Origin: Methanobrevibacter sp. TLL-48-HuF1
Lineage (GTDB): Archaea > Methanobacteriota > Methanobacteria > Methanobacteriales > Methanobacteriaceae
Direction: 5' to 3'
Length of the DNA: 64,000 nt
NCBI RefSeq assembly: GCF_023617305.1
Contig: NZ_CP081485.1
Span: forward strand, 796,501 to 860,500
A program made the position numbers and the translations under genes. Shown here piece by piece: positions 1 to 64,000 of this stretch (its first letter is position 1; each line of letters begins with the position of its first letter). The notes under the pieces are model-generated. The model saw only the letters and a program-made list of their open reading frames with translations, had not been told where the DNA came from and did not search any database.

Positions 1-25
1 TCACAATATTTATTTTATTTTTCAT
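1..25 (-). CDS. Possible 5' end of a gene cut by the left edge
   Basis: On the minus strand an ATG at 23-25 opens a frame reading M-K-N-K-I-N-I-V before the window ends. It is preceded by AGGATAAT, a plausible ribosome site. Only eight codons are visible, so no function can be given and it could be chance. Confidence 0.3.
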
Positions 26-26
26 A

Positions 27-95
27 TTATCCTAAAATAGAAAATATCACTAGTGCAATAAGCACTCCTAAAATAATAGTACATAATTCTTCCAT
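27..95 (-). CDS. Possible 22-residue hydrophobic peptide
   Basis: A 23-codon minus-strand frame begins with ATG at 93-95 and ends just before the possible start at 23-25. The peptide begins MEEL and is then almost wholly hydrophobic (Ile, Leu, Val), as expected of a single membrane helix. I see no clear ribosome site, so this is a weak call. The close coupling to the next start is its main support. Confidence 0.22.
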   Translation of the reverse strand: MEELCTIILGVLIALVIFSILG

Positions 96-151
96 AATAC
101 TAATATTGTGATTATCATATATAAAACTTGTTAAAAAAATAAAAAGAAAAA

Positions 152-475
152 TTAGCTATTCATAAAATTATAGTGATCAATATATCTTTGTAAAACCTCC
201 TCAACAGGACCTTCATCACTAACCAGTTTAATACCTGCATCTTCTGCTTTAATTTTAGATTTGAATCCGTGCTGAGTAGAAATTATAACATCACAGTCAT
301 TGCATTTTTGAATAACATCTCCACCCTGATGTTTAGCATTCTTATCAATAGCTACTTTTCTTGTTTCAACAAAATCAAATTTATCATCAACTACATCATA
401 AATAGCTAATGATACTGCTTTTCCCAAATGCAAATCAACAGCATCTCCGTTAGAAGATGCAAGTGCAATTCTCAT
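152..475 (-). CDS. NifX/NifB-C-terminal-like (dinitrogenase FeMo-cofactor family) protein
   Basis: About 107 residues matching the small NifX/NafY-like fold, which in nitrogen fixers binds iron-molybdenum cofactor precursors. Archaea carry many stand-alone members of unknown role. Visible features are the N-terminal strand MRIALASS, the conserved D-x-H-x-G (VDLHLGKA) and a central C-x-x-C (KCNDCDVII). I chose the ATG at 473-475 because the longer frame starts in GTTGATTAAA, which looks like its ribosome site. It follows the flavodoxin-family gene with no gap, so the two are probably co-transcribed. No nif structural genes are in the window, so a FeMo-co role is not implied. Confidence 0.8.
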   Translation of the reverse strand: MRIALASSNGDAVDLHLGKAVSLAIYDVVDDKFDFVETRKVAIDKNAKHQGGDVIQKCNDCDVIISTQHGFKSKIKAEDAGIKLVSDEGPVEEVLQRYIDHYNFMNS

Positions 476-476
476 T

Positions 477-1046
477 TTAATCAACTAATTTTTTAATTAT
501 ATTGGCAACATTTTGCCCAAATAACTTAATAGTGTCTATTCCTTCACTGTCATCTAAAGCTGTACCTTCAGGACCTGCAAATACCATATTCCAGTAAGTG
601 CTTCCAGCTATTATCATATTGTTAATTGGGAAAAACATTGTCATTTCCTGTAAGGTTAAAGTTTGCCCACCGCGTCTTGCAACAGCAATCGGACCTCCAA
701 CCATCCAGTCTAAAAATTTGTCATTTCCTCTTGAAACTTTACCAATCCTTTGAAGAGCAGCCATTATATCTCCTCTTGCAGTTCCAAAGTAAACTGGTGC
801 TGCAGGAATAAATCCGTCAGCATGTCTGATTTTTTCAATGACTTCCTCTAAACCGTCATTTAAAACACAGTTTCCAGTTCCGGCACATCCGTTACATGCA
901 ATACAGGACTGTATCTGTTTTCCTCTTAAAGATATGATTTCAGCTTCAACACCATTTTTCTCAATTTCTTCAGCACAAACTTCCAGAACATCCTGAGTGT
1001 TGCTGTTAGCTCGTGGACTAGAATTTAATAATATAACTTTTGCCAT
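477..1046 (-). CDS. Flavodoxin-family NAD(P)H-dependent FMN reductase / iron-sulfur flavoprotein-like
   Basis: A 189-residue flavodoxin-fold protein. The N-terminus (VILLNSSPRANSNT) is the phosphate-binding loop for FMN in the NADPH-dependent FMN reductase family, and residues 48-60 hold a compact cysteine motif (SCIACNGCAGTGNC), typical of archaeal iron-sulfur flavoproteins that bind a [4Fe-4S] cluster. The later segment APVYFGTARGDIMAALQR is also family-typical. It is probably a cytoplasmic electron carrier or a reductase protecting against oxygen or peroxide; the substrate cannot be read from sequence. It lies directly upstream of the NifX-like gene in one likely operon. The ribosome site GGTTGATGTT precedes the ATG. 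Confidence 0.85.
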   Translation of the reverse strand: MAKVILLNSSPRANSNTQDVLEVCAEEIEKNGVEAEIISLRGKQIQSCIACNGCAGTGNCVLNDGLEEVIEKIRHADGFIPAAPVYFGTARGDIMAALQRIGKVSRGNDKFLDWMVGGPIAVARRGGQTLTLQEMTMFFPINNMIIAGSTYWNMVFAGPEGTALDDSEGIDTIKLFGQNVANIIKKLVD

Positions 1047-1104
1047 AACATCAACCTAAATAAAATTTTGTTAATCAAATAATAAATCTTTTGGAAAAAA
1101 GAAT

Positions 1105-1863
1105 TTAAACTTCAGCACCGTTTAAAGCATGCTGACATGGACAGTCAAAATCATCATCCAAATGCTTAATAATTTCATAAATTAAAACCATCAAATCTTC
1201 CTCTTTAGCTTTAACCATTTCAAATACTTCATCAATAGTTAAATTATCCTGTGAAATTCCAGATGCATAATTTGAAACTATGCAAATTGAGTTATAACAG
1301 ATTGCCCTTTCACGGGCAAGTGTTACTTCAGGAACTCCAGTCATACCTACCAGATCTCCTCCAAGAAGTTTGAACATTTTAATTTCAGCAGGTGTTTCAA
1401 ATCTAGGCCCCTGTGTACAGACATATGTTCCTCCAGTAATAACTTCACCGCAATCAGCTATTATATCCCTTAAACGGCTGCAATAAGGTTCAGTTACATC
1501 TACATGAACAACATGGTCTTCAAAGTAGGTTTTGTCTCTGTTTTCGGTAAAATCTAAAAAGTCATCAGGAATTACAAATGACCCCGGAGGCATTTCCAGA
1601 TTCATAGATCCGACAGAATTGGTAGCTATTATCTGTGTAACTCCCACATTCTTAAGTGCATCAATATTAGCTCTGAAATTGATTTTATGTGGAGGAATAC
1701 TATGTCCTGAAGCATGCCTTGGAATAAAAACTACTGTTTTATTAAATATATCTAAAACAGAAACTTCAACATCCCCATAATCTGTTTTAACTACTTTTTT
1801 TTCAACATTATCTGCCTTTTGAGTTATTTCGTAAACTCCACTGCCGCCAATAATTCCAATCAT
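1105..1863 (-). CDS. mtnP: S-methyl-5'-thioadenosine/thioinosine phosphorylase
   Basis: A 252-residue purine nucleoside phosphorylase of the MTAP type. It opens with IGIIGGSGVY (phosphate-binding GGSG), has the PRHASGHSIPPHKINFRANI segment of the family, and a central GTYVCTQGPRFETPAEI with the purine/ribose site GMTGVPE following. It would cleave 5'-methylthioadenosine from polyamine synthesis, or methylthioinosine. In methanogens the homologue often prefers the deaminated substrate (M. jannaschii MJ0060), so the exact substrate is uncertain. Six bases separate it from the upstream rtcB gene, which suggests shared transcription. Confidence 0.9.
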   Translation of the reverse strand: MIGIIGGSGVYEITQKADNVEKKVVKTDYGDVEVSVLDIFNKTVVFIPRHASGHSIPPHKINFRANIDALKNVGVTQIIATNSVGSMNLEMPPGSFVIPDDFLDFTENRDKTYFEDHVVHVDVTEPYCSRLRDIIADCGEVITGGTYVCTQGPRFETPAEIKMFKLLGGDLVGMTGVPEVTLARERAICYNSICIVSNYASGISQDNLTIDEVFEMVKAKEEDLMVLIYEIIKHLDDDFDCPCQHALNGAEV

Positions 1864-1869
1864 CTTATC

Positions 1870-3318
1870 TTATCCTTTTGTAACAGCTAATGGTTTTACT
1901 TTTGCAACAAGTTTAGCTATTCCTGTACTGTCAGATATTTTAACTACGCTGTCCACATCTTTGTATGCGCCCGGTGCTTCTTCAGCGATTACATTTTCAG
2001 TTGTAGCTCTGATTTTAACACCATTTGCAGCTAAATTGTTTTTGATTTCTTCAGGCTTGTAGTCTTTTTTAGCCTGTGATCTTGATAAAACCCTTCCGGC
2101 ACCATGTGCAGTGGATCCGAATGTTTCTTCCATTGCTGTTTGTGTTCCATGCAATACATAAGATGCTGTTCCCATTGTTCCCGGAATTAACACAGGCTGA
2201 CCAACTTTCCTGTATTTTTCAGGAATCTCTTCACTTCCCGGTCCAAATGCACGGGTAGCTCCTTTTCTGTGGACTACCAATTTCATGTCATTGCCTTTGA
2301 ATTTGTGTGTTTCCTGTTTAGCAATGTTGTGAGCTACATCATAAACAATATCCATTCCCATATCTTTAGCTGATTCTCCTAAAATGTCTTCAAAGGTTTC
2401 CCTTATCCAATGAGTCATCATTTGTCTGTTTGCCCATGCATAATTGGCTGCTGCATACATAGCTTTCAAATAGTCCTGAGCTTCTTTTGAATCGAATGGT
2501 GCACAAGCCAACTGTCTGTCTGCAAGATCAATTTGGTGATTTTTATAAGCTTTATCCATTACTCTCAAATAATCAGAACAGACCTGGTGTCCGCAACCTC
2601 TTGAGCCGCTGTGAATCATAATTACAACCATTCCTTTTTCAAGACCATATACACCAGCTACTTCATCATTATAGATTTCATCAACAACCTGAATTTCTAA
2701 AAAGTGATTTCCAGAACCTAAAGAACCTAATTGAGGTATTCCTCTTCTTTTAGCTTTGTCACTGACCTTAGTTGAGTCAGCTTCTTTGATTCTTCCGTTT
2801 TCTTCTAAAACTTCAAGATCTTCTTCCCATCCATAGCCATTTTCTACAGCCCACTCTGCTCCAAAATTTAAAACATCATCTATTTCATTTTCTTTAAGCT
2901 TGATTTTTCCTTTGCTTCCTACACCAGACGGAATATTTTTAAACAATGCTTCAATTAATTCATCAAGTTTGTCTTCAATGTCAGATTGTTTAAGATTGGT
3001 TTTTATTAACCTGACTCCACAGTTAATATCAAAACCTACTCCTCCAGGAGATACAATTCCGTTTTTTTCACTGAATGCTGCTACACCACCTATTGGAAAT
3101 CCATATCCAAAATGAATATCAGGCAAGCCTATTGCATATCTGTGAACACCTGGAAGACATGCAATGTTTACAATCTGATCAATAGCTCCATCTTCTAAAG
3201 CTTCAAAACTTTCATCATCAAGATACAATCTTCCAGAAGCCCTCATTTTTTTATTAACACTTCCTGGAACCTCATAGACGTTATCTCTAACTTTTTTAAT
3301 TTTATCTTTAATACCCAT
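1870..3318 (-). CDS. rtcB: RtcB-type RNA ligase (tRNA splicing / RNA repair)
   Basis: About 482 residues, the usual length, with no intein. RtcB joins 2',3'-cyclic phosphate and 5'-OH RNA ends, sealing tRNA exons after intron removal, with GTP and Mn2+. Motifs present are [13 protein letters not shown] (metal-binding Cys), [20 protein letters not shown] and the guanylylated-histidine region [11 protein letters not shown] near the C-terminus. The ATG at 3316-3318 is preferred because GTGATTTTT just before it looks like a ribosome site. The archease gene needed for multiple turnover is 550 bp upstream, and an intron-containing tRNA-Met is in the same window. Confidence 0.96.
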
Positions 3319-3438
3319 AAAAATCACAAACTATTTTATAATATTTATTAAAAGGATAATAAATAATTTTTTGGTAAAAAACAGAATAAATTAATACAAA
3401 TCCCCGCTATTTTTTGCAGCTGGGAAAAAAACAAGTTA

Positions 3439-3459
3439 AATGAGGATATAAACCTCATT
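3439..3459. terminator. Small hairpin upstream of rtcB
   Basis: AATGAGG at 3439-3445 and CCTCATT at 3453-3459 form a perfect 7-bp stem around a 7-nt loop, between the DUF4064-like gene (minus strand, ending at 3517) and rtcB. It could end the upstream transcript or be a leader structure of rtcB. There is no strong T-run, so the role is open. Confidence 0.35.
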
Positions 3460-3516
3460 AATAAATTGAGAAAAATAAAATCCATTAAAGACTTAAAAAA
3501 AGTACTTTAAAAAATT

Positions 3517-3837
3517 TTATTTTCTAAATAATGCAGACATTCCTGCAACCAACAATAATACTGCTCCAAGAACACCAAAGAAAGTGGATCCTAATAAAAC
3601 CAATATTGCAGAAACAATAAATAAGAATCCGCCAACGTCACTATCTTTAAATACATGAATAGATGCAAAAATACCTAAAAATGATCCGATAGTGGCTATA
3701 AGTCCTAAAAAGGAGGTTGCTCCAAATCCAAAACTTCCAATCAATAAGATAAATGAACTAGAAACTAAACTTATAAGTGCCCCTAAGCCTCCTACAATTA
3801 GTTCAAATATTCTTGAAACTGATTTTCTTCTTTGCAT
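3517..3837 (-). CDS. Small membrane protein, DUF4064-like
   Basis: A 106-residue protein with a short basic N-terminus (MQRRKSVSRIFELIVGG) and three to four hydrophobic glycine-rich helices, ending in FRK. The pattern resembles DUF4064 membrane proteins common in bacteria and Methanobrevibacter, whose function is unknown. It sits between archease and rtcB on the same strand, but that position alone does not tie it to RNA ligation. Confidence 0.7.
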   Translation of the reverse strand: MQRRKSVSRIFELIVGGLGALISLVSSSFILLIGSFGFGATSFLGLIATIGSFLGIFASIHVFKDSDVGGFLFIVSAILVLLGSTFFGVLGAVLLLVAGMSALFRK

Positions 3838-3873
3838 ATTTAATTATTTAAATATAATTTATTATATATGTTT

Positions 3874-4296
3874 TCATAAATCCACAATTGCTGAAAGTTT
3901 TACAATATCTTTTTCAATAATATTCATTTTGTGAAATGTTATAGCTTTAACTTCATCACCGCGATAATGTTTATCCCAATTAATCCCTTCACCTTCAATT
4001 GTTGCATTTAAGTGATATCCGTCATCTGTTTTATTAATCGTGACTTTAAATTGTGAAAATAACATGAATTCTATTTCATGCAAAAATAAAAGTTCCTCTA
4101 AAAAATCATACAATAAAGAAACTTTGTCTTCTGAAGTTATTTCAAATGATTTGGAAGTTATGGGTTCTATATATTCTGTTTTAGAAATTATATTAAATAA
4201 TGCCAATCCTGCATTTTCAAAAGCCTCGTTTAAGTTGTTTCCATAAGCATAAAATCCTATATCTGCAGTTACATCAAAAAATTCAAATTTTTTCAT
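3874..4296 (-). CDS. Archease, RtcB cofactor
   Basis: A 140-residue archease. These small proteins speed RtcB guanylylation and let the ligase turn over repeatedly. The N-terminus FEFFDVTADIGFYAYG carries the T-A-D-I/V metal-binding segment, and the C-terminus has the family-typical GEGINWDKHYRGDEVKAIT followed by a terminal acidic residue (VDL). The histidine that usually precedes T-A-D is Val here, a small departure. A ribosome site AGGAAG precedes the ATG. It is on the same strand as rtcB with one gene in between. Confidence 0.88.
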   Translation of the reverse strand: MKKFEFFDVTADIGFYAYGNNLNEAFENAGLALFNIISKTEYIEPITSKSFEITSEDKVSLLYDFLEELLFLHEIEFMLFSQFKVTINKTDDGYHLNATIEGEGINWDKHYRGDEVKAITFHKMNIIEKDIVKLSAIVDL

Positions 4297-4379
4297 AGTT
4301 TCTTCCTAAAATATTACTTTTCAAATGGGGTGTCTCTCTTTCTTTATATTACACTTTCAAACAATATTAATTTAGCGAT

Positions 4380-4568
4380 GTGATAGAAATGTTGAAAAAT
4401 TCAGATACTACAATAAAAGCTGATTTAAGAAAGAAAAGTTCTATAATAGATGAAATAGAATATAGTAACTATGATATTCAAGCTTGCATGGTGATACTTG
4501 TTATAATGATAGTATTGCTTTTATCAATAATCTCTGTTGTAACTGCGCAAAATCCCAATTTAGTATAA
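4380..4568 (+). CDS. Possible small single-pass membrane protein
   Basis: A 62-codon frame (GTG at 4380 or ATG at 4389) encoding a charged N-terminal half and one strongly hydrophobic segment (MVILVIMIVLLLSIISVV) near the C-terminus. I do not recognise a family and there is no clear ribosome site. It occupies the gap between the divergently read archease and zinc-ribbon genes, so it could be a real small membrane protein or chance. Confidence 0.3.
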   Translation: MIEMLKNSDTTIKADLRKKSSIIDEIEYSNYDIQACMVILVIMIVLLLSIISVVTAQNPNLV

Positions 4569-4672
4569 TTGGTTTTTTCTAATTATATGCTACCAAACCC
4601 TTGGCGCAGAAAAAGCATTAGATTAAAACAGGTTGACCCATGCAAAAATCTAATGTTATAAGGATGATTAAT

Positions 4673-4936
4673 ATGGAATTTGATTCAAATATGAAATTCT
4701 GTCAGTCCTGTGCAATGCCAATGACTGAAGAATTATATGGCAGCAACAAAGATGGCAGTAAAAACGAAGATTACTGTATTTACTGCTATGAAAATGGTGA
4801 ATTTACAGCAGATATATCTATGGAAGAAATGATTGATTTTTGTGTTCCAAAAACTGTCGAAAATACAGACATGGATGAAAAAACAGTTAGAAAAATGTTA
4901 AATGAAACATTTCCACAACTTAAAAGATGGAAATGA
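4673..4936 (+). CDS. Putative zinc-ribbon domain protein
   Basis: About 87 residues. The first half carries C-x2-C (FCQSCAMPM) and, some 25 residues on, C-x2-C (DYCIYCYENG), the pattern of the PF12674-type putative zinc ribbon. The second half is helical and ends in FPQLKRWK, typical for that family. The ATG at 4673 is chosen because AAGGATGATTA lies directly upstream; a longer frame from 4640 has no such site. Function is unknown. It converges on cdc6 with only 3 bp between the stops. Confidence 0.75.
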   Translation: MEFDSNMKFCQSCAMPMTEELYGSNKDGSKNEDYCIYCYENGEFTADISMEEMIDFCVPKTVENTDMDEKTVRKMLNETFPQLKRWK

Positions 4937-4939
4937 ATT

Positions 4940-6049
4940 TCATAATTTAAAATCACAAGGGTTAAAACGTAAAATAATTTCTCTGGAATTTCCTCTTGAC
5001 CCTTTTCCTGTGAATTTTGTGTCAACTAATCTTAAAAACTCCAATTTTTCAAGGGTTCTGTTAAAGGTAGCATAACTTACATTTTCTTTTTCTTTAAACA
5101 GTTCCGATAACTCTCCGGCTGTAAAAATCTTATCTGAATCTGAAATTATTTTTAATAATGCCTTTTCAGTATCATTTAATGATTTTAAAGTTTCTGAGAT
5201 TTGTACTGAAACTAAAGAATCAACTGCTTTTTGGAAATGTTCCTCTGTAATTTCTCTAGATGCTTCAGCTTCAGCAATATTGCCGCAAGACCTTAAAAGA
5301 TTAATGCCTACTCTTAAGTCTCCGACATCATAAGTATGCATAGCTACCAATTCAAGGATTTCATCACCCATTACACCGGGAAAAAAACCTGCATTTACCC
5401 TGTCTTTTAAGATATCTTCAATTTCTGAATAATTATATGGCTGAAATGTAATGTCCTGAGGTATAAAAACAGTATTTACATTTTTATCAAAGGCATACCT
5501 GAATTCCAGATCAGACAATATTGCAAAAATTCCAGTTTTAACACCAGGATATTCTTCATATGCTCTTAACAAATCATAAAATACTTTATTGGCGGCCTTA
5601 CTTTGGAATAAATAATTAACATCATCCAATGCAACGATTAATGCTTTTTTATCTGATTGAAGTTTATGCATGATTTGGTCATAAATTCTTGAAAATGGAA
5701 CTCCTGTTTCCGGAGGAATATGGCCAAATAGCTTTTTATAAATTTGTGAAAATATTCCAAAACGTGTTGTATGAAGCTGACAGTTTATATAAACACAAGT
5801 GACTTTTTCTGTGCTTTTTTCAACTAATTCAAATACTTTTCTAATAGCTGTTGTTTTTCCAGTTGCACATGAACCTAAAACAACAGAATTTGATGGCTGT
5901 CCCCCACTTATAGCAGGTCTTATTGCCATTGCCATAGCTTCCATTTGCCTATCCCTATAATTATAATTCGGAGGCACATAATCCGGATCAAAAGCATTTA
6001 TATTTTGAAAAAGACTTTCATCATGCATTAAAATATCTTCAATTCCCAT
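4940..6049 (-). CDS. cdc6: Orc1/Cdc6-family replication initiator ATPase
   Basis: About 369 residues of the archaeal Orc1/Cdc6 family. It has the AAA+ Walker A GSCATGKT near residue 60-66, a Walker B with paired Asp (LIVALDDVNYL), a sensor 1 region, and a C-terminal winged helix (residues about 285-365, around FTAGELSELFKEK). Such proteins bind origin repeats and load MCM. The first 50 residues (FDPDYVPPNYNYRDRQ) fit the family start. Only 37 bp separate it from mptE upstream and 3 bp from the zinc-ribbon gene downstream, so no adjacent origin is visible. Methanogens often carry several paralogues. Confidence 0.9.
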   Translation of the reverse strand: MGIEDILMHDESLFQNINAFDPDYVPPNYNYRDRQMEAMAMAIRPAISGGQPSNSVVLGSCATGKTTAIRKVFELVEKSTEKVTCVYINCQLHTTRFGIFSQIYKKLFGHIPPETGVPFSRIYDQIMHKLQSDKKALIVALDDVNYLFQSKAANKVFYDLLRAYEEYPGVKTGIFAILSDLEFRYAFDKNVNTVFIPQDITFQPYNYSEIEDILKDRVNAGFFPGVMGDEILELVAMHTYDVGDLRVGINLLRSCGNIAEAEASREITEEHFQKAVDSLVSVQISETLKSLNDTEKALLKIISDSDKIFTAGELSELFKEKENVSYATFNRTLEKLEFLRLVDTKFTGKGSRGNSREIILRFNPCDFKL

Positions 6050-6086
6050 ACTTATCATTTATATTTAAACTATTATAAAAAAATTA

Positions 6087-6806
6087 TTATGACTTTAAAT
6101 TAATAATTTTAACATCTTCATTATCGTCAATCCACTTTGTAAACAATTCTGCATACTCCAATTTTTTTGTTTTAATTTTATCTGCTTTAGCAGTATCTTC
6201 TGCAATATTTGGTCTTGAGTATTTAGTTACAACATTTCCAAAATCCATTCCAGCCAATATCAATTCAGTGGCTCCAAGTGCAACAGCCAAAAACATTGCT
6301 CTATCTCCGTCTGTAAATCCCCCAAAATTATAGAGATTTCCATGTGCCTGAGCTTGTGTTGTTCCTAAAACATTGTCAAAAAATGGAGTGTATTTTAAAA
6401 TTGCTTCCAGATTATTTCCATGACCGTGAATAACTAAATTTGCACCATATGCATTTGCATATAAAATATCATCTATTTTCCCATCCAGATCAGTGGCTAT
6501 TATATCAGGAACTATTTTTTCTTCAGTTAAAGCTGTTGTTGCTCCGTCTGCAGCTACTAAAACATAATCAAACAAATCATATTCCGTTTTTATTTTTTTA
6601 ATATGGTCTTTTAAAGATGGTCCTGCTCCAAATATTATGAATTTAGTGGAAAAATCTACTTTTTCATATAAATCTTCCAGTGTTAAGCAGCCCTGTTCAA
6701 AAAGAAGGTCATCCAATACCTGAGCAGTTTTTTCATCATCTTCTCTTTTAAATCCGAAATCTTCCAATATTTTTTTATAATAATTTTCCCAAAGGCCAAA
6801 ATTCAT
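6087..6806 (-). CDS. mptE: 6-hydroxymethyl-7,8-dihydropterin pyrophosphokinase (MptE)
   Basis: About 239 residues of the archaeal MptE family (formerly DUF115), which transfers pyrophosphate from ATP to 6-hydroxymethyl-dihydropterin in tetrahydromethanopterin synthesis. Visible family segments are FIIFGAGPSL, VAADGATTAL, DIIATDLDG (acidic metal site), LVIHGHGNN and GNLYNFGGFTDGDRA. It is unrelated in fold to bacterial FolK. I chose the ATG at 6804-6806, just after AGGTGATTTCA. Downstream lies cdc6 in the same orientation. Confidence 0.9.
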   Translation of the reverse strand: MNFGLWENYYKKILEDFGFKREDDEKTAQVLDDLLFEQGCLTLEDLYEKVDFSTKFIIFGAGPSLKDHIKKIKTEYDLFDYVLVAADGATTALTEEKIVPDIIATDLDGKIDDILYANAYGANLVIHGHGNNLEAILKYTPFFDNVLGTTQAQAHGNLYNFGGFTDGDRAMFLAVALGATELILAGMDFGNVVTKYSRPNIAEDTAKADKIKTKKLEYAELFTKWIDDNEDVKIINLKS

Positions 6807-6857
6807 TGAAATCACCTTTTATATATTGTTAATTTAGTTGCAGATTATTAATATTCT

Positions 6858-7427
6858 TTATTCTTTATTAACAACCCTAATGTCCTTACCTGTAAAATAC
6901 TTATACAAATCATGGAACTGCCTTACAACAAAACCAGTACATGCTGCTGAGATTACTGTACCTATACTTACACTTCCCAAGACATCACCTAAAAATATCC
7001 AGCATAAAATAACTGTTATTATCACCATTGATGAATCAATACATATTTTAACTGATGAAAATTTCTTATCAGCAGCTATAGCTATTGCTTCTATAAGACC
7101 TTCTCCAGGAAGCGGTGCAATATTTGCAGGCATCATTATTAAAATTCCGACAGCTATAAGAATTATGCTTAAAGCCAGCATCAGAAACTTCCCCATTAGT
7201 GAAAGATTCTGAATCGGTGCCAGTACCCACAATGAAAAATCAACAAAATATCCGAATAAAAAAGCACTGACTAATTGAAGAAGTCTTTTCGGATGATATC
7301 TCTCTTTCAAAATTGGTTTTTGTATAAAAATAACTACCAGATAAAATAAAACTGATGACAAACCTACATCGATATTTGTAATTAAAGCTATTGCATAGGG
7401 AATGGAGTTAATTGGAGTAACACCCAA
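6858..7427 (-). CDS. YczE-type membrane protein, copy 1, with frameshifted 5' end
   Basis: A YczE/YitT-like integral membrane protein with about five hydrophobic segments, ending in the VVNKE shared with copy 2. Coding similarity to its paralogues continues upstream of 7427: the codons from about 7526 down read E-R-I-K-I-T-N-E-L-I-K-R-I-I-Y-Y-I-I-G-V and match the paralogue N-terminus. However, the only ATG there (7528-7530, after AGGAGC) is one base out of frame and stops after nine codons. One extra G after that ATG would restore a full-length 217-residue protein. As it stands translation would need TTG at 7427 or a non-standard start, so the gene may be broken. Confidence 0.75.
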   Translation of the reverse strand: MGVTPINSIPYAIALITNIDVGLSSVLFYLVVIFIQKPILKERYHPKRLLQLVSAFLFGYFVDFSLWVLAPIQNLSLMGKFLMLALSIILIAVGILIMMPANIAPLPGEGLIEAIAIAADKKFSSVKICIDSSMVIITVILCWIFLGDVLGSVSIGTVISAACTGFVVRQFHDLYKYFTGKDIRVVNKE

Positions 7428-7535
7428 TTCAGATTTGATTGAAACTCCTACAGCAAAAGACAGTATGCATACTCCGATTATATAATATATTATTCTTTTA
7501 ATTAACTCATTTGTAATTTTAATTCTTTCATGCTC

Positions 7536-8189
7536 CTAATTTTCTTTATTAACTACTGTAATTGACTTTCCTGTTATTTTTTCATACAATTCTGTGAGAT
7601 ATCTTATAATAATTCCTATGAATATTGCTGCAAGAATTGTACCTACATTTACACTTCCAAGAATATCTGATGTAAAGAGTCCGCAAATGATTAAAGATAA
7701 TACAACCATTGATGTATCAAAACATACTTTGACTTTGGAAAATCGTTTATCATAAGCCAGAGATACAGCTTCCACAACTCCCTCACCTGGAAGCGGTGCA
7801 ATGTTTGCAGGCATGTATATTAAAATACCGGCAGCTATTAAAAACATACTTACAATCAGCAGTGTAAAGTTAACATCCAAAGGCAGGTCCGGCATCGGAG
7901 ATAAAATCCACAGTGAAAGATCTGTAAAATACCCGAACATAAATGCATTAATCAACTGCAAAAGCCTTTTCGGATTGAATCTCTTTTTTAAAATTGGTAT
8001 TTGGAGAAATACTAAAAGGACATTGAAAATTACTGTTGTAATTCCAATATTTACACCTGAAGCCAGTGTCAAAGAGTATGGAATTGAGCTGATTGGCGTA
8101 ACTCCCAAACCAGACTTTATTGAAAGACCCACACCAAGTGACATTACAAATAATCCACCAACAAATAATATAATTCTTTTAATCCACAT
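7536..8189 (-). CDS. YczE-type membrane protein, copy 2
   Basis: A 217-residue membrane protein with roughly five to six hydrophobic helices. Family marks are the N-terminal GLGVTPISSIPYSL and, in the middle, YMPANIAPLPGEGVVEAVSL followed by FSKVKVCFDTSMV. Bacterial YczE/YyaS proteins have no firmly established substrate, and a transport or export role is only a guess. A good ribosome site (GAGGTG) precedes the ATG. It is the second most downstream of four tandem paralogues on the minus strand; copy 1 follows six bases after its stop. Confidence 0.85.
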   Translation of the reverse strand: MWIKRIILFVGGLFVMSLGVGLSIKSGLGVTPISSIPYSLTLASGVNIGITTVIFNVLLVFLQIPILKKRFNPKRLLQLINAFMFGYFTDLSLWILSPMPDLPLDVNFTLLIVSMFLIAAGILIYMPANIAPLPGEGVVEAVSLAYDKRFSKVKVCFDTSMVVLSLIICGLFTSDILGSVNVGTILAAIFIGIIIRYLTELYEKITGKSITVVNKEN

Positions 8190-8198
8190 TAAAACACC

Positions 8199-8858
8199 TC
8201 ACATTTGTTTTAAATCAACTTCACGACCTGTTATTTTTTTAAATCCTTTAACAATATATTCCAACACTGTTCCAACTAAAAATGCTGCTACAATTGTTCC
8301 TATCCCAACACTAGCCAAAGGATTTCCAATAAATATCCAGCACATCACTACAGAAATAATTACCATTGCAGCATCAAATCCTACTTTAACCTTTGGAAAA
8401 GGCAAATCATATGTAATAGCTATTGCCTGCATTACACCTTCACCTGCAAGCTGAACAATATGAGGCGGAAGGTATAAAAATATTCCAAATGCCAGAACCA
8501 CAATACTGATTCCCAGAAATATAAAGTCTCCAATAAGACCTGGAGGTTTCGGTACAAATGAAACCAGATACACTGCCAAAGTTGTAAAATATCCGAAAAG
8601 AACCCCTGCAACAACCTGCAGCAGTATTTTAGCTTTAAAATTCTCTCTTAGAATTAAAAACTGCAGTATTACAAGAGCAATGTGAAACAGTATAGTTGCA
8701 AATCCTACTTCTATTGCCCATACATGCATCATGGAATAGGGAATTGAGCTAACTGGAGAAGAGCCCAAATCAGACCTGAATGAAAATGCAATACCTGCAG
8801 TCATTACAAAAAGTCCCAGGACATATAATGAAATCCTTTTAATCATATTTCCGTTCAT
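8199..8858 (-). CDS. YczE-type membrane protein, copy 3
   Basis: About 219 residues with the same plan as its neighbours: DLGSSPVSSIPYSM near residue 30, a central YLPPHIVQLAGEGVMQAIAI, and FPKVKVGFDAAMVIIS. The proline-proline-histidine (PPHIVQLAGEG) differs from the PANIxPxxxxG of the other three, so this copy has diverged in the most conserved loop. The start at 8856-8858 follows GTGATGATT. The frame opened further upstream overlaps the stop of copy 4 by a few bases, which points to translational coupling. Confidence 0.83.
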   Translation of the reverse strand: MNGNMIKRISLYVLGLFVMTAGIAFSFRSDLGSSPVSSIPYSMMHVWAIEVGFATILFHIALVILQFLILRENFKAKILLQVVAGVLFGYFTTLAVYLVSFVPKPPGLIGDFIFLGISIVVLAFGIFLYLPPHIVQLAGEGVMQAIAITYDLPFPKVKVGFDAAMVIISVVMCWIFIGNPLASVGIGTIVAAFLVGTVLEYIVKGFKKITGREVDLKQM

Positions 8859-8863
8859 AATCA

Positions 8864-9538
8864 TCACATCTGTTTAAAATCCACTACTTCTCCGGTCAAA
8901 TAGCTGTTAAGTTTATGAATGTATTTTAATACAATTCCAACAAAAACAGCTGAAAGAATTGTTCCAATACCTATACTGCCCCCAATTACTCCCAAAAATA
9001 CAAAACACAATATTAAAGAAATAACAAGCAGGCCAACATCATAAACAACCTTGGTTTTTGAGAAAGGCTTGTTAAATGCAATAGCTAATGCCTGTGTTAC
9101 CCCGTCAACAGATACCGGAATAATGTTTGCAGGAACATAGAAAAACAATCCCAAAGCTACACTGAATATGCTTAAACATGTCAGCAGCAGTTCAAATAGA
9201 ATACTGGCTGAATCAGGAATAAAACCCATTAATCCAACTGAAAAACTTGTGAAATATCCGAACAATATTCCAACAAAGACCTGCAGGAAGTGTTTAACTT
9301 TAAAGTCCTTTCTTAACAATACCAATTCTATTAAAACTAAAATTGCATGAAATATAATTGTAGCCTGACCTATTTCAATTCCCCAAATCAAATTTAAAGT
9401 GTATGGAACTGAACTGACAGGTGTTGCTCCTAAATTAGATTTTATTGAAAAACCTATCCCCAGAGTTATAAACCACAATCCCAGAAGATAGTTAAATACT
9501 CTTTTAAATGTTAATCTGTCATTTCCAAAAAAATCCAT
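8864..9538 (-). CDS. YczE-type membrane protein, copy 4 (first gene of the array)
   Basis: A 224-residue paralogue and the promoter-proximal gene of the four. It has NLGATPVSSVPYTL, the central FYVPANIIPVSVDGVTQALAI (VSVDG replaces the PLPGEG of copies 1 and 2) and FSKTKVVYDVGLL. No convincing ribosome site precedes its ATG, so the transcript may be short-leadered or leaderless. It is divergent from the class V aminotransferase gene across a 112-bp spacer. Confidence 0.83.
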   Translation of the reverse strand: MDFFGNDRLTFKRVFNYLLGLWFITLGIGFSIKSNLGATPVSSVPYTLNLIWGIEIGQATIIFHAILVLIELVLLRKDFKVKHFLQVFVGILFGYFTSFSVGLMGFIPDSASILFELLLTCLSIFSVALGLFFYVPANIIPVSVDGVTQALAIAFNKPFSKTKVVYDVGLLVISLILCFVFLGVIGGSIGIGTILSAVFVGIVLKYIHKLNSYLTGEVVDFKQM

Positions 9539-9587
9539 ACTATACTATATGTACTACACAATATTTAAAAACTATAAAAATAAGACA

Positions 9588-9646
9588 TTTATATAGCTTT
9601 ATCATAAGCTAAATCATAAAATTTATTTTTACATACGGAGGAAATT
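9588..9646 (+). promoter_or_regulatory. Promoter and ribosome site of the aminotransferase gene
   Basis: A TATA-like ATTTATATAGC lies at about 9588-9598, and a strong ribosome site GGAGG stands just before the ATG at 9651. The spacing of TATA box to likely start and leader is normal for an archaeal promoter. Confidence 0.5.
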
Positions 9647-9650
9647 TTAA

Positions 9651-10793
9651 ATGGATGAAATTTTATTAATGCTTCCAGGTCCAACAACAGTACACCCAAG
9701 AGTACTTAATGCTATGTCTCAAGCTGTTGTAAATCATAGAGGAGCTAAATATGGAGAAATCTTAACTGAAACCAGCGAATTAATGTCTGATGTTTTCCAA
9801 ACCTCTAACCAATCCTATTTATTAACCGGGTCTGGAACTGCAGCAATGGAAGCAGCTATAAGTAATGTAGTAAATTCCGGAGAAAAAGTCTTAAATGTTG
9901 TAGGAGGAAAATTCGGAGAACGTTTCATGAAAATAGCTAATGCTCATGGAATTACCACCGAAGAATTAGCAGTAGAATGGGGAACTGCAGTAACTCCTGA
10001 AGCTATTAAAGCTGCTCTTGATGCTGATGAAGATATTAAAGCTGTATCTGTTGTTCATAATGAAACTTCAACTGGTGTAGCAGCACCTATTGAAGCAATC
10101 GGTAAAGTAATGAAAGATTACGACGCCCTCTACATTGTAGATACTGTATCTTCCCTTGGAGGAGACTATGTTGATGTAGACAAATTCGGAATAGATGTAT
10201 GTATTACCGGATCCCAAAAATGTATTGCAGCACCACCTGGAATGGCTGCTATTACATTAAGTGATGATGCTTGGGCTGCTGCAGATAAAGTAGACTCCCA
10301 TACTTTCTACTTAGATATGCAAGCTGCTAAAAAAAGTGGAGACAAAAATCCACCTCAAACTCCATACACTCCTTCTGTATCTCTAACTTATGCTATGAAC
10401 GAAGCATTAAAAATGGTTATGGAAGAAGGATTAGAAAACAGAGTTGCACGTCACCACAAAGCTGCTAAAGCTAGTGTAGCTGCTGTAAAAGCATTAGGTT
10501 TAGAATTATTCGCAGATGAAAAAGTATCCTCAGCTACTGTAACTGCAGTTAAAATGCCTGAAGGCATAACTGATGCAGACTTCAGAGGAACTGTCCGTGA
10601 CAAATACGGAGTAGAATTAGCTGGTGGACAAGACCACTTAAAAGGAAACATATTCAGAATAGGACATATGGGAAACATTTCCTACAAAGAATTAGTACAA
10701 ACCTTTGCAGCTATCGGAATGACTTTAAAAGGTCTCGGTGCAATTGAAGATGCAGGTGCTGGAGTAGCATCCATTACAGAATCATACTTATGA
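9651..10793 (+). CDS. Class V aminotransferase (serine/alanine-glyoxylate/phosphoserine type)
   Basis: A 380-residue PLP enzyme of fold type I, class V. It has the N-terminal PGPTTVHPRVLNAM, the SGTAAMEAAI cofactor-phosphate region, VDTVSSLGG (Asp against the pyridine nitrogen) and TGSQKC with the Schiff-base lysine at about residue 190. It is close to the methanogen group containing M. jannaschii MJ0959, reported as a broad aminotransferase used for phosphoserine and aspartate; the precise substrate is inferred. Codon use and the strong ribosome site suggest good expression. It is followed by a T-rich terminator. Confidence 0.92.
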   Translation: MDEILLMLPGPTTVHPRVLNAMSQAVVNHRGAKYGEILTETSELMSDVFQTSNQSYLLTGSGTAAMEAAISNVVNSGEKVLNVVGGKFGERFMKIANAHGITTEELAVEWGTAVTPEAIKAALDADEDIKAVSVVHNETSTGVAAPIEAIGKVMKDYDALYIVDTVSSLGGDYVDVDKFGIDVCITGSQKCIAAPPGMAAITLSDDAWAAADKVDSHTFYLDMQAAKKSGDKNPPQTPYTPSVSLTYAMNEALKMVMEEGLENRVARHHKAAKASVAAVKALGLELFADEKVSSATVTAVKMPEGITDADFRGTVRDKYGVELAGGQDHLKGNIFRIGHMGNISYKELVQTFAAIGMTLKGLGAIEDAGAGVASITESYL

Positions 10794-10814
10794 TTCTTCT
10801 TTTTTTCTTTTTTT
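10794..10814 (+). terminator. T-rich terminator after the aminotransferase gene
   Basis: Directly after the TGA stop there is a run dominated by T (TTCTTCTTTTTTTCTTTTTTT), a typical intrinsic archaeal termination signal. Confidence 0.6.
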
Positions 10815-10894
10815 AAATTTGATATTATATCAAATCCTTATTTTTAGAGTTGCATATCATCAAAATATAACTGCTTCACTTTTCAACAGCTATG

Positions 10895-10960
10895 AAAATT
10901 TTATCGACTATACTCGATAAATTTTAAAAAATAGCAGAAATTTCTTTTATACTCGATAAA
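10895..10960. repeat. Inverted and direct repeats carrying TCGATAAA
   Basis: TTTATCGA (10900-10907) and TCGATAAA (10914-10921) make a perfect 8-bp inverted repeat, and the flanking AAAAT/ATTTT extends it apart from one extra T. The 13-mer TATACTCGATAAA occurs at 10909-10921 and again at 10948-10960. The 384-bp gap 10794-11177 otherwise holds only a terminator, a palindrome and the 5' part of the next gene. Confidence 0.55.
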
Positions 10961-11040
10961 AATCAAGATTTCAAAATTACATTAAAATCATTATTTTATT
11001 GATTTAAGAATGTAAAATTGTTTTTAGAAAAAACTGACCA

Positions 11041-11083
11041 ATTTATAAACTATAAAAACCAATGAGATATTGGATATCCAATA
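11041..11083 (+). promoter_or_regulatory. Promoter-like region with 16-bp perfect palindrome
   Basis: A TATA-like stretch (ATTTATAAACTATAAAA from 11041) is followed by TATTGGATATCCAATA at 11068-11083, a perfect palindrome. A strong ribosome-site-like AGGGGG follows near 11092. The position between TATA box and coding sequence suits an operator for the downstream Rpn-like gene, but no regulator is identified. Confidence 0.45.
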
Positions 11084-11177
11084 AAAACAACAGGGGGTTT
11101 TAATCATCAACTATCACATACTGGACATAACATTAAAAGAAATAGCAAATACCTCAATAAATGAACTGTTAGAATTT

Positions 11178-11960
11178 ATGAACATCGATTATGAAATTGT
11201 AGAATCAGCCAAAACAGAATTCAGCGAATTAAAAAATAAAAGATATCATCTGGACTACGTAGGTAAAACAAAAGACAAAATTTATATTCATATAGAATTT
11301 CAAGCAAGATTTCCAACAAAAAAGGAATTGCAAAGAATCTTCGCTTATGTCGCATTACTACATGAATACACCGGCTGTTTTGTTGAAACCTACATCATTT
11401 GTGTTCAAGCAATACCGAACGACCAGATTATCCATCAGTACAGTAAAGACAATGTTTTTAAAATTAACATCATGTCCTTAAAAAACATTGACGGAAATAA
11501 AAAAATAAATAGTATAAGTAAAAAAATAGAAAACAACGAAAAACTAACACCAACAGAAATACTTGCTTTGAAATTAATGCCGTTTACAAGCTATAAGGAA
11601 ACAACAGAAGAAATAACATTGAAAACTGCTCAATTAACCAATAAAATAACAACATTAACCATAGACGAACTTAACAACATCAAGTACATTCAACAGGCAG
11701 TATGTTCCAAAGTAATAAAAAAAGAACACCAACAACCAATAATGGAGGAAATAAAAATGAGAAACACACTATACGACCAAGCCAGAAAAGAAGGAATAAA
11801 AGAAGGAATAAAAGAAGGAATAAAAGAAGGAATAAAAGAAGGAATAAAAGAAGGAATAAAAGAAGGCAAAACAGAAATAACAAACGAAATAACAACACTA
11901 ATTCAAAAAGGAAAACTGCCTAAAGACACTTTAGACAAAATAACTTCCCTAAAAACATAA
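11178..11960 (+). CDS. Rpn/PD-(D/E)XK-family protein (transposase-related) with KEGI repeat tail
   Basis: A 260-residue protein of the Rpn-like recombination-promoting nuclease / PDDEXK transposase group. KIYIHIEFQARF fits the E-x-Q nuclease core strand, preceded by YHLDYVGKTKDK with the conserved Asp. The C-terminus holds six exact KEGI units and a seventh KEG. In-frame codons continue upstream to about 11104 (reading I-I-N-Y-H-I-L-D-I-T-L-K-E-I), right after the ribosome site AGGGGG, but there is no ATG, GTG or TTG there. The natural start may have been lost, or an ATC/ATT codon is used; otherwise ATG 11178 is the first standard start. Probably a mobile or selfish nuclease gene. Confidence 0.7.
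   Translation: MNIDYEIVESAKTEFSELKNKRYHLDYVGKTKDKIYIHIEFQARFPTKKELQRIFAYVALLHEYTGCFVETYIICVQAIPNDQIIHQYSKDNVFKINIMSLKNIDGNKKINSISKKIENNEKLTPTEILALKLMPFTSYKETTEEITLKTAQLTNKITTLTIDELNNIKYIQQAVCSKVIKKEHQQPIMEEIKMRNTLYDQARKEGIKEGIKEGIKEGIKEGIKEGIKEGKTEITNEITTLIQKGKLPKDTLDKITSLKT
11787..11858 (+). repeat. Six tandem 12-bp units encoding KEGI
   Basis: AAAGAAGGAATA is repeated six times exactly (72 bp) and followed by a partial seventh unit. Each unit is 12 bp, so gain or loss of units keeps the frame and only changes the length of a charged helix or coiled-coil linker. Confidence 0.9.
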
Positions 11961-12086
11961 AAATGATTCATAAAATAGGCTTGATAATAGCTAAATTATT
12001 AAGCCTGAAATTTTTTTAAATAAACAAAATATTTAATATTTGATAGCTAATATTATAATTAACTAAAAAAATGGATGTGTCAAAAT

Positions 12087-12500
12087 ATGGCTGAAAATAT
12101 TAAAACAAGTGTAGAAGAATTACGTAAACTTATCAGTATTGAAAATGTTGTTGGAAAACCTATTGATGCAGGAGACCAATTTTTAATTCCGGTAATGAGA
12201 ATGGGAGTAGGTTTTGGAGCCTGTGAAAACATACTGGGCAATGATGGAAATGATACTGTAGGTGCCGGTGCTGGTGTTGAACCTGTTTCCATGGTAATTA
12301 TTCCAAAAAATGCTAAAAGCGGAGAAGGAGTTAAAGTTGTTAACTTAACTAAAGGAACTGAAACCAACAAAGCATTGTCTGATTTAGGACTGATTGTGTC
12401 TGACCTTGTTAAAAATTATTTTTCACAATCTTCAGACGACTACGATGAATCAGAATATATTGAACCTGAGTTTACAACTACCGAAGAAGAAGACCAATAA
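12087..12500 (+). CDS. GerW/YtfJ-family protein
   Basis: About 137 residues matching the GerW (YtfJ) family. The sequence runs V-E-E-L-R-K-L-I near the start, then VVGKPIDAGDQFLIPV, a glycine-rich VGAGAGVEPVSMVIIPK and an acidic C-terminal tail. Bacillus YtfJ is needed for spore germination, but methanogens do not sporulate, so the archaeal role is unknown. The start is taken as the ATG at 12087 (MAENIKTS), the family-like N-terminus, 12 bases inside a longer frame. The next gene is a DUF2953 protein, the same pairing as ytfJ-ytfI in Firmicutes. Confidence 0.85.
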   Translation: MAENIKTSVEELRKLISIENVVGKPIDAGDQFLIPVMRMGVGFGACENILGNDGNDTVGAGAGVEPVSMVIIPKNAKSGEGVKVVNLTKGTETNKALSDLGLIVSDLVKNYFSQSSDDYDESEYIEPEFTTTEEEDQ

Positions 12501-12521
12501 ATTTTTTAAAAAAGGGATATT

Positions 12522-13100
12522 TTGAATACCATATACATCCTAGGAATGATTTTACTCTTAATCATTCTAATCATTATTATTTTTTTATATATGGGTCTTA
12601 GAATATCACTTAGCTTTGAAAAAACTGGAAGCAAGCTTTCAGCTATTGTTAAAATAAATATTTTTAAAAAAATAACTGTTTATAATTCTTCAAAAGAAAA
12701 AGAATCCGAAGAAGAAGCAGACGAGAAAAAAGGGTCTAAAAATTTAATGAACCCCCTTAAAAATGCTCTGCCTTACATTACAGATTTTTTAAAAAAAACC
12801 GCAAAATCCATTAAAGTTACAAAATTAGAAAATCATCTTAAATTTGGACTGGCCAGCTATGCAGATACTGCACAATATATTGGATATATCTGGGCAATTA
12901 ACGGATTTATTAAAACATTATATCCTGTTTCTAAAGTAAGTGCCGAACCTGTTTTTGGAGATCCTGTAATTGATTTTAAAGGATGCTTAGATGTTGATAT
13001 TAATCTTTTAAAGCTGATTTTGCCTGTTGTCAGTTTAATTTCCAAAAAAGAAATCAGGATTTTGATTAAGGCTTTTAGAGGTGATAAAAATGAAAGATGA
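12522..13100 (+). CDS. DUF2953 membrane-anchored protein (YtfI-like)
   Basis: A 192-residue protein with one N-terminal membrane helix (ILGMILLLIILIIIIFLYMG), a charged linker (residues 60-75) and the DUF2953 region with GLASYADTAQYIGYIWAING and FGDPVIDFKGCLDVDINLLKLI. The start is a TTG after AAAAGGGATAT. It follows the GerW-like gene by 21 bp and overlaps the ribosome site of the next gene. The function is unknown; the conserved neighbourhood suggests it works with the GerW-like protein. Confidence 0.75.
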   Translation: MNTIYILGMILLLIILIIIIFLYMGLRISLSFEKTGSKLSAIVKINIFKKITVYNSSKEKESEEEADEKKGSKNLMNPLKNALPYITDFLKKTAKSIKVTKLENHLKFGLASYADTAQYIGYIWAINGFIKTLYPVSKVSAEPVFGDPVIDFKGCLDVDINLLKLILPVVSLISKKEIRILIKAFRGDKNER

Positions 13101-13380
13101 TTTTTCAGGATTTGCAAAACACCAAAAGGAAAAGCTTGACAAATACTTCAAAAAGGATGAAGAGCTAACCTTTAAAAAAATAGCTGTTGGAGAGGATAAC
13201 TTTTATTTTATCTATAAATCAAAAGCAGTTATCTTAAAAGATAAAATAGCCAGTTATGAACTGATACCCCTCGGATTTATCCACAACACAGATGATGAAT
13301 ACTATTACTATTCATTTGACGGCAACTGCCAGGGGTATGAAGATATTGTAAAAAAATTTGTTGAAGAATGCCTTATTTAG
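13090..13380 (+). CDS. Hypothetical protein in the GerW-DUF2953 operon
   Basis: About 96 residues, soluble and charged, beginning MKDDFSGFAKHQKEKLDKYF. I recognise no family. The start at 13090 follows GAGGTGATAAAA, which lies inside the end of the DUF2953 gene, so the two are translationally coupled. Its last bases overlap the end of the convergent TPP-enzyme gene by 8 bp. Confidence 0.65.
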   Translation: MKDDFSGFAKHQKEKLDKYFKKDEELTFKKIAVGEDNFYFIYKSKAVILKDKIASYELIPLGFIHNTDDEYYYYSFDGNCQGYEDIVKKFVEECLI

Positions 13381-14911
13381 GAAGAGGAATATCTTCAAAC
13401 CTTACAGCAACATCCATAATGTCATAATCCTCTGCATCCTGGAAATCTTCAAGCTTTTCTACTCTTTTTGCTTTTAATCCGTATGCTTCAGCTACTTTTA
13501 CAAAGTCAGGATTTTTTAAATCTGTCTGATAGGGTTCCATACCATATTTATTAACTTCATGCTGTCTTATAATGCCATATTGTGAGTTGTTTATTATGAA
13601 AATTAAAATATTCAAACCATACTCTTTTATTGTAGCCAACTCCTGAATATTCATCTGGAAATCTCCGTCTCCGTTGATTACAATTATTTTTTTATCAGGA
13701 TTTGCAACTGCTGCTCCAATAGCTCCAGGAATTCCGTAACCCATTGGTCCAAGTGCTGACTGGAACAGCAGCTGGCCAAAGTCAGAGGATTTTTTAAGCA
13801 GTGTTACCCATGTAATATGACTTCCGGCATCACCGATTACAATATTATCCATATATTGCTTTAAAATTTCATTAATAGCTACCTGCGGTCTTAACGGAAG
13901 TGTTTTATCTCCCAATCCTTCAACAGCTATTTTATTGTCAATTTCCAATATTTCATCTAACCAGTCTGCTTTTTTAAAGTCAGCTTCACATAAAAAGTCT
14001 TCAACACTTCCCTGAATCGGATAATCTCCTTTAAGATGCTTTTTATTAATATTTACATGAATTAATCTGTCTTCAATTTCTTCCAATGATGTAAATGTTC
14101 TTTCAGAAGCTCTTGCACCTAAAGCTATGATACAGTCCGAATTTTTTAGAGCATAATCTGCTCTGGGAGTTCCTCTTGAACCTATCATTCCCAGATTTAA
14201 AGGATTGTTTTCATCTATGATTCCTTTTGAATTAAAGGTAGTTGTTACCGGAATTCCATTACTTTCAGCTATCAGTTTTAAAACTTCCCTTTGTGATATT
14301 GCTCCTGAACCCAATACAAAGAGAGGTTTTTTAGATTTGTTTATTAATTCCTGAGCTTTTTTAACATTTGACAGGTCATTTTCACACAAATAACATAAAT
14401 CAAAGTCCTGAAAGTCCTCGCTTAACAGAACATCACTTGACAAATTTATATGAACAGGACCTTTGGGATCGTGTTTAATTTTATAAATAGCTGCCCTTAG
14501 TGCATATACTGCTTCAGTTCCGTTTAAGGGATTGAATGATTCATCAACAATATTTCTAAAAATTTCTGATGTCGGAAGTGACTGGAAAACATCCTCATTT
14601 CTCAAATCAGTGGGATTGTCTCCTGTTAAAACCAGAAGAGGCACATTGTCTTTGTATGCTCCGGCCAGAGCCATTGTAAAATTAAGTGCTCCCGGTGCTG
14701 CAGTAGCTACACATGCACTTAATTTATGAGATGATTTGTAATATGCATCTGCTGCATGCATAGCTGCCTGTTCATGCCTTACCAGAACATGATTTATTTT
14801 GGAATCTTTGAGAGCTTTATAAAACGGCAATATCTGTTCTCCGGGAAGTCCGAAAATATTTTCCAGACCTTCCTCTTCAAGGATTTTAACTAAATAAGCA
14901 GCTACATTCAT
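13373..14911 (-). CDS. Thiamine pyrophosphate enzyme, acetolactate synthase large-subunit-like
   Basis: A 512-residue TPP enzyme of the acetohydroxyacid synthase / pyruvate decarboxylase superfamily. It has the N-terminal Pyr domain with the cofactor-activating Glu (VLRVRHEQAAMHAADAY-like segment VRHEQAAMHAA), a central domain and a C-terminal PP domain with GDGDFQMNIQELATIKEYGLNILIFIINN (GDG to NN metal/TPP motif, about residues 425-455). It is somewhat shorter than typical IlvB (about 560) and no small regulatory subunit gene is adjacent, so it may be a divergent AHAS-like enzyme with another 2-oxoacid substrate. It lies 2 bp from the dUTPase gene upstream. Confidence 0.82.
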   Translation of the reverse strand: MNVAAYLVKILEEEGLENIFGLPGEQILPFYKALKDSKINHVLVRHEQAAMHAADAYYKSSHKLSACVATAAPGALNFTMALAGAYKDNVPLLVLTGDNPTDLRNEDVFQSLPTSEIFRNIVDESFNPLNGTEAVYALRAAIYKIKHDPKGPVHINLSSDVLLSEDFQDFDLCYLCENDLSNVKKAQELINKSKKPLFVLGSGAISQREVLKLIAESNGIPVTTTFNSKGIIDENNPLNLGMIGSRGTPRADYALKNSDCIIALGARASERTFTSLEEIEDRLIHVNINKKHLKGDYPIQGSVEDFLCEADFKKADWLDEILEIDNKIAVEGLGDKTLPLRPQVAINEILKQYMDNIVIGDAGSHITWVTLLKKSSDFGQLLFQSALGPMGYGIPGAIGAAVANPDKKIIVINGDGDFQMNIQELATIKEYGLNILIFIINNSQYGIIRQHEVNKYGMEPYQTDLKNPDFVKVAEAYGLKAKRVEKLEDFQDAEDYDIMDVAVRFEDIPLPK

Positions 14912-14913
14912 TA

Positions 14914-15369
14914 TTATTCCTCTTCCTGATAAGATCCGCTGTATTGGCCGGAGCCTTCAACTTCAAAAACAACTCCCTGAGCTATTCTGTCTCCTTTTTT
15001 GATTTTATATTCATAATCTCCGTGATTATAAATCATGAACATTAAAGTTCCGAAAAAACCGGGATCTCCAACAGCTGTCTGAACTGAGACAAAAGACCTC
15101 AGTAATGTGGATCTCGGCAAGTATAACATAGAGTATCCTTTCGGAATTTTGATTTTCCTGTCAATTGAAGCAAGATAAGCGGTGTGGGGTTTTAAAGTGT
15201 AAACAGGGCCTTCCAATTCTTTAATTTCAGGAAGATTTTTTTCATTGTCAATCAGGGAACCTTCACTTTCCTGAGTATAAATTTTATCTAAAGCCAAATC
15301 AATTCCTGAAGGCTGAACCAAATCTTTAAAATCCGGAAACAGTTTAACAAGTTCATTTTCACCAAGCAT
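14914..15369 (-). CDS. dut: Archaeal dUTPase / dCTP deaminase family (dUTP nucleotidohydrolase)
   Basis: About 151 residues of the trimeric dUTPase/dCTP-deaminase fold. YLPRSTLLRSF (motif with conserved Arg-Ser), TAVGDPGFFGTLMFMIYN and the closing RIAQGVVFEVEGSGQYSGSYQ, a C-terminal glycine-rich lid, are visible. It would hydrolyse dUTP to dUMP, keeping uracil out of DNA. dUTPase is preferred over dCTP deaminase from length and lid, but the two are hard to tell apart by eye. The start at 15367-15369 follows AAGTGATTATT. Confidence 0.85.
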   Translation of the reverse strand: MLGENELVKLFPDFKDLVQPSGIDLALDKIYTQESEGSLIDNEKNLPEIKELEGPVYTLKPHTAYLASIDRKIKIPKGYSMLYLPRSTLLRSFVSVQTAVGDPGFFGTLMFMIYNHGDYEYKIKKGDRIAQGVVFEVEGSGQYSGSYQEEE

Positions 15370-15436
15370 AATAATCACTTAATAGATAGTTTATTATATC
15401 TGATTAATAAATTTTAAAAACAGGGAGGAAAAAATT

Positions 15437-15625
15437 ATGCCAGTAATAACAATAGCCGGAAATGACACAATCCGTGTTGAAGATAAAAGAGAAATGGTAA
15501 AAAAAGTAAGTGAAATAGTAGCTGACAGTTACGGATTACCAATAGAAGCAATAACAGTACTTGTTCAAGCTTATCCGAAAGAAAGCATCGGAGTAGCTGG
15601 TGAATTATTAAGTGATAGGGAATAA
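15437..15625 (+). CDS. 4-oxalocrotonate tautomerase family protein (DmpI-like)
   Basis: A 62-residue tautomerase. After Met removal Pro-1 (PVITIAGND) is the catalytic base; the rest (REMVKKVSEIVADSYGLP, ITVLVQAYPKESIGVAGELL) fits the DmpI type. It would catalyse keto-enol tautomerisation, but the natural substrate in methanogens is unknown. A strong ribosome site (GGGAGGAAA) precedes the ATG. Expression is divergent from dut. Confidence 0.88.
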   Translation: MPVITIAGNDTIRVEDKREMVKKVSEIVADSYGLPIEAITVLVQAYPKESIGVAGELLSDRE

Positions 15626-15685
15626 ATTTCCTTATCATTTAAACCTATCAGTATTTTATTGTTATAATGCAGATACTGGCAATAG

Positions 15686-18559
15686 CTAATCCATATTATC
15701 TTCAAAATAGTCATACAGCTCATCTTTAACTGGAATATGGAGATTATATTTAATATTAACAATCGGCAAGTCCTTGTCTTTGCTTCTGATAGTTGTCTGA
15801 ATAAAATCAAATGGTTCAACCTGACCCATATAATAGAAATCCTTACCTTCATCATCACTTTTCTTAATAAATAAATGTATCTTCAAATTAGTTTTCTGAT
15901 AATTTTTAATTGCAAGTACTTCCTTACTATCTAATTTAAGCCTACTTCTAGTCATCCAGCTGAAAACATTCTTATTTACAAACTCATCTAGATACTTAGT
16001 ACTATCTGAAATGTCTTCTTTTTTATCATAAGTTACAAAAATAGGGCAGGTATTGTGTTTTACTCTATATCCGTATAATGTGGAGCTGTCATCATTTGGC
16101 CAATTAAGTAATCTGCAAACGTCCCTTCTTGAATACTTGGCGTATAGTGTTAAATTTTCACCTTCAACTTGAGCATTGTATTCTGTTTTGTATTTAAGCA
16201 ATCCATAATCAATTACATCCAAAACATGTTTTCTGTAAGTTTCATGAGACAGATACTCTTTAAAATCATTTGAGATTAGAAATTCATTCATGAAAGACAA
16301 TTCGGAAAAATCTTTCTTATCTTTTTTACTGAACTCAAGATTTAAAACATTAATTGCATTTTCAATTGATTTTACATCATTTTGAATATCATATTCTGCT
16401 TTTAATAAGTGTTCAATTGATTCAACTGAGAAATAACCATTATAAATTAAAGATTTTAAAATCAGCAACTCATGAGGTCTTTTTCCACTGGCCAAGTTTT
16501 TGGATATGAATTTTAAAGATGAAATTTCCTCTTCTGAAAGGTATTCATCATAATCTTTATCTGCCTTTTTTAAAAATGAATAATAGCAATCCATTGCAGT
16601 ATGATTTAAGATTAATAAAGGATCCATTTCACCATTTTCATAGAAATCCAAAAGCATTGGAATTCTGCCTAATTTAAACTTCAGATTATTGTATTTTTCC
16701 TTAAAAAGAGCTATTCTTGAAAATGAAGTGTTGTTTATAGAATTATAAATTCTCTTTTTAGAAACTTCATCAAAACTGATTGAAGAAGCTCCAGGAATCA
16801 CTTTATTTCCCTCCATCAGATAACGGCGAATATTATCCTTATCATAAGATCTGTCCCCTGAAAGAGCTATTGGAATCATGAAATTGTTTTTATAATTTCC
16901 AATAAAATCCAGAATAACAACATAGTCTTTGTTTTTAAATTTCCTAAGGCCTCTTCCCAATTGCTGAATAAATATAATTGGAGATTGTGTTGGCCTTACA
17001 AGTAAAACCTGATTAATTTCAGGAATATCTACCCCTTCATTAAAAATATCAACTGTAAAAATGTATTCCAACTTGTTTTTAGCCTCATCATTAGTCAGTC
17101 TGTAAATTGCATCTTCCCTTGTCTGCTGTGAATCATCACCTGTCAGGACAGTTGCCGGATGGCCTCTTTTATTAAATGCTTTTGAAAGCTCATTTGCTTC
17201 TTTTTTCCTGCTGCAAAATACCAAAGCTTTAATTCTGTCTCCAGAATATCCGTAATAGGCTGATTTTTCAAGCAAATAATTTACCCTGTCATCTGAAACC
17301 AACTGATTGAATTCTGTTGAATCATCAACAGTTTCTCCGTCAATTTCCAAGTCAGATATTCCAAAATAATGAAAAGGACACAACAAATCCTCTTCCAAGG
17401 CGTCTTTAAGTCTGATTTCACAGGCCAGATTATGGTCAAAGAGTTCATAAATATCAATACCGTCAGGACGCTCAGGTGAAGCAGTCATCCCCAAACAGAA
17501 TTCAGGTTCAAAATAATCCATGATTTTTTGATAAGAATAAGCACCTGCTTTATGAACTTCATCAATCACAATATAATCAAATTCATCTTTTTCAAATTTA
17601 GTGTAAACATCATCTTTAGACAATGTTTGAATTGTTGAGAATAAAAAATTAGAATCATAATCTTTAGAATTACCAGTCAGCAATCCGAAATCTTTTGTAT
17701 TTTTAAAAACATTTTTATAAGCATTAATAGCCTGTTTGGCGATTTGTTCTCTGTGAACTACAAAAAGAAACTTTTTAGGATTGAAATCCTGAACAGCAAA
17801 AGCAGAAGCATAAGTTTTACCAGTACCAGTTGCTGATACCAGAAGTGCCTTTGATTCACCACTTTGAATTAAAGACCTTAAACTTTCCATAAAACCAATC
17901 TGCATAGAATTTGGAACCAAATCTTCAGACTGAAGTTTTTTGTAGTTTTCTTTTAGCTTTGTAAAGTTCTTTTGAGAATCATATAATTTCTCATAAGCAG
18001 GAAGAACATCATCAAGATTGCTTGCTTCCTGCCATAATGAGTTAAATTCATCCAATAAATTATTCAACACTTCACCGTCATGTAAAGAGGTAAATTCAAC
18101 ATTCCACTCCTTGTTAACAGTCAAAGCATTTAAAGTTAAATTAGAACTGCCTACAATACCTTTGTAAATGTTATTTTTTCTAAAAACATAACCTTTAGTG
18201 TGAAAACCATTCTTTTCCTGAGCATACAGCTTAACTTCAATATTATCTAAAGACTGAAGCTTTTTTAAAGCTTTAGGATCTGTAAAATTAAGATAATCAG
18301 TTGTAAGAATCTTACCTTTAATTCCCCTTTGTTCAAGCTCTAAAAAATCCTGCAAAAGAGGAGTTAATCCACCTAAAGTAATAAAAGCAGAGCTTATAAA
18401 AAATTCGTCACAATTCTGCAGTTCCTCCTTAATGGAATTTAAAACCTTATGATTAAAATTGTTTGAAAGGAATTTAGGTTTAAAATCATTTGCAGGATTA
18501 TAAGTTTCATTAATAAAAGCGGTTTTAGCTCCTTCTAAAATATCATTCTGATTATCCAT
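15686..18559 (-). CDS. PLD-nuclease / SF2 helicase / DUF3427 defence-like protein
   Basis: About 957 residues in three parts. Residues about 40-180 form a phospholipase-D-like nuclease (H-T-K near 120-125, then GSSN near 140). Residues about 215-600 form an SF2 helicase (Walker A ATGTGKT near 246, DEVH near 335, motif VI QQLGRGLRK). The remainder has the DUF3427 region, including LLNWPNDDSSTLYGYRV. Proteins of this build occur in defence islands, and here McrBC-like genes follow upstream. Nuclease-helicase action on foreign DNA is an inference. The start at 18557-18559 follows GTGATTTTT, and the upstream MutT gene ends at 18565, so they are coupled. Confidence 0.88.
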   Translation of the reverse strand: MDNQNDILEGAKTAFINETYNPANDFKPKFLSNNFNHKVLNSIKEELQNCDEFFISSAFITLGGLTPLLQDFLELEQRGIKGKILTTDYLNFTDPKALKKLQSLDNIEVKLYAQEKNGFHTKGYVFRKNNIYKGIVGSSNLTLNALTVNKEWNVEFTSLHDGEVLNNLLDEFNSLWQEASNLDDVLPAYEKLYDSQKNFTKLKENYKKLQSEDLVPNSMQIGFMESLRSLIQSGESKALLVSATGTGKTYASAFAVQDFNPKKFLFVVHREQIAKQAINAYKNVFKNTKDFGLLTGNSKDYDSNFLFSTIQTLSKDDVYTKFEKDEFDYIVIDEVHKAGAYSYQKIMDYFEPEFCLGMTASPERPDGIDIYELFDHNLACEIRLKDALEEDLLCPFHYFGISDLEIDGETVDDSTEFNQLVSDDRVNYLLEKSAYYGYSGDRIKALVFCSRKKEANELSKAFNKRGHPATVLTGDDSQQTREDAIYRLTNDEAKNKLEYIFTVDIFNEGVDIPEINQVLLVRPTQSPIIFIQQLGRGLRKFKNKDYVVILDFIGNYKNNFMIPIALSGDRSYDKDNIRRYLMEGNKVIPGASSISFDEVSKKRIYNSINNTSFSRIALFKEKYNNLKFKLGRIPMLLDFYENGEMDPLLILNHTAMDCYYSFLKKADKDYDEYLSEEEISSLKFISKNLASGKRPHELLILKSLIYNGYFSVESIEHLLKAEYDIQNDVKSIENAINVLNLEFSKKDKKDFSELSFMNEFLISNDFKEYLSHETYRKHVLDVIDYGLLKYKTEYNAQVEGENLTLYAKYSRRDVCRLLNWPNDDSSTLYGYRVKHNTCPIFVTYDKKEDISDSTKYLDEFVNKNVFSWMTRSRLKLDSKEVLAIKNYQKTNLKIHLFIKKSDDEGKDFYYMGQVEPFDFIQTTIRSKDKDLPIVNIKYNLHIPVKDELYDYFEDNMD

Positions 18560-18564
18560 AAAAA

Positions 18565-18950
18565 TCACATGTTTTCTTTTAGATAATTGACTGCGTCAAT
18601 ATCCGCCGGCAGCCAATTTAAAGTGTTTAATTCTTCTTTTGTAATCCATTTACCGTCATTGTGTTCTAAAAGTTCGATTGAACCTTCCTTAATTGAACAC
18701 ATAAAACAGGACATGAATAAATAAAAGTTAGGATACTGATACTCAATATCTAAGGCAAATTTATCAACATTAATTTCAATGTTTAATTCTTCTTTAATTT
18801 CACGAACTAGAGCCTGCTTTTTGGTTTCGCCAGGTTCGATTTTTCCCCAGGAAACTCCCACATGTTTATAAACTCACCATATCCTCTTTTAGTAGCTAAA
18901 ATTTTATCTTCATTTTTAATAATAGCTGCCACTACTTTTATTTGTTTCAT
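18565..18950 (-). pseudogene. MutT/Nudix hydrolase, frameshifted
   Basis: The 98 codons from 18861 down encode most of a Nudix hydrolase (K-I-E-P-G-E-T...R-E-I-K-E-E-L within the Nudix box). The missing N-terminus lies upstream in another frame: an ATG at 18948-18950 opens MKQIKVVAAIIKNEDKILA and continues to NMWEFPG. The two parts meet at a run of four G (18845-18848, minus strand), where one more G would give EFPGGKIEPGET. So the gene is broken by a one-base deletion exactly in the Nudix box, or the base was missed in sequencing. Its product would hydrolyse damaged nucleotides such as 8-oxo-dGTP. It is coupled to the helicase gene. Confidence 0.82.
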
Positions 18951-19033
18951 GTTTTTTACACCTGAATTAAAATATTAATTGAATATATTGGCTGCTTTGT
19001 ATTTAAATATTCTTAATTCAGTTTATAAATTAA

Positions 19034-20878
19034 TTAATTAACAATTAAACTTCTTATTACATTTTTAATAAAAATAGATAGATTATACTCCTCCTCGCCA
19101 CCATTTCCAGGAGCTAAGGGAAAAGCGCCAACAGAAGGAATAATTAGATCATTATCTTCTCTAAACAATTTATGTACATTACCTGGGTATAAAACGTATG
19201 ATCCTTCAGTTTTTAAAATGGAATCCTTGTAAGTATGCATCTTATAAATATCCCCATTTTTAAAAATTCTATCTTTATTTTCATTAGAATCCCTATTATT
19301 AACTTCATTTTCAACTTCAGAGAATGTTTTATCTTGAATTTTGTTATAAAAATTAATAACATCCAATTCAGAGCGATATTTTGCATCAAAATGAATAAAA
19401 TATCTTTCTCCATTTAAATAAATAAGTAATGAGTAATCTGGCCTAAAAGCTAAAGAATATGACCTATATTTTGTATTATTTGAAAATGTTTTATTATAAA
19501 ATAATTCAATGAAAATATCCTGATCAAATAAATTTAATTTAAATTTTTTAATTGATTTATGTCCTCTTTTAATATCCATTGACCAGTTATCCTTATTAAT
19601 CTCAAAAACATCTTCAAAATCCACTTTAGAAACACTCATTTCGTTTAAAACTTTTAAAATTTTGAAATAACACCAATATTCATATAATTCACTTAATTTC
19701 TTTTCAAAACCTTTGAATTGATTGTTAAGTTCATCCCAACTTAATTTAAAAGAAAATTCAAACATTAAAAAGAATTGGAAAATATCCCTATAACCTTCCC
19801 TCTTTTGTAAAACTTGTGAATTAAATGGAATGTAATCTAAAGTACCAATATCTGCAAATAATTTATTGGAAAGATAATATACAATTTCTTCATTGAAAAA
19901 AGTTAATTTATCCTTAATATAACCCTCTTTTGAATTGTCTAACAACTTTTCAATCAAATCTCTTACCAATTCTAAAAAATATTTAAAAAATCTATTTTCA
20001 GCAACATCAATTGAATCATTATAGTCTATTTCCTCAACTTCAATTGGTAAAAACCCTCCAAGATAATTAGCCAATTTCATATCAGAATCTGTTTTTTGCA
20101 ACTTATCAGGATTGTTTAAAATATTAATCAATTCCTTTTCACCAGTATTTGATGCAAAAGAAGTTGGAACCACATCGTCACATTCTTCCAACCTAGAATA
20201 TAAATTCTTAGACAGGTATTCAAAAATAGACGGCAAGTTCTCAGGCCTGAACAAATATTCCAAAAACATGAAATCTTCATAATATGTTGTTTTATTTTTA
20301 TAATCAATTTCGAATTCCTGATAAAGAGGAGAATCACTTTCAAAAATCAAACCTAATGCATATTGAGATAATTCCGCTATCATGGCAGAATATTGATTAA
20401 AATAATCTATTTTTTTAGATCTAACTTCAATTGGAACCTTATTAGACAAATAACCATTCTTTTTAACATCCAAAAATGATTTACCAACATAACTTCTAAA
20501 ATTTAGAGTTCCAACAACTTTATATTTTTCAAATTCAGTTAAAGAAAACCTAAATTCATTAAAAAAATCATTATTCATTTTAACTAATGAATATAAAATA
20601 TCATAAGATGAATTTACATCTTTTGATTCAAATAAAATTTGATAATCAGTTTCTTCTAAAAGCATCAAATTTGCAAAATGAGTTGATGCATCAACACAAT
20701 ATTGAATAGGAGTTAAATTATCCGGAGTTTCAACTAAATCAATATTTTCTAATGTTAAATAATCATTTATAATATGTTTAGAATGATTAGCCATCTGGGA
20801 ATTCAGTGCACTAATATAAAGAGTACCTACTCCCCCCATACTATTTCTCAATTCAATACTAACTTTCTGCTCGATCAT
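19034..20878 (-). CDS. McrC-like DUF2357 PD-(D/E)XK nuclease
   Basis: A 614-residue protein with a DUF2357-type middle region and a C-terminal PD-(D/E)XK nuclease: Pro-Asp near 480-481 (FRPDYSLLIYL) and D-A-K near 498-500 (FIHFDAKYR), with Glu in LYEYWCYFKIL near 399. This is the McrC role in McrBC-type modification-dependent restriction, where the nuclease is driven by an AAA+ GTPase partner. That partner is the next gene upstream, with only 12 bp between. It probably cleaves foreign DNA; target and modification dependence are unknown. Confidence 0.83.
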   Translation of the reverse strand: MIEQKVSIELRNSMGGVGTLYISALNSQMANHSKHIINDYLTLENIDLVETPDNLTPIQYCVDASTHFANLMLLEETDYQILFESKDVNSSYDILYSLVKMNNDFFNEFRFSLTEFEKYKVVGTLNFRSYVGKSFLDVKKNGYLSNKVPIEVRSKKIDYFNQYSAMIAELSQYALGLIFESDSPLYQEFEIDYKNKTTYYEDFMFLEYLFRPENLPSIFEYLSKNLYSRLEECDDVVPTSFASNTGEKELINILNNPDKLQKTDSDMKLANYLGGFLPIEVEEIDYNDSIDVAENRFFKYFLELVRDLIEKLLDNSKEGYIKDKLTFFNEEIVYYLSNKLFADIGTLDYIPFNSQVLQKREGYRDIFQFFLMFEFSFKLSWDELNNQFKGFEKKLSELYEYWCYFKILKVLNEMSVSKVDFEDVFEINKDNWSMDIKRGHKSIKKFKLNLFDQDIFIELFYNKTFSNNTKYRSYSLAFRPDYSLLIYLNGERYFIHFDAKYRSELDVINFYNKIQDKTFSEVENEVNNRDSNENKDRIFKNGDIYKMHTYKDSILKTEGSYVLYPGNVHKLFREDNDLIIPSVGAFPLAPGNGGEEEYNLSIFIKNVIRSLIVN

Positions 20879-20890
20879 TTGAATCTAAAT

Positions 20891-22672
20891 TTAATTAATG
20901 AAAGATACATATCTTTGATTAGATAATATTTTAGCCATATTTTGAAGTTTAACTGCAGAAGTATAATACCTGCAATCTTTTTTAGTTAAATCAACAAGTC
21001 TTGCATCTGCATTATTTTTTCTTTCAATTAAACATGCATTAAATAATTCATTGATAGTTTGACCAATAGCTTTTTGTGAACCGTGCAATTTTGGAAGAAC
21101 TTTTTGTTTGACTTGAGCATCAAAATATCTCTCCCAATTTTCCCAATTTTTTGGAGATCCTTCATATCTCCATGAAACAAACATGAACCTGAGAATTTCA
21201 TTAATAACCCTAAAACCAAAGTCAAAATTTATTTTTTTAAGAATGCTTTGGAATAAATCTAACTCAATAGATAAAACATCCCACAAATTCCCTCTAGAAC
21301 AATTAATAAACATGAAAATATCTTTTAAATCATGAACATTCATATTTCTCACATCCAAATCTTCAAGTGGATTCATTAGATAGTTTATGTTTTTAAAGTC
21401 AAATTCTTTAAAATCAGAGTTCATATATTCTTTAGCAGACATTGTTGGGAATTCAATAGTGTTTGCCCTATCTAAAACCTTAGGTGAAAACATATAAGTT
21501 GTTTCATCAACATTAACAGTACCTACTATCAATAAATTATCTGGAATATCTAATTCATAATTTTCATCATCATTGGAATACAATGGAATTGGTTGTGAAC
21601 TTTCAATAGCTGATAAAAAGTCAGCAAAATACCTTTCAACATGAGATAAATTCATTTCATCTAAAATTAAAAAATATGGTGAATCAATATCATTTTTAGC
21701 AAGTTTAATTAAAGAATAAGATGGTGTTTCATGATATTCCCCAGTAATTACATTATAGAATCCCAAAACATGCCTATTTTCCGTCCAATTAGCACCCACA
21801 GGAACGATCTTATAATTTGGATCTTTTTTATGGTTTGTTGAATCTTCTTCTTTTTCCCATATTGGATGGAAATTTTCAAAATTGAAATTGTCTGTTTTGA
21901 TTTTTACTTCAACTTTTTTGCCTTCATTTTCTTTTAAATAGTTTTGTAATTCTTCATTTTTCTTAAAATACAACCTAGGCATCAGCCTAATTTTGGCAGC
22001 AGATTTAATATTTTTAACTACAATATTACAATTAACATAACCTGATTTAAATGGCAAATAATTAAAAATATTATTATTCATAAACCATTGCCTTTCATTA
22101 AATGCTGTTTTGTTTGAATTTTGTTCCAAAATTATAAAATCTTCATTATTAGATTTACGATCATAAATCTCTTTAAATGCCCCAATATTTATTTTTAAAT
22201 CAACAATTTTGGCAGAATCTTGAGAAAATAAATTTTTAAAATAATTTTTTAATTTTTCATTATTTTTATCATATTCTAATTGCATTTGCACACGAACATA
22301 TGCTTTTGCAGGAATATTGTCTACCAATATATCACAGTCACATTGTGATTCTTTAATTGGCAAAACATCATAAAGATATTTATTACTAAGTGTCCATCCA
22401 GTGTTTTCAAAGGATGATTTATTAACAGGCACTTTAACAAACAAAAATTCATTATCCTTAATTAAAGAACTATTATTTCCAGAATTTTGGGTGGAATCAG
22501 AAATATATTCTGCAAACAATTGAGAAAGTTTTGTTTTACCAGTTCCTGAATTTCCCGTAAATATTACAAACGGTTTTACTTTTATAGACAATAAATAATT
22601 TTCAATTATTTTCGGATCAAATAAATATCCTTTGCTTAAAAGATATTCCTGAAACGATACTGTATTTTCCAT
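20891..22672 (-). CDS. McrB-like AAA+ NTPase with nested duplicated insertion
   Basis: A 593-residue McrB-family motor. Walker A is TGNSGTGKT (residues 39-47), Walker B FLILDEMNLSHVERYFADFLSAIES (near 334-358), and GTVNVDE (near 384-390) is a variant of the MNTAD signature of McrB GTPases. Between Walker A and VPVGANWTENRHVLGFYN lies an unusual insertion (about residues 72-285) made of two similar segments (about 77-165 and 180-262). Both have F-x-N-x(2)-W, a Leu-Pro, a Cys followed by I-x-V, and then E-x-L-x-N/Q-Y. It is paired with the DUF2357 nuclease downstream. The insertion may be the DNA-recognition module. Confidence 0.85.
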   Translation of the reverse strand: MENTVSFQEYLLSKGYLFDPKIIENYLLSIKVKPFVIFTGNSGTGKTKLSQLFAEYISDSTQNSGNNSSLIKDNEFLFVKVPVNKSSFENTGWTLSNKYLYDVLPIKESQCDCDILVDNIPAKAYVRVQMQLEYDKNNEKLKNYFKNLFSQDSAKIVDLKINIGAFKEIYDRKSNNEDFIILEQNSNKTAFNERQWFMNNNIFNYLPFKSGYVNCNIVVKNIKSAAKIRLMPRLYFKKNEELQNYLKENEGKKVEVKIKTDNFNFENFHPIWEKEEDSTNHKKDPNYKIVPVGANWTENRHVLGFYNVITGEYHETPSYSLIKLAKNDIDSPYFLILDEMNLSHVERYFADFLSAIESSQPIPLYSNDDENYELDIPDNLLIVGTVNVDETTYMFSPKVLDRANTIEFPTMSAKEYMNSDFKEFDFKNINYLMNPLEDLDVRNMNVHDLKDIFMFINCSRGNLWDVLSIELDLFQSILKKINFDFGFRVINEILRFMFVSWRYEGSPKNWENWERYFDAQVKQKVLPKLHGSQKAIGQTINELFNACLIERKNNADARLVDLTKKDCRYYTSAVKLQNMAKILSNQRYVSFIN

Positions 22673-23146
22673 GTTTTCACCATATTAACAATGTTTGATT
22701 TTCAAATTCATTTAAAGCATTAACTAACCCTTCTTTTAACTGAAATTAAAATCGTTATTAATTTTTTCCATTAAAAAACCAAGCTTCAAAAAATTTCTTG
22801 ATTTATATCCTACTTAAATTTAAAAATTGTCTCCATTATGAAAAATTGTTTTCATTTTTAAATAATAATTTAAATCATATTATATTTAAAGATTACTAAA
22901 TTAATCCTATAAAAAAAGAAAATATTAATTAACAACTACACAAAATAAAAATAAAACCAATGTAAAGTGAATAAAACAAAATAAAAGAATAAAATTACTT
23001 TAAATTTAAAAATGAACAGAATATGTTCACTAAATAAACACATGATAAATTATTTAATTAATCACAATTAAATTTAAACTTTTTTAATTGTAAAATCACC
23101 AAACAACTACAAAAATAAAATAATAAGTGAGAAAATCTCTTCCCAC
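22673..23146. other. Intergenic region with two short inverted repeats
   Basis: A 474-bp very A+T-rich gap between the start of mcrB-like (minus strand) and the end of the secreted-protein gene. I see TGAACA/TGTTCA arms at 23013-23029 (5-nt loop) and CAATTAAA/TTTAATTG at 23065-23090, the latter a plausible terminator hairpin for the gene ending at 23147. I see no convincing gene. Confidence 0.5.
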
Positions 23147-23578
23147 TTAAACAATAACTTTCTCAAGTAAACTTTCATCTTCAACAGTAACTATACTGAC
23201 TTTTCCATTTTTAATATATGTAAAAAAGTATAATCCTGCATCTTTATCATGATCCAATAAACCATCATAACCTTTTATGGTTTTTTTAACATCAGTAGGT
23301 TCTTTTAAATCATCCAAACTTAACTTATCAGTATCCTTACCATGGAAAACAGATATGTGTATCATCTTATTGGAACTGTCGAAATATGTGCGATTATATA
23401 TTTTAAAGCCGTCTGCATTTGTTACACCTTCAGTAGCTAAAGATGTTTCTTCATTATACCCGTCAGGAATGCAAAACTTCATTCCGTCAACTTCAACATT
23501 CTGCACAGCACATACTGAACCGATTCCAATAGCTAAAACAGCAATCATTGCCAAAATCAAAATTTTTCTAGAAACCAT
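23147..23578 (-). CDS. Secreted or membrane-anchored protein of unknown function
   Basis: A 143-residue protein with a clear signal peptide (MVSRKILILAMIAVLAIGIGSVCAV, likely cleaved near A-V-Q). The mature part contains VDGMKFCIPDGYNEE and several Lys/Asp-rich strands, ending in ESLLEKVIV. The style matches small extracellular proteins common in Methanobrevibacter, but I do not recognise a named family. It stands alone between the defence-like island and a divergent DUF4258 gene. Confidence 0.7.
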   Translation of the reverse strand: MVSRKILILAMIAVLAIGIGSVCAVQNVEVDGMKFCIPDGYNEETSLATEGVTNADGFKIYNRTYFDSSNKMIHISVFHGKDTDKLSLDDLKEPTDVKKTIKGYDGLLDHDKDAGLYFFTYIKNGKVSIVTVEDESLLEKVIV

Positions 23579-23723
23579 GAAAAACCTCCAATATATAATA
23601 ATTTATAAAAGGAAATTAATATAATTACCTATATTCTTCTAAACAAAATAAGCTGATTTTAAAAATATTCTAAACAAATTAAAAACACAAGCTATAAAAG
23701 CAACTAAATATGAAATTAAAAGT

Positions 23724-24101
23724 ATGGATATTTTTGACGAATATATTGTTGGAAACCTCAGCAACATTAACTGGTGCTTTGAAAACACTCATTTTGTTCA
23801 AAGGCTTGATGACAACGGAATCTCAAGAGAGTATATTGTAGACACCATATTAAATGAAGAGCCTTTAAGATATGAACCTAGCGGAAATCACCAGTATGAA
23901 GTTATTTTTCCGGCTCCGAAAACTAAGAAATACTCTGAAATCAAGGTTGTTTTTGCCTGTGACAACAACACAATAAATTTGGTAACGGTAATGCCCAATG
24001 CCACTACAAACAGACAGCAGAACACCTACAAGTCCAGAGATTATAAAAGTCTGGAAAAAAAGAAACAGAAAGCCTATTCCAAAAGAAAGAAACTTTATTA
24101 A
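23724..24101 (+). CDS. DUF4258-like protein
   Basis: A 125-residue protein with HFVQRLDDNGISREYIVDTILN, then YEVIFPAPKT and a strand KVVFACDNNTINLVTVMP, followed by a basic tail (EKKKQKAYSKRKKLY). This fits DUF4258, whose members resemble RelE-like RNase toxins in size and layout. No antitoxin gene is adjacent, so a toxin role is not supported. The basic tail could bind nucleic acid. Confidence 0.6.
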   Translation: MDIFDEYIVGNLSNINWCFENTHFVQRLDDNGISREYIVDTILNEEPLRYEPSGNHQYEVIFPAPKTKKYSEIKVVFACDNNTINLVTVMPNATTNRQQNTYKSRDYKSLEKKKQKAYSKRKKLY

Positions 24102-24107
24102 AAGTGT

Positions 24108-24140
24108 GTTTTAAGGAGCATAACACTCCCTTAAACACGT
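24108..24140. terminator. Hairpin between convergent genes
   Basis: TTTTAAGGAG and CTCCCTTAAA form a near-perfect stem (one bulged base) just after the DUF4258-like gene, before T-rich sequence and the end of the convergent transporter gene. It could stop transcription from either side. Confidence 0.4.
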
Positions 24141-24241
24141 GAGAAGGTTTTAAACGAATCAAAAAAATAAATTTTTTTGTTGATATATTACAATATGATT
24201 TAAAAAAAACCATATTACACCTTACTATTTGTTATTAACAC

Positions 24242-25699
24242 TTATTTATAATCTTCGAATTTTGTCAGCATAACACTGACTATTAAAATACTGAGAGTAA
24301 TGATTACATCAACAGTCAGTTCCAGAAATCCTCCTGTTTTAATCAGATCAATAATTCCGAATGTCCAAACTATGAAAATTACACATGGCAGTATATATTT
24401 AATAATTGCAACCCATAGTTTTCCAACATGCACTATAGAATTCTTGTTTACAACTTCAATTAAATCACCAATTCCTAAAATCCATCCAAATATAATACAC
24501 TGCAATGCGATTAAAAACAATATTCCGAACTGGTTCAAAAATCCGTCCACTATTTCAACAAGATAGCTGGAGATTCCGCATGTGAAAAACATTGAAATCA
24601 CAAATCCGACACCACATAATATACTGGCTGATTTTTTACGGGTAAATCCAAACTTATCACATACAGAATTAAGTAACGGCTCCAAAAATCCCAGAGCAGA
24701 AGTTATTCCTGCAAATAATATAGCCAGGAAAAACAGAGGTCCCAATATCTTACCTGCTATACCCATTGTATTGAAGATTGTCGGAAATACAATAAATACA
24801 AGACCTGTACCCTGTCTGATTAGGCTTTCAATCGGAACACCTGATGTTACTGACATGAAACCCAATATGGAAAAGACTCCAAATGCAGTGAATATTTCAA
24901 ATCCTGAATTTGAACTAACTACAATCAGCACATTATTGATTAAATTTGAATCTTCAGGCAAATAACTTGCATATGTAAGTGCAATAGCCATTCCCAAACT
25001 TAATGAAAATATAATCTGTGAAAATGCAGCAAGCCATATGTTTACATCAAAAAGCACTGACCAGTCCGGAGTCAGCAGTGTTTCAATTCCCAGATTATGA
25101 CCCGGCAATGTCAGGGAAAACACTACAATAGCTGCCATTATAACAAACAATAATGGAATCAGCACTTTGGATACTTTGCCTATTCCTGAGTTCAGCTCTT
25201 TTTTTGAAATAAACCATATCATTACCCATACAATAACCAGTCCCGCTACTGTCGGAAGTATCAAATGGGACCAGTCAGAAATTGTAGAGTCCCCACCAAC
25301 ATAATTTGAGAAAAATCCTGCAGGATCAGCTCCCCATGCCAGAAACGGACTTGCTCCAAGATAAACTATATCCCATGCAAGAATAACCATATAATATGTT
25401 ACAACACCAAATGCAAGAAGACCTAAAATCCACCCTATTACTTCAAACCTCGGTCTTATTTTGTGGAGCAGATTTGAAAAGGATGTTTTGAATTTGAACC
25501 CCAAACCATATTCCAAAATAAGAAATGGAATTCCCAGAAGCCCGATAGCTACAAAATAGGGAATGAAAAAGGATCCTCCACCATTGGAGTACAGTACATA
25601 GCTGAAACGCCATATATTACCTAATCCAACAGCAGCACCTATCATTGACATTAAAAATGCAAAAGAAGAGTTCCACTGGCTTTTATTGTTTTGATTCAT
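24242..25699 (-). CDS. Sodium-dependent neurotransmitter:sodium symporter (SNF) family transporter
   Basis: About 485 residues with some 11-12 membrane helices. The first helix (WNSSFAFLMSMIGAAVGLGNIWRFSYVLYSNGGGSFFIPYF) carries the unmistakable SNF signature G-x-G-N-x-W-R-F that binds Na+ and substrate. Such carriers take up amino acids or related solutes with Na+. It is the last gene of the minus-strand run, and its start region overlaps the end of capA, so the two are coupled. The ATG at 25697-25699 follows TGATGATAATT. Confidence 0.92.
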   Translation of the reverse strand: MNQNNKSQWNSSFAFLMSMIGAAVGLGNIWRFSYVLYSNGGGSFFIPYFVAIGLLGIPFLILEYGLGFKFKTSFSNLLHKIRPRFEVIGWILGLLAFGVVTYYMVILAWDIVYLGASPFLAWGADPAGFFSNYVGGDSTISDWSHLILPTVAGLVIVWVMIWFISKKELNSGIGKVSKVLIPLLFVIMAAIVVFSLTLPGHNLGIETLLTPDWSVLFDVNIWLAAFSQIIFSLSLGMAIALTYASYLPEDSNLINNVLIVVSSNSGFEIFTAFGVFSILGFMSVTSGVPIESLIRQGTGLVFIVFPTIFNTMGIAGKILGPLFFLAILFAGITSALGFLEPLLNSVCDKFGFTRKKSASILCGVGFVISMFFTCGISSYLVEIVDGFLNQFGILFLIALQCIIFGWILGIGDLIEVVNKNSIVHVGKLWVAIIKYILPCVIFIVWTFGIIDLIKTGGFLELTVDVIITLSILIVSVMLTKFEDYK

Positions 25700-26774
25700 A
25701 ATTATCATCAGTTAAATTAAAATACAATTTACCGGTACCTTCCGGTGTTATTTCCAAATCATCACATTGAGGAGACAATGAATTAAGTAAACTGGTTCCC
25801 TCATCAGGTCCCATAAAGTAAGGCAGGTATCCTGAAATAATCACAGGATAAACTGTACACTCTCCAGTATCATTGACAAAGTCCATTTTGACTATATATG
25901 CAATGTGAGTTGCTGAATTTGACATGTCAAATATGAAGTTTCCCAGACTGTAGAATATAGGCTTGCCTTTATACATTTCAATTCCCTGTGTTACATGAGG
26001 ATGTGAACCTAAAACAGCATCTGCACCATAATCTATTACTTCATGAGCCATCTTTTCATGATCAGGATTTGGTGAACGGGAGTATTCATTTCCAAAGTGG
26101 AAATAAACAATTACAACATCTGAACCATTTGCCTTTGCATCCTGAATTTGATGTTTTGCAACATCACTGTCATATGCAGAATAACCGGGATTAGAACCGT
26201 TAGCCTGAGGCATTACATCAGTACTATATTCTTTAAAGTTGTTTGAATCCATATAATTGATTATAGTAATATTTCTCCCATTTATATCACTGCTTGCAGT
26301 TTGGCGAGCCTGAGATTCATTATTTCCTGCACCGATATGAGTGATGCCTGCATCATCCAAAGACTTTAAGGTATCTTTCATACCGTCAGTGCCGTAATCA
26401 AATAAATGGTTGTTAGCCAGTGCTGCAACTGTATTGTTGTTAGCCTTAGCTAATGGAACATAGGAAGGATCGCATTTAAGCGGAACATCCCCTTTTACAG
26501 CATACCCTGAAGTTGTTGCAGCATTTTCAAAATTGATTAATAATAAATCTGCACTTCCGGTTACATTTTCCACATGTCTGAAAGGACTTTCATCCAAACT
26601 TAATACTCCAGCCATATTACGTGCAAACATCACATCACCAGTTACAACAACAGAAGCATTTCCCTTAGGTGTTTCTATTATCGAATTGTTGCTGGTAAAT
26701 GTGACTGCACCAGCTATCAAAGTCAACACTGCCAAAATAACAATTAAAATCAATGTTATTTTTTTAAGCTTCAT
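25683..26774 (-). CDS. CapA-family metallophosphatase-like protein
   Basis: A 363-residue protein with an N-terminal membrane anchor (ITLILIVILAVLTLIAGAV) and a CapA/poly-gamma-glutamate-synthesis-type calcineurin-like domain. SVVVTGDVMFARNM (metal-binding Asp), FENAATT, ANNHLFDYGTDG and VLGSHPHVTQGIE with PIFYSLGNFIFD are in the expected order. It is probably extracytoplasmic. In bacteria CapA is tied to polyglutamate capsules, but stand-alone archaeal members have no proven role. It begins 10 bp inside the end of ftsY. Confidence 0.88.
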   Translation of the reverse strand: MKLKKITLILIVILAVLTLIAGAVTFTSNNSIIETPKGNASVVVTGDVMFARNMAGVLSLDESPFRHVENVTGSADLLLINFENAATTSGYAVKGDVPLKCDPSYVPLAKANNNTVAALANNHLFDYGTDGMKDTLKSLDDAGITHIGAGNNESQARQTASSDINGRNITIINYMDSNNFKEYSTDVMPQANGSNPGYSAYDSDVAKHQIQDAKANGSDVVIVYFHFGNEYSRSPNPDHEKMAHEVIDYGADAVLGSHPHVTQGIEMYKGKPIFYSLGNFIFDMSNSATHIAYIVKMDFVNDTGECTVYPVIISGYLPYFMGPDEGTSLLNSLSPQCDDLEITPEGTGKLYFNLTDDNYESKQ

Positions 26775-28095
26775 TAATGTTTACCTCTTCTCCGCTTTCA
26801 GAAAAGAGCTGATTCAGCATCCAGTCAGCATCATATTCCTTAATGTCATCATATCCCTGACCCATTCCCAAAAAGAGAATAGGTTTTTTGATAACATAAC
26901 CAATAGACAATGATGCTCCCCCTTTACTGTCCGCATCTGCTTTAGTTAAAATAACACCGTCAAGGTCAATGGCTTCATTAAATTTGGAAGCCTGCTGGGT
27001 TGCATCATTACCTGTTAGGGCATCCCCTACAAAGACAACCAAATCAGGTTTTGCAACTCTCTTAATCTTTTTCATTTCATCCATAAGATTGGTGTTGGTC
27101 TGCATCCTACCTGCAGTATCAATTAAAACCAGCTCTTTACCCTGAGCTTTTGCATGTTCAACTGCATCAAATGCAACAGCTGCAGGATCTGAACCTTTCT
27201 GGTGTTTGATAAGCTTAACTCCAACCTTGTCTGCATGGTAATTAACCTGTTCAATAGCACCTGCTCTGAAAGTATCTGCAGCAGCTATTACAGGAGTATA
27301 ACCTTTTTTAAGATAGTAATTAGCTAATTTACCGATGGTTGTTGTTTTACCTGTTCCGTTAATACCGACAAACATTACAACAAGAGGTTCGCCCTGTGCT
27401 TTTTTGGTTTCAATCATTTCAGTCATTGACTTGCCAGGAATATCAATAATTTCAGCTACAGCATTTCTTAGTGCATTGTAGGTATATTCAGTAATGTCAT
27501 TGCTTCTTTTGATTTTACGGCCAACCAGATCATCTTTAACAGAATCCACTACTGCACTAGCTACTTCCATAGCCACGTCCCCTTCCAGAAGACCCATTTC
27601 AAGTTCCCATAAAATATCTTCAAGGTGTTTTTCTGAAATGGTTTTGGCAGTAATAAATGAAAACATTCCACTTGGTTCTTCATCTTCATCAGTTTCTTCA
27701 GAAGAATCCTTATCTTTATTTCTGCTCCAGAAATGAGGTTTTTTAGGTTCTTCTTCCTCTTGAATCTCCTCAGCTGATTCTTCCTCCTGAGACTCTTTCT
27801 TATTATCACCGGATTTTTTACCAAAACTCCAGAAACCAGATTTTTCATCTTTATCATCAGAGGTTTCATTATCTGAAGTGTCAGTTTCTTGAATACTTTC
27901 AACTTCCTGAGGAATTTCAGCTACATCACTTTCAGAATCATCTTCTTCTTTTTTATCTTTCCTGCCAAATGAAAAAAAGGAGAATTTTTTACCGGATTCC
28001 TCTTCAAGATTGTTTTCTTCCTGTGCTTCTTCAATAAGCTCTTCTTCTAATTTATCACTAGTTCGTGAAAACTTCTTTTTCAAAGATTCAAACAA
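26764..28095 (-). CDS. ftsY: Signal recognition particle receptor FtsY
   Basis: A 443-residue SRP receptor. Residues 1-140 are highly acidic with Lys-rich blocks, as in other FtsY N-terminal A domains; it then has the NG GTPase domain. Visible motifs are GINGTGKTTTIGKLA (near 240), DTFRAGAIEQ, DTAGRM, TKADADSKGGASLS and GMGQGYDDI. It docks ribosome-SRP complexes at the membrane for co-translational insertion. It follows pfdA in a conserved archaeal ribosomal-protein neighbourhood. Confidence 0.97.
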   Translation of the reverse strand: MFESLKKKFSRTSDKLEEELIEEAQEENNLEEESGKKFSFFSFGRKDKKEEDDSESDVAEIPQEVESIQETDTSDNETSDDKDEKSGFWSFGKKSGDNKKESQEEESAEEIQEEEEPKKPHFWSRNKDKDSSEETDEDEEPSGMFSFITAKTISEKHLEDILWELEMGLLEGDVAMEVASAVVDSVKDDLVGRKIKRSNDITEYTYNALRNAVAEIIDIPGKSMTEMIETKKAQGEPLVVMFVGINGTGKTTTIGKLANYYLKKGYTPVIAAADTFRAGAIEQVNYHADKVGVKLIKHQKGSDPAAVAFDAVEHAKAQGKELVLIDTAGRMQTNTNLMDEMKKIKRVAKPDLVVFVGDALTGNDATQQASKFNEAIDLDGVILTKADADSKGGASLSIGYVIKKPILFLGMGQGYDDIKEYDADWMLNQLFSESGEEVNINEA

Positions 28096-28211
28096 ATTTT
28101 ACACAACCTTATGGTTTAATTAGAAAATAATATGTTTTTTATAATATTTAAAAAATAAGCAAAATATGGAAAAATAAATTAAATAAAAAAAGTAAAAAAA
28201 GGAAGTTATAT

Positions 28212-28652
28212 CTAGTTTAATCCGGTAGCTGACATGTTTCCTTGAGCAACAGCAGCTAACTGTTCTGCCTGAGCAGATAAAGATCCGATAATGTCAGACA
28301 CCTGTTGCATATTAGATAACATTTTATCCAAACTGTCTTCCAGATCTTTTTTCTGTCTTGCAATAGTTTCTCTTGCTCCGTCAACATCTTTTTTAACAGC
28401 TATTCCAGAACCAATACTTACAATAACTTCATCGGTGTTTTTAAGTTCACCTTTAATGAAAGAACCAGCACCTACAGGTACGAAAGCTTCAACAGAATCT
28501 TTACCTTCCAAATCATCTAAAGTGTTGGTTAATGCATCAACTTCAGCAATGGAAGCTCTGACTAATTCAATTTGTTGCTGAATTAAGTCTCCTTGCTGTT
28601 TGTACACATTTATTTCATTAAGTAATTGATTAAATTTTTGCTGATCTTCCAT
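28212..28652 (-). CDS. pfdA: Prefoldin alpha subunit
   Basis: A 146-residue prefoldin alpha subunit: two long coiled-coil helices at the ends (QKFNQLLNEINVYKQQGDLIQQQIELV; DLEDSLDKMLSNMQQVSDIIGSL) around the beta-hairpin core FVPVGAGSFIKGEL and VSIGSGIAVKKD. With the beta subunit it forms the jellyfish-shaped chaperone that hands unfolded proteins to the thermosome. It sits between L18a and ftsY, as in other Methanobacteriales. Confidence 0.95.
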   Translation of the reverse strand: MEDQQKFNQLLNEINVYKQQGDLIQQQIELVRASIAEVDALTNTLDDLEGKDSVEAFVPVGAGSFIKGELKNTDEVIVSIGSGIAVKKDVDGARETIARQKKDLEDSLDKMLSNMQQVSDIIGSLSAQAEQLAAVAQGNMSATGLN

Positions 28653-28662
28653 AGTAACACCC

Positions 28663-28887
28663 TTATAAAATTTCTTTTAAAATTGGGTCTACAACATCTT
28701 CAGGTGCGATTTCAGCAATATCTTTAATAGAAATTTGGTTTCTGTTTAAACCATGTTTACTTCCAAAACGTTCATAAATTTTTTCTTCTAAATCAGCTAC
28801 ATTGGTAGCTTTGTATTCTTTAGTAAATTTATGATATGAATCGCCCATTACAAAAGTACCTTTAACTCTGTAAATTTTTGTTATCAT
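28663..28887 (-). CDS. rpl18a: 50S ribosomal protein L18Ae/LX
   Basis: A 74-residue archaeal LX protein (equivalent to part of eukaryotic L20/L18a): KIYRVKGTFVMG, FTKEYKATNVADLEEKIYERFGSKHGLNRNQI. It binds the large subunit. It is 10 bp from pfdA and 21 bp from aIF6, in one likely transcript. Confidence 0.95.
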   Translation of the reverse strand: MITKIYRVKGTFVMGDSYHKFTKEYKATNVADLEEKIYERFGSKHGLNRNQISIKDIAEIAPEDVVDPILKEIL

Positions 28888-28908
28888 ATTAACTCCTCAG
28901 GATATTAT

Positions 28909-29580
28909 TTATAAATCGTCTAAAAAGCCTAATGCTTCTTCAACTCTAGCCATTTCAGGACCTGTACTTTCTTTAGCTACAATAGCTCCGCTTGAATTCG
29001 CAAGAGAGCATGCCCCAACTAAAGAAATACCTCTACCTACAGTACCAATATCTCCTTCAACACCAAATACATCACGAGCAAAGTCTACTTCAGTTTCAGT
29101 GGCATTTTTATCCATTAAAAATCCTTTGTTGGTAACTGTAATCAGTGAACCGATAATGTCGCTTCCAACCATGGAAGTTGATTCAACATTTACATCTAAA
29201 GTATCTTCAATGACTTTAACTGCCCCATCAGATAAAAATGGGCTTACAATAGCTCCGGTATCATTAGCTGCAACAATATTACCTACTGCAGTATAATTTC
29301 CTGGAATTGTAGCTACATTTAAACCTAATTCCTCAAACTGTTTAACTTCTCTATCTAATACATGTGGGGAAACAACAATACCGTTTGAATTAGCTACAGC
29401 TAAAGATCCGATAAGATTACATCCGGAAATAGAAGATTTTACAGCCTCAACTTCTAATGTTTCCTCAATCAACTTAACTTTTTCATCAAGAAGATTGTAA
29501 GGAACAATAGCCAAATCATCAGTTGCTAAAATAAATACTCCTATATTAGGATTATCTACAATGTTTATTCTTCTTAACAT
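28909..29580 (-). CDS. eif6: Translation initiation factor 6 (aIF6)
   Basis: A 223-residue anti-association factor that binds the 50S subunit and prevents premature joining to 30S. The family's five-fold repeat can be seen in recurring VGSDIIGSL, VANSNGIVVSP and AANDTGAIVSP motifs. The length is standard. It is between L31e and L18a, the conserved archaeal order. Confidence 0.97.
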   Translation of the reverse strand: MLRRINIVDNPNIGVFILATDDLAIVPYNLLDEKVKLIEETLEVEAVKSSISGCNLIGSLAVANSNGIVVSPHVLDREVKQFEELGLNVATIPGNYTAVGNIVAANDTGAIVSPFLSDGAVKVIEDTLDVNVESTSMVGSDIIGSLITVTNKGFLMDKNATETEVDFARDVFGVEGDIGTVGRGISLVGACSLANSSGAIVAKESTGPEMARVEEALGFLDDL

Positions 29581-29616
29581 ATTGTTACCTCACGCAGTAT
29601 TGAAGTAGTATTATAG

Positions 29617-29862
29617 CTATTCTGCTAAAGTAGCTTCTACTACGCCATCATCATCTTTAACTGCTTTTACAGTAATTTTAGAAGGTATTTTTTGAATACC
29701 TCTTGCCCAAATTTCATGATTAATAGATTCATCGAGCTTTACTTCTTCAGCTTTCATGTGTTTGAATAAGAAGTTTTGTACTTCTCTGATAGCTCTAGGA
29801 GCTCTGATAGTCCTTTTGACTTTTTTTACGTTTCTAAGTGGAATTGTATAAACTCTTTCCAT
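29617..29862 (-). CDS. rpl31e: 50S ribosomal protein L31e
   Basis: An 81-residue L31e: [34 protein letters not shown], then [24 protein letters not shown] basic large-subunit protein near the tunnel exit. It is directly downstream of L39e; a ribosome site AGGGGGAT precedes the ATG. Confidence 0.97.
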
Positions 29863-29874
29863 GAAAAATCCCCC

Positions 29875-30030
29875 TTATAATTTAAGACTGTTTCTTCTCC
29901 AATGTCTAGGTTTAGGTCTGTATCTAAGTTTACGGTTAGTCTTAGCATAAGCCCAGATTGGAATTCTTCTGTTTTGTTTATTTGCTTTTGCCATTCTTAA
30001 TTTTTTAGCTAATGGTTTATTTCTACTCAT
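29875..30030 (-). CDS. rpl39e: 50S ribosomal protein L39e
   Basis: A 51-residue very basic protein that is easy to miss because of its size. It begins [19 protein letters not shown], has [20 protein letters not shown] and ends [10 protein letters not shown], the hallmark of L39e, which lines the ribosomal exit tunnel. A ribosome site (AGGTGAG) lies before the ATG at 30028-30030. It is immediately upstream of L31e. Confidence 0.97.
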
Positions 30031-30051
30031 TTTCTCACCTTATAATAATAA

Positions 30052-30636
30052 TTATTTTTTATACCCGGTAACACGAGTTTGATAATGCTCAGGGAAAATA
30101 TCCAATGAATTTCCTCCTTTTTCATCAATTAAAGTCCTTATTTCAACCTCATAATCAGAGCTATTGTCCTTATTGCTTTTTTCATGAGATATTTCAAATA
30201 AATTAGATGTAATTAATTTAATTGTTTTATGGCCAAAACTATCCAAATTAACATACTGAACATCTTTTCTATCTTCAAGACTTTTAATCTGATTTATATT
30301 AAGTTTAGGAGTTCTATCATCCCTTCTGGTTCCATCGGCTATAATATCATACATTTCAGAAATCTCTTCAACAACATTTTCATGAATGAACTTTATTCCG
30401 TCATTGGGAAATCCGTCTTCCATAATCATATCACAGGTTTTATCTAAAAGTTCAAAATCCAAATCAAGAACTCTGTGATTAAACCCGAGAGATTTGGCTG
30501 AAAGGCTTGCTGGAATATAAGAATCATAAACACCAAAATTGGCAGTACATAATTCAACATCAAGACCAAGTCTTTTAAGCATAACCGCCATAAAAGAGCT
30601 GTCTTTTCCTCCACTGTATAATACACAAGCTTTCAT
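30052..30636 (-). CDS. PP-loop (N-type ATP pyrophosphatase) protein
   Basis: A 194-residue protein with the PP-loop SGGKDSS at residues 8-14 and ADGTRRDDRTPKLN in the middle, as in an archaeal group near tRNA-modifying and asparagine-synthetase-type adenylating enzymes. It probably activates a carbonyl or a tRNA base with ATP, but the substrate is unknown. Its place between the PDCD5-like and L39e genes suggests translation or tRNA modification, by inference only. Confidence 0.8.
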   Translation of the reverse strand: MKACVLYSGGKDSSFMAVMLKRLGLDVELCTANFGVYDSYIPASLSAKSLGFNHRVLDLDFELLDKTCDMIMEDGFPNDGIKFIHENVVEEISEMYDIIADGTRRDDRTPKLNINQIKSLEDRKDVQYVNLDSFGHKTIKLITSNLFEISHEKSNKDNSSDYEVEIRTLIDEKGGNSLDIFPEHYQTRVTGYKK

Positions 30637-30641
30637 TAATA

Positions 30642-30998
30642 TTATTTCCTTGTAATTTTAATTTCTCTTTTCTGACCAGCTATCTGTCTTAAAAGTACTT
30701 TTAACTGTTCATCAGTTACTTTACCTCTTAAGCTGCCAGCTTGAGCAGATTGGATTAATTGAATTTCAATTTGATTAACAAGCTCTGGTTTAGTCAATTT
30801 AAGGTTAGCTAATCTTGAACGTGCTTCAGTAGTCAAAATTTGAGCTATCAAAGCTTTCTTTTGCTCCTCAAATTGTCTTTGTGCTTCTTGCTGTTGCATT
30901 TGTTGTTGTGCTTGTTGTTGCATTTGACCTTGTGCAGCAGCTTGTCTGGCTTCTAATTCCGCCATTCTTTTACGGCGAATTTCATCAAGATCACTCAT
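30642..30998 (-). CDS. PDCD5/TFAR19-family DNA-binding protein
   Basis: A 118-residue protein. A Gln- and Ala-rich helical N-terminus (residues 15-45) leads to the compact three-helix PDCD5 core: ILTTEARSRLANLKLTKPELVNQIE, then LIQSAQ and QLKVLLRQI. The archaeal members bind DNA in vitro, and the cell role is not settled. It lies between S19e and the PP-loop gene as is usual in archaea. Confidence 0.93.
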   Translation of the reverse strand: MSDLDEIRRKRMAELEARQAAAQGQMQQQAQQQMQQQEAQRQFEEQKKALIAQILTTEARSRLANLKLTKPELVNQIEIQLIQSAQAGSLRGKVTDEQLKVLLRQIAGQKREIKITRK

Positions 30999-31021
30999 AT
31001 CAAACTCTCCAAATAATTTAA

Positions 31022-31459
31022 TTAATATTTTGCAAGATTAGGAATATCCTTAATGATTTCAGCAGAAATTTTATCTAAGAATGATCTTCCTGCTGGAGTA
31101 ACAACTCTTCCACCTACAACTTTTTCAACATATCCTGCATCTTCTAATTGGTGTAGTGCATTTCTTACGATAGCTCCACTACCTTTTCTAAATACTTCAG
31201 GAGTTACTCCACGGTCTTTTTTACCACCGTAGAAAGTTCTTAAGCTCATAACTCCCACAGGTCCGTCCATGTACACTCTTCTGATGATAGATGCACATCT
31301 GGTATACCACCAGTCGACATCTTCAGGTTTTCTTTCTTTGTGAACACCGGTTTTTACAAAATTGGACCATGCAGGGGAATTGATTTTATCATTGTTTTTA
31401 AATTCTTCTGCGACTTTTTTAATTAATAAATCTGCAGGTACATCAAATACAGTAGTCAT
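31022..31459 (-). CDS. rps19e: 30S ribosomal protein S19e
   Basis: A 145-residue S19e: [49 protein letters not shown] and [26 protein letters not shown], an archaeal/eukaryotic winged-helix ribosomal protein. The 104-bp gap to yhbY has only a weak CCTA/TAGG hairpin; a separate promoter is possible but not clear. Confidence 0.97.
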
Positions 31460-31563
31460 ATTAATTCTCCAATATTTAATTTTAAATAATTGTCCTCATA
31501 ATCAACTGTAAATTTAAGACCTAATAAAAATAGGGCCTGTAACTCTAAATTTAAGCAATGTTT

Positions 31564-31821
31564 TTAAGGCTTTTTTTTATAAATGACAGCGACATTTCCT
31601 CTAACATCTATAAGTTTAGATCTGGTTTTCTGGACAATGTCTGCTATATAATCATCTTTATTTTTAGCGATATTTTTTGCAAATTTAAGTTTAACAATTT
31701 CATTAGCTTTAAGTTGGCGTTTGATTTCTTCAATGACATTGTCATTAACACCAGCTTTACCAATATTCATTGTCATAGCGGAAAGAGCTCTATTCATCAT
31801 TTCTTTTTTTGATTGACTCAT
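31564..31821 (-). CDS. YhbY-family (CRM domain) RNA-binding protein
   Basis: An 85-residue single CRM/YhbY domain: the N-terminal helical region, VNDNVIEEIKRQLKANEIVKLKFAKNI, and the C-terminal strand KLIDVRGNVAVIYKKKP. Bacterial YhbY associates with pre-50S particles. The ATG follows AAGGAGAGCT, which lies inside the end of rnp4, so the genes overlap by 32 bp and are probably coupled. Confidence 0.92.
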   Translation of the reverse strand: MSQSKKEMMNRALSAMTMNIGKAGVNDNVIEEIKRQLKANEIVKLKFAKNIAKNKDDYIADIVQKTRSKLIDVRGNVAVIYKKKP

Positions 31822-32155
31822 ATTTAGCTCTCCTTTTATTTTTTTTCTCCTTATGATAAGGAATTTTCATAACATGCCCACACTCGCCACATAAAATGTT
31901 AACTTCTTCGTTAACTAGCCGGACTGTAGCGTTGTGACCAGGGTAGAGAAACTTATTACACTTTTTACAATACCTTCTTGCCCATTTATCGGGAATTTTA
32001 GTATTATACTTGGTAGATAACTTCTTAGCTAATATAACATAACGATTACTTCTTTCAGGGTGCTTTTCGAATTCCATCTCAGCACGTTCAAAAAGAATAT
32101 TCATACGTTCAATAGCTATTTCAATCATCCATTTTGGTCTTTTTCCTCTACTCAA
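31790..32155 (-). CDS. rnp4: Ribonuclease P protein component 4 (Rpp21)
   Basis: About 121 residues, with two zinc-binding Cys pairs: RYCKKCNKFLYPG and LCGECGHVMKIPYH. It matures the 5' ends of tRNAs with the catalytic RNA and other protein subunits. I placed the start at TTG 32153-32155 (then SRGKRPKWMIEIAIERM): a perfect AGGAGG lies six bases before it but would be inside the reading frame from the ATG at 32170. It heads the minus-strand ribosomal/RNA run. Confidence 0.93.
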   Translation of the reverse strand: MSRGKRPKWMIEIAIERMNILFERAEMEFEKHPERSNRYVILAKKLSTKYNTKIPDKWARRYCKKCNKFLYPGHNATVRLVNEEVNILCGECGHVMKIPYHKEKKNKRRAKYESIKKRNDE

Positions 32156-32170
32156 AGATATCCTCCTCAT

Positions 32171-32793
32171 AATTATAATAATAACTATTAAATTAGGATA
32201 TAATATTCAAAAATTGAATTAAAATGATTTGCGCATATTAAAACAAAAACCATAGTTAAAATAACCTTAGGTTAATATGAATATTAGGAATAAATTTGTT
32301 TTTCTATATTTATAAAGGTTGTGTTAAAAAAGAAATTTTATTAAAATCAATATAATTTTTAACTTTAAAGTATATGAAAATTTCCATAAAAATAATTTTA
32401 AAAAAAAGACAGTTCAAAAAAAATGATTAAATAACACTATAAAACATGAAAGTAATACTTAATAATATAAAAAAATTAGAAAAAAATATACAAACTCTAA
32501 AAATATAACGAAATAACTAAAAAATGTACAAAACTATATAAATGATAAAAATCTAAATAACAATTAGATAGCAATAAAAATTGTGTTAATTGTAATAAAA
32601 ATTTTAAACAACAAAAGCTATCGGAATAATAGGCTGTCTTTACTGGCTGCCTATTATTTTCAGATATATTCTATTTTTTAAAAAGTGGTAACAAAGACTA
32701 TTTTTATTTTTAAGCTTTTTAAACCTATTTCAAAAATATTACCTTATAATATAAATAGTATTATTTTAATAATATAAATGTGAGGTCACAAAT
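32171..32793. other. Gene-free region upstream of rnp4 and of the PH-domain gene
   Basis: A 623-bp A+T-rich stretch. It should hold the minus-strand promoter of the rnp4 run near its left end, locus A in the middle, and the PH-domain gene promoter near its right end (TTATAATATAAATAG at about 32744). I see no protein-coding gene. Confidence 0.5.
32535..32680 (+). ncRNA. Candidate small RNA locus A
   Basis: A TATA-like TATATAAAT at 32535-32543 lies about 25-30 bases before an enclosing stem (GATAGC 32567-32572 with GCTATC 32617-32622). Inside are GTGTTAATTGTAAT (32583-32596) and ATTTTAAACAAC (32601-32612), both repeated exactly in locus B about 880 bp away. A second hairpin, AATAATAGGC (32625-32634) with GCCTATTATT (32649-32658) and a 14-nt loop, is followed by a T-run ending near 32678, fit for termination. 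No protein frame is seen. RNA status is inferred; strand is chosen from TATA and terminator placement. Confidence 0.5.
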
Positions 32794-33204
32794 ATGGCAT
32801 TTTTAGATAAAGTAATAGGTTACGGCGATGTAAGTTCAGATATGGAAAAAGACTATGTATCAGAATTCTTTTTTGAAGATGAAGAAGTAATTCAGTCATA
32901 TCAGTTTATAAGAGATCAGATAATTTTAACTAATTATGGAATCTATGAAGTAGATGTTCAAGGATTAAGCGGCAAAAAAGTAGAAGTTAAATTTTTCCCG
33001 AAAGACACGATTAAAACTATTTCATTTGAAACAGCAGGAACTTTAGACTTTGATGTAGATATTAAAATAGGTGTAACCAACAACACTGTTGTTAATGTAG
33101 ACGGAGCAGCTTATAGTGAACCATTATCATTTAAAGTACCTTCAGACCAAGCTGAAGAAGCAAAAGAAATTGTGCACCTAGTAAAAGAACATTATTTATT
33201 TTAA
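32794..33204 (+). CDS. PH-domain-like protein
   Basis: A 136-residue protein resembling bacterial-type pleckstrin-homology (bPH) domains: FFEDEEVIQSYQFIRDQIILTNYGIYEVD then KKVEVKFFPKDTIKTISFETAGT and a final helix AEEAKEIVHLVKEHYLF. These small soluble proteins have unknown ligands. A ribosome site GTGAGGT precedes the ATG. It stands alone between two RNA-like loci. Confidence 0.75.
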   Translation: MAFLDKVIGYGDVSSDMEKDYVSEFFFEDEEVIQSYQFIRDQIILTNYGIYEVDVQGLSGKKVEVKFFPKDTIKTISFETAGTLDFDVDIKIGVTNNTVVNVDGAAYSEPLSFKVPSDQAEEAKEIVHLVKEHYLF

Positions 33205-33375
33205 AGGATTTCTATAAATCCTATTCTATTTTTTACAAAAATAAAAATTTCAGTTTCACATTTAATTTTATTAAAGTCATATTAACAAAAAGTATTTATA
33301 CTTCTTTTTAGAATGTTTATATGATATCGAACAATATCACAGTTAAAAACTAAATAAATTGGGAATATTTGATAA

Positions 33376-33530
33376 TTTATAAAAAACTAAATATGTTTTA
33401 AATCAATAAAATTAGAGAAGTTTAGAAAGGTTGAATAAAAAATACTAACTATATATTGATGTGTTAATTGTAATTTAATGTTTAAATTTTATTAATAATT
33501 TTAAACAACGAGTTCTACTTCTCTAAATCC
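33376..33530 (+). ncRNA. Candidate small RNA locus B
   Basis: A TATA-like TTTATAAAAAA at 33376-33386 is followed after about 30 bases by TTAGAGAAGT (33412-33421), which pairs perfectly over 10 bp with ACTTCTCTAA (33517-33526). Inside are the same two blocks as locus A: GTGTTAATTGTAAT (33461-33474) and ATTTTAAACAAC (33498-33509), in the same order. The enclosing stem differs in sequence from that of A but pairs in both, which suggests conserved structure. The interior is longer than in A. Confidence 0.5.
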
Positions 33531-33676
33531 CATACAACACTATTTTCAAATAGAATAAACCAAATTATATTAAAATATCTTGTTTATGTATAGGCATATT
33601 ATATTTTTAACCCCATGTACTATTTAAATATTTTTATAAAAAACTACAGCACCTTATTTAAAAACAGGATAATTTT

Positions 33677-33686
33677 CCCCCCCCCC
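33677..33686. repeat. C10 homopolymer
   Basis: Ten consecutive C in a very A+T-rich intergenic region. A TATA-like TTTTATAAAAAAC lies about 45 bases upstream, so the tract may fall in a 5' leader. No frame crosses it. Confidence 0.9.
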
Positions 33687-34080
33687 GATTTTAATATTAA
33701 AGAAAAATAGAAATTTAAATGAAAAATAAAGTAATTTAAAGCCTAAAAATAGGATAAACTATAAAAAACCTACATTAAATTTAACCTTCCATTAACTTCA
33801 TAAAAATTTAATTTTGATTAATTTTTAAAATAAAATTTAAAAATAATCCTATTAAAAAATAAAAATATTAAAAATTTAAATAAAATATATTTAAAACTTT
33901 ATTAAAATATTCATAAATTTTTTAAAACTCCCGTATTTAACAGTAAAAGATATAATTTTCAAAAAAATAAAAATAGAAAACAGATTGTATCCCATTATAT
34001 AAATTACCCCTAATAGATACAATATTTGAAAAATAAGTAACTTATAAACAGTTCAAAAAAAAACAGTTTAAATTTAAACA

Positions 34081-34629
34081 TTAACAATTTATTAACCAAT
34101 TCATGAAATCAATCTCACCAAATGGAAACTCTTTTTTATCAAAAATAACATCTGCCACATAGTTAATTGTCTCATCAATAGACAAATCACTTACATCTAT
34201 TTCACAGACATCACTGCCATATGATTCATATGCTTCAACACCACATACATCAAGTGCTTCTGCCTCCAGATTTTCACGGATTTTAGAATCAGAATATTGT
34301 CTGTCAGCCAGTCTTTTTTCCAGAATACTTGGATGAACTCTTAAAATTATTACTTTATCAGCACCTGTGCATAAATGAGACAAATGCCCTTCTACAATAA
34401 GTAATTTATCTGAATCAAGATTATCAATAATTTCTCCCAAAGCTACATCTAATTTAGGCACATCAATTATTTTATAACCTTTTTTATTATCAATCCCTAA
34501 AATTAAATCTTTGCCAATAGCCAATTCATTAATCCTAACCAAATTAGCTCCCAATCTTTTAGAAAGTTCACTAGCTAATGTAGTTTTTCCAACACATGGA
34601 GTTCCACTTATAAAAATAACCTGATTCAT
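34081..34629 (-). CDS. Adenylate kinase-family NTPase (Fap7-like)
   Basis: About 182 residues with a P-loop IFISGTPCVGKTTLASELS, VEGHLSHLC in the middle and RLADRQYSDSKIRENLEAEALDV. This matches the archaeal putative adenylate kinase family related to human CINAP and yeast Fap7, which acts in small-subunit maturation. Either nucleotide kinase or ribosome biogenesis roles are possible. The ATG at 34627-34629 follows GTGAGTAAT, and the DRG GTPase ends 12 bp upstream. Confidence 0.85.
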   Translation of the reverse strand: MNQVIFISGTPCVGKTTLASELSKRLGANLVRINELAIGKDLILGIDNKKGYKIIDVPKLDVALGEIIDNLDSDKLLIVEGHLSHLCTGADKVIILRVHPSILEKRLADRQYSDSKIRENLEAEALDVCGVEAYESYGSDVCEIDVSDLSIDETINYVADVIFDKKEFPFGEIDFMNWLINC

Positions 34630-34640
34630 ATTACTCACAA

Positions 34641-35735
34641 TTATTTCTTAAGAATAATCCTTAAAACATCCTCATCTTCCAGAACATGATCAGGTCCGAC
34701 TTTCTGACCTGGGAATTTAACTGATGTTCCCCATATTTTAGCATGACGGAAGTTTTTCACAAATTCCTTGTGTAATTTATCACAGGCATCAATGACTGTT
34801 GAACCTTTTTTAATAACTAACGGATCATTCATGTCTGCTTTTCTTCCTTGCGGTTTAAGATAAACACGAACAAGGTTTAAATTTTCAAAGATTGTTTCCT
34901 TAAGATTATCAATATTTAATTTTTTATCTGCAGAAATCGGTATAAATTCAGGAAGCTGTTTTTTCATCTCTTCAAGGTATGCTTTATCTACAAGATCCAC
35001 CTTATTTAATAGAATCAACATTGGAACATATGATTTATTTCTATCAAGAACATCAATAAATTGATCCATTGTTACATCATCCCTGAAAAGTACGTCTGCA
35101 TTATGCATGCCGTACTCATTTATGATAGATCTGATTGTTTTTTCATCAAGATGTGTAAGAGGAACTGTTGAAGATACATGGACACCACCAGTTCTTCTCC
35201 TGTTTACAGTTACATCAGGAGGTCTTTCATTTGGTCTGATACCAATATTTCTTAATTCCTTTAAAATAACATCCAAATGCTGTGGATTTAACACATCTAA
35301 AACAACTATAATCAGTTCAGCTGTCCTGGCTACAGATAAAATTTCTCTTCCCCTACCTTTACCACTGCTTGCTCCAGTAATAATTCCAGGAATATCAAAA
35401 ACCTGTATTTTAGCATTTTTATACTCCATAACTCCAGGAACAATATCTAAAGTAGTAAATTGATAAGCTCCCACCTTACTTTCAGCATTAGTAAGTTCAT
35501 TTAAAAGAGTAGATTTACCAACAGAAGGAAATCCAACAAGAACAACAGTAGCATCTCCAGATTTCTTTACATGGAAACCCTGACCTTTTGTTCCAGAACT
35601 ACTTCTTTGAATAGACTCTTCTTTTAATTTAGAAAGTTTAGCTTTAAGTTTACCAATATGGTGAGAAGTAGCCTTGTTATATGGTGTCTTTTGAATTTCT
35701 TCTTCAATATCTTTTATTTTCTCTTCTATTCCCAT
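34641..35735 (-). CDS. DRG-type GTP-binding protein (Obg family, TGS domain)
   Basis: A 364-residue DRG GTPase: G1 [16 protein letters not shown]3 [21 protein letters not shown]4 [18 protein letters not shown] as G5, and a C-terminal TGS domain (residues about 285-362) with [14 protein letters not shown] and the closing [14 protein letters not shown]. The helical N-terminus ([20 protein letters not shown]) is characteristic. DRG proteins bind ribosomes. It is followed by the adenylate kinase-like gene. Confidence 0.95.
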
Positions 35736-35792
35736 TAAATCACCATATTATAATTAAAAAAAGAGATTAGGATTAAAATATCCTAATCAAAA

Positions 35793-38561
35793 TTAAGCCC
35801 TGTCCGGACTAGTAGTAGCAATATTTCCATCAGTAGCATTAGATGTAGCAGGTGTACTAGTTCCGCCAGCGGCTGTGTTGTTATAATTTACTTGCCATAA
35901 TGAAACTCCATTTTCCATATGAACCATGGAGAATACATTCTGACCCATACCACCTAACAGATATAATCTAGTAAACATTGAATCAGCTAATTTATTATGC
36001 ATAATAATAGGTGTGTAGACATTATTTTCACCCATCAGGAATAATGTATAGTTAGAGTCACTTGGAGCTCCAGCTATTGATTCATTTTTCACTAATTGAT
36101 TATTCTCAATTACCATGATACGGGATACATTCAATGGATTAAATTCTGATCCGTTTACTTTAAGTAAAGAACCATTATTTGAATATACTGCTTCAGTATG
36201 ACCAGTAGTAGTGTTGTTTCCAGTACCTCTTGTAATAACTGCATCATATTCAAGACCAGACTCATTAATTAAAGCTAATCTACCAGTAGATCCCGGTTCA
36301 ACAGTTACTTGTTGGGAAGGCACATAATAATTGAAGTTTGTGGAATTCTGCTTATCAAAGTCCCATGCTCCAAAGTAACTCCACCAACCAGCTTTCTGCA
36401 GCATATCTGAACTTGCTACAAAGATAACCGGTCTTGGATTATCTGGGTGAGTAAGCGGAATAATAGTATTGGCCTGCTCAGTAGTTAAACCATATGTATT
36501 AATTAATGTATTTTTAGCATCCTGTGCATTTTTCGGCAGGATATTGATTAAAATATCAGTTGCTTTACCAGGACTGCCAGTATAGTCTGTTAATGTATTA
36601 GTAGCGTTTTCACCAGAAGTTCCTAACATTCTAAATATTCCTGCAGATAAATCCATATTATCCGTCGTCATCGCCTGACCTAGCCAGAATGCCCTACTGT
36701 TACCAGTTTGACTACCCCCATCGAAGACTACTTGTCTATCAGCAGCAATCTCAAAGAGGTAACCGAAGTCCCACCAGGATGCAACAACAGTATTGTCAGC
36801 AGTATGCTCATTAATCCATAACATGGAATCCCACATAGCATCACTAGTACCAGGCACTACTTGATTAGCAGTTTGATAAGCACCGCAAACAGTAGGTGTT
36901 ATCAATGCAAGAGCAATTGCTATAATAGCAACATACTTCTTAATAGGTACTTTAGTAGATGCAGACTTACTGGATTTTAATCCGTAAATAGTTATTCCAC
37001 CAGCTATAGCAATTAATAGGAATAATATAATACCAAACATAGGTGCTGTAACTGCTGCTAATGGGTATGATGCAAAGAATCCTGTTACTAGTATAACTGC
37101 CATTAACATTTTGTCATTATCAAGTTTAGTTTTAACATAATCGGAAGCATATCCTACAAATATACCTGCCATTAAACCAAACGGTAATACAATAGTGGTA
37201 ATGAACCTTGAACCCCTACTTACTGCAAGTGCTGTAATTACTACCCATACTATAAATAAAGTAGCAAACATTAAGTTCAAACGTTTAGCTTCAGTTACTT
37301 CATTATCTTTAGCAAATTTACTTACACTACCTAAAGATATTTTAAACTTACGGTCATTATCAATTTTTTTAGAAGATGATAATCTTTGGGATTTAGGTGG
37401 TTTTTTAGTTGTGTCACCAGCCGGTTTAATATTTCTAGAATCATATATCCTTTTTGCAAAGATAAATAATACAGTTAAACCAGCAAAGAATACGAAAATT
37501 CCACCAATACCGTTTATTACACCATTAGAATTAGCAAGTAAGAATGAATCCATACCTGCACCAAGCATACTTGGCATTTGCAATTCCGCAACAGAAATAA
37601 GTACATTAGGGAATCCGCCGACAACTGTTGAAGTTGATTGCAAGGATAATAAACTGGTTAAACTACCAAATATTCCAATTACACCATCTACACCTTTAAA
37701 TGCTGCAAGACCTATAAATCCTACAATACCTAAAATAACAATAGATATTAAATCTTTTTGATGTACAAACCAAGCAAATTTACTTGGGTACAATTCTCTT
37801 TCACTATCACCAATGTTAAATACATAACATAATATTAAGTACACAACTGAAAAGATACCCATAAGACCTACATAAAAGATGTATCCTGTCCATGACTGGG
37901 AGAAAAGACCTATAGATACAATAGACAATATTGCAAATACAACTTTTGCAATAAGATTCTTAGACCTCAAACTCTCCATAAAGAACAGTATGAAGAATAA
38001 TGAAAAGATATAGTAGAACATATCTGTATCAAAAAATCCAGGGAATGTGTGTGCAAAATAGTTTGGTGCAAGCACTATTATTAATGTAGCTGTTATTGCA
38101 CCCAAATCATTAGTCAAACGTCTAGCAAAGATAAACGCAGGAACAACTGCAAGAGATGCTACAATAGCACCTGTCCAGAATGCAACTTCCTGAACAGTAT
38201 AATCACCAAAGAATTGGTTTGCTATATTGTAGAAGAACGATGTTACCCATACAATAGCTAACTCATAATTAATTTCATTTCCATCAGGGGAATTCCTATG
38301 CATATCCCAACTTGAACCATTGACTACTTCATCTCCCACATCACCATGATCAACAAAGTTTTCAGTCAACCTTAAGTTATAATATGAATCCATTTCACTA
38401 AAATAAGGAAGACCTGAAGCATCTTCGTATTCTGCCTTTAAATCACCAGTAGGCAAAATATTAAGATCCGCTGCAGGAGCTCTTAATGCAAAAACAACAG
38501 CTAACAGAATCAAAATAATGATTACTGATTTACTTATTGTTAATATTGTTTTTTTATTCAT
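35793..38561 (-). CDS. aglB: Dolichyl-monophosphooligosaccharide--protein glycotransferase AglB (STT3)
   Basis: About 922 residues. After a short N-terminus and membrane helix come about a dozen membrane segments to residue 550, then a soluble C-terminal domain. The catalytic STT3 signature WWDFGY is near residue 595-600, and DGGSQTGN follows. The external-loop acidic sites include FFDTDMFYY. It transfers lipid-linked glycan to Asn-x-Ser/Thr of exported proteins such as pseudomurein-associated surface proteins. The Thr/Ser/Ala-rich C-terminal end is probably flexible. A GAGGAT ribosome site precedes the ATG. Confidence 0.95.
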   Translation of the reverse strand: MNKKTILTISKSVIIILILLAVVFALRAPAADLNILPTGDLKAEYEDASGLPYFSEMDSYYNLRLTENFVDHGDVGDEVVNGSSWDMHRNSPDGNEINYELAIVWVTSFFYNIANQFFGDYTVQEVAFWTGAIVASLAVVPAFIFARRLTNDLGAITATLIIVLAPNYFAHTFPGFFDTDMFYYIFSLFFILFFMESLRSKNLIAKVVFAILSIVSIGLFSQSWTGYIFYVGLMGIFSVVYLILCYVFNIGDSERELYPSKFAWFVHQKDLISIVILGIVGFIGLAAFKGVDGVIGIFGSLTSLLSLQSTSTVVGGFPNVLISVAELQMPSMLGAGMDSFLLANSNGVINGIGGIFVFFAGLTVLFIFAKRIYDSRNIKPAGDTTKKPPKSQRLSSSKKIDNDRKFKISLGSVSKFAKDNEVTEAKRLNLMFATLFIVWVVITALAVSRGSRFITTIVLPFGLMAGIFVGYASDYVKTKLDNDKMLMAVILVTGFFASYPLAAVTAPMFGIILFLLIAIAGGITIYGLKSSKSASTKVPIKKYVAIIAIALALITPTVCGAYQTANQVVPGTSDAMWDSMLWINEHTADNTVVASWWDFGYLFEIAADRQVVFDGGSQTGNSRAFWLGQAMTTDNMDLSAGIFRMLGTSGENATNTLTDYTGSPGKATDILINILPKNAQDAKNTLINTYGLTTEQANTIIPLTHPDNPRPVIFVASSDMLQKAGWWSYFGAWDFDKQNSTNFNYYVPSQQVTVEPGSTGRLALINESGLEYDAVITRGTGNNTTTGHTEAVYSNNGSLLKVNGSEFNPLNVSRIMVIENNQLVKNESIAGAPSDSNYTLFLMGENNVYTPIIMHNKLADSMFTRLYLLGGMGQNVFSMVHMENGVSLWQVNYNNTAAGGTSTPATSNATDGNIATTSPDRA

Positions 38562-38765
38562 CAAAATCCTCGATATTATTCAATTAACATAAAAACAATT
38601 ACATCAACTGAATTTATTATTTAAAAAACTTATTTAAATTTATAAGAATGTTAAAGAAATAAAAATATTTTAGGCAAAACCATCAATACTTTTATTAATT
38701 TATATCTATTATTTTTAACATTATTAAATATTATGCATTTAAAAAAAAATTAGAAAAAATAAAGT

Positions 38766-40916
38766 CTATTGGACTTTATCTTTTAACTCATCTAAAGAAC
38801 AGGTAAAGCGACATTTTGGAAATCCTCTGCAACCAACAAATTCCCCATACCTTCCAGACCTTTTAATCAGTTCTTTACCACAGCTAGGACACACACCAAC
38901 TACTTTCATCTCACGAGGCTTAGTATTCTCTTTACCGCAATTAGGGTCAAGACATGCATGTTGACGTGGCTTATCAAAGGAAATCATAGGCAAACCGCAT
39001 GTTTTACAAGTTTTCTTTAAGAAATTTACTCCTTTAGGAATGGAATAGGTTACTTTACAGTCAGGATAATTAGAGCACCCTACAAAATTACTTTTATTTT
39101 TAGGAGAGTATTTTTTAACTAAATTTCCGCCACATTTACATTTGCCGACAATATTACTTTCCTGATAAGCATCATAAATCTGAGAACCGATTTTAACTTT
39201 GTTTTTATCAATGTCACCTAAAATAACCTTAACTTCTTTTTCACCTTCAGCTACAACACTTTCACGAGTAGCTTTATCATTATCTATACCCTCAAGTTTA
39301 TTTTCAAAGTCACGAGTTAACTCTTCACTTGTTAAATTAGAACAGTACTCACTTAAAGTATCAATTATGTTTTCACCAAGCTGATTAACCTCAATTTTAT
39401 TTCCAGATATGTATTTTCTGTCATATAACTTATCAATAATATCTGCACGGGTAGCTTTAGTTCCAAGTTCCCTTTTTTCGAGCTCCTTAATTAAAGAAGC
39501 TTGATTATATCTTGCAGGAGGTTTAGTTTCTTTTTCTTCTGAAACAATTTCATTAACAACAATAGAGTCCCCTTCTTTAACCTCCGGGAATTTTTCATTA
39601 TCTATTTTTTTAAATGGATAATGTTCCAGCCATCCTTTATGAGTAACTCTTCTGCGTCTGAATTTGAATTTCTCCCCACCGATATCTAAAGTGGTACTCA
39701 TAGTTTCAAAGGTAGCTGCCTCGAAAAATACTGAAATGAATCTGTAAACAATCAGTTCATAAATTTTTAATTCATCCTTATCTAACTTATCTGGTAAAAT
39801 ACCCGTTGGATGAATAGCAGGGTGAGCAGCATCTTCTTTTTTACCTTCATTAGGCTTTAACTTAGCCGGAAGAGCTGAAATATGTGTTCTAAACTCAGAA
39901 TTTTTAGATAATTGTAAAAATATGCTTTTAAAATCCAAGCTTTCAGGTAACTTTTGAGATGAAGTACGTGGATAAGAAGTATATCCTGCAGTATAAAGGC
40001 TTTGAGCAATAGTCTGAGTTTTTTTCGGAGAAAATCCAAAGACATTATAAGCTTCAGATTGCAAACCGCCTAAATTAAATGGAACTGGTGGTTTTGTAGT
40101 GGAATTGGAATATTTGATTTTATCAACAGACGCATCTTTATTTTCACAGTTTGCAAAAATTTCCTCAGCTCTTTTTTTATCAAATATTTTTCCGTCTACA
40201 TGATCTGCTTCAATTTCACCGTCAAGTAAAGCTTTGATTAACCAATAAGGTTCCGGTACAAATTTTTTAATCTCTTTTTCACGGTCTACTAAAATAGACA
40301 AAGTTGGAGTCTGAACTCTTCCTGCAGATAACTTTAAAAATCTTTTTTTAGCTGCACTTACAGATTTCATTAAAGCTTTTGATATGTTTACACCAAAGTA
40401 AAAGTCCAAAATATGTCTGGCTATACCGCTGTCTACCTGATGCTGGTCAATAGGTATTCTGTTTTCATATGCTTCTACAATATCTTTTTTAGTTAAAGTG
40501 GAAAATTTCATTCTTGAAGATTTTGCTATAGCATCATCACCACATCCATACTTCAATGCATGATATCCGATTAAAGTCCCTTCAATATCATAATCGCATG
40601 CATGAATATAGCTGTCAGCACCTTTGGCATGTTTTTTAATAGCTCTTACATAATCTTTAGTATAATTCTTAGTTTTTTTATCAATTTCAAATAATGGTGC
40701 CCAATGCAAATCAAAATAGACTTTTTCTTTTGGATTATCGGGAGTTAAAGAATATAAATGTCCCACAGCAGACAATACTGTTATATCCTTACCTTCTCTT
40801 TCTAATGTCCAATATTTAACTTTTTTATTATATATGTTCTTTTTAGCTTTAGAAGACAACGCTTTAGCTATTTTTTCTGCAGATTTTGGTTTTTCGCAAA
40901 TTATTACTTCATTCAT
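38766..40916 (-). CDS. topA: DNA topoisomerase I (type IA)
   Basis: A 716-residue type IA topoisomerase. The Toprim domain is at the N-terminus ([35 protein letters not shown]), the catalytic tyrosine lies in [12 protein letters not shown] near residue 315, and three C-terminal zinc-finger modules follow (CKCGG...CSNYPDC, CKTCG...CLDPNC, CPSCG...CRGFPKC). It relaxes negatively supercoiled DNA. It is transcribed toward aglB with a 200-bp gap containing no gene. Confidence 0.96.
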
Positions 40917-41086
40917 TGTACCTGTACCGTTTTTAAATTTTTAAATTATAAAAATTTGTAAATTACTGATTTAATATTTAAAATAATTAATCCTATAAAA
41001 ATATTTCTATTGAAATAATTCAGTCTATATGAAGTAGTTTTAAAAATAAGATAAAATCAGTGTAAAAATATGAAAATTAAAAATAA

Positions 41087-41236
41087 TTATAAATCTTCTC
41101 TGTAAAAACTGTAAAATTCAGCACAGTAATCACAAATCGGATATTTATCATAACGATAGTAAGCAAGTTCAGACTTATTCATGTCAAATTTCTTACCGCA
41201 TAAAAAACAAGTTTCAATTTTTTCTTCATCAGACAT
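41087..41236 (-). CDS. Small zinc-finger-like protein, 49 residues
   Basis: A 50-codon gene between serB and topA, on the same strand. The peptide begins MSDEEKIETCFLCGKKF and has two Cys pairs (CFLC at 10-13 and CDYC near 36-39), then ends FYSFYREDL. The two C-x2-C pairs suggest one zinc site. Its codon pattern and its ribosome site (AAGGTAATATC) make it credible. I do not know its function. Confidence 0.75.
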   Translation of the reverse strand: MSDEEKIETCFLCGKKFDMNKSELAYYRYDKYPICDYCAEFYSFYREDL

Positions 41237-41291
41237 GATATTACCTTAAAAAAAAAAATAAATAAAAATTAAAGTAATTCCAGCAAATTAC

Positions 41292-42884
41292 CTAATTAAT
41301 ATTGTATTTTTGTAAAAGTAAGAGCTCTTCAGTAGATAATTTTCCACCATGTTTGAATTTATCAAATATTTCTTCAGCCCTTTCTTTTTCTTCACGATTT
41401 TTGTTACCGTTAGATGAAGAAGATTTGTTACTGCTGGATCTTCTTTTTCTAGGTCTGTTAGAACCTAATTTTTTATTGATAACATGAATATCGCTTAAAA
41501 TGGATTTGAATTCTTCGTGTTTTGCAGAAGCATTTTTACGAGCTTCAATGAATTTTTTGTGAGCTTCATCAGCTGCAGTTCTGATATCATCAGTTTTTCT
41601 GAAGTATTTAAGCATTTCTTCATGAGCTGCTTGAGCTTTTTCAGAGAATTCAATAACTTTTTCGTGTTCTTCTTCAGATAATTTTTTAAGATCTTGTGCT
41701 TCACCTTTAACAGATTCATCTTCATGAATTTCCATTAACTGTTTTCTTAAATCATTTGCATTTTTAACAAGCTGATTTTCTTTTTTAATATCTAAAACAC
41801 GAGTTTCAATGATTTTATCAATCTTTTTAATCTCATTTTCTATTTTAATTTTGTCACGTTTACCAGAAGACCATTCTAAGTTTCTAATTTTATTATTAGC
41901 TTCATTACGTGCTTTTTTAGCTTCTTCAACTTGTTTGTTGATTTCGTTACGTTCATTTCTGAATTCAATAGCTTTGTTTAAGTTTTCTTTTAATGATGCA
42001 TTTAATTCATCACGGATTTTACGTTGTTCTTTAGCTATTCTGTTGAATTCTTCTCTTTCTTCAGTAACTTTAGCTATTTCAGCTTCTTTTTCATCTTTTT
42101 GTTTTCTTACACCTTCCATGGTGTCAGCTAAAACAAAATCAGATTCAGGAAGACCGTCTTTTTTAGGTTTTTCAGCTTCTTCAGTAGATTCTTCAGCTTT
42201 TTCTTCTGCTTCTTCTACTTGTTCAGTTTCGTCATCTTCAACAACGTCAGTGGATAATTGATTAATAATTTCATCTAAGACTTTGGTTAAGTCTTTTTCA
42301 TCTACTACAACATCAGCTTTTTCTTTAACAGAATCTTTTGCATTGAAAGCAATTCCAATACCTGCTGATTCGATCATGGAAATGTCGTTAGCTCCATCCC
42401 CAACTGCAACAACTTCTTCTAAAGAAGTGTCATTACCTTCAATATGTTCTTTTAATATATCTAATTTAGAACCAGATACTAAAGGTCCAGTTACTTCACC
42501 AGTCAATTTACCGTCTTCAACAGTGAAACTATTAGTGTATGCATTTTCAATACCGAGTTTGTCTTTTACGGTTTGTGCAACAATATCAAAACTACCACTA
42601 ATAATAGCTACATCTAATCCTTCTTCTTTTAAACGTGCGATGGTATCTTCAGCACCATTCATTAATGGAAGTTCATCAGCAACTTTTTGAATATCTTCAA
42701 CAGAAGTTCCTTCAAGAAGTTTAACTCTATCTTTAATAGAAGTTTCAAAGTCGATTTCTCCTTGCATAGCTTTTTCAGTGATTTCAGCTATTTCATCTTC
42801 AACATTTGCTAATTTCCCTATCTCATCAATTGCTTCTCCATCAATAATAACGTTATCTAAGTCAAATACTACAAGTTTAATCAA
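41292..42884 (-). CDS. SerB-like HAD phosphatase fused to a long coiled coil
   Basis: A 530-residue protein in two parts. Residues 1-210 form a phosphoserine-phosphatase-type HAD domain: VVFDLDNVIIDGE (nucleophile Asp), IISGSFD (motif II), K of GSKLDILKE, and VGDGANDISM (metal site). Residues about 215-500 are acidic then strongly coiled-coil (NEINKQVEEAKKARNEANNKIR), with a short globular end (EIFDKFKHGGKLSTEELLLLQKYNIN). Serine synthesis needs only the HAD part. A homologous fused form is known from Methanothermobacter (MTH1626). The start is TTG after GGTGGTATGA. Confidence 0.85.
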   Translation of the reverse strand: MIKLVVFDLDNVIIDGEAIDEIGKLANVEDEIAEITEKAMQGEIDFETSIKDRVKLLEGTSVEDIQKVADELPLMNGAEDTIARLKEEGLDVAIISGSFDIVAQTVKDKLGIENAYTNSFTVEDGKLTGEVTGPLVSGSKLDILKEHIEGNDTSLEEVVAVGDGANDISMIESAGIGIAFNAKDSVKEKADVVVDEKDLTKVLDEIINQLSTDVVEDDETEQVEEAEEKAEESTEEAEKPKKDGLPESDFVLADTMEGVRKQKDEKEAEIAKVTEEREEFNRIAKEQRKIRDELNASLKENLNKAIEFRNERNEINKQVEEAKKARNEANNKIRNLEWSSGKRDKIKIENEIKKIDKIIETRVLDIKKENQLVKNANDLRKQLMEIHEDESVKGEAQDLKKLSEEEHEKVIEFSEKAQAAHEEMLKYFRKTDDIRTAADEAHKKFIEARKNASAKHEEFKSILSDIHVINKKLGSNRPRKRRSSSNKSSSSNGNKNREEKERAEEIFDKFKHGGKLSTEELLLLQKYNIN

Positions 42885-42896
42885 TCATACCACCAA

Positions 42897-43442
42897 TTAT
42901 ATTAAATCTAGCTCACTTAATCTATCGTAAGCTCTTTCGACACCTAATTTAGCGTCGCTACGTGTTTTAGCTCCAGTACAAACAACTTTACCAGAACCAA
43001 ATAATAATAAAACAACTTTAGGGTCAGATAACCTGTATACTAAACCCGGAAATTGTTCAGGTTCGTATTCAGTATCTTCAAGCTCTAAAGCTACTGCTTC
43101 TAAGTTTAATGTGGATTCTAAGTTTGCAGAAGCCACAATGTTTTGAATTTTAATTTCGAATTCATGAGGAATTTCAGTATCAACAGTCCTCATTAAATCA
43201 ACAGTCTTTTTAATAGCTAACTTTGAGTCATCTATAGACTTTGCCCCAGTACAAACAAGCTTACCAGAGCTGAAAATTAATGCTGCTGTTTTAGGATCTT
43301 TAAGTTTAAAAACTAATCCTGGAAACTGTTCACGATTAAAATTAACCCCTTCTAAAGCTTTGGAAACTTCAGTTAAAACTATATCTTTTCCTATGCTTGC
43401 AGAAGCCACAATGTTTTCTATTTTTATATCAACATCGGTCAA
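42897..43442 (-). CDS. tbp: TATA-box-binding protein
   Basis: A 181-residue TBP made of two imperfect repeats: N-terminal IENIVASASIGKDIVLTEVSKALEG...FPGLVFKLKDPKTAALIFSSGKLVCTGAKS and C-terminal IQNIVASANLESTLNLEAVALELED...FPGLVYRLSDPKVVLLLFGSGKVVCTGAKT. Both FPG loops that insert into the DNA minor groove are intact. The start is TTG preceded by GGAGGT. It lies divergent from the CYTH gene. Confidence 0.97.
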   Translation of the reverse strand: MTDVDIKIENIVASASIGKDIVLTEVSKALEGVNFNREQFPGLVFKLKDPKTAALIFSSGKLVCTGAKSIDDSKLAIKKTVDLMRTVDTEIPHEFEIKIQNIVASANLESTLNLEAVALELEDTEYEPEQFPGLVYRLSDPKVVLLLFGSGKVVCTGAKTRSDAKLGVERAYDRLSELDLI

Positions 43443-43520
43443 TTTAAAACCTCCAATTAATTATTAAAATGAGTATCAGTAAAGATTTAAAATCATTAAA
43501 TTTTTACTAATTAAATATTT

Positions 43521-43559
43521 TATTTAAATAGTATATAAACTTATGTTTATTTATAAACT
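43521..43559 (-). promoter_or_regulatory. tbp promoter with tandem TATA-like elements
   Basis: Read on the minus strand, AGTTTATAAATA (43559-43548) and AAGTTTATATAC (43542-43531) are two similar TATA-like elements about 17 bp apart, followed by TATTTAAATA (43530-43521). The last would put the start of transcription near 43500. The doubled elements ahead of the TBP gene invite autoregulation. Confidence 0.45.
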
Positions 43560-43617
43560 AAAATCAAAAATATAGTATAAACATATTTTTTAAAAGTATT
43601 ATTAAGGTCTGATAGAA

Positions 43618-44157
43618 ATGATAGAAGTTGAAGTAAAAGCTAAAATTGATAATTTTGAAGATATGAGGGAAAAATTAAATAATCTAGGGGCTGTTAAAAC
43701 TAAAGAAGAATTTCAGGAAGATATTTATTTCAATAGCCCCATTGTAGATTTTGCTAAAACCGATGAAGCCCTAAGAATAAGAACAACAGAACAAAACAAC
43801 GAAAAACACATTTTCATAACATATAAAGGAGCTAAAATTGATTCTAAAAGTAAAACACGTGAAGAAATAGAATTTGGAATTGAAGACAGTGAAAAATGTG
43901 CAAAAACATTTGAACATATAGGATTTAAAAAAGTCAGAACTGTCCGTAAAAATCGTGAATATTATACTTATAAAAACTTTGAAATAAGTTTAGATGATGT
44001 TGAAGGTTTAAGTCCATATATGGAAATTGAAATAGGTCTTGAAGATGGAAATGATTACCAACAATCCCAAGACAGTATTTTTGAAGTATTTGAACAGCTT
44101 GGCATTACAGATGGTTTTGAAAGAACTTCCTATCTGGAACTTTTAGAAAATTTATAA
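43618..44157 (+). CDS. CYTH-domain protein (class IV adenylyl cyclase / thiamine triphosphatase family)
   Basis: A 179-residue CYTH-fold protein opening with MIEVEVKAKI (E-x-E-x-K signature), then QEDIYFNSP, EALRIRTTEQ, ITYKGAK and KSKTREEIEF, and later RTVRKNREYY and ISLDDVEGLSPYMEIEI, which provide the cationic and acidic tunnel residues. It binds triphosphate compounds. Activity as cyclase or triphosphatase cannot be settled by sequence. Only 50 bp separate it from aksA. Confidence 0.88.
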   Translation: MIEVEVKAKIDNFEDMREKLNNLGAVKTKEEFQEDIYFNSPIVDFAKTDEALRIRTTEQNNEKHIFITYKGAKIDSKSKTREEIEFGIEDSEKCAKTFEHIGFKKVRTVRKNREYYTYKNFEISLDDVEGLSPYMEIEIGLEDGNDYQQSQDSIFEVFEQLGITDGFERTSYLELLENL

Positions 44158-44207
44158 TATAACATACTACAATTAATAATTATTAAATATAAATGAGAAG
44201 TGATTAT

Positions 44208-45380
44208 TTGCAATATTATATTAGTCATTATAATAAAGAACCTGAATTAAATTTCCCCGATGAAATTACAATTTATGATACAACTTTAAGGGACGGTGAA
44301 CAAACCCCCGGAGTTTGTTTCAGTCCTGAAGAAAAGTTAGAAATTGCTAAAAAATTAGATGAAATTAAAATTAAACAGATTGAAGCAGGTTTTCCAATAG
44401 TATCTAAAAAAGAACAAGAATCAGTAAAATCTATCACTTCTGAAGGCCTTAATGCACAGATTCTTTCTTTAGCTAGAACCAAAAAAGAAGACATTGATGC
44501 TGCTCTTGACTGTGATGTTGATGGTGTTATTACATTTATGGGGACTTCAGACATCCATTTAGAACACAAAATGCACATCGGACGTCAGGAAGCACTGAAC
44601 ACATGTATGAATGCTATTGAATATGCTAAAGATCATGGATTATTTGTGGCATTTTCTGCAGAAGATGCAACCAGAACTGATTTGGATTTCCTAAAAAGAA
44701 TATATAACAAAGCTGAAAGCTACGGAGCAGATAGGGTACATATAGCAGATACTACTGGTGCTATAACCCCACAAGGAATTACTTATTTAGTAAAAGAACT
44801 TAAAAAAGATGTAAACATAGATATCGCTCTACACTGTCACAATGATTTTGGTTTGGCGGTTATAAATTCCATATCCGGTGTATTGGCTGGAGCTAATGGA
44901 ATTTCCACAACAGTAAACGGTATTGGAGAACGTGCCGGAAATGCGTCTCTTGAAGAGCTAATTATGTCTCTTAAATTATTATATGGTAAAGACTTAGGAT
45001 TCAAAACCAAACATATTAAAGAATTATCCGAACTTGTATCAAAAGCCAGCGGACTGCCAATTCCTTACAACAAGCCTGTTGTAGGAAATAATGTATTCAG
45101 ACATGAATCCGGAATCCATGTTGATGCAGTTATTGAAGAACCATTATGTTATGAACCGTATATTCCAGAATTAGTAGGGCAAAAAAGACAATTGGTATTA
45201 GGTAAACATTCAGGCTGCAGAGCAGTTAGAGCCAAATTAAATGAATGTGACCTGGATGTAAGTGATGATACACTTATTGAAATTGTTAAAAAAGTTAAAA
45301 AAAGCAGAGAAGAAGGAACCTACATTAATGATGATGTATTCAAACAGATCGTAAAAAGTTGTAATTATAAAAAAGAATAG
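44208..45380 (+). CDS. aksA: Homocitrate synthase AksA (coenzyme B biosynthesis)
   Basis: About 390 residues of the isopropylmalate/homocitrate synthase family, with the catalytic TTLRDGEQTPGV, LHCHNDFGLAV and GIGERAGNASLEE segments and C-terminal HESGIHVDAV. AksA condenses 2-oxoglutarate with acetyl-CoA and extends the chain to 2-oxosuberate, precursor of coenzyme B. The orthologue in Methanothermobacter is MTH1630 by synteny, and a homoaconitase gene follows, supporting AksA over LeuA or CimA. TTG 44208 is preferred over ATG 44193 because AAGTGATTAT lies before it. Confidence 0.87.
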   Translation: MQYYISHYNKEPELNFPDEITIYDTTLRDGEQTPGVCFSPEEKLEIAKKLDEIKIKQIEAGFPIVSKKEQESVKSITSEGLNAQILSLARTKKEDIDAALDCDVDGVITFMGTSDIHLEHKMHIGRQEALNTCMNAIEYAKDHGLFVAFSAEDATRTDLDFLKRIYNKAESYGADRVHIADTTGAITPQGITYLVKELKKDVNIDIALHCHNDFGLAVINSISGVLAGANGISTTVNGIGERAGNASLEELIMSLKLLYGKDLGFKTKHIKELSELVSKASGLPIPYNKPVVGNNVFRHESGIHVDAVIEEPLCYEPYIPELVGQKRQLVLGKHSGCRAVRAKLNECDLDVSDDTLIEIVKKVKKSREEGTYINDDVFKQIVKSCNYKKE

Positions 45381-45389
45381 GTGACAGTT

Positions 45390-46643
45390 TTGAATATTAC
45401 AGAAAAAATATTATCAGCTAAAGCAAAAAAAGAAGTTACACCTGGAGAAATCATTGAAATTCCAGTTGATTTAGCTATGTCTCATGACGGAACATCACCA
45501 CCAGCTATAAAAACCTTTGAAAAAGTAGCCGCCAAAGTCTGGGACAATGAAAAAATTGCAATTGTATTTGACCATAACGTTCCTGCAAATACCATAGGAT
45601 CTGCAGAATTTCAGAAAGTATGCAGAGATTTTATAAAAAAACAGGGCATTGCTAAAAACTACATACACGGTGACGGAATATGCCACCAGGTACTTCCTGA
45701 AAAAGGACTGGTAGAACCTGGAAAAGTTATTGTAGGAGCAGACTCACACACATGTACTTATGGTGCATATGGAGCATTTTCCACAGGAATGGGTGCTACT
45801 GATTTAGCTATGGTCTATGCTACAGGTAAAACATGGTTTATGGTTCCTGAAGCTATTAAAATGGAAGTTACCGGAGAGCTGAATTCCTATACTGCTCCAA
45901 AAGACATTATTTTAAAAATCATAGGAGAAGTGGGAATAGCAGGAGCTACTTATAAAACTGCAGAATTCTGCGGAGAAACCATCGAAAAAATGGGAGTGGA
46001 AGGCAGAGCTACAATATGTAATATGGCTATTGAAATGGGAGCTAAAAACGGAATAATGGAACCTAATAAAGAAGTTATCCAATACGTTTCCCAGAGAACT
46101 GGAAAAAAAGAAAGTGAATTGAACATTGTTAAATCTGATAAAGATGCACAGTATTCAGAAGAAATGCACTTTGATATAAATGATATGGAACCTCAAATAG
46201 CCTGCCCTAATGATGTAGATAATGTTAAAGACATCTCCAAAGTTGAAGGGACAGCTGTTGACCAATGTTTAATAGGTTCCTGTACAAACGGCAGATTATC
46301 TGATTTGAAAGATGCTTATGAAATCTTAAAAGATAATGAAATTAATAATAATACCAGATTACTGATTCTTCCAGCATCAGCTGAAATTTACAAACAGGCA
46401 ATACATAAAGGATACATTGATACATTTATAGATGCTGGAGCCATTATCTGCAATCCAGGATGCGGACCTTGTCTTGGAGGACATATGGGAGTTTTATCTG
46501 AAGGTGAAACCTGCGTATCTACAACAAACAGAAATTTCAAAGGAAGAATGGGAGACCCTAAATCTTCAGTATATCTGGCTAATTCAAAGGTTGTTGCTGC
46601 TTCAGCTATTGAAGGAGTTATTACAAATCCTAAAGATTTATAG
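45390..46643 (+). CDS. hacA: Homoaconitase large subunit (AksD/HacA-type)
   Basis: About 417 residues of the large subunit of isopropylmalate dehydratase/homoaconitase. GADSHTCTYGAYGAFSTGMGATDLA, the [4Fe-4S] cysteines (SCTNGRLSDL, and CNPGCGPCLGGHMG), and the closing GDPKSSVYLANSKVVAASAIEG are visible. The small subunit gene is not adjacent. Its position after aksA indicates the coenzyme B chain-elongation pathway, though a role in leucine synthesis cannot be excluded. The start is TTG 45390 (NITEKIL), right after AGGTGACAG, rather than GTG 45381. aksA ends one base earlier. Confidence 0.87.
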   Translation: MNITEKILSAKAKKEVTPGEIIEIPVDLAMSHDGTSPPAIKTFEKVAAKVWDNEKIAIVFDHNVPANTIGSAEFQKVCRDFIKKQGIAKNYIHGDGICHQVLPEKGLVEPGKVIVGADSHTCTYGAYGAFSTGMGATDLAMVYATGKTWFMVPEAIKMEVTGELNSYTAPKDIILKIIGEVGIAGATYKTAEFCGETIEKMGVEGRATICNMAIEMGAKNGIMEPNKEVIQYVSQRTGKKESELNIVKSDKDAQYSEEMHFDINDMEPQIACPNDVDNVKDISKVEGTAVDQCLIGSCTNGRLSDLKDAYEILKDNEINNNTRLLILPASAEIYKQAIHKGYIDTFIDAGAIICNPGCGPCLGGHMGVLSEGETCVSTTNRNFKGRMGDPKSSVYLANSKVVAASAIEGVITNPKDL

Positions 46644-46651
46644 TGAAAAAA

Positions 46652-47215
46652 ATGACTATCGAAAAAAATGAGGCAAATAAACGCCTAATTGAAAAAATAA
46701 ACAAAGTAGAAGAAAATTATACAAAAAACTTTTCAAATACTCAAAAAATTCTGCTGACAACAGACGGCTCAATTACAGCTATTTTAGATGTGCTGTACGG
46801 TAAAATTACATTAAGTACCTTAGAACAGCACTTTGACAAGGCAGACTGTGAAATCAGCAAATTAATCAATGTTAATGAAGGGGCACAAATCAATTACAGG
46901 GAAGTTATAATGCATAAAGACGATGAAAACCTGATTTATGCACTGTCATACATCCCATTGGAACGCCTTACTGATGAAATCTGTTGTGATTTGGTTAGAG
47001 CAGATATACCGATAGGCAGAATTTTAAAAAATTACCAGATTGAATCAAGAAGAGAAGTAAATAAAATCTATATTGAAAAACCTAATGAAAGGTTAAAAGA
47101 TTTATTTAACACAAAAGAAGATATGCTTGCCAGAGAATATGTAATTATCCATAAAAACAATGTATTGATGTGGATTAAAGAAGTATTCCCAGTCAGCAAA
47201 TTTACAAACATTTAA
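46652..47215 (+). CDS. Chorismate lyase-like protein (DUF98/UbiC-like)
   Basis: About 187 residues of the archaeal DUF98/chorismate pyruvate-lyase family. Features are TQKILLTTDGSITAILDVLYG, INYREVIM, YIPLERLTDEICCDLVRADIPIGRILKNYQIESRREV and the end FPVSKFTNI. It would convert chorismate to 4-hydroxybenzoate, the aromatic precursor of methanopterin. The start region overlaps the stop of hacA by design (GTGAAAAAAATG), and fen1 follows by 12 bp. The biosynthetic role is inferred from the family. Confidence 0.8.
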   Translation: MTIEKNEANKRLIEKINKVEENYTKNFSNTQKILLTTDGSITAILDVLYGKITLSTLEQHFDKADCEISKLINVNEGAQINYREVIMHKDDENLIYALSYIPLERLTDEICCDLVRADIPIGRILKNYQIESRREVNKIYIEKPNERLKDLFNTKEDMLAREYVIIHKNNVLMWIKEVFPVSKFTNI

Positions 47216-47227
47216 ACGGGTGATAAA

Positions 47228-48211
47228 ATGGGTGTTAAATTAAAAGACATAATCCAGCCAGAACCGATTAATTTTAAAGATTTGAAAGGAAGAGCAATCT
47301 CTATAGATGCATTTAATACCCTTTATCAGTTTTTGTCTACAATCAGACAAAGAGATGGAAGACCCTTAAGTGACAGCAATGGAAATATAACTTCCCATTT
47401 AAGTGGAATTTTATATAGAAACTCTTCAATGATTGAAAAAGACATAAAACCGATTTATGTGTTTGACGGAACCCCATCTTACCTTAAACAGGAAACCATT
47501 GACCAGAGAAGACAGATAAGAGAAGAATCTGAAAAAAAATGGAAGGAAGCACTGGCTAAACAGGACACACAGGAAGCCAGAAAATATGCAATGAGATCTT
47601 CCAAATTATCTCCCTACATTATAGAATCCTCCAAAAAGCTGCTGACAATGATGGGAATACCATACATTGAAGCATATGGTGAAGGAGAAGCCCAGGCAGC
47701 ATACCTTGTTGAAAATGGAGATGCGTGGGCAGTAGCTTCACAGGATTATGACTGTCTGTTATTCGGAGCCAAAAGGGTTGTAAGAAATCTGGCTATCAAT
47801 TCCAACTTGGGAGATCTGGAATATTACAATTTAAAAAGAGTTTTAGATGAACTGGGCATAAATAGAGAACAGCTTATTGATATGGGAATACTGATTGGAA
47901 CTGATTTTAGTGAAGGCTTAAAAGGAGTAGGTGCAAAAACAGCTCTTAAACTGGCTAAAAAAGGAGAACTTGAAAATAAATTAGCCAAACTTCAGGAAGA
48001 GTCATCACATGACATATCTGAAGTCAGAGAAATATTCCTAAATCATAATGTAAATAAGGACTATAAAATCAGATGGAAAAAGCCTGCTAAAAATGATATT
48101 ATTGACTTTTTATGTGAAGAACACGGTTTTTCACAGGACAGAGTTTCAAAAGCCTGCGACAAATTAAAAAATTTAAATTCAAGCCAGAAAAACCTTGAAG
48201 ACTGGTTCTAA
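47228..48211 (+). CDS. fen: Flap endonuclease FEN1
   Basis: A 327-residue structure-specific nuclease that removes 5' flaps during Okazaki fragment maturation and repair. Motifs are MGVKLKDIIQPEPINFKDLKGRAISIDAFNTLYQFLS, YVFDGTPSYLK, GEGEAQAAYLV, SQDYDCLLFGA and GTDFSEGLKGVGAKTALKL (H3TH). The C-terminal PCNA-binding end SSQKNLEDWF ends exactly at the stop. Its final bases overlap the end of the convergent DUF2119 gene by four. Confidence 0.97.
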   Translation: MGVKLKDIIQPEPINFKDLKGRAISIDAFNTLYQFLSTIRQRDGRPLSDSNGNITSHLSGILYRNSSMIEKDIKPIYVFDGTPSYLKQETIDQRRQIREESEKKWKEALAKQDTQEARKYAMRSSKLSPYIIESSKKLLTMMGIPYIEAYGEGEAQAAYLVENGDAWAVASQDYDCLLFGAKRVVRNLAINSNLGDLEYYNLKRVLDELGINREQLIDMGILIGTDFSEGLKGVGAKTALKLAKKGELENKLAKLQEESSHDISEVREIFLNHNVNKDYKIRWKKPAKNDIIDFLCEEHGFSQDRVSKACDKLKNLNSSQKNLEDWF

Positions 48212-48858
48212 TAAGGAGGAAACTCCGGACCAAATACTTTTTTGGCATAATCAACAGCCAATGCAACCTGATTATAGTAATTTTTCAGCATTTCCTTTTC
48301 AAAATATTTCCTATCAGGTGCCTTAATAATTAAATTAAGAAGCTTTTCATAGGTTTCAACAGCTAATTTTTTATTGAAATTATATTTTTCTTCTTTTTTA
48401 CAGGATAACTTCTCAACACATGGAAATTCCAGTGTTTTACAAACAGTGTCTGTTGAAAAATAGGTCATTCGAATCAATGGAGAAACAGAACTTACCAGCA
48501 CATGATTTCCCAAATCTATTAATGGAGGAATTCCTGTTTTGGTGTAACGTTCCATAGAAGTTAACCTGTCAAAATGTGCTAAATCATAACAGTGAAGTTC
48601 TGTATAAAAATCAGGTTCAAAATACTCAATCAGATCCAAAATCTTCAATCCGATTTCTGATTTATAATATTCCTTTTTAATTGTGGAAATATATGGAGTT
48701 TTATCAAAATTATAAAAATAAAACTGACCTTCTGAAAAATCATCAGCATTCAAACGTTTAAGAAATTTTAAAGAAGTTTTGCCTTCATTACCGTGAACTC
48801 CACCAATAAATAACTTAGTTGGACCTTCACCATTATCAACATATCTGAAATAAGACAT
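48208..48858 (-). CDS. DUF2119 (M14-like, succinylglutamate desuccinylase-related) protein
   Basis: A 216-residue protein with the metal-carboxypeptidase-like GGVHGNEGKTSLKFL near the N-terminus and YTELHCYDLAHF in the middle, consistent with DUF2119 and distant M14/succinylglutamate desuccinylase zinc enzymes. Catalytic activity has not been shown for this group, to my knowledge. It is next to the homocysteine-hydrolase gene on the same strand. Confidence 0.82.
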   Translation of the reverse strand: MSYFRYVDNGEGPTKLFIGGVHGNEGKTSLKFLKRLNADDFSEGQFYFYNFDKTPYISTIKKEYYKSEIGLKILDLIEYFEPDFYTELHCYDLAHFDRLTSMERYTKTGIPPLIDLGNHVLVSSVSPLIRMTYFSTDTVCKTLEFPCVEKLSCKKEEKYNFNKKLAVETYEKLLNLIIKAPDRKYFEKEMLKNYYNQVALAVDYAKKVFGPEFPPY

Positions 48859-48894
48859 ATTATCTATAAAAAAAGAAAAAAATAAGAAGAAAAC

Positions 48895-50145
48895 TTAAGT
48901 TCCTTCTTTCCAGCTGCACATGTACTCTTTTTGGCGCTCAGATAAAGTATCAATTTCAATATCCATAGCTTTTAATTTTAAATTAGCTACCTCATAATCA
49001 ATGTCATCAGGAGCTTTTGTTACACCAACTTCCAAATCGTTGTTTAAAATGTATTTGGCAGACAATGCCTGAACAGCAAAACTCATATCCATAATTTCTG
49101 CAGGGTGTCCTTGTCCTCTGGCTGCTGATAAGTTTACCAATCTTCCATCTGCAAGCAAGTATATTTTTCTGCCGTCTTTCATAATAAACATTTCAATACT
49201 TTCCCTTACTTCACGAACATCAGTTGACTGAGCTTCCAAATCCTGTCTGTTGATTTCCACATTAAAATGACCTGAATTACATAACATACAGCCATCTTTC
49301 ATGTATTTAAAGTCATCACCATGAATAATATTGATGTTGCCGGTTACAGTAATGATTAAATCAGCTTCTTTTACAGCATCTCTAATTTTCATTACTCTGT
49401 AACCATCCATTCTTGCTTCAAGTGCTCTGATTGGATCAATTTCAGTTACAATAACATTAGCTCCAAGACCTTGTGCTCTTAAAGCTATTCCACGACCGCA
49501 CCAGCCATATCCACATACAACAACAGATTTACCAGCTATTAACATATTAGTAGTTCCCATAATTGCATCAAAACTGGATTGGCCAGTACCATACCTGTTA
49601 TCAAATAAATATTTAGTGTAAGCATCGTTTACAGCTACAACAGGGAATTTTAAAGCACCATCTTTATGCATAGCTTCTAATCTGTGAACACCAGTAGTAG
49701 TTTCTTCACATGCTCCTTTAATATGTTTTAAAACATCAGTTCTTTCATTGTGAAGAACCATAATCATATCTGCACCATCATCAATAATTATATCAGGTTT
49801 ATGGTCAAGAACCATGTTGATAGTTTGATAGTATTCTTCATCGTCCTGATCTCTCCAACCATAAATATTTAAACCTAAATCAGCAGCACCAGCTACTGCA
49901 TCATCATGAGTGGATAACGGATTACATCCAGTCATAGCTACTTCAGCTCCACCTGCCTGTAAAGTCAATCCTAAATTAATAGTTTTAGGTTCTAAATGTA
50001 AACAGGACCCGATAGTGATTCCTTTGAAAGGTTGAGTTTCTTCATATTCTTTTTTAATGTGTTCAAGAACTGGCATGTGTCTTTGAACCCATTCAATTTT
50101 TCTTATACCTTCTTTAGCAAGAGACATATCTTTAACTTTACTCAT
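48895..50145 (-). CDS. ahcY: S-adenosyl/S-inosylhomocysteine hydrolase
   Basis: A 416-residue NAD-dependent hydrolase. SCLHLEPKTINLGLTLQAGGAEVAMTGCNPLSTHDD, DDGADMIMVLHNE, NDAYTKYLFDNRYGTGQSS, the Rossmann CGYGWCGRGIALRAQGLGANVIVTEIDP and LADGRLVNLSAARGQGHPAEIMDMSF fit the family throughout. It regenerates homocysteine after methyl transfer. In several methanogens this enzyme prefers S-inosylhomocysteine, made by a deaminase, so substrate choice is uncertain. Confidence 0.93.
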   Translation of the reverse strand: MSKVKDMSLAKEGIRKIEWVQRHMPVLEHIKKEYEETQPFKGITIGSCLHLEPKTINLGLTLQAGGAEVAMTGCNPLSTHDDAVAGAADLGLNIYGWRDQDDEEYYQTINMVLDHKPDIIIDDGADMIMVLHNERTDVLKHIKGACEETTTGVHRLEAMHKDGALKFPVVAVNDAYTKYLFDNRYGTGQSSFDAIMGTTNMLIAGKSVVVCGYGWCGRGIALRAQGLGANVIVTEIDPIRALEARMDGYRVMKIRDAVKEADLIITVTGNINIIHGDDFKYMKDGCMLCNSGHFNVEINRQDLEAQSTDVREVRESIEMFIMKDGRKIYLLADGRLVNLSAARGQGHPAEIMDMSFAVQALSAKYILNNDLEVGVTKAPDDIDYEVANLKLKAMDIEIDTLSERQKEYMCSWKEGT

Positions 50146-50394
50146 AATATCCCCTATAAAAATTAAATAATATTATAATATATCGTTTGGGAGTTATTAA
50201 ATATTATTATTTGAAAATGATTTTAAAAATATAAAATACAACAAAATATTTCAAATAAAATATATTACCATCATAATCAAATATTATAAAACTAAACAAT
50301 ATCTAATTATCAATAAAGAAAATTAAAATATAATCATAAATAAGAAAAACAAAAAGTATAAATGTAATGAGAATTTAATATATAAATGTCTGAT

Positions 50395-50504
50395 GCCGGG
50401 GTGGCTCAGCTGGTTAGAGCGCACGGCTCATAGGGTAATTAAGCAGTGCTCTGACTAATTCCTGGGATACCGTGAGGCCGCGGGTTCGAATCCCGCTCCC
50501 GGCA
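50395..50504 (+). tRNA. tRNA-Met (CAT), elongator-type, with 36-nt intron
   Basis: Acceptor arm GCCGGGG (50395-50401) pairs with TCCCGGC (50497-50503, one G-U), discriminator A is 50504, and no CCA is encoded. The anticodon CAT is 50429-50431 in stem CACGG/CCGTG. A 36-nt intron (50433-50468) interrupts the loop after position 37; AATTA and TAATT close to each intron end fit a bulge-helix-bulge. The T arm is GCGGG-TTCGAAT-CCCGC. The lack of initiator features (three G-C pairs in the anticodon stem) suggests elongator. A TATA-like TTTAATATATAAATG lies 10-25 bases upstream. RtcB/archease would seal the exons. Confidence 0.93.
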
Positions 50505-50659
50505 TCTTCAATCCCAGGAATATTTTTTATAAACTATTTTTCATGAAATTTTTAATTTTACAAGCTGATTTTATCGCTGATTTTAAAAATGCCAAATCAA
50601 AACTATTTTATAAATCATTAATAAATATATCAAGTGTTAAGATTTGAGGATTTATTAAA

Positions 50660-51826
50660 ATGCAATATAAAGAACTTGGAAAAACCAAAGAAAATGTTTC
50701 AATTCTTGGTTTCGGAGCTATGAGATTACCTACAAAAGGTTCCAATGACAATATAGATGAAAGTGTAGCTAGTGAAATCCTTAGCTATGGAATTGATAAT
50801 GGAATTAACATTATTGATACCGCCTATCCCTATCACAGTGCCGGAATTGACGGTAACGGAAACAGCGAAGTTTTCATTGGAAAATTTTTAAAGGAAAATA
50901 GCTATCGGGATGATGTTTTAATCTCTACAAAGTCTCCATGCTGGTTAATGGAAGAAAAAGGAGATTTTGAATATTATCTTGACAAACAACTTGAAAAACT
51001 CCAGACAGACAGTATTGATATCTATTTACTTCATGCTCTTACAAAGAATGATTGGGATAAAGTCCGTAAACTTAGAGTTCTGGATTTTCTTGATGACAGT
51101 TTAAGCAGTGGTAAAATAAAGCATGTGGGATTTTCATCACATACTGAAATTGATACATTTGTAGATATTCTTGACGCATATCCAAAATGGGAAGTTGTCC
51201 TGACACAGATGAACTATCTTGACGAATACTACCAGACAGGAGTAATGGGTCTTGATGAATTGAAAAGGCTGAATATCGGAAGTATGATTATGGAACCGCT
51301 GCGTGGAGGCAGATTAGTTCAAAATATTCCTCCGGAAGTCCAAAAACTTTGGAACAGTGCTGAAATTAAAAGAACTCCTGTTGAATGGGCTTTAGAATAC
51401 TTATGGAACAGAGATGATGTTGACTGTGTTTTAAGTGGTATGAATTCACTGGAACAGGTCAGACAAAATATTCAGATAGCTTCAGATGTTAAGGAAATTA
51501 GTGAACATGACCATGATCTAATAAGAGAAGTTGCCAGAACATATAAAACATTAACTGGAAATGACTGTACCTGCTGCGGATACTGTATGCCATGTCCAGA
51601 AGATGTTGACATTATCAATTGTTTTAAGGAATACAACATTGGTAAAATGCTAAATAATCCTAAAGGAAGTGCACTGCAGTATTTTACTTTAATTGACGAT
51701 GACTGCAGAGCAGACAGCTGCATCAATTGTGGAGAATGCGAATTTGTTTGCCCACAAATGCTCGACATCCCACAGGAACTTGAAAAAGTAGATGAATATT
51801 TCGGTAGAGAATTTAATCATTTTTAA
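50660..51826 (+). CDS. Aldo/keto reductase with C-terminal ferredoxin domain
   Basis: A 388-residue protein. Residues 1-290 are an aldo/keto reductase barrel (MQYKELGKTKENVSILGFGAMRLP; NIIDTAYPYHSAG; YLLHAL with Lys and His nearby). The C-terminus has two [4Fe-4S]-type motifs: CTCCGYCMPCPEDVDI and DSCINCGECEFVCPQMLDIP. This fused form is common in anaerobes, and the physiological substrate is unknown. Ten bases separate it from the ThiF-like gene, so they are probably co-transcribed. Confidence 0.9.
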   Translation: MQYKELGKTKENVSILGFGAMRLPTKGSNDNIDESVASEILSYGIDNGINIIDTAYPYHSAGIDGNGNSEVFIGKFLKENSYRDDVLISTKSPCWLMEEKGDFEYYLDKQLEKLQTDSIDIYLLHALTKNDWDKVRKLRVLDFLDDSLSSGKIKHVGFSSHTEIDTFVDILDAYPKWEVVLTQMNYLDEYYQTGVMGLDELKRLNIGSMIMEPLRGGRLVQNIPPEVQKLWNSAEIKRTPVEWALEYLWNRDDVDCVLSGMNSLEQVRQNIQIASDVKEISEHDHDLIREVARTYKTLTGNDCTCCGYCMPCPEDVDIINCFKEYNIGKMLNNPKGSALQYFTLIDDDCRADSCINCGECEFVCPQMLDIPQELEKVDEYFGREFNHF

Positions 51827-51835
51827 GGTGAAAAA

Positions 51836-52591
51836 ATGCCAACAAGATATATAGGTGACGGATATTGGGAAATAATAAGTCGTCAAATGAGTATTGTAAC
51901 CAGAAGCCAACAGGAAAGATTTAAAGAAGCTAAAATAGCAATTATTGGCTGTGGAGGAATAGGTGGTCAGACTATTGAAATGTTAGCTAGAATGGGTGTC
52001 GGTCAGCTTAATTTAGTTGATGAAGATGAATTTGACTTATCTAACTTAAACAGACAGACATTAGCCAGTCTTAAAGAAGTAGGCCTTTCCAAAAGCCAAG
52101 TAGCTAAAGAAAAAGTCAGATTACTTAATCCATATGTTAAAGTTAACTGCTTCAATGAAACTGTAACTGAAGAAAATGTTGATAAAATAATCGGTGAGTG
52201 TGACATTGTTATTGATGCACTTGACAATGTCAAAACAAGAGTCATTGTTTCCAGAGCAGCTGAAAATAAAGAAATTCCATTTATTCACGGAGCTATTCAC
52301 GGAACTTTAGGTCAGATTACAGTATTTTCACCAGACAAAGACACAAACTATGAAACAATGTTTAATCTTCCATCAAAAGGTAAGGATTTAACTGAAGATG
52401 TGCTTGATGATTTATCCAATGTTACATCAGGTGTGCCTCCAGTTATTGGGCCTACTCCAAATCTAATTGGATGTCTTGAAGCTATGGAAGCCTTTAAAAT
52501 AATGACGGGAGTTGGAAAAGTTACCGAAGCTCCAGAAATGCTAACATTTGATTTGCTGGATTTAAGCTCATTTGGCATAAATGAAATCTAA
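51836..52591 (+). CDS. ThiF/MoeB/HesA-family E1-like adenylyltransferase
   Basis: A 251-residue E1-like enzyme: IIGCGGIGGQTIEMLARMGVGQLNLVDEDEFDLSNLNRQTL (ATP site and the Asp-Asn-Arg adenylation residues), SKSQVAKEKV, IVIDALDNVKTRVIVSR, and HGAIHGTLGQITVFSP. The two zinc-binding Cys pairs typical of many MoeB proteins are absent. It would adenylate the C-terminus of a ubiquitin-like sulfur carrier, for thiamine or molybdopterin synthesis, or another process. The partner is not adjacent. Confidence 0.9.
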   Translation: MPTRYIGDGYWEIISRQMSIVTRSQQERFKEAKIAIIGCGGIGGQTIEMLARMGVGQLNLVDEDEFDLSNLNRQTLASLKEVGLSKSQVAKEKVRLLNPYVKVNCFNETVTEENVDKIIGECDIVIDALDNVKTRVIVSRAAENKEIPFIHGAIHGTLGQITVFSPDKDTNYETMFNLPSKGKDLTEDVLDDLSNVTSGVPPVIGPTPNLIGCLEAMEAFKIMTGVGKVTEAPEMLTFDLLDLSSFGINEI

Positions 52592-52748
52592 ACAATCCCT
52601 CTTTTTCCTATTTTTTATTTATTGAAAATTGAACAAACAGCCATTAATTTTTAAAATAACTACTAAATTAACCATTAAAAAATAAAAATCACTGTAATTA
52701 TATACTAAAAAATACAGACAATCATTATAAATACATTTATTCAAAACA

Positions 52749-52757
52749 TTTATATAA
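52749..52757 (+). promoter_or_regulatory. glnA TATA box
   Basis: TTTATATAA, nine bases before the first NrpR-like site, in a position consistent with transcription starting near 52778. Confidence 0.6.
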
Positions 52758-52765
52758 GATGAGAA

Positions 52766-52779
52766 GGAAATGTATTGCC
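52766..52779 (+). promoter_or_regulatory. Imperfect second NrpR operator of glnA
   Basis: GGAA-N6-TGCC (GGAAATGTATTGCC). It differs from the NrpR consensus GGAA-N6-TTCC at one base of the right half. Its start is exactly 20 bp upstream of the perfect operator, so both lie on the same DNA face and straddle the likely transcription start. Confidence 0.55.
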
Positions 52780-52785
52780 AAGGGA

Positions 52786-52799
52786 GGAAGGTAATTTCC
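52786..52799 (+). promoter_or_regulatory. NrpR operator of glnA
   Basis: GGAAGGTAATTTCC is a perfect match to GGAA-N6-TTCC, the operator reported for NrpR in methanogens. It lies downstream of the TATA box, in the leader of glnA, and the nrpR gene follows glnA. Confidence 0.8.
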
Positions 52800-52847
52800 G
52801 ACTAACCTTTTGAAACTAATATCCATAAATTTATGGAGTATGATTTA

Positions 52848-54206
52848 ATGACTGAAAAAGTTAACGAAGAATTAATGGAAAGCGTAATTAAACAAATGAA
52901 AGAGGATAATATTAAATTTATCCGTTTACAATTTGTTGATATAAATGGAACTGCTAAAAATATCGTGATTCCATTTAAAGAAGAAGAAATGGAAGACTTA
53001 TTTGTTGAAGGTATGTTGTTTGACGGATCTTCAATTGCAGGATTCGTAGGAATTAATGAAAGTGACCTTGTTCTTAAACCTGATATAAATACTTACTCAA
53101 GATTATCCTGGAGACCTGAAGAATCTGCAGTATGTAGATTTATCTGTGATGTCTGGACTCCTGACGGAACACCATTTGCTGGAGATCCAAGAGGTATCTT
53201 GAAAAAATCCTTAGCTAAAATTGGAAAAATGGGATTACAATATAACATTGGTCCAGAACCAGAATTCTTTATTGTAGATATTGATGATGAAGGTTATCCA
53301 ATGCCTTACGATGAAGCAGGATACTTTGATGTTGAACCTTTAGACAAAGGACCTGATTTCAGAAGAGAATTAACCTTAAACTTAGAAGAATTAGATTTCG
53401 AAGTAGAAGCTTCTCACCACGAAGTAGGACCTGGTCAAAACGAAATTGCATTTAAATTTAAAGATGCTTTAAAAACTGCAGATGCTGTAATTACATTCAA
53501 ACAAGCTATTAAAGCTATTGTAGACAACATGGCTACCTTTGACCAAATGGATTACAGAGTAACCTTTATGCCAAAACCATTCTTTGGTGTAAACGGTAGT
53601 GGTATGCACTGTCACCAATCAGTATTTAAAGGAGACAGGAACTTATTCTCTGACCCAAACAGTGAAACCGGATTATCCAAAGATGCACTTCACTTCATGG
53701 GAGGATTACTTGCTCACGCTCCAGCATTGACTGCAATTACCAACCCGATTGTAAACTCATACAAACGTTTAGTACCAGGTTATGAAGCTCCAGTATACAG
53801 AGCATACGGTCTTAAAAACAGATCTGCATTAATCAGAGTACCAGCAGCTCGTGGTAAAGCAACACGTATTGAATACAGAGCACCGGACCCAGCATGTAAC
53901 CCATATTTAGCATTTGCAGTAATGTTAGAAGCAGGTATTGACGGTATTCAAAATAAAATTGATCCTGGAGAACCTACTGAAATCAACATCTACTCATTAA
54001 CTGAAGAAGAAAGGGAAGCTATGGGAATTAAAGTTTTACCATCCAGTTTATGGGAAGCTTATCATGCACTTGAAGAAGACCCATTAATATTATCTGCTTT
54101 AGGAGACCATATCAGTGAAAAATTCTTAGAGCTCAAATATCAAGAATGGGACGAATATCGTGTACAAGTATTCGGATACGAACAAAACAAATATTTAGAT
54201 ATTTAA
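52848..54206 (+). CDS. glnA: Glutamine synthetase type I
   Basis: About 452 residues. MTEKVN is taken as start because GGAGTATGA precedes ATG 52848. GSI motifs are visible: [73 protein letters not shown]. The adenylylation-loop Tyr typical of the GSI-beta type is not evident, fitting the GSI-alpha type. It converts glutamate and ammonia to glutamine and is the main entry point for nitrogen here. Regulation by NrpR is indicated by the two operators and the neighbour. Confidence 0.97.
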
Positions 54207-54234
54207 ATCTAAATATACTTTTTTTATTTTTTTA
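54191..54234 (+). terminator. Hairpin and T-run terminator after glnA
   Basis: ATATTTAGAT (54191-54200) and ATCTAAATAT (54207-54216) form a perfect 10-bp stem with a 6-nt loop that includes the end of the stop codon, followed directly by a long T-rich stretch. It is built like a bacterial intrinsic terminator. Confidence 0.6.
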
Positions 54235-54293
54235 AATATAATGATTCTTAAGTAAAATTAGGCATGATTATATTTAAGAAAAGAGAGCTTTTT

Positions 54294-55973
54294 ATGTCAG
54301 AATCAGAACACAAAATAATTGAAATTTTAAGAATATTGAATGAACAAAATAAACCTACTGGTTCTAAATTAATAGCACAGGAACTAAAAAATAAGGGCTT
54401 TAACTTAGGTGAACGTGCTGTTCGTTACCATATGCAAATTCTTGATGAAAAAGGATATACTGAAAGAATGGGATATTCCGGCAGACAAATTACAGAATTA
54501 GGTAGAAAAAAACTTGAAAAAGGTTTAATCTATGACCAGGTTGATTTCATTTATTCAAAATTTGAAGAAATGATTTATTTAACTAACTTCAACTACATAA
54601 ACCAGACAGGAAATGTTGTAGTAAACACTTCAACCATTTATGATGAAGAAGCATTTAATATAATCAAAGATGTTTTCAAAAGTGGTCTTTGTGTTAGTCC
54701 TTACATAAATTTAAAAGCAGATACCAATAAAGAAGAAATTCAGATAAAAACAATTTGCGGAACTACAATTGATGGAATCCTATTGAATGAAGGAATACCT
54801 ACAATTCCATTATATGGAGGATTAGTTAAAATCAGAGATTACATTCCAACAAAATTTACAGAACTGATTTCCTATAAAAAAACATCTGTAACTCCTCTTG
54901 ATGCATTTGTAGCTCCGGGAATGACTTCTGTATTGGATGTAATAAACACTGGAAACGGAACAATACCTGCTAATTTTCGCCTTATCCCAAGTGTAGGGCG
55001 GGAACGCACCATAAACATAATAAACAAATTAGAAAAATTTGGAATTGGAGGAGTAATGGCTGTTTCTGAAGAAGGAAAAAACACACTGGGAATTCCGGTA
55101 CCTGAAGGAATGGTTGGAATAGCTATTAGTGGAGGAGTAACTCCATTTTGCGCAGCTCAGGAACTTGGATATGATATTGACATAAAAATAGCTGAAGAAA
55201 TTGAAGAATTTGAAACATTGTCCCCAATAGCTGATGTTAAAAAAATATTAAAACATGCCGATAACAAGGTTCATGCTAAAACTCCATTTTTACTTTCAAA
55301 ATCATGGAATCTGATTCAGAAAGTTAATTTCAATGTAGAAACCAGAAAAGGAGACATCATAGTAAATGTTTCATATATTAAAAAAGACAATCTGGAAGAA
55401 GCACTAGACATTATGAAAGAAACCTATGAATCAAATCCTAAATACATTAATCCTTACTACCAGCTTGTAGAACATCCTACAGATTATACTAAAGTAGGAA
55501 TAGCTACTATATGCAGTTTAAGTATTGATGGACTTTTAATAAGCAATGGAATAATGAGCAATCCGAAATATGGCGGATTACTGGAATTAAACGAATCTCC
55601 GTTATTTATTGACCTGATTTCATATAACGGGTCTTCTGTTGATCCCCACAAAATATTCATAGCTAAAAACATGACTTCAATAACAAGAAATATAGGATCC
55701 AATAAAATATTAGCCAGTTTAAAAGAAATCCCCTACATTTCAAGAGACTATGCAGTACATTTATTAAACATCTTAAAGAATATTGGATTCTCAATTTATA
55801 AAATAGGCAAACCAAGAGAATTAACCTATAATGCTAAAGTAGATAATTACAATTTCGGTGTTGTTGCAGGCAGCGGTCTTAACCTGATTGGTGCACTTAA
55901 AGAAAAGGACATAGATGTTGAAGTTAAAGCTATTGCAAAATTAATGAAATTTGAAAAAATGGATAGGCTGTAG
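54294..55973 (+). CDS. nrpR: NrpR global nitrogen repressor
   Basis: About 559 residues: an N-terminal winged helix (HKIIEILRILNEQNKPTGSKLIAQELKN...RAVRYHMQILDEKGY, residues about 3-70) and two NrpR domains (about 90-310 and 335-555). The first includes ISGGVTPFCAAQELGYDIDIKIAEEIEEFETL, and the second VVAGSGLNLIGALKEKDIDVEVKAIAKLM. NrpR binds GGAA-N6-TTCC and represses nitrogen genes; 2-oxoglutarate relieves it. The gene sits 60-90 bp after glnA. The ATG at 54294 follows AAGAGAGC, within a slightly longer frame. Confidence 0.94.
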   Translation: MSESEHKIIEILRILNEQNKPTGSKLIAQELKNKGFNLGERAVRYHMQILDEKGYTERMGYSGRQITELGRKKLEKGLIYDQVDFIYSKFEEMIYLTNFNYINQTGNVVVNTSTIYDEEAFNIIKDVFKSGLCVSPYINLKADTNKEEIQIKTICGTTIDGILLNEGIPTIPLYGGLVKIRDYIPTKFTELISYKKTSVTPLDAFVAPGMTSVLDVINTGNGTIPANFRLIPSVGRERTINIINKLEKFGIGGVMAVSEEGKNTLGIPVPEGMVGIAISGGVTPFCAAQELGYDIDIKIAEEIEEFETLSPIADVKKILKHADNKVHAKTPFLLSKSWNLIQKVNFNVETRKGDIIVNVSYIKKDNLEEALDIMKETYESNPKYINPYYQLVEHPTDYTKVGIATICSLSIDGLLISNGIMSNPKYGGLLELNESPLFIDLISYNGSSVDPHKIFIAKNMTSITRNIGSNKILASLKEIPYISRDYAVHLLNILKNIGFSIYKIGKPRELTYNAKVDNYNFGVVAGSGLNLIGALKEKDIDVEVKAIAKLMKFEKMDRL

Positions 55974-55978
55974 CTATT

Positions 55979-56269
55979 TTAAACTACAGTAACTTCCACT
56001 TCATCTCCTTCAACAGGATGATGAATAAATTCAATTAAATCATCCTTAATTTCATAAACATCAATTTCAATAGTTGGATTAATTGAATCTCCGTCTAATG
56101 AAAGCAGCATTTTAAAACCTGGTTTTCCAAAATATTCAGAAAAGTCCATGTTTAAAACCTCACCACTTCCAAAAATTCTATTATAGGAAATTTCTAAATT
56201 ATCATGGATTTTCACATTGTTTTTTAAATATTCAACAGCATCGTCTGGAGATAAACTTAATTGTTTCAT
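55979..56269 (-). CDS. Unknown protein, paralogue A
   Basis: About 96 residues, acidic, with LSPDDAVEYLKNNVKIHDNLEISYNRIFGSGEVLNM and ending PVEGDEVEVTVV. It is clearly related to the next gene (both share NLEISYNRIF-like and EVLN motifs). I do not recognise the family. The ATG follows GAGGTGTTTTCC. Confidence 0.65.
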   Translation of the reverse strand: MKQLSLSPDDAVEYLKNNVKIHDNLEISYNRIFGSGEVLNMDFSEYFGKPGFKMLLSLDGDSINPTIEIDVYEIKDDLIEFIHHPVEGDEVEVTVV

Positions 56270-56413
56270 GGAAAACACCTCATTTTATATTATTAAATAT
56301 TAGTTATATCTCTTATAATATAAAACTTTGTTTGTAATGTATAAAACAAAATAATTTTTCAAAAAAGGACAGCTGTATAAAAAATAAAAAGTATAAAAAA
56401 AGAGATAGAAAAT

Positions 56414-56707
56414 CTATTCGTAAACTTCTACGATTGTTATTTTACCATCTTTAATATGACGCAATTCCAAAAGATCATCTTTAATCTCATTAAAATCAAC
56501 ATCAACAGCCTGATTTAAAATTTCACCATTTAATTGTAAACTAACTCTAAGACCTTCACCAGTTTCTTCATCTTCTGAAATTATATTTAACACTTCACCT
56601 GGAGCAAAAATACGATTGTATGATATTTCTAAAATATCCCTTATTTGAACATTGTTTCTTACATATTCGATAGCTTCATCAGCAGACATCTTAATTTCTT
56701 TAACCAT
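56414..56707 (-). CDS. Unknown protein, paralogue B
   Basis: About 97 residues, starting MVKEIKMSADEAIEYVRNNVQIRDILEISYNRIFAPGEVLNI and ending DGKITIVEVYE. It is similar to paralogue A over almost its full length, so a local duplication is likely. ATG 56705-56707 follows GTGATAAT. No function is known to me; a small binding or regulatory domain would fit the size. Confidence 0.65.
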   Translation of the reverse strand: MVKEIKMSADEAIEYVRNNVQIRDILEISYNRIFAPGEVLNIISEDEETGEGLRVSLQLNGEILNQAVDVDFNEIKDDLLELRHIKDGKITIVEVYE

Positions 56708-56867
56708 ATTATCACATATAAAACCATACAATAATTATAAATCAGTTTACAAGGTTTAAAATTATTACTATTAATAATAATTTATAATAAAACAATATTT
56801 AAACATATTGATTAAATCAAAAATAATTATTGATTAAACTCTTTTTTAAAAAAAGAAAAGGGAGGAA

Positions 56868-57734
56868 TTATAAATTCCTGTATTCCCTAATTGAAGTATA
56901 TTCGTCGTCAAGCTCGTTATAATGAGCTAATTTTTCCCTGTTAGCTTCAGCATCTAAGTATAAAGCACCTTTACCATTGAGACCAATGTCCCCTTTGTAT
57001 TGGATATATTTTCCTTCAAATACTTCACCGTCAATTTCAGGGTCGTCTACAACACCTTCAAGAACGAATCCTTCAAGTAATCTTCCAAGGAATCCGTGAA
57101 TGACAATGTTACCGTTTTTCATTTGACCTCCAGGCCAACGGTTTACATCACCATCAATTTCAATAATACCTTTAGTCATGTGAATACCAGCTAAAATATC
57201 ACAGTTACCTAAAACGTGAATTCTTCCACCAGTTAAACATTCACCACATTGTTTACCAGCATTACCTTTAACAACGATTTTACCGCCAGTCATACCTCTC
57301 CATTCACCAATGTAAGAAGCTCCGGTAAATTCTTTAGTGTCACCGTCGATTTCAAGGTATCCTCCAGACATTTCTCTTCCTGCATGAGCTGCAGCATTAC
57401 CATGAACATAAATGGATCCGCCACTCATTTCTGCACCTACATGAAGGTCAACATTACCATTACAGATAATTTCTCCTCCACTCATATTACAACCAATGTA
57501 TTTGACCCTGTTTAAGTCACCGTTAAGGATCATTTTAACATCATTAGGTCCTTCTGCATCACCTTCTACAGTAATATCAAAGAAATCAGTAATTGGGAAT
57601 CTTGAGTTTCCAATAGGTACTTCATATTTTGCAAAATCTTCTTCGCTCCATCCGTAAATTTCATCAGGAATTAATTCATCAAATTCTAAAGCGATTGAAG
57701 AAGTTTTTAATTGATCAAATGTTATTGTTTTCAA
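56868..57734 (-). CDS. fwdC: Formylmethanofuran dehydrogenase subunit C
   Basis: About 288 residues. The protein is a right-handed beta-helix of repeats with G-x-x-M-S-G-G-x-I-x-x-x-G, seen many times ([46 protein letters not shown]), and is related to the glutamate synthase alpha C-terminal domain. FwdC is a structural subunit of formylmethanofuran dehydrogenase. The start is taken at TTG 57734 after GGGTGTTTAAT. It is the last gene of the operon. Confidence 0.93.
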
Positions 57735-57748
57735 ATTAAACACCCTTT

Positions 57749-59461
57749 TTATCTTTTAACATCTACCCTTATAGGATTTGATACATAATGATCATGTACT
57801 GGATAGTTTTCCCATTTTACGGAGTAATATTGAGTAAAGAACGGCATGATTTTATTAATAACATTTTGTTCTTCATGCTCATATCCTTGTACATTAACCC
57901 ATATGTTTTGACTTTCTTTAACTTTTACAATTTCTTTATCTTTTACTAAGATTTGACCATCTTTAATTGTGTAATCAGCAAGAGAGAAACCTTTTTCAAT
58001 TTCTGCATATTGTCTGGATGGATCAATTTCATTAGGATTTATGTCATATACAGCAATATCTGCTTTGTATCCCGGAGTAAGAGCACCTCTGTCTCTGAAA
58101 CCGTAGATTTTTGCAGGTGCTGCCCTTGTAATAATTGCAATATCATTGAAGTCGTATTCCCTATCAAGAGTTGGAAGAGTAGTTCTTTTTTGTACCCATT
58201 TGTGAACTTCACCGTTTTCAATCATTTCCATTCTTCTTTGGTTACTCATTAACCAGGAGATAATTCTTGGATATCTTATGAATGGACCTGCGTTAGGGTG
58301 GTCAGTAGTTAAACATACTTGCCATGGGTTTTTAAGATGTAAGAACAATTCTAAACCAATAGCCCATTGAAGTGCTCCAACCGGACTTCTACCAGAGTAG
58401 ATACATGGAATAATACCAGCTGCGGTTTCACATTCAATGTCTTTGTTAGCCCATTTTAATCCGGATAATTTGAACAAGTCGTATTCCATTGGTGCATCTG
58501 CTGTCATGGTGGTTGTTTCATCTAAAGTTACTTGTCCAATATCACAAGTTACGTGGTCGTGACCGTTTATGTATTTAGCAACTTCTTCTGCACCGGAACT
58601 TGCATCTCTCCAGTTGGTTCCATCGTATGAATGGAATTGAAGGTGACAGATATGTACAACTTGATCCCTAATATCTGCTTTAGGACTTTTCTTAATATTT
58701 TTAAGAGAATCTAATGTTTCAAGAGTAGTTGGTACGTTACCAGGATGTCCTAAATCATTTGGGTGAATGTGAATAGAGTGAGGAAGACCTAATTTTTCGT
58801 TAGCTTTTGCTAAAGAAGTTACAACTTCTCTAGAAGTTACATCAAAGTAAGGTGCTTTGTCATTGTATCCGTGTACGTTCATACCCCAACCCCATGCTTC
58901 ACTACCACATGGGTTTACGATTTTAACACCGTAACCTTTGGAGACTTTTAACCATGCAGATACAAATGCGGATAAGTCTTCAATATTGTTTTCTCTTGCG
59001 TATTCCATTACAAACCAGTTGTTACCAAATAATGCTAAAGCTGGAATGTCTATGTTTGGAATAGTTGCAATCTCTTCGTGAGTGTGTTTTGCTTCAAGAG
59101 GAGGCATAGCTGCTTCTACAACAGTACCATAACCTAATCTGGAGTATCTGTAACCAGTTGATGGACAACTTGGAATGGAAAAACCAGATTCTGCCCTTGT
59201 AACTTTTGTTTTTTGAGTAACTCCTCTTCTTGAATCTTCAGGTCTGTATAATCTACCTACAACTAATTTTGGACCTGCAACGTGAGCGTGAGGATCTACC
59301 CCAGCAGGCATAACGATTTTATTAGTAACATCTATGACTTTTGCATTAGCTGAGACTTCTTCAACAATGATATCATCTTTAACCATGATATCTTTTTTCT
59401 CACCATTTATTCCGTTAGCTGGGTCATAAACAATACCATTTTTAAGTATAAATTCCATCAT
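57749..59461 (-). CDS. fwdA: Formylmethanofuran dehydrogenase subunit A
   Basis: A 570-residue amidohydrolase-type subunit: [16 protein letters not shown] (metal-binding HAH), [25 protein letters not shown], and [15 protein letters not shown]. FwdA carries a dinuclear zinc site that formylates methanofuran with formate tunnelled from FwdB, the first step of methanogenesis from CO2. It is between fwdB and fwdC with six-base gaps, and AGGTGAT precedes the ATG. Confidence 0.97.
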
Positions 59462-59467
59462 ATCACC

Positions 59468-60844
59468 TTATAATGCATTTGGATTAGGCACATATTTTGG
59501 AGCTACGTTTGGCTCCTCTCTGAGTTTCATGACTCTTTCTTTAAGTTCTCTGATAATCCATTCGTCGTCACGACATGTTTCAGGTTTATCAATTGCTTTT
59601 TTCATGTAAATAGGAACTCCGTCCATACGATAACTGGTACCAGCACATTCTACTGCAATGAATGAACCAGGTAATACTACATCAGCAAGTTCAGTAGATG
59701 GTCCCCAGTGAATATCCACTTGAATAACAGGAATGTCAGCTAAATGTTGGTTAGCACCATTAGGGAAGTGAGCACCAGGGTCTGCTGCAATAACCATGAA
59801 ACAGTCAGGCTCTTTCCTTGTTAATAAATCGATGGTGTTAGTTTCTCCTAACATATACCTAGTGTAACCTCTAGCAAAGTCAACACCAAATGCAAATCCA
59901 GTTTCGAAAGCCATGAAAATGTTGAAACCATTTACATTAAAGTGACCCCTCATTGGAGTAAGACCCCATTTACTGTATTTGTTTAAGTCTTGAATCATTT
60001 TAATAGCTATATCAATGTTTCTTTGTTTGGATAAAGTGTGAGTTAATCCTAAACCGAAGAATAAAACACCGAATTCAGCATTTTTCATTTCTTCCACTAA
60101 TTCGTAAATGTCTTCTTTAGGAATTCCGGAAATAGTATCTTGATATATTTCTTTTCCTCTTAATACTGCTCTGATAGCATTGTAAAAACCATAATCTCCA
60201 TTTTGTTCGAATCCTATCCATTTATCAGAAATTTTTGCAGTATCGGAGAATTTTGGATCCATAGTTACAACAGTTCTGTCAAATCTACCTCTTTGTCTGA
60301 AGTATCCTCTACAGAAGATAGCATAACGAGCTGCATGTCTTGGGTGAGAGTTCATTGCGTTACTTCCAGAGTAAACAACCATGTCTGCCCTATTTTGAAC
60401 TTCCCCTAAAGTTTGAATAGGGTAACCTGCATTTTGCACAGCTTGTAAACTTGGACCGTGACAGATAGTAGCTTGGTTATCTAAAACTGCTCCTATATAT
60501 TCACCTAATTCTAATCCTTCTTTCATACATTCGGTGGAAGTTTCAGACCAACCGTAGAATACTGGCCTGATAGAGTTAGCAATATATTCTGCAGCTTTAT
60601 CTAAAGCAGTATCCCAATCTACTTCCATAAGTTCTCCGTCTTCATCCCTAATCATAGGAACTACTAATCTTTGGTCCATATCTTCCATAACTTTACTTGC
60701 ACCTAATCTGCAAGCATGTCTTACAGCAACAACATGGTTGTCTTTAACTAAGTAATCTAAATCATCACAGTTACATCCACAAAATGCACAAGTACAATTT
60801 TCTACGATGTAATCATAATCGGTTACAGGTGGCTCATATGTCAT
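59468..60844 (-). CDS. fwdB: Formylmethanofuran dehydrogenase subunit B (catalytic, W/Mo)
   Basis: About 458 residues of the molybdopterin oxidoreductase family. It opens with a [4Fe-4S] motif [16 protein letters not shown], and the active-site residue in [13 protein letters not shown] is Cys, not selenocysteine. CO2 is reduced to formate at the tungsten or molybdenum bis-pyranopterin site. The start is the ATG at 60842-60844 and overlaps the end of fwdD. Operon order here is fwdH-F-G-D-B-A-C, with A and B swapped relative to Methanothermobacter fwdHFGDACB. Confidence 0.95.
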
Positions 60845-61403
60845 GATCAATCAACTCCTCCCATTTACGACCTTTATATACTGGTCTTTCTCCTAATGAT
60901 TCCATATGTTCAACAACATCATCGTCGTCGGAATCAACATATTTTTTGTAAACCCATCTCATTAAATCAGCCATGAGTAATACTTCTCTGTCTGTTTTTT
61001 CAACAGTACAATGAATACCTTTGTAAGTTGGGTCAGAACAGCAGTAAGTATCAGGACTTACAACAGTATTTGCCCAAGGACCTTTACAAATGAAAACAGT
61101 TCCTTCGTGAGGTGCATCTCTAGATACTGCAGCATTTACTACAACTTCTCCCCATTCAGTTTTAACAAGGACAGTATCCCAATTTTTTACACCTAATTTA
61201 CCCATGTCTCTTGGGTCCATATAACAAGTTCCAGAAGCATTTTTATATTCTTCTTTTAATGTAGAACCTCTTTTTTTACAAGCTCCTTGATAAATGTCAG
61301 AACCTGTATTTAACATACATTTAAGTACTTTGGTCTTTCCATCACCAACAATTTCTACATCAGGAACAACAGGTTTTGATAAATAAGTATTAGCATAATG
61401 CAT
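60834..61403 (-). CDS. fwdD: Formylmethanofuran dehydrogenase subunit D
   Basis: A 189-residue protein with the molybdopterin-dinucleotide-binding MopB C-terminal fold: [48 protein letters not shown] then [37 protein letters not shown]. It completes the cofactor site of FwdB. It overlaps fwdB slightly and follows fwdG by 11 bp. Confidence 0.93.
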
Positions 61404-61414
61404 AATTATTCCTC

Positions 61415-61645
61415 CTATTCAATCCATATAGCATTTACAGGGCAGAACATTTGGCAAGTTCCACATAATTCACATTTATCTGGTGAGAAAATTTTAATGA
61501 ATCCATTTTCGACCATAATAACTACTTCATCAGTCTTTGCACCATTACCACCTGCATTTTCAGGACTGATAGATGCGTTAACAGGACATGCAATTACACA
61601 AATTCCACATCCTAAACAATTATCTTGATTAACTTTAAGTTCCAT
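61415..61645 (-). CDS. fwdG: Formylmethanofuran dehydrogenase ferredoxin subunit G
   Basis: A 76-residue ferredoxin with two [4Fe-4S] motifs, [17 protein letters not shown] and [16 protein letters not shown], carrying electrons to FwdB. It is 8 bp from fwdF upstream, and AGGTGATTTA precedes the ATG. Confidence 0.95.
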
Positions 61646-61653
61646 TAAATCAC

Positions 61654-62751
61654 CTAATTTTTAATTGCATCGAATGCATCGAGCCATGTTACAGATTTTA
61701 TAGGAGTGTGATCTATTTCAGTTCTTGTAACAGTTATAGCTCCGTTTGGACATACTTTAGCACAAGCTTTACAGCGGATACAATATTGATCATGTTTAGT
61801 AATGCGGTCTAATCTTTGACCTGGTGCAGTAGAAACAGGGAATGCTAAAGCATCACATGGACAAGTATCTACACAAGCTCCACAGGTTTGACATGCTTCT
61901 TGATCAATTTCTAAAGTACCTTTGAATGGTTTGTTGGTTTCAACAGCATCAGTTGGACATACTCCTTCACACCATCCACAGTATACACAAAGTTCATCAT
62001 CAATAACTGCACTACCAGTAGTGACTTCATCTTCAGCTTTGAAATCATATTCACCATAGGAACATGCCCTACATACTGCAGAAATAGCATCAACTGGACA
62101 AGCCCTTTTACATACAAGACAGTATACACATTTGTCTTTGTCAATTACGATAGATTCTTGACCGGTAGTGTTATCTACTACAATTGCTTCTGCAGGACAT
62201 AATTCTTGACAGATTCCACAGTAAACACAGTCATCATCACTTACACTAATTTCACCAGATACTAAGTTTTGACGTTCTGGCAATTTTCTCATGACAGTAA
62301 TTGCATCTTGAGGACATGCAGTTTCACATCTTTTACAGTAGATACATTTGTCGTCATCGATTTTAGAATAGGAGTTGTAATGAGGATATGCTTCAATTTC
62401 ACTAATTGGAACATCATCAATAGTTAAAACTAATGCATCTATTGGACATAATCCACTACACATACCACATAAAACACATTTATTTTCATCAATGCTGATT
62501 TTTTGAACATCAAATTCAGCATGGAAATTTTGTGCTATTTTTTCATGACCACTGAAATAGACATCGTTGGAACGTCTGTGACGAGCATCGATAGCAATTG
62601 GATTTAAAGTAATTGCTTCAACAGGACAAGTAGATTCACAAACTCCACATCCAAGACAAATCTGATCATTAAAAGACAACTTTCTTACTTCTTCAGCTGC
62701 CCTTGTAATAGCAAAGTTATTGTCTATAGCTTCTTTTTTATTTTTAATCAT
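61654..62751 (-). CDS. fwdF: Polyferredoxin subunit F
   Basis: A 365-residue polyferredoxin with eight CxxCxxCxxxC motifs: CLGCGVCESTCP, CVLCGMCSGLCP, CIYCKRCETACP, CVYCGICQELCP, CVYCLVCKRACP, CVYCGWCEGVCP, CQTCGACVDTCP and CIRCKACAKVCP. In the solved Fwd complex it forms a long electron wire. It follows fwdH with a 2-bp gap. Confidence 0.96.
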   Translation of the reverse strand: MIKNKKEAIDNNFAITRAAEEVRKLSFNDQICLGCGVCESTCPVEAITLNPIAIDARHRRSNDVYFSGHEKIAQNFHAEFDVQKISIDENKCVLCGMCSGLCPIDALVLTIDDVPISEIEAYPHYNSYSKIDDDKCIYCKRCETACPQDAITVMRKLPERQNLVSGEISVSDDDCVYCGICQELCPAEAIVVDNTTGQESIVIDKDKCVYCLVCKRACPVDAISAVCRACSYGEYDFKAEDEVTTGSAVIDDELCVYCGWCEGVCPTDAVETNKPFKGTLEIDQEACQTCGACVDTCPCDALAFPVSTAPGQRLDRITKHDQYCIRCKACAKVCPNGAITVTRTEIDHTPIKSVTWLDAFDAIKN

Positions 62752-62753
62752 TA

Positions 62754-63203
62754 TTAAATCTCCAAAATTTTAATAGAATTCGTTGGGCACTCATCTTTAC
62801 ATAGCTGACAACCGCAACATTGTATGGAGTCTACATGTGCTTTTAACGATTCTAATTTAATAGCTTTCATAGAACACATGCTTACACATAAGCCACAACC
62901 GATACATGAATCTGCAACAACTGCCTCAAATTCCCTATCATTACAAATAGAAACAATTTTACGGCTTTGTTCAGGTTCATCAAATATTGCACTGGTCATT
63001 TTTAAGAAATCTCTAGGAGTCAGATCAGTGATAGTTTTGGCAACGTCTATAGAATTCCAAGATAAATTACTGCCATTTAAATAATGGGATACTGTAGACC
63101 TATCAATACCTAATTCATTAGCTATTGCTTGTTGGCTTTCACCTTGCTCTTTTAGCTTCACTGCAGCTAAATATTTCAAACCAGATGCAATATGTTTTGG
63201 CAT
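62754..63203 (-). CDS. fwdH: FwdH: helix-turn-helix and ferredoxin fusion protein
   Basis: About 149 residues, first gene of the operon. Residues about 5-60 hold a helix-turn-helix (EQGESQQAIANELGIDRSTVSHYLNG), and the C-terminus has two [4Fe-4S] motifs (CIGCGLCVSMCS and CCGCQLCKDECP). In Methanothermobacter the first gene of fwdHFGDACB encodes such a protein. The combination suggests a redox- or iron-sensing regulator of the operon, and this is inference. ATG 63201-63203 follows GGTGGTTT. Confidence 0.85.
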   Translation of the reverse strand: MPKHIASGLKYLAAVKLKEQGESQQAIANELGIDRSTVSHYLNGSNLSWNSIDVAKTITDLTPRDFLKMTSAIFDEPEQSRKIVSICNDREFEAVVADSCIGCGLCVSMCSMKAIKLESLKAHVDSIQCCGCQLCKDECPTNSIKILEI

Positions 63204-63224
63204 ATAAACCACCATGTGTAATGA

Positions 63225-63262
63225 TATAAACTTTTGTTTATTATTAATATATACTTGTCTAC
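63225..63262 (-). promoter_or_regulatory. fwd operon promoter region
   Basis: Read on the minus strand there is a TATA-like AGTATATATTA near 63250-63260 with transcription expected near 63225. The 398-bp divergent spacer up to mobB (63204-63601) contains no gene that I can support. Confidence 0.45.
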
Positions 63263-63601
63263 TAGAAGCAAGGCGAAAGTAATATATATGACTGTGCTAA
63301 TACTACAACAAAAAAATTAGTTAAAAAGATTATAACAATTTAATTTAAAAAATAAGTGATTTAAATAGTTATATTCCTACAAAAATTATCCTAATAATTT
63401 AATTTAAGATATAAAGGTTAAAATACGATTTGAAAAAAAGTAATATCGGATATTTTTATTGAAAAAATAATAAAAAAATAAAAAAATGTATTACTAAATC
63501 TATAAAAAATTAAGGAAAAACTAAAATTTAAGAGAATGTGGAGTAACTACACATCTATTATAATAACTAGATAATACATAATAATAAGTAGAGGTTTTAC
63601 T

Positions 63602-64000
63602 ATGAAAATCGTATCTGTAGTAGGTAGAAAAAATACTGGAAAAACTTCCCTAACTGTAAAGATTATTGAAGAACTTACCAGAAGAGGATATAATGTAGCA
63701 TCTATAAAGCATTCCCATCATGAAATGGAAATGGACCGGGAACATACCGATACCTGGAGACATAAGCTGGCAGGATCAAATGTTGTTGTGGGAATCGGGT
63801 CTACATCATTTTTTAATGTAAGGGATATTTTAGAACTAAACAGATTACTGTTTTTAATTAAATTTATGGACAATGTCGATTTTGTAGTTATTGAAGGATT
63901 TAAAAGCTACAACTATCCAAAAATAGTAACATCCCTTGATGTAGTTGATGAATACACAATAGCTGAAGTGGACTCATTTTCAATAACTCCCGAAGGTGTG
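63602..64000 (+). CDS. mobB: MobB (molybdopterin-guanine dinucleotide biosynthesis), cut by right edge
   Basis: 133 codons visible of a P-loop protein: MKIVSVVGRKNTGKTSLTVKIIEEL (Walker A), SIKHSHHEMEMDREHTDTWRHKLAGSN and FVVIEGFKSYNYPKI, all typical of MobB. In bacteria MobB helps attach GMP to molybdopterin. The ATG follows GTAGAGG. It is divergent from the fwd operon, whose FwdB uses this bis-MGD-type cofactor. The C-terminus lies outside the window. Confidence 0.93.
   Translation, partial: MKIVSVVGRKNTGKTSLTVKIIEELTRRGYNVASIKHSHHEMEMDREHTDTWRHKLAGSNVVVGIGSTSFFNVRDILELNRLLFLIKFMDNVDFVVIEGFKSYNYPKIVTSLDVVDEYTIAEVDSFSITPEGV

Follow-up and report, generated by a model that had tools for sequence, protein, structure and literature searches.

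Two short intergenic sequences on either side of a PH-domain gene, locus A (32562..32625 with flanking bases, + strand) and locus B (33409..33532 with flanking bases, + strand), resemble each other in the window, the 64,000-nucleotide stretch of the complete 1.95 Mb genome of Methanobrevibacter sp. TLL-48-HuF1 analyzed here, and are restricted to this genome among those searched. As the simplest account we favor, at about even odds, a species-restricted local duplication of a short intergenic sequence whose two copies then diverged. We infer such a duplication and its possible direction from the comparisons described below, and neither copy appears to be under demonstrated selection. The gene between the loci (32794..33204, + strand) encodes a 136 aa bPH_1 domain protein (PF08000, E 2.6e-23), and its neighbors on either side are a gene for an Rpr2/Rpp21-type RNase P subunit and one for a P-loop kinase-like protein (AAA_18). 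The DNA around the loci has a G+C content of about 17%, and this AT-rich DNA around the PH-domain gene would have been the place of the duplication. Neither locus was mentioned in the literature retrieved by a search of open-licence papers.

Block comparison of the two loci revealed two exact matches, TGTGTTAATTGTAAT (32582..32596 in A and 33460..33474 in B) and AATTTTAAACAAC (32600..32612 in A and 33497..33509 in B), all of them on the + strand. The exactness and order of these blocks are as originally proposed, and their true lengths are 15 and 13 nt instead of the 14 and 12 nt initially reported. The gap between the blocks spans 3 nt in A and 22 nt in B. In a second register, the whole 31-mer of A can be placed without gaps on positions 33479-33509 of B, matching at 26 of 31 positions. 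A fit of A to B in two registers is to be expected after an internal duplication or deletion of small size, and may be counted in favor of duplication. After such a duplication, the spacing of the blocks would have come to differ by about 19 nt, and the part 5' of them by more, through a gain in B or a loss in A.

The likeness of A and B was evaluated with a chained-block statistic, in which exact blocks are weighted by their information content and chained within 60 nt. The A/B score (43.5) was not reached in any of 2000 dinucleotide shuffles, in support of the predicted paralogy of the two loci, and the pair ranked first when 378 pairs of natural low-GC stretches within the window were scored. 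This constitutes good, but not overwhelming, evidence of likeness, because the statistic was chosen after the blocks had been seen and after two simpler statistics had returned no signal: the score of a plain local alignment between A and B was reached by 362 of 1000 dinucleotide shuffles, and shared words of at least 15 nt arose in about 17% of 500 shuffles. The alternative that the resemblance is fortuitous, with AT-rich intergenic DNA readily sharing long words and the best-looking pair having been picked, finds some backing in the fact that two of the four statistics show nothing and that the runner-up among real pairs of the window scores 42.9. Nevertheless, the behavior of the chained blocks in shuffled sequence and the presence of an enclosing stem at each locus lead us to regard chance as an improbable explanation. 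The runner-up pair corresponds to two adjacent low-GC stretches at 11900-13300, with a score nearly equal to that of A and B, in which ORFs of 141 and 192 aa are present.

To delimit the distribution of these sequences, we searched the genome of origin and collections containing one genome per species. The first block, taken as a 14-mer, has exactly two exact sites in its own genome, corresponding to A and B, and a DNA search of this genome with the region of A returned, besides A itself, only weak fragments of B and AT-rich noise, with no third copy. Among 139 family genomes, the exact two-block pattern was confined to the one containing the window, and patterns with the spacing of either A or B, allowing up to 3 mismatches, retrieved only A and B in 67 genus genomes. 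Together with the chained blocks, the absence of a third copy and the confinement of the pattern to a single family genome would be consistent with a local duplication. Several candidate matches were discarded. BLAST searches with B against 60 relatives yielded AT-rich noise; on inspection, the best matches had no second block or no stem. With the two-block pattern shortened slightly, 40 matches were obtained in a general contig collection. Every record bore the title of a bacterium or an uncultured bacterium, none that of a Methanobrevibacter, and the matches were judged to be chance from these titles alone. A single pattern match in viral contigs bore no evident relation to A or B.

We also conducted a covariance-model search of the 67 genus genomes. 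Because MAFFT aligned the blocks in the second register, the query alignment was composed by hand, with 64 columns and the linkers of B omitted. The resulting model scored A at 83.7 bits, the natural B sequence at 25.1 bits and other matches at 24.5 to 32.6 bits. Nothing outside A was clear of noise (best E 0.018, in one genome), a silence that amounts to weak evidence, since natural B itself scores at noise level and B-like copies could be missed. Since neither the genome of origin nor the 67 genus and 139 family genomes yielded another copy, there are no homologs beyond A and B in which compensatory changes could be counted, and the proposal that A and B are members of an RNA family is not supported by these searches.

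Orthologs of the PH-domain protein were identified by strong matches in three other genomes of the genus. The sister species encodes a protein with 93% amino-acid identity, and neither A nor B is found near its gene. The nucleotide alignment with the sister species ends at 32330, restarts near 32752, and ends again past the PH-domain gene until about 34096, leaving unaligned stretches of about 421 and 890 nt here versus 64 and 300 nt in the sister species. Around the PH-domain gene, it is the intergenic DNA on either side that cannot be aligned, while the genes align, a pattern suggestive of local duplication. This duplication may have taken place in the lineage of this species, or else the copies may have been kept here and lost in the sister species. 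Nucleotide identity between both species is 98-99% to the left of the break, 87-89% in the PH-domain gene and 92% to the right; one inference is that the drop at 32330 may mark a recombination boundary, as a recent exchange of the left stretch between both species would leave. The two further orthologs (66-68% identity) lie in other surroundings, and nothing near them is convincingly related to A or B. The association between the loci and the PH-domain gene that had been envisaged is therefore not conserved in the sister species or beside these two orthologs. This lack of conservation also weighs against a role of the blocks as DNA targets of a regulator of the PH-domain gene or its neighbors, an explanation which we hold to be very improbable even though A and B lie on either side of a single gene and share their orientation.

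In agreement with the original prediction, the shared blocks at both loci are enclosed by perfect inverted repeats. An inverted-repeat search located a 6 bp stem in A (GATAGC at 32567..32572 and GCTATC at 32617..32622) and a 10 bp stem in B (TTAGAGAAGT at 33412..33421 and ACTTCTCTAA at 33517..33526), all on the + strand. The A stem was equalled or bettered in 23 of 2000 shuffles with 30-nt flanks and in 78 of 2000 with 60-nt flanks. For the B stem, the corresponding count with 60-nt flanks was 9 of 2000, its arm lying too far out for 30-nt flanks to include it. Hence, the stems are individually uncommon, at about 1-4% for A and 0.5% for B. The TATA-like words noted upstream of the loci (TATATAAA at 32535..32542 before A and TTTATAAAA at 33376..33384 before B, both on the + strand and read from the sequence) do occur upstream of the stems, at distances of 32 and 36 nt, but they do not stand out as signals, given that such words are about as frequent as in shuffled sequences (8 observed versus 9.8 expected, and 16 versus 13.0).

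The claim that differences between the two stems reflect covariation could not be established, because pair changes between only two sequences cannot count as such, and because the stems differ in length (6 versus 10 pairs) and in the distance from the 5' arm to the first block (15 nt in A versus 48 nt in B); the second block and the 3' arm are separated by 5 nt in A and 8 nt in B. When the 5' AATTAGA words are placed in register and the linkers of B are omitted, all six pairs form in both loci and three of them differ on both sides, a proportion of two-sided changes equalled by 61 of 500 shuffles for two sequences in a register of our own choosing.

Directly 3' of A, and before the PH-domain gene, lies a strong hairpin that was not part of the original prediction (32623..32660, + strand; -17.6 kcal/mol, z -5.54, equalled in 0 of 200 shuffles). 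The hairpin was not called as a terminator in a consensus scan, no T-run being accepted, and no second copy was seen in the own-genome DNA search with the region of A. The uncommon inverted repeats, one enclosing each locus, and the strong hairpin after A argue against a simple duplication, since decaying duplicates need neither. They bear instead on the possibility, which we consider less likely, that A and B each encode a small RNA and form a pair of recent, species-private paralogs closed by their stems, with A ending at the hairpin. This explanation accommodates the stems surrounding both cores, the pairs formed in the AATTAGA register and the folding of A together with its hairpin, which is better than that of 200 shuffles (z -4.62), albeit mostly owing to the hairpin. 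In contrast, taken as single RNA strands, the cores of A and B gain little in folding over shuffles (z -1.86 and -1.56), and the - strand gives the better fold for B (z -3.40), so that either strand might be the relevant one. Moreover, no comparable hairpin follows B, the pair register was ours and disregards the linkers of B, and no homologs were found in the family and genus genomes. The more specific scenario of a young, species-restricted small RNA gene pair, duplicated around the PH-domain gene, in which stem pairs were exchanged while two unpaired core blocks were kept, appears unlikely.

Like the intergenic methanogen small RNAs sRNA154 and sRNA162 of Methanosarcina mazei (reviewed in PMC3600222), A and B are short, intergenic and devoid of a long reading frame. 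In contrast with these small RNAs, which were found as transcripts, A and B are known here from DNA sequence alone. Were they transcribed, they would illustrate on a small scale how new RNA genes can emerge within a single archaeal lineage. Otherwise, they call for caution: in DNA of this base composition, short stems, TATA-like words and words common to two sites arise readily, and covariation cannot be demonstrated from two copies.

A and B share with MITE-like non-autonomous elements their small size, AT-rich composition and bounding inverted repeats. Whereas such elements would be expected to occur in multiple copies whose terminal inverted repeats are alike, the arms of A differ from those of B, and searches of the own genome found no third copy.

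In searches against Rfam 15, A and B had no family match at the curated threshold (even the best matches, with E 2.5 to 4.2, fell far short of it), and the only match above threshold in the window was a tRNA elsewhere. This tRNA model matches over 110 nt at 50395-50504 (+ strand, 58.6 bits), while ARAGORN with default settings reported none anywhere in the window. Both the Rfam match and the silence of ARAGORN would be explained if the tRNA gene at this position contained an intron.
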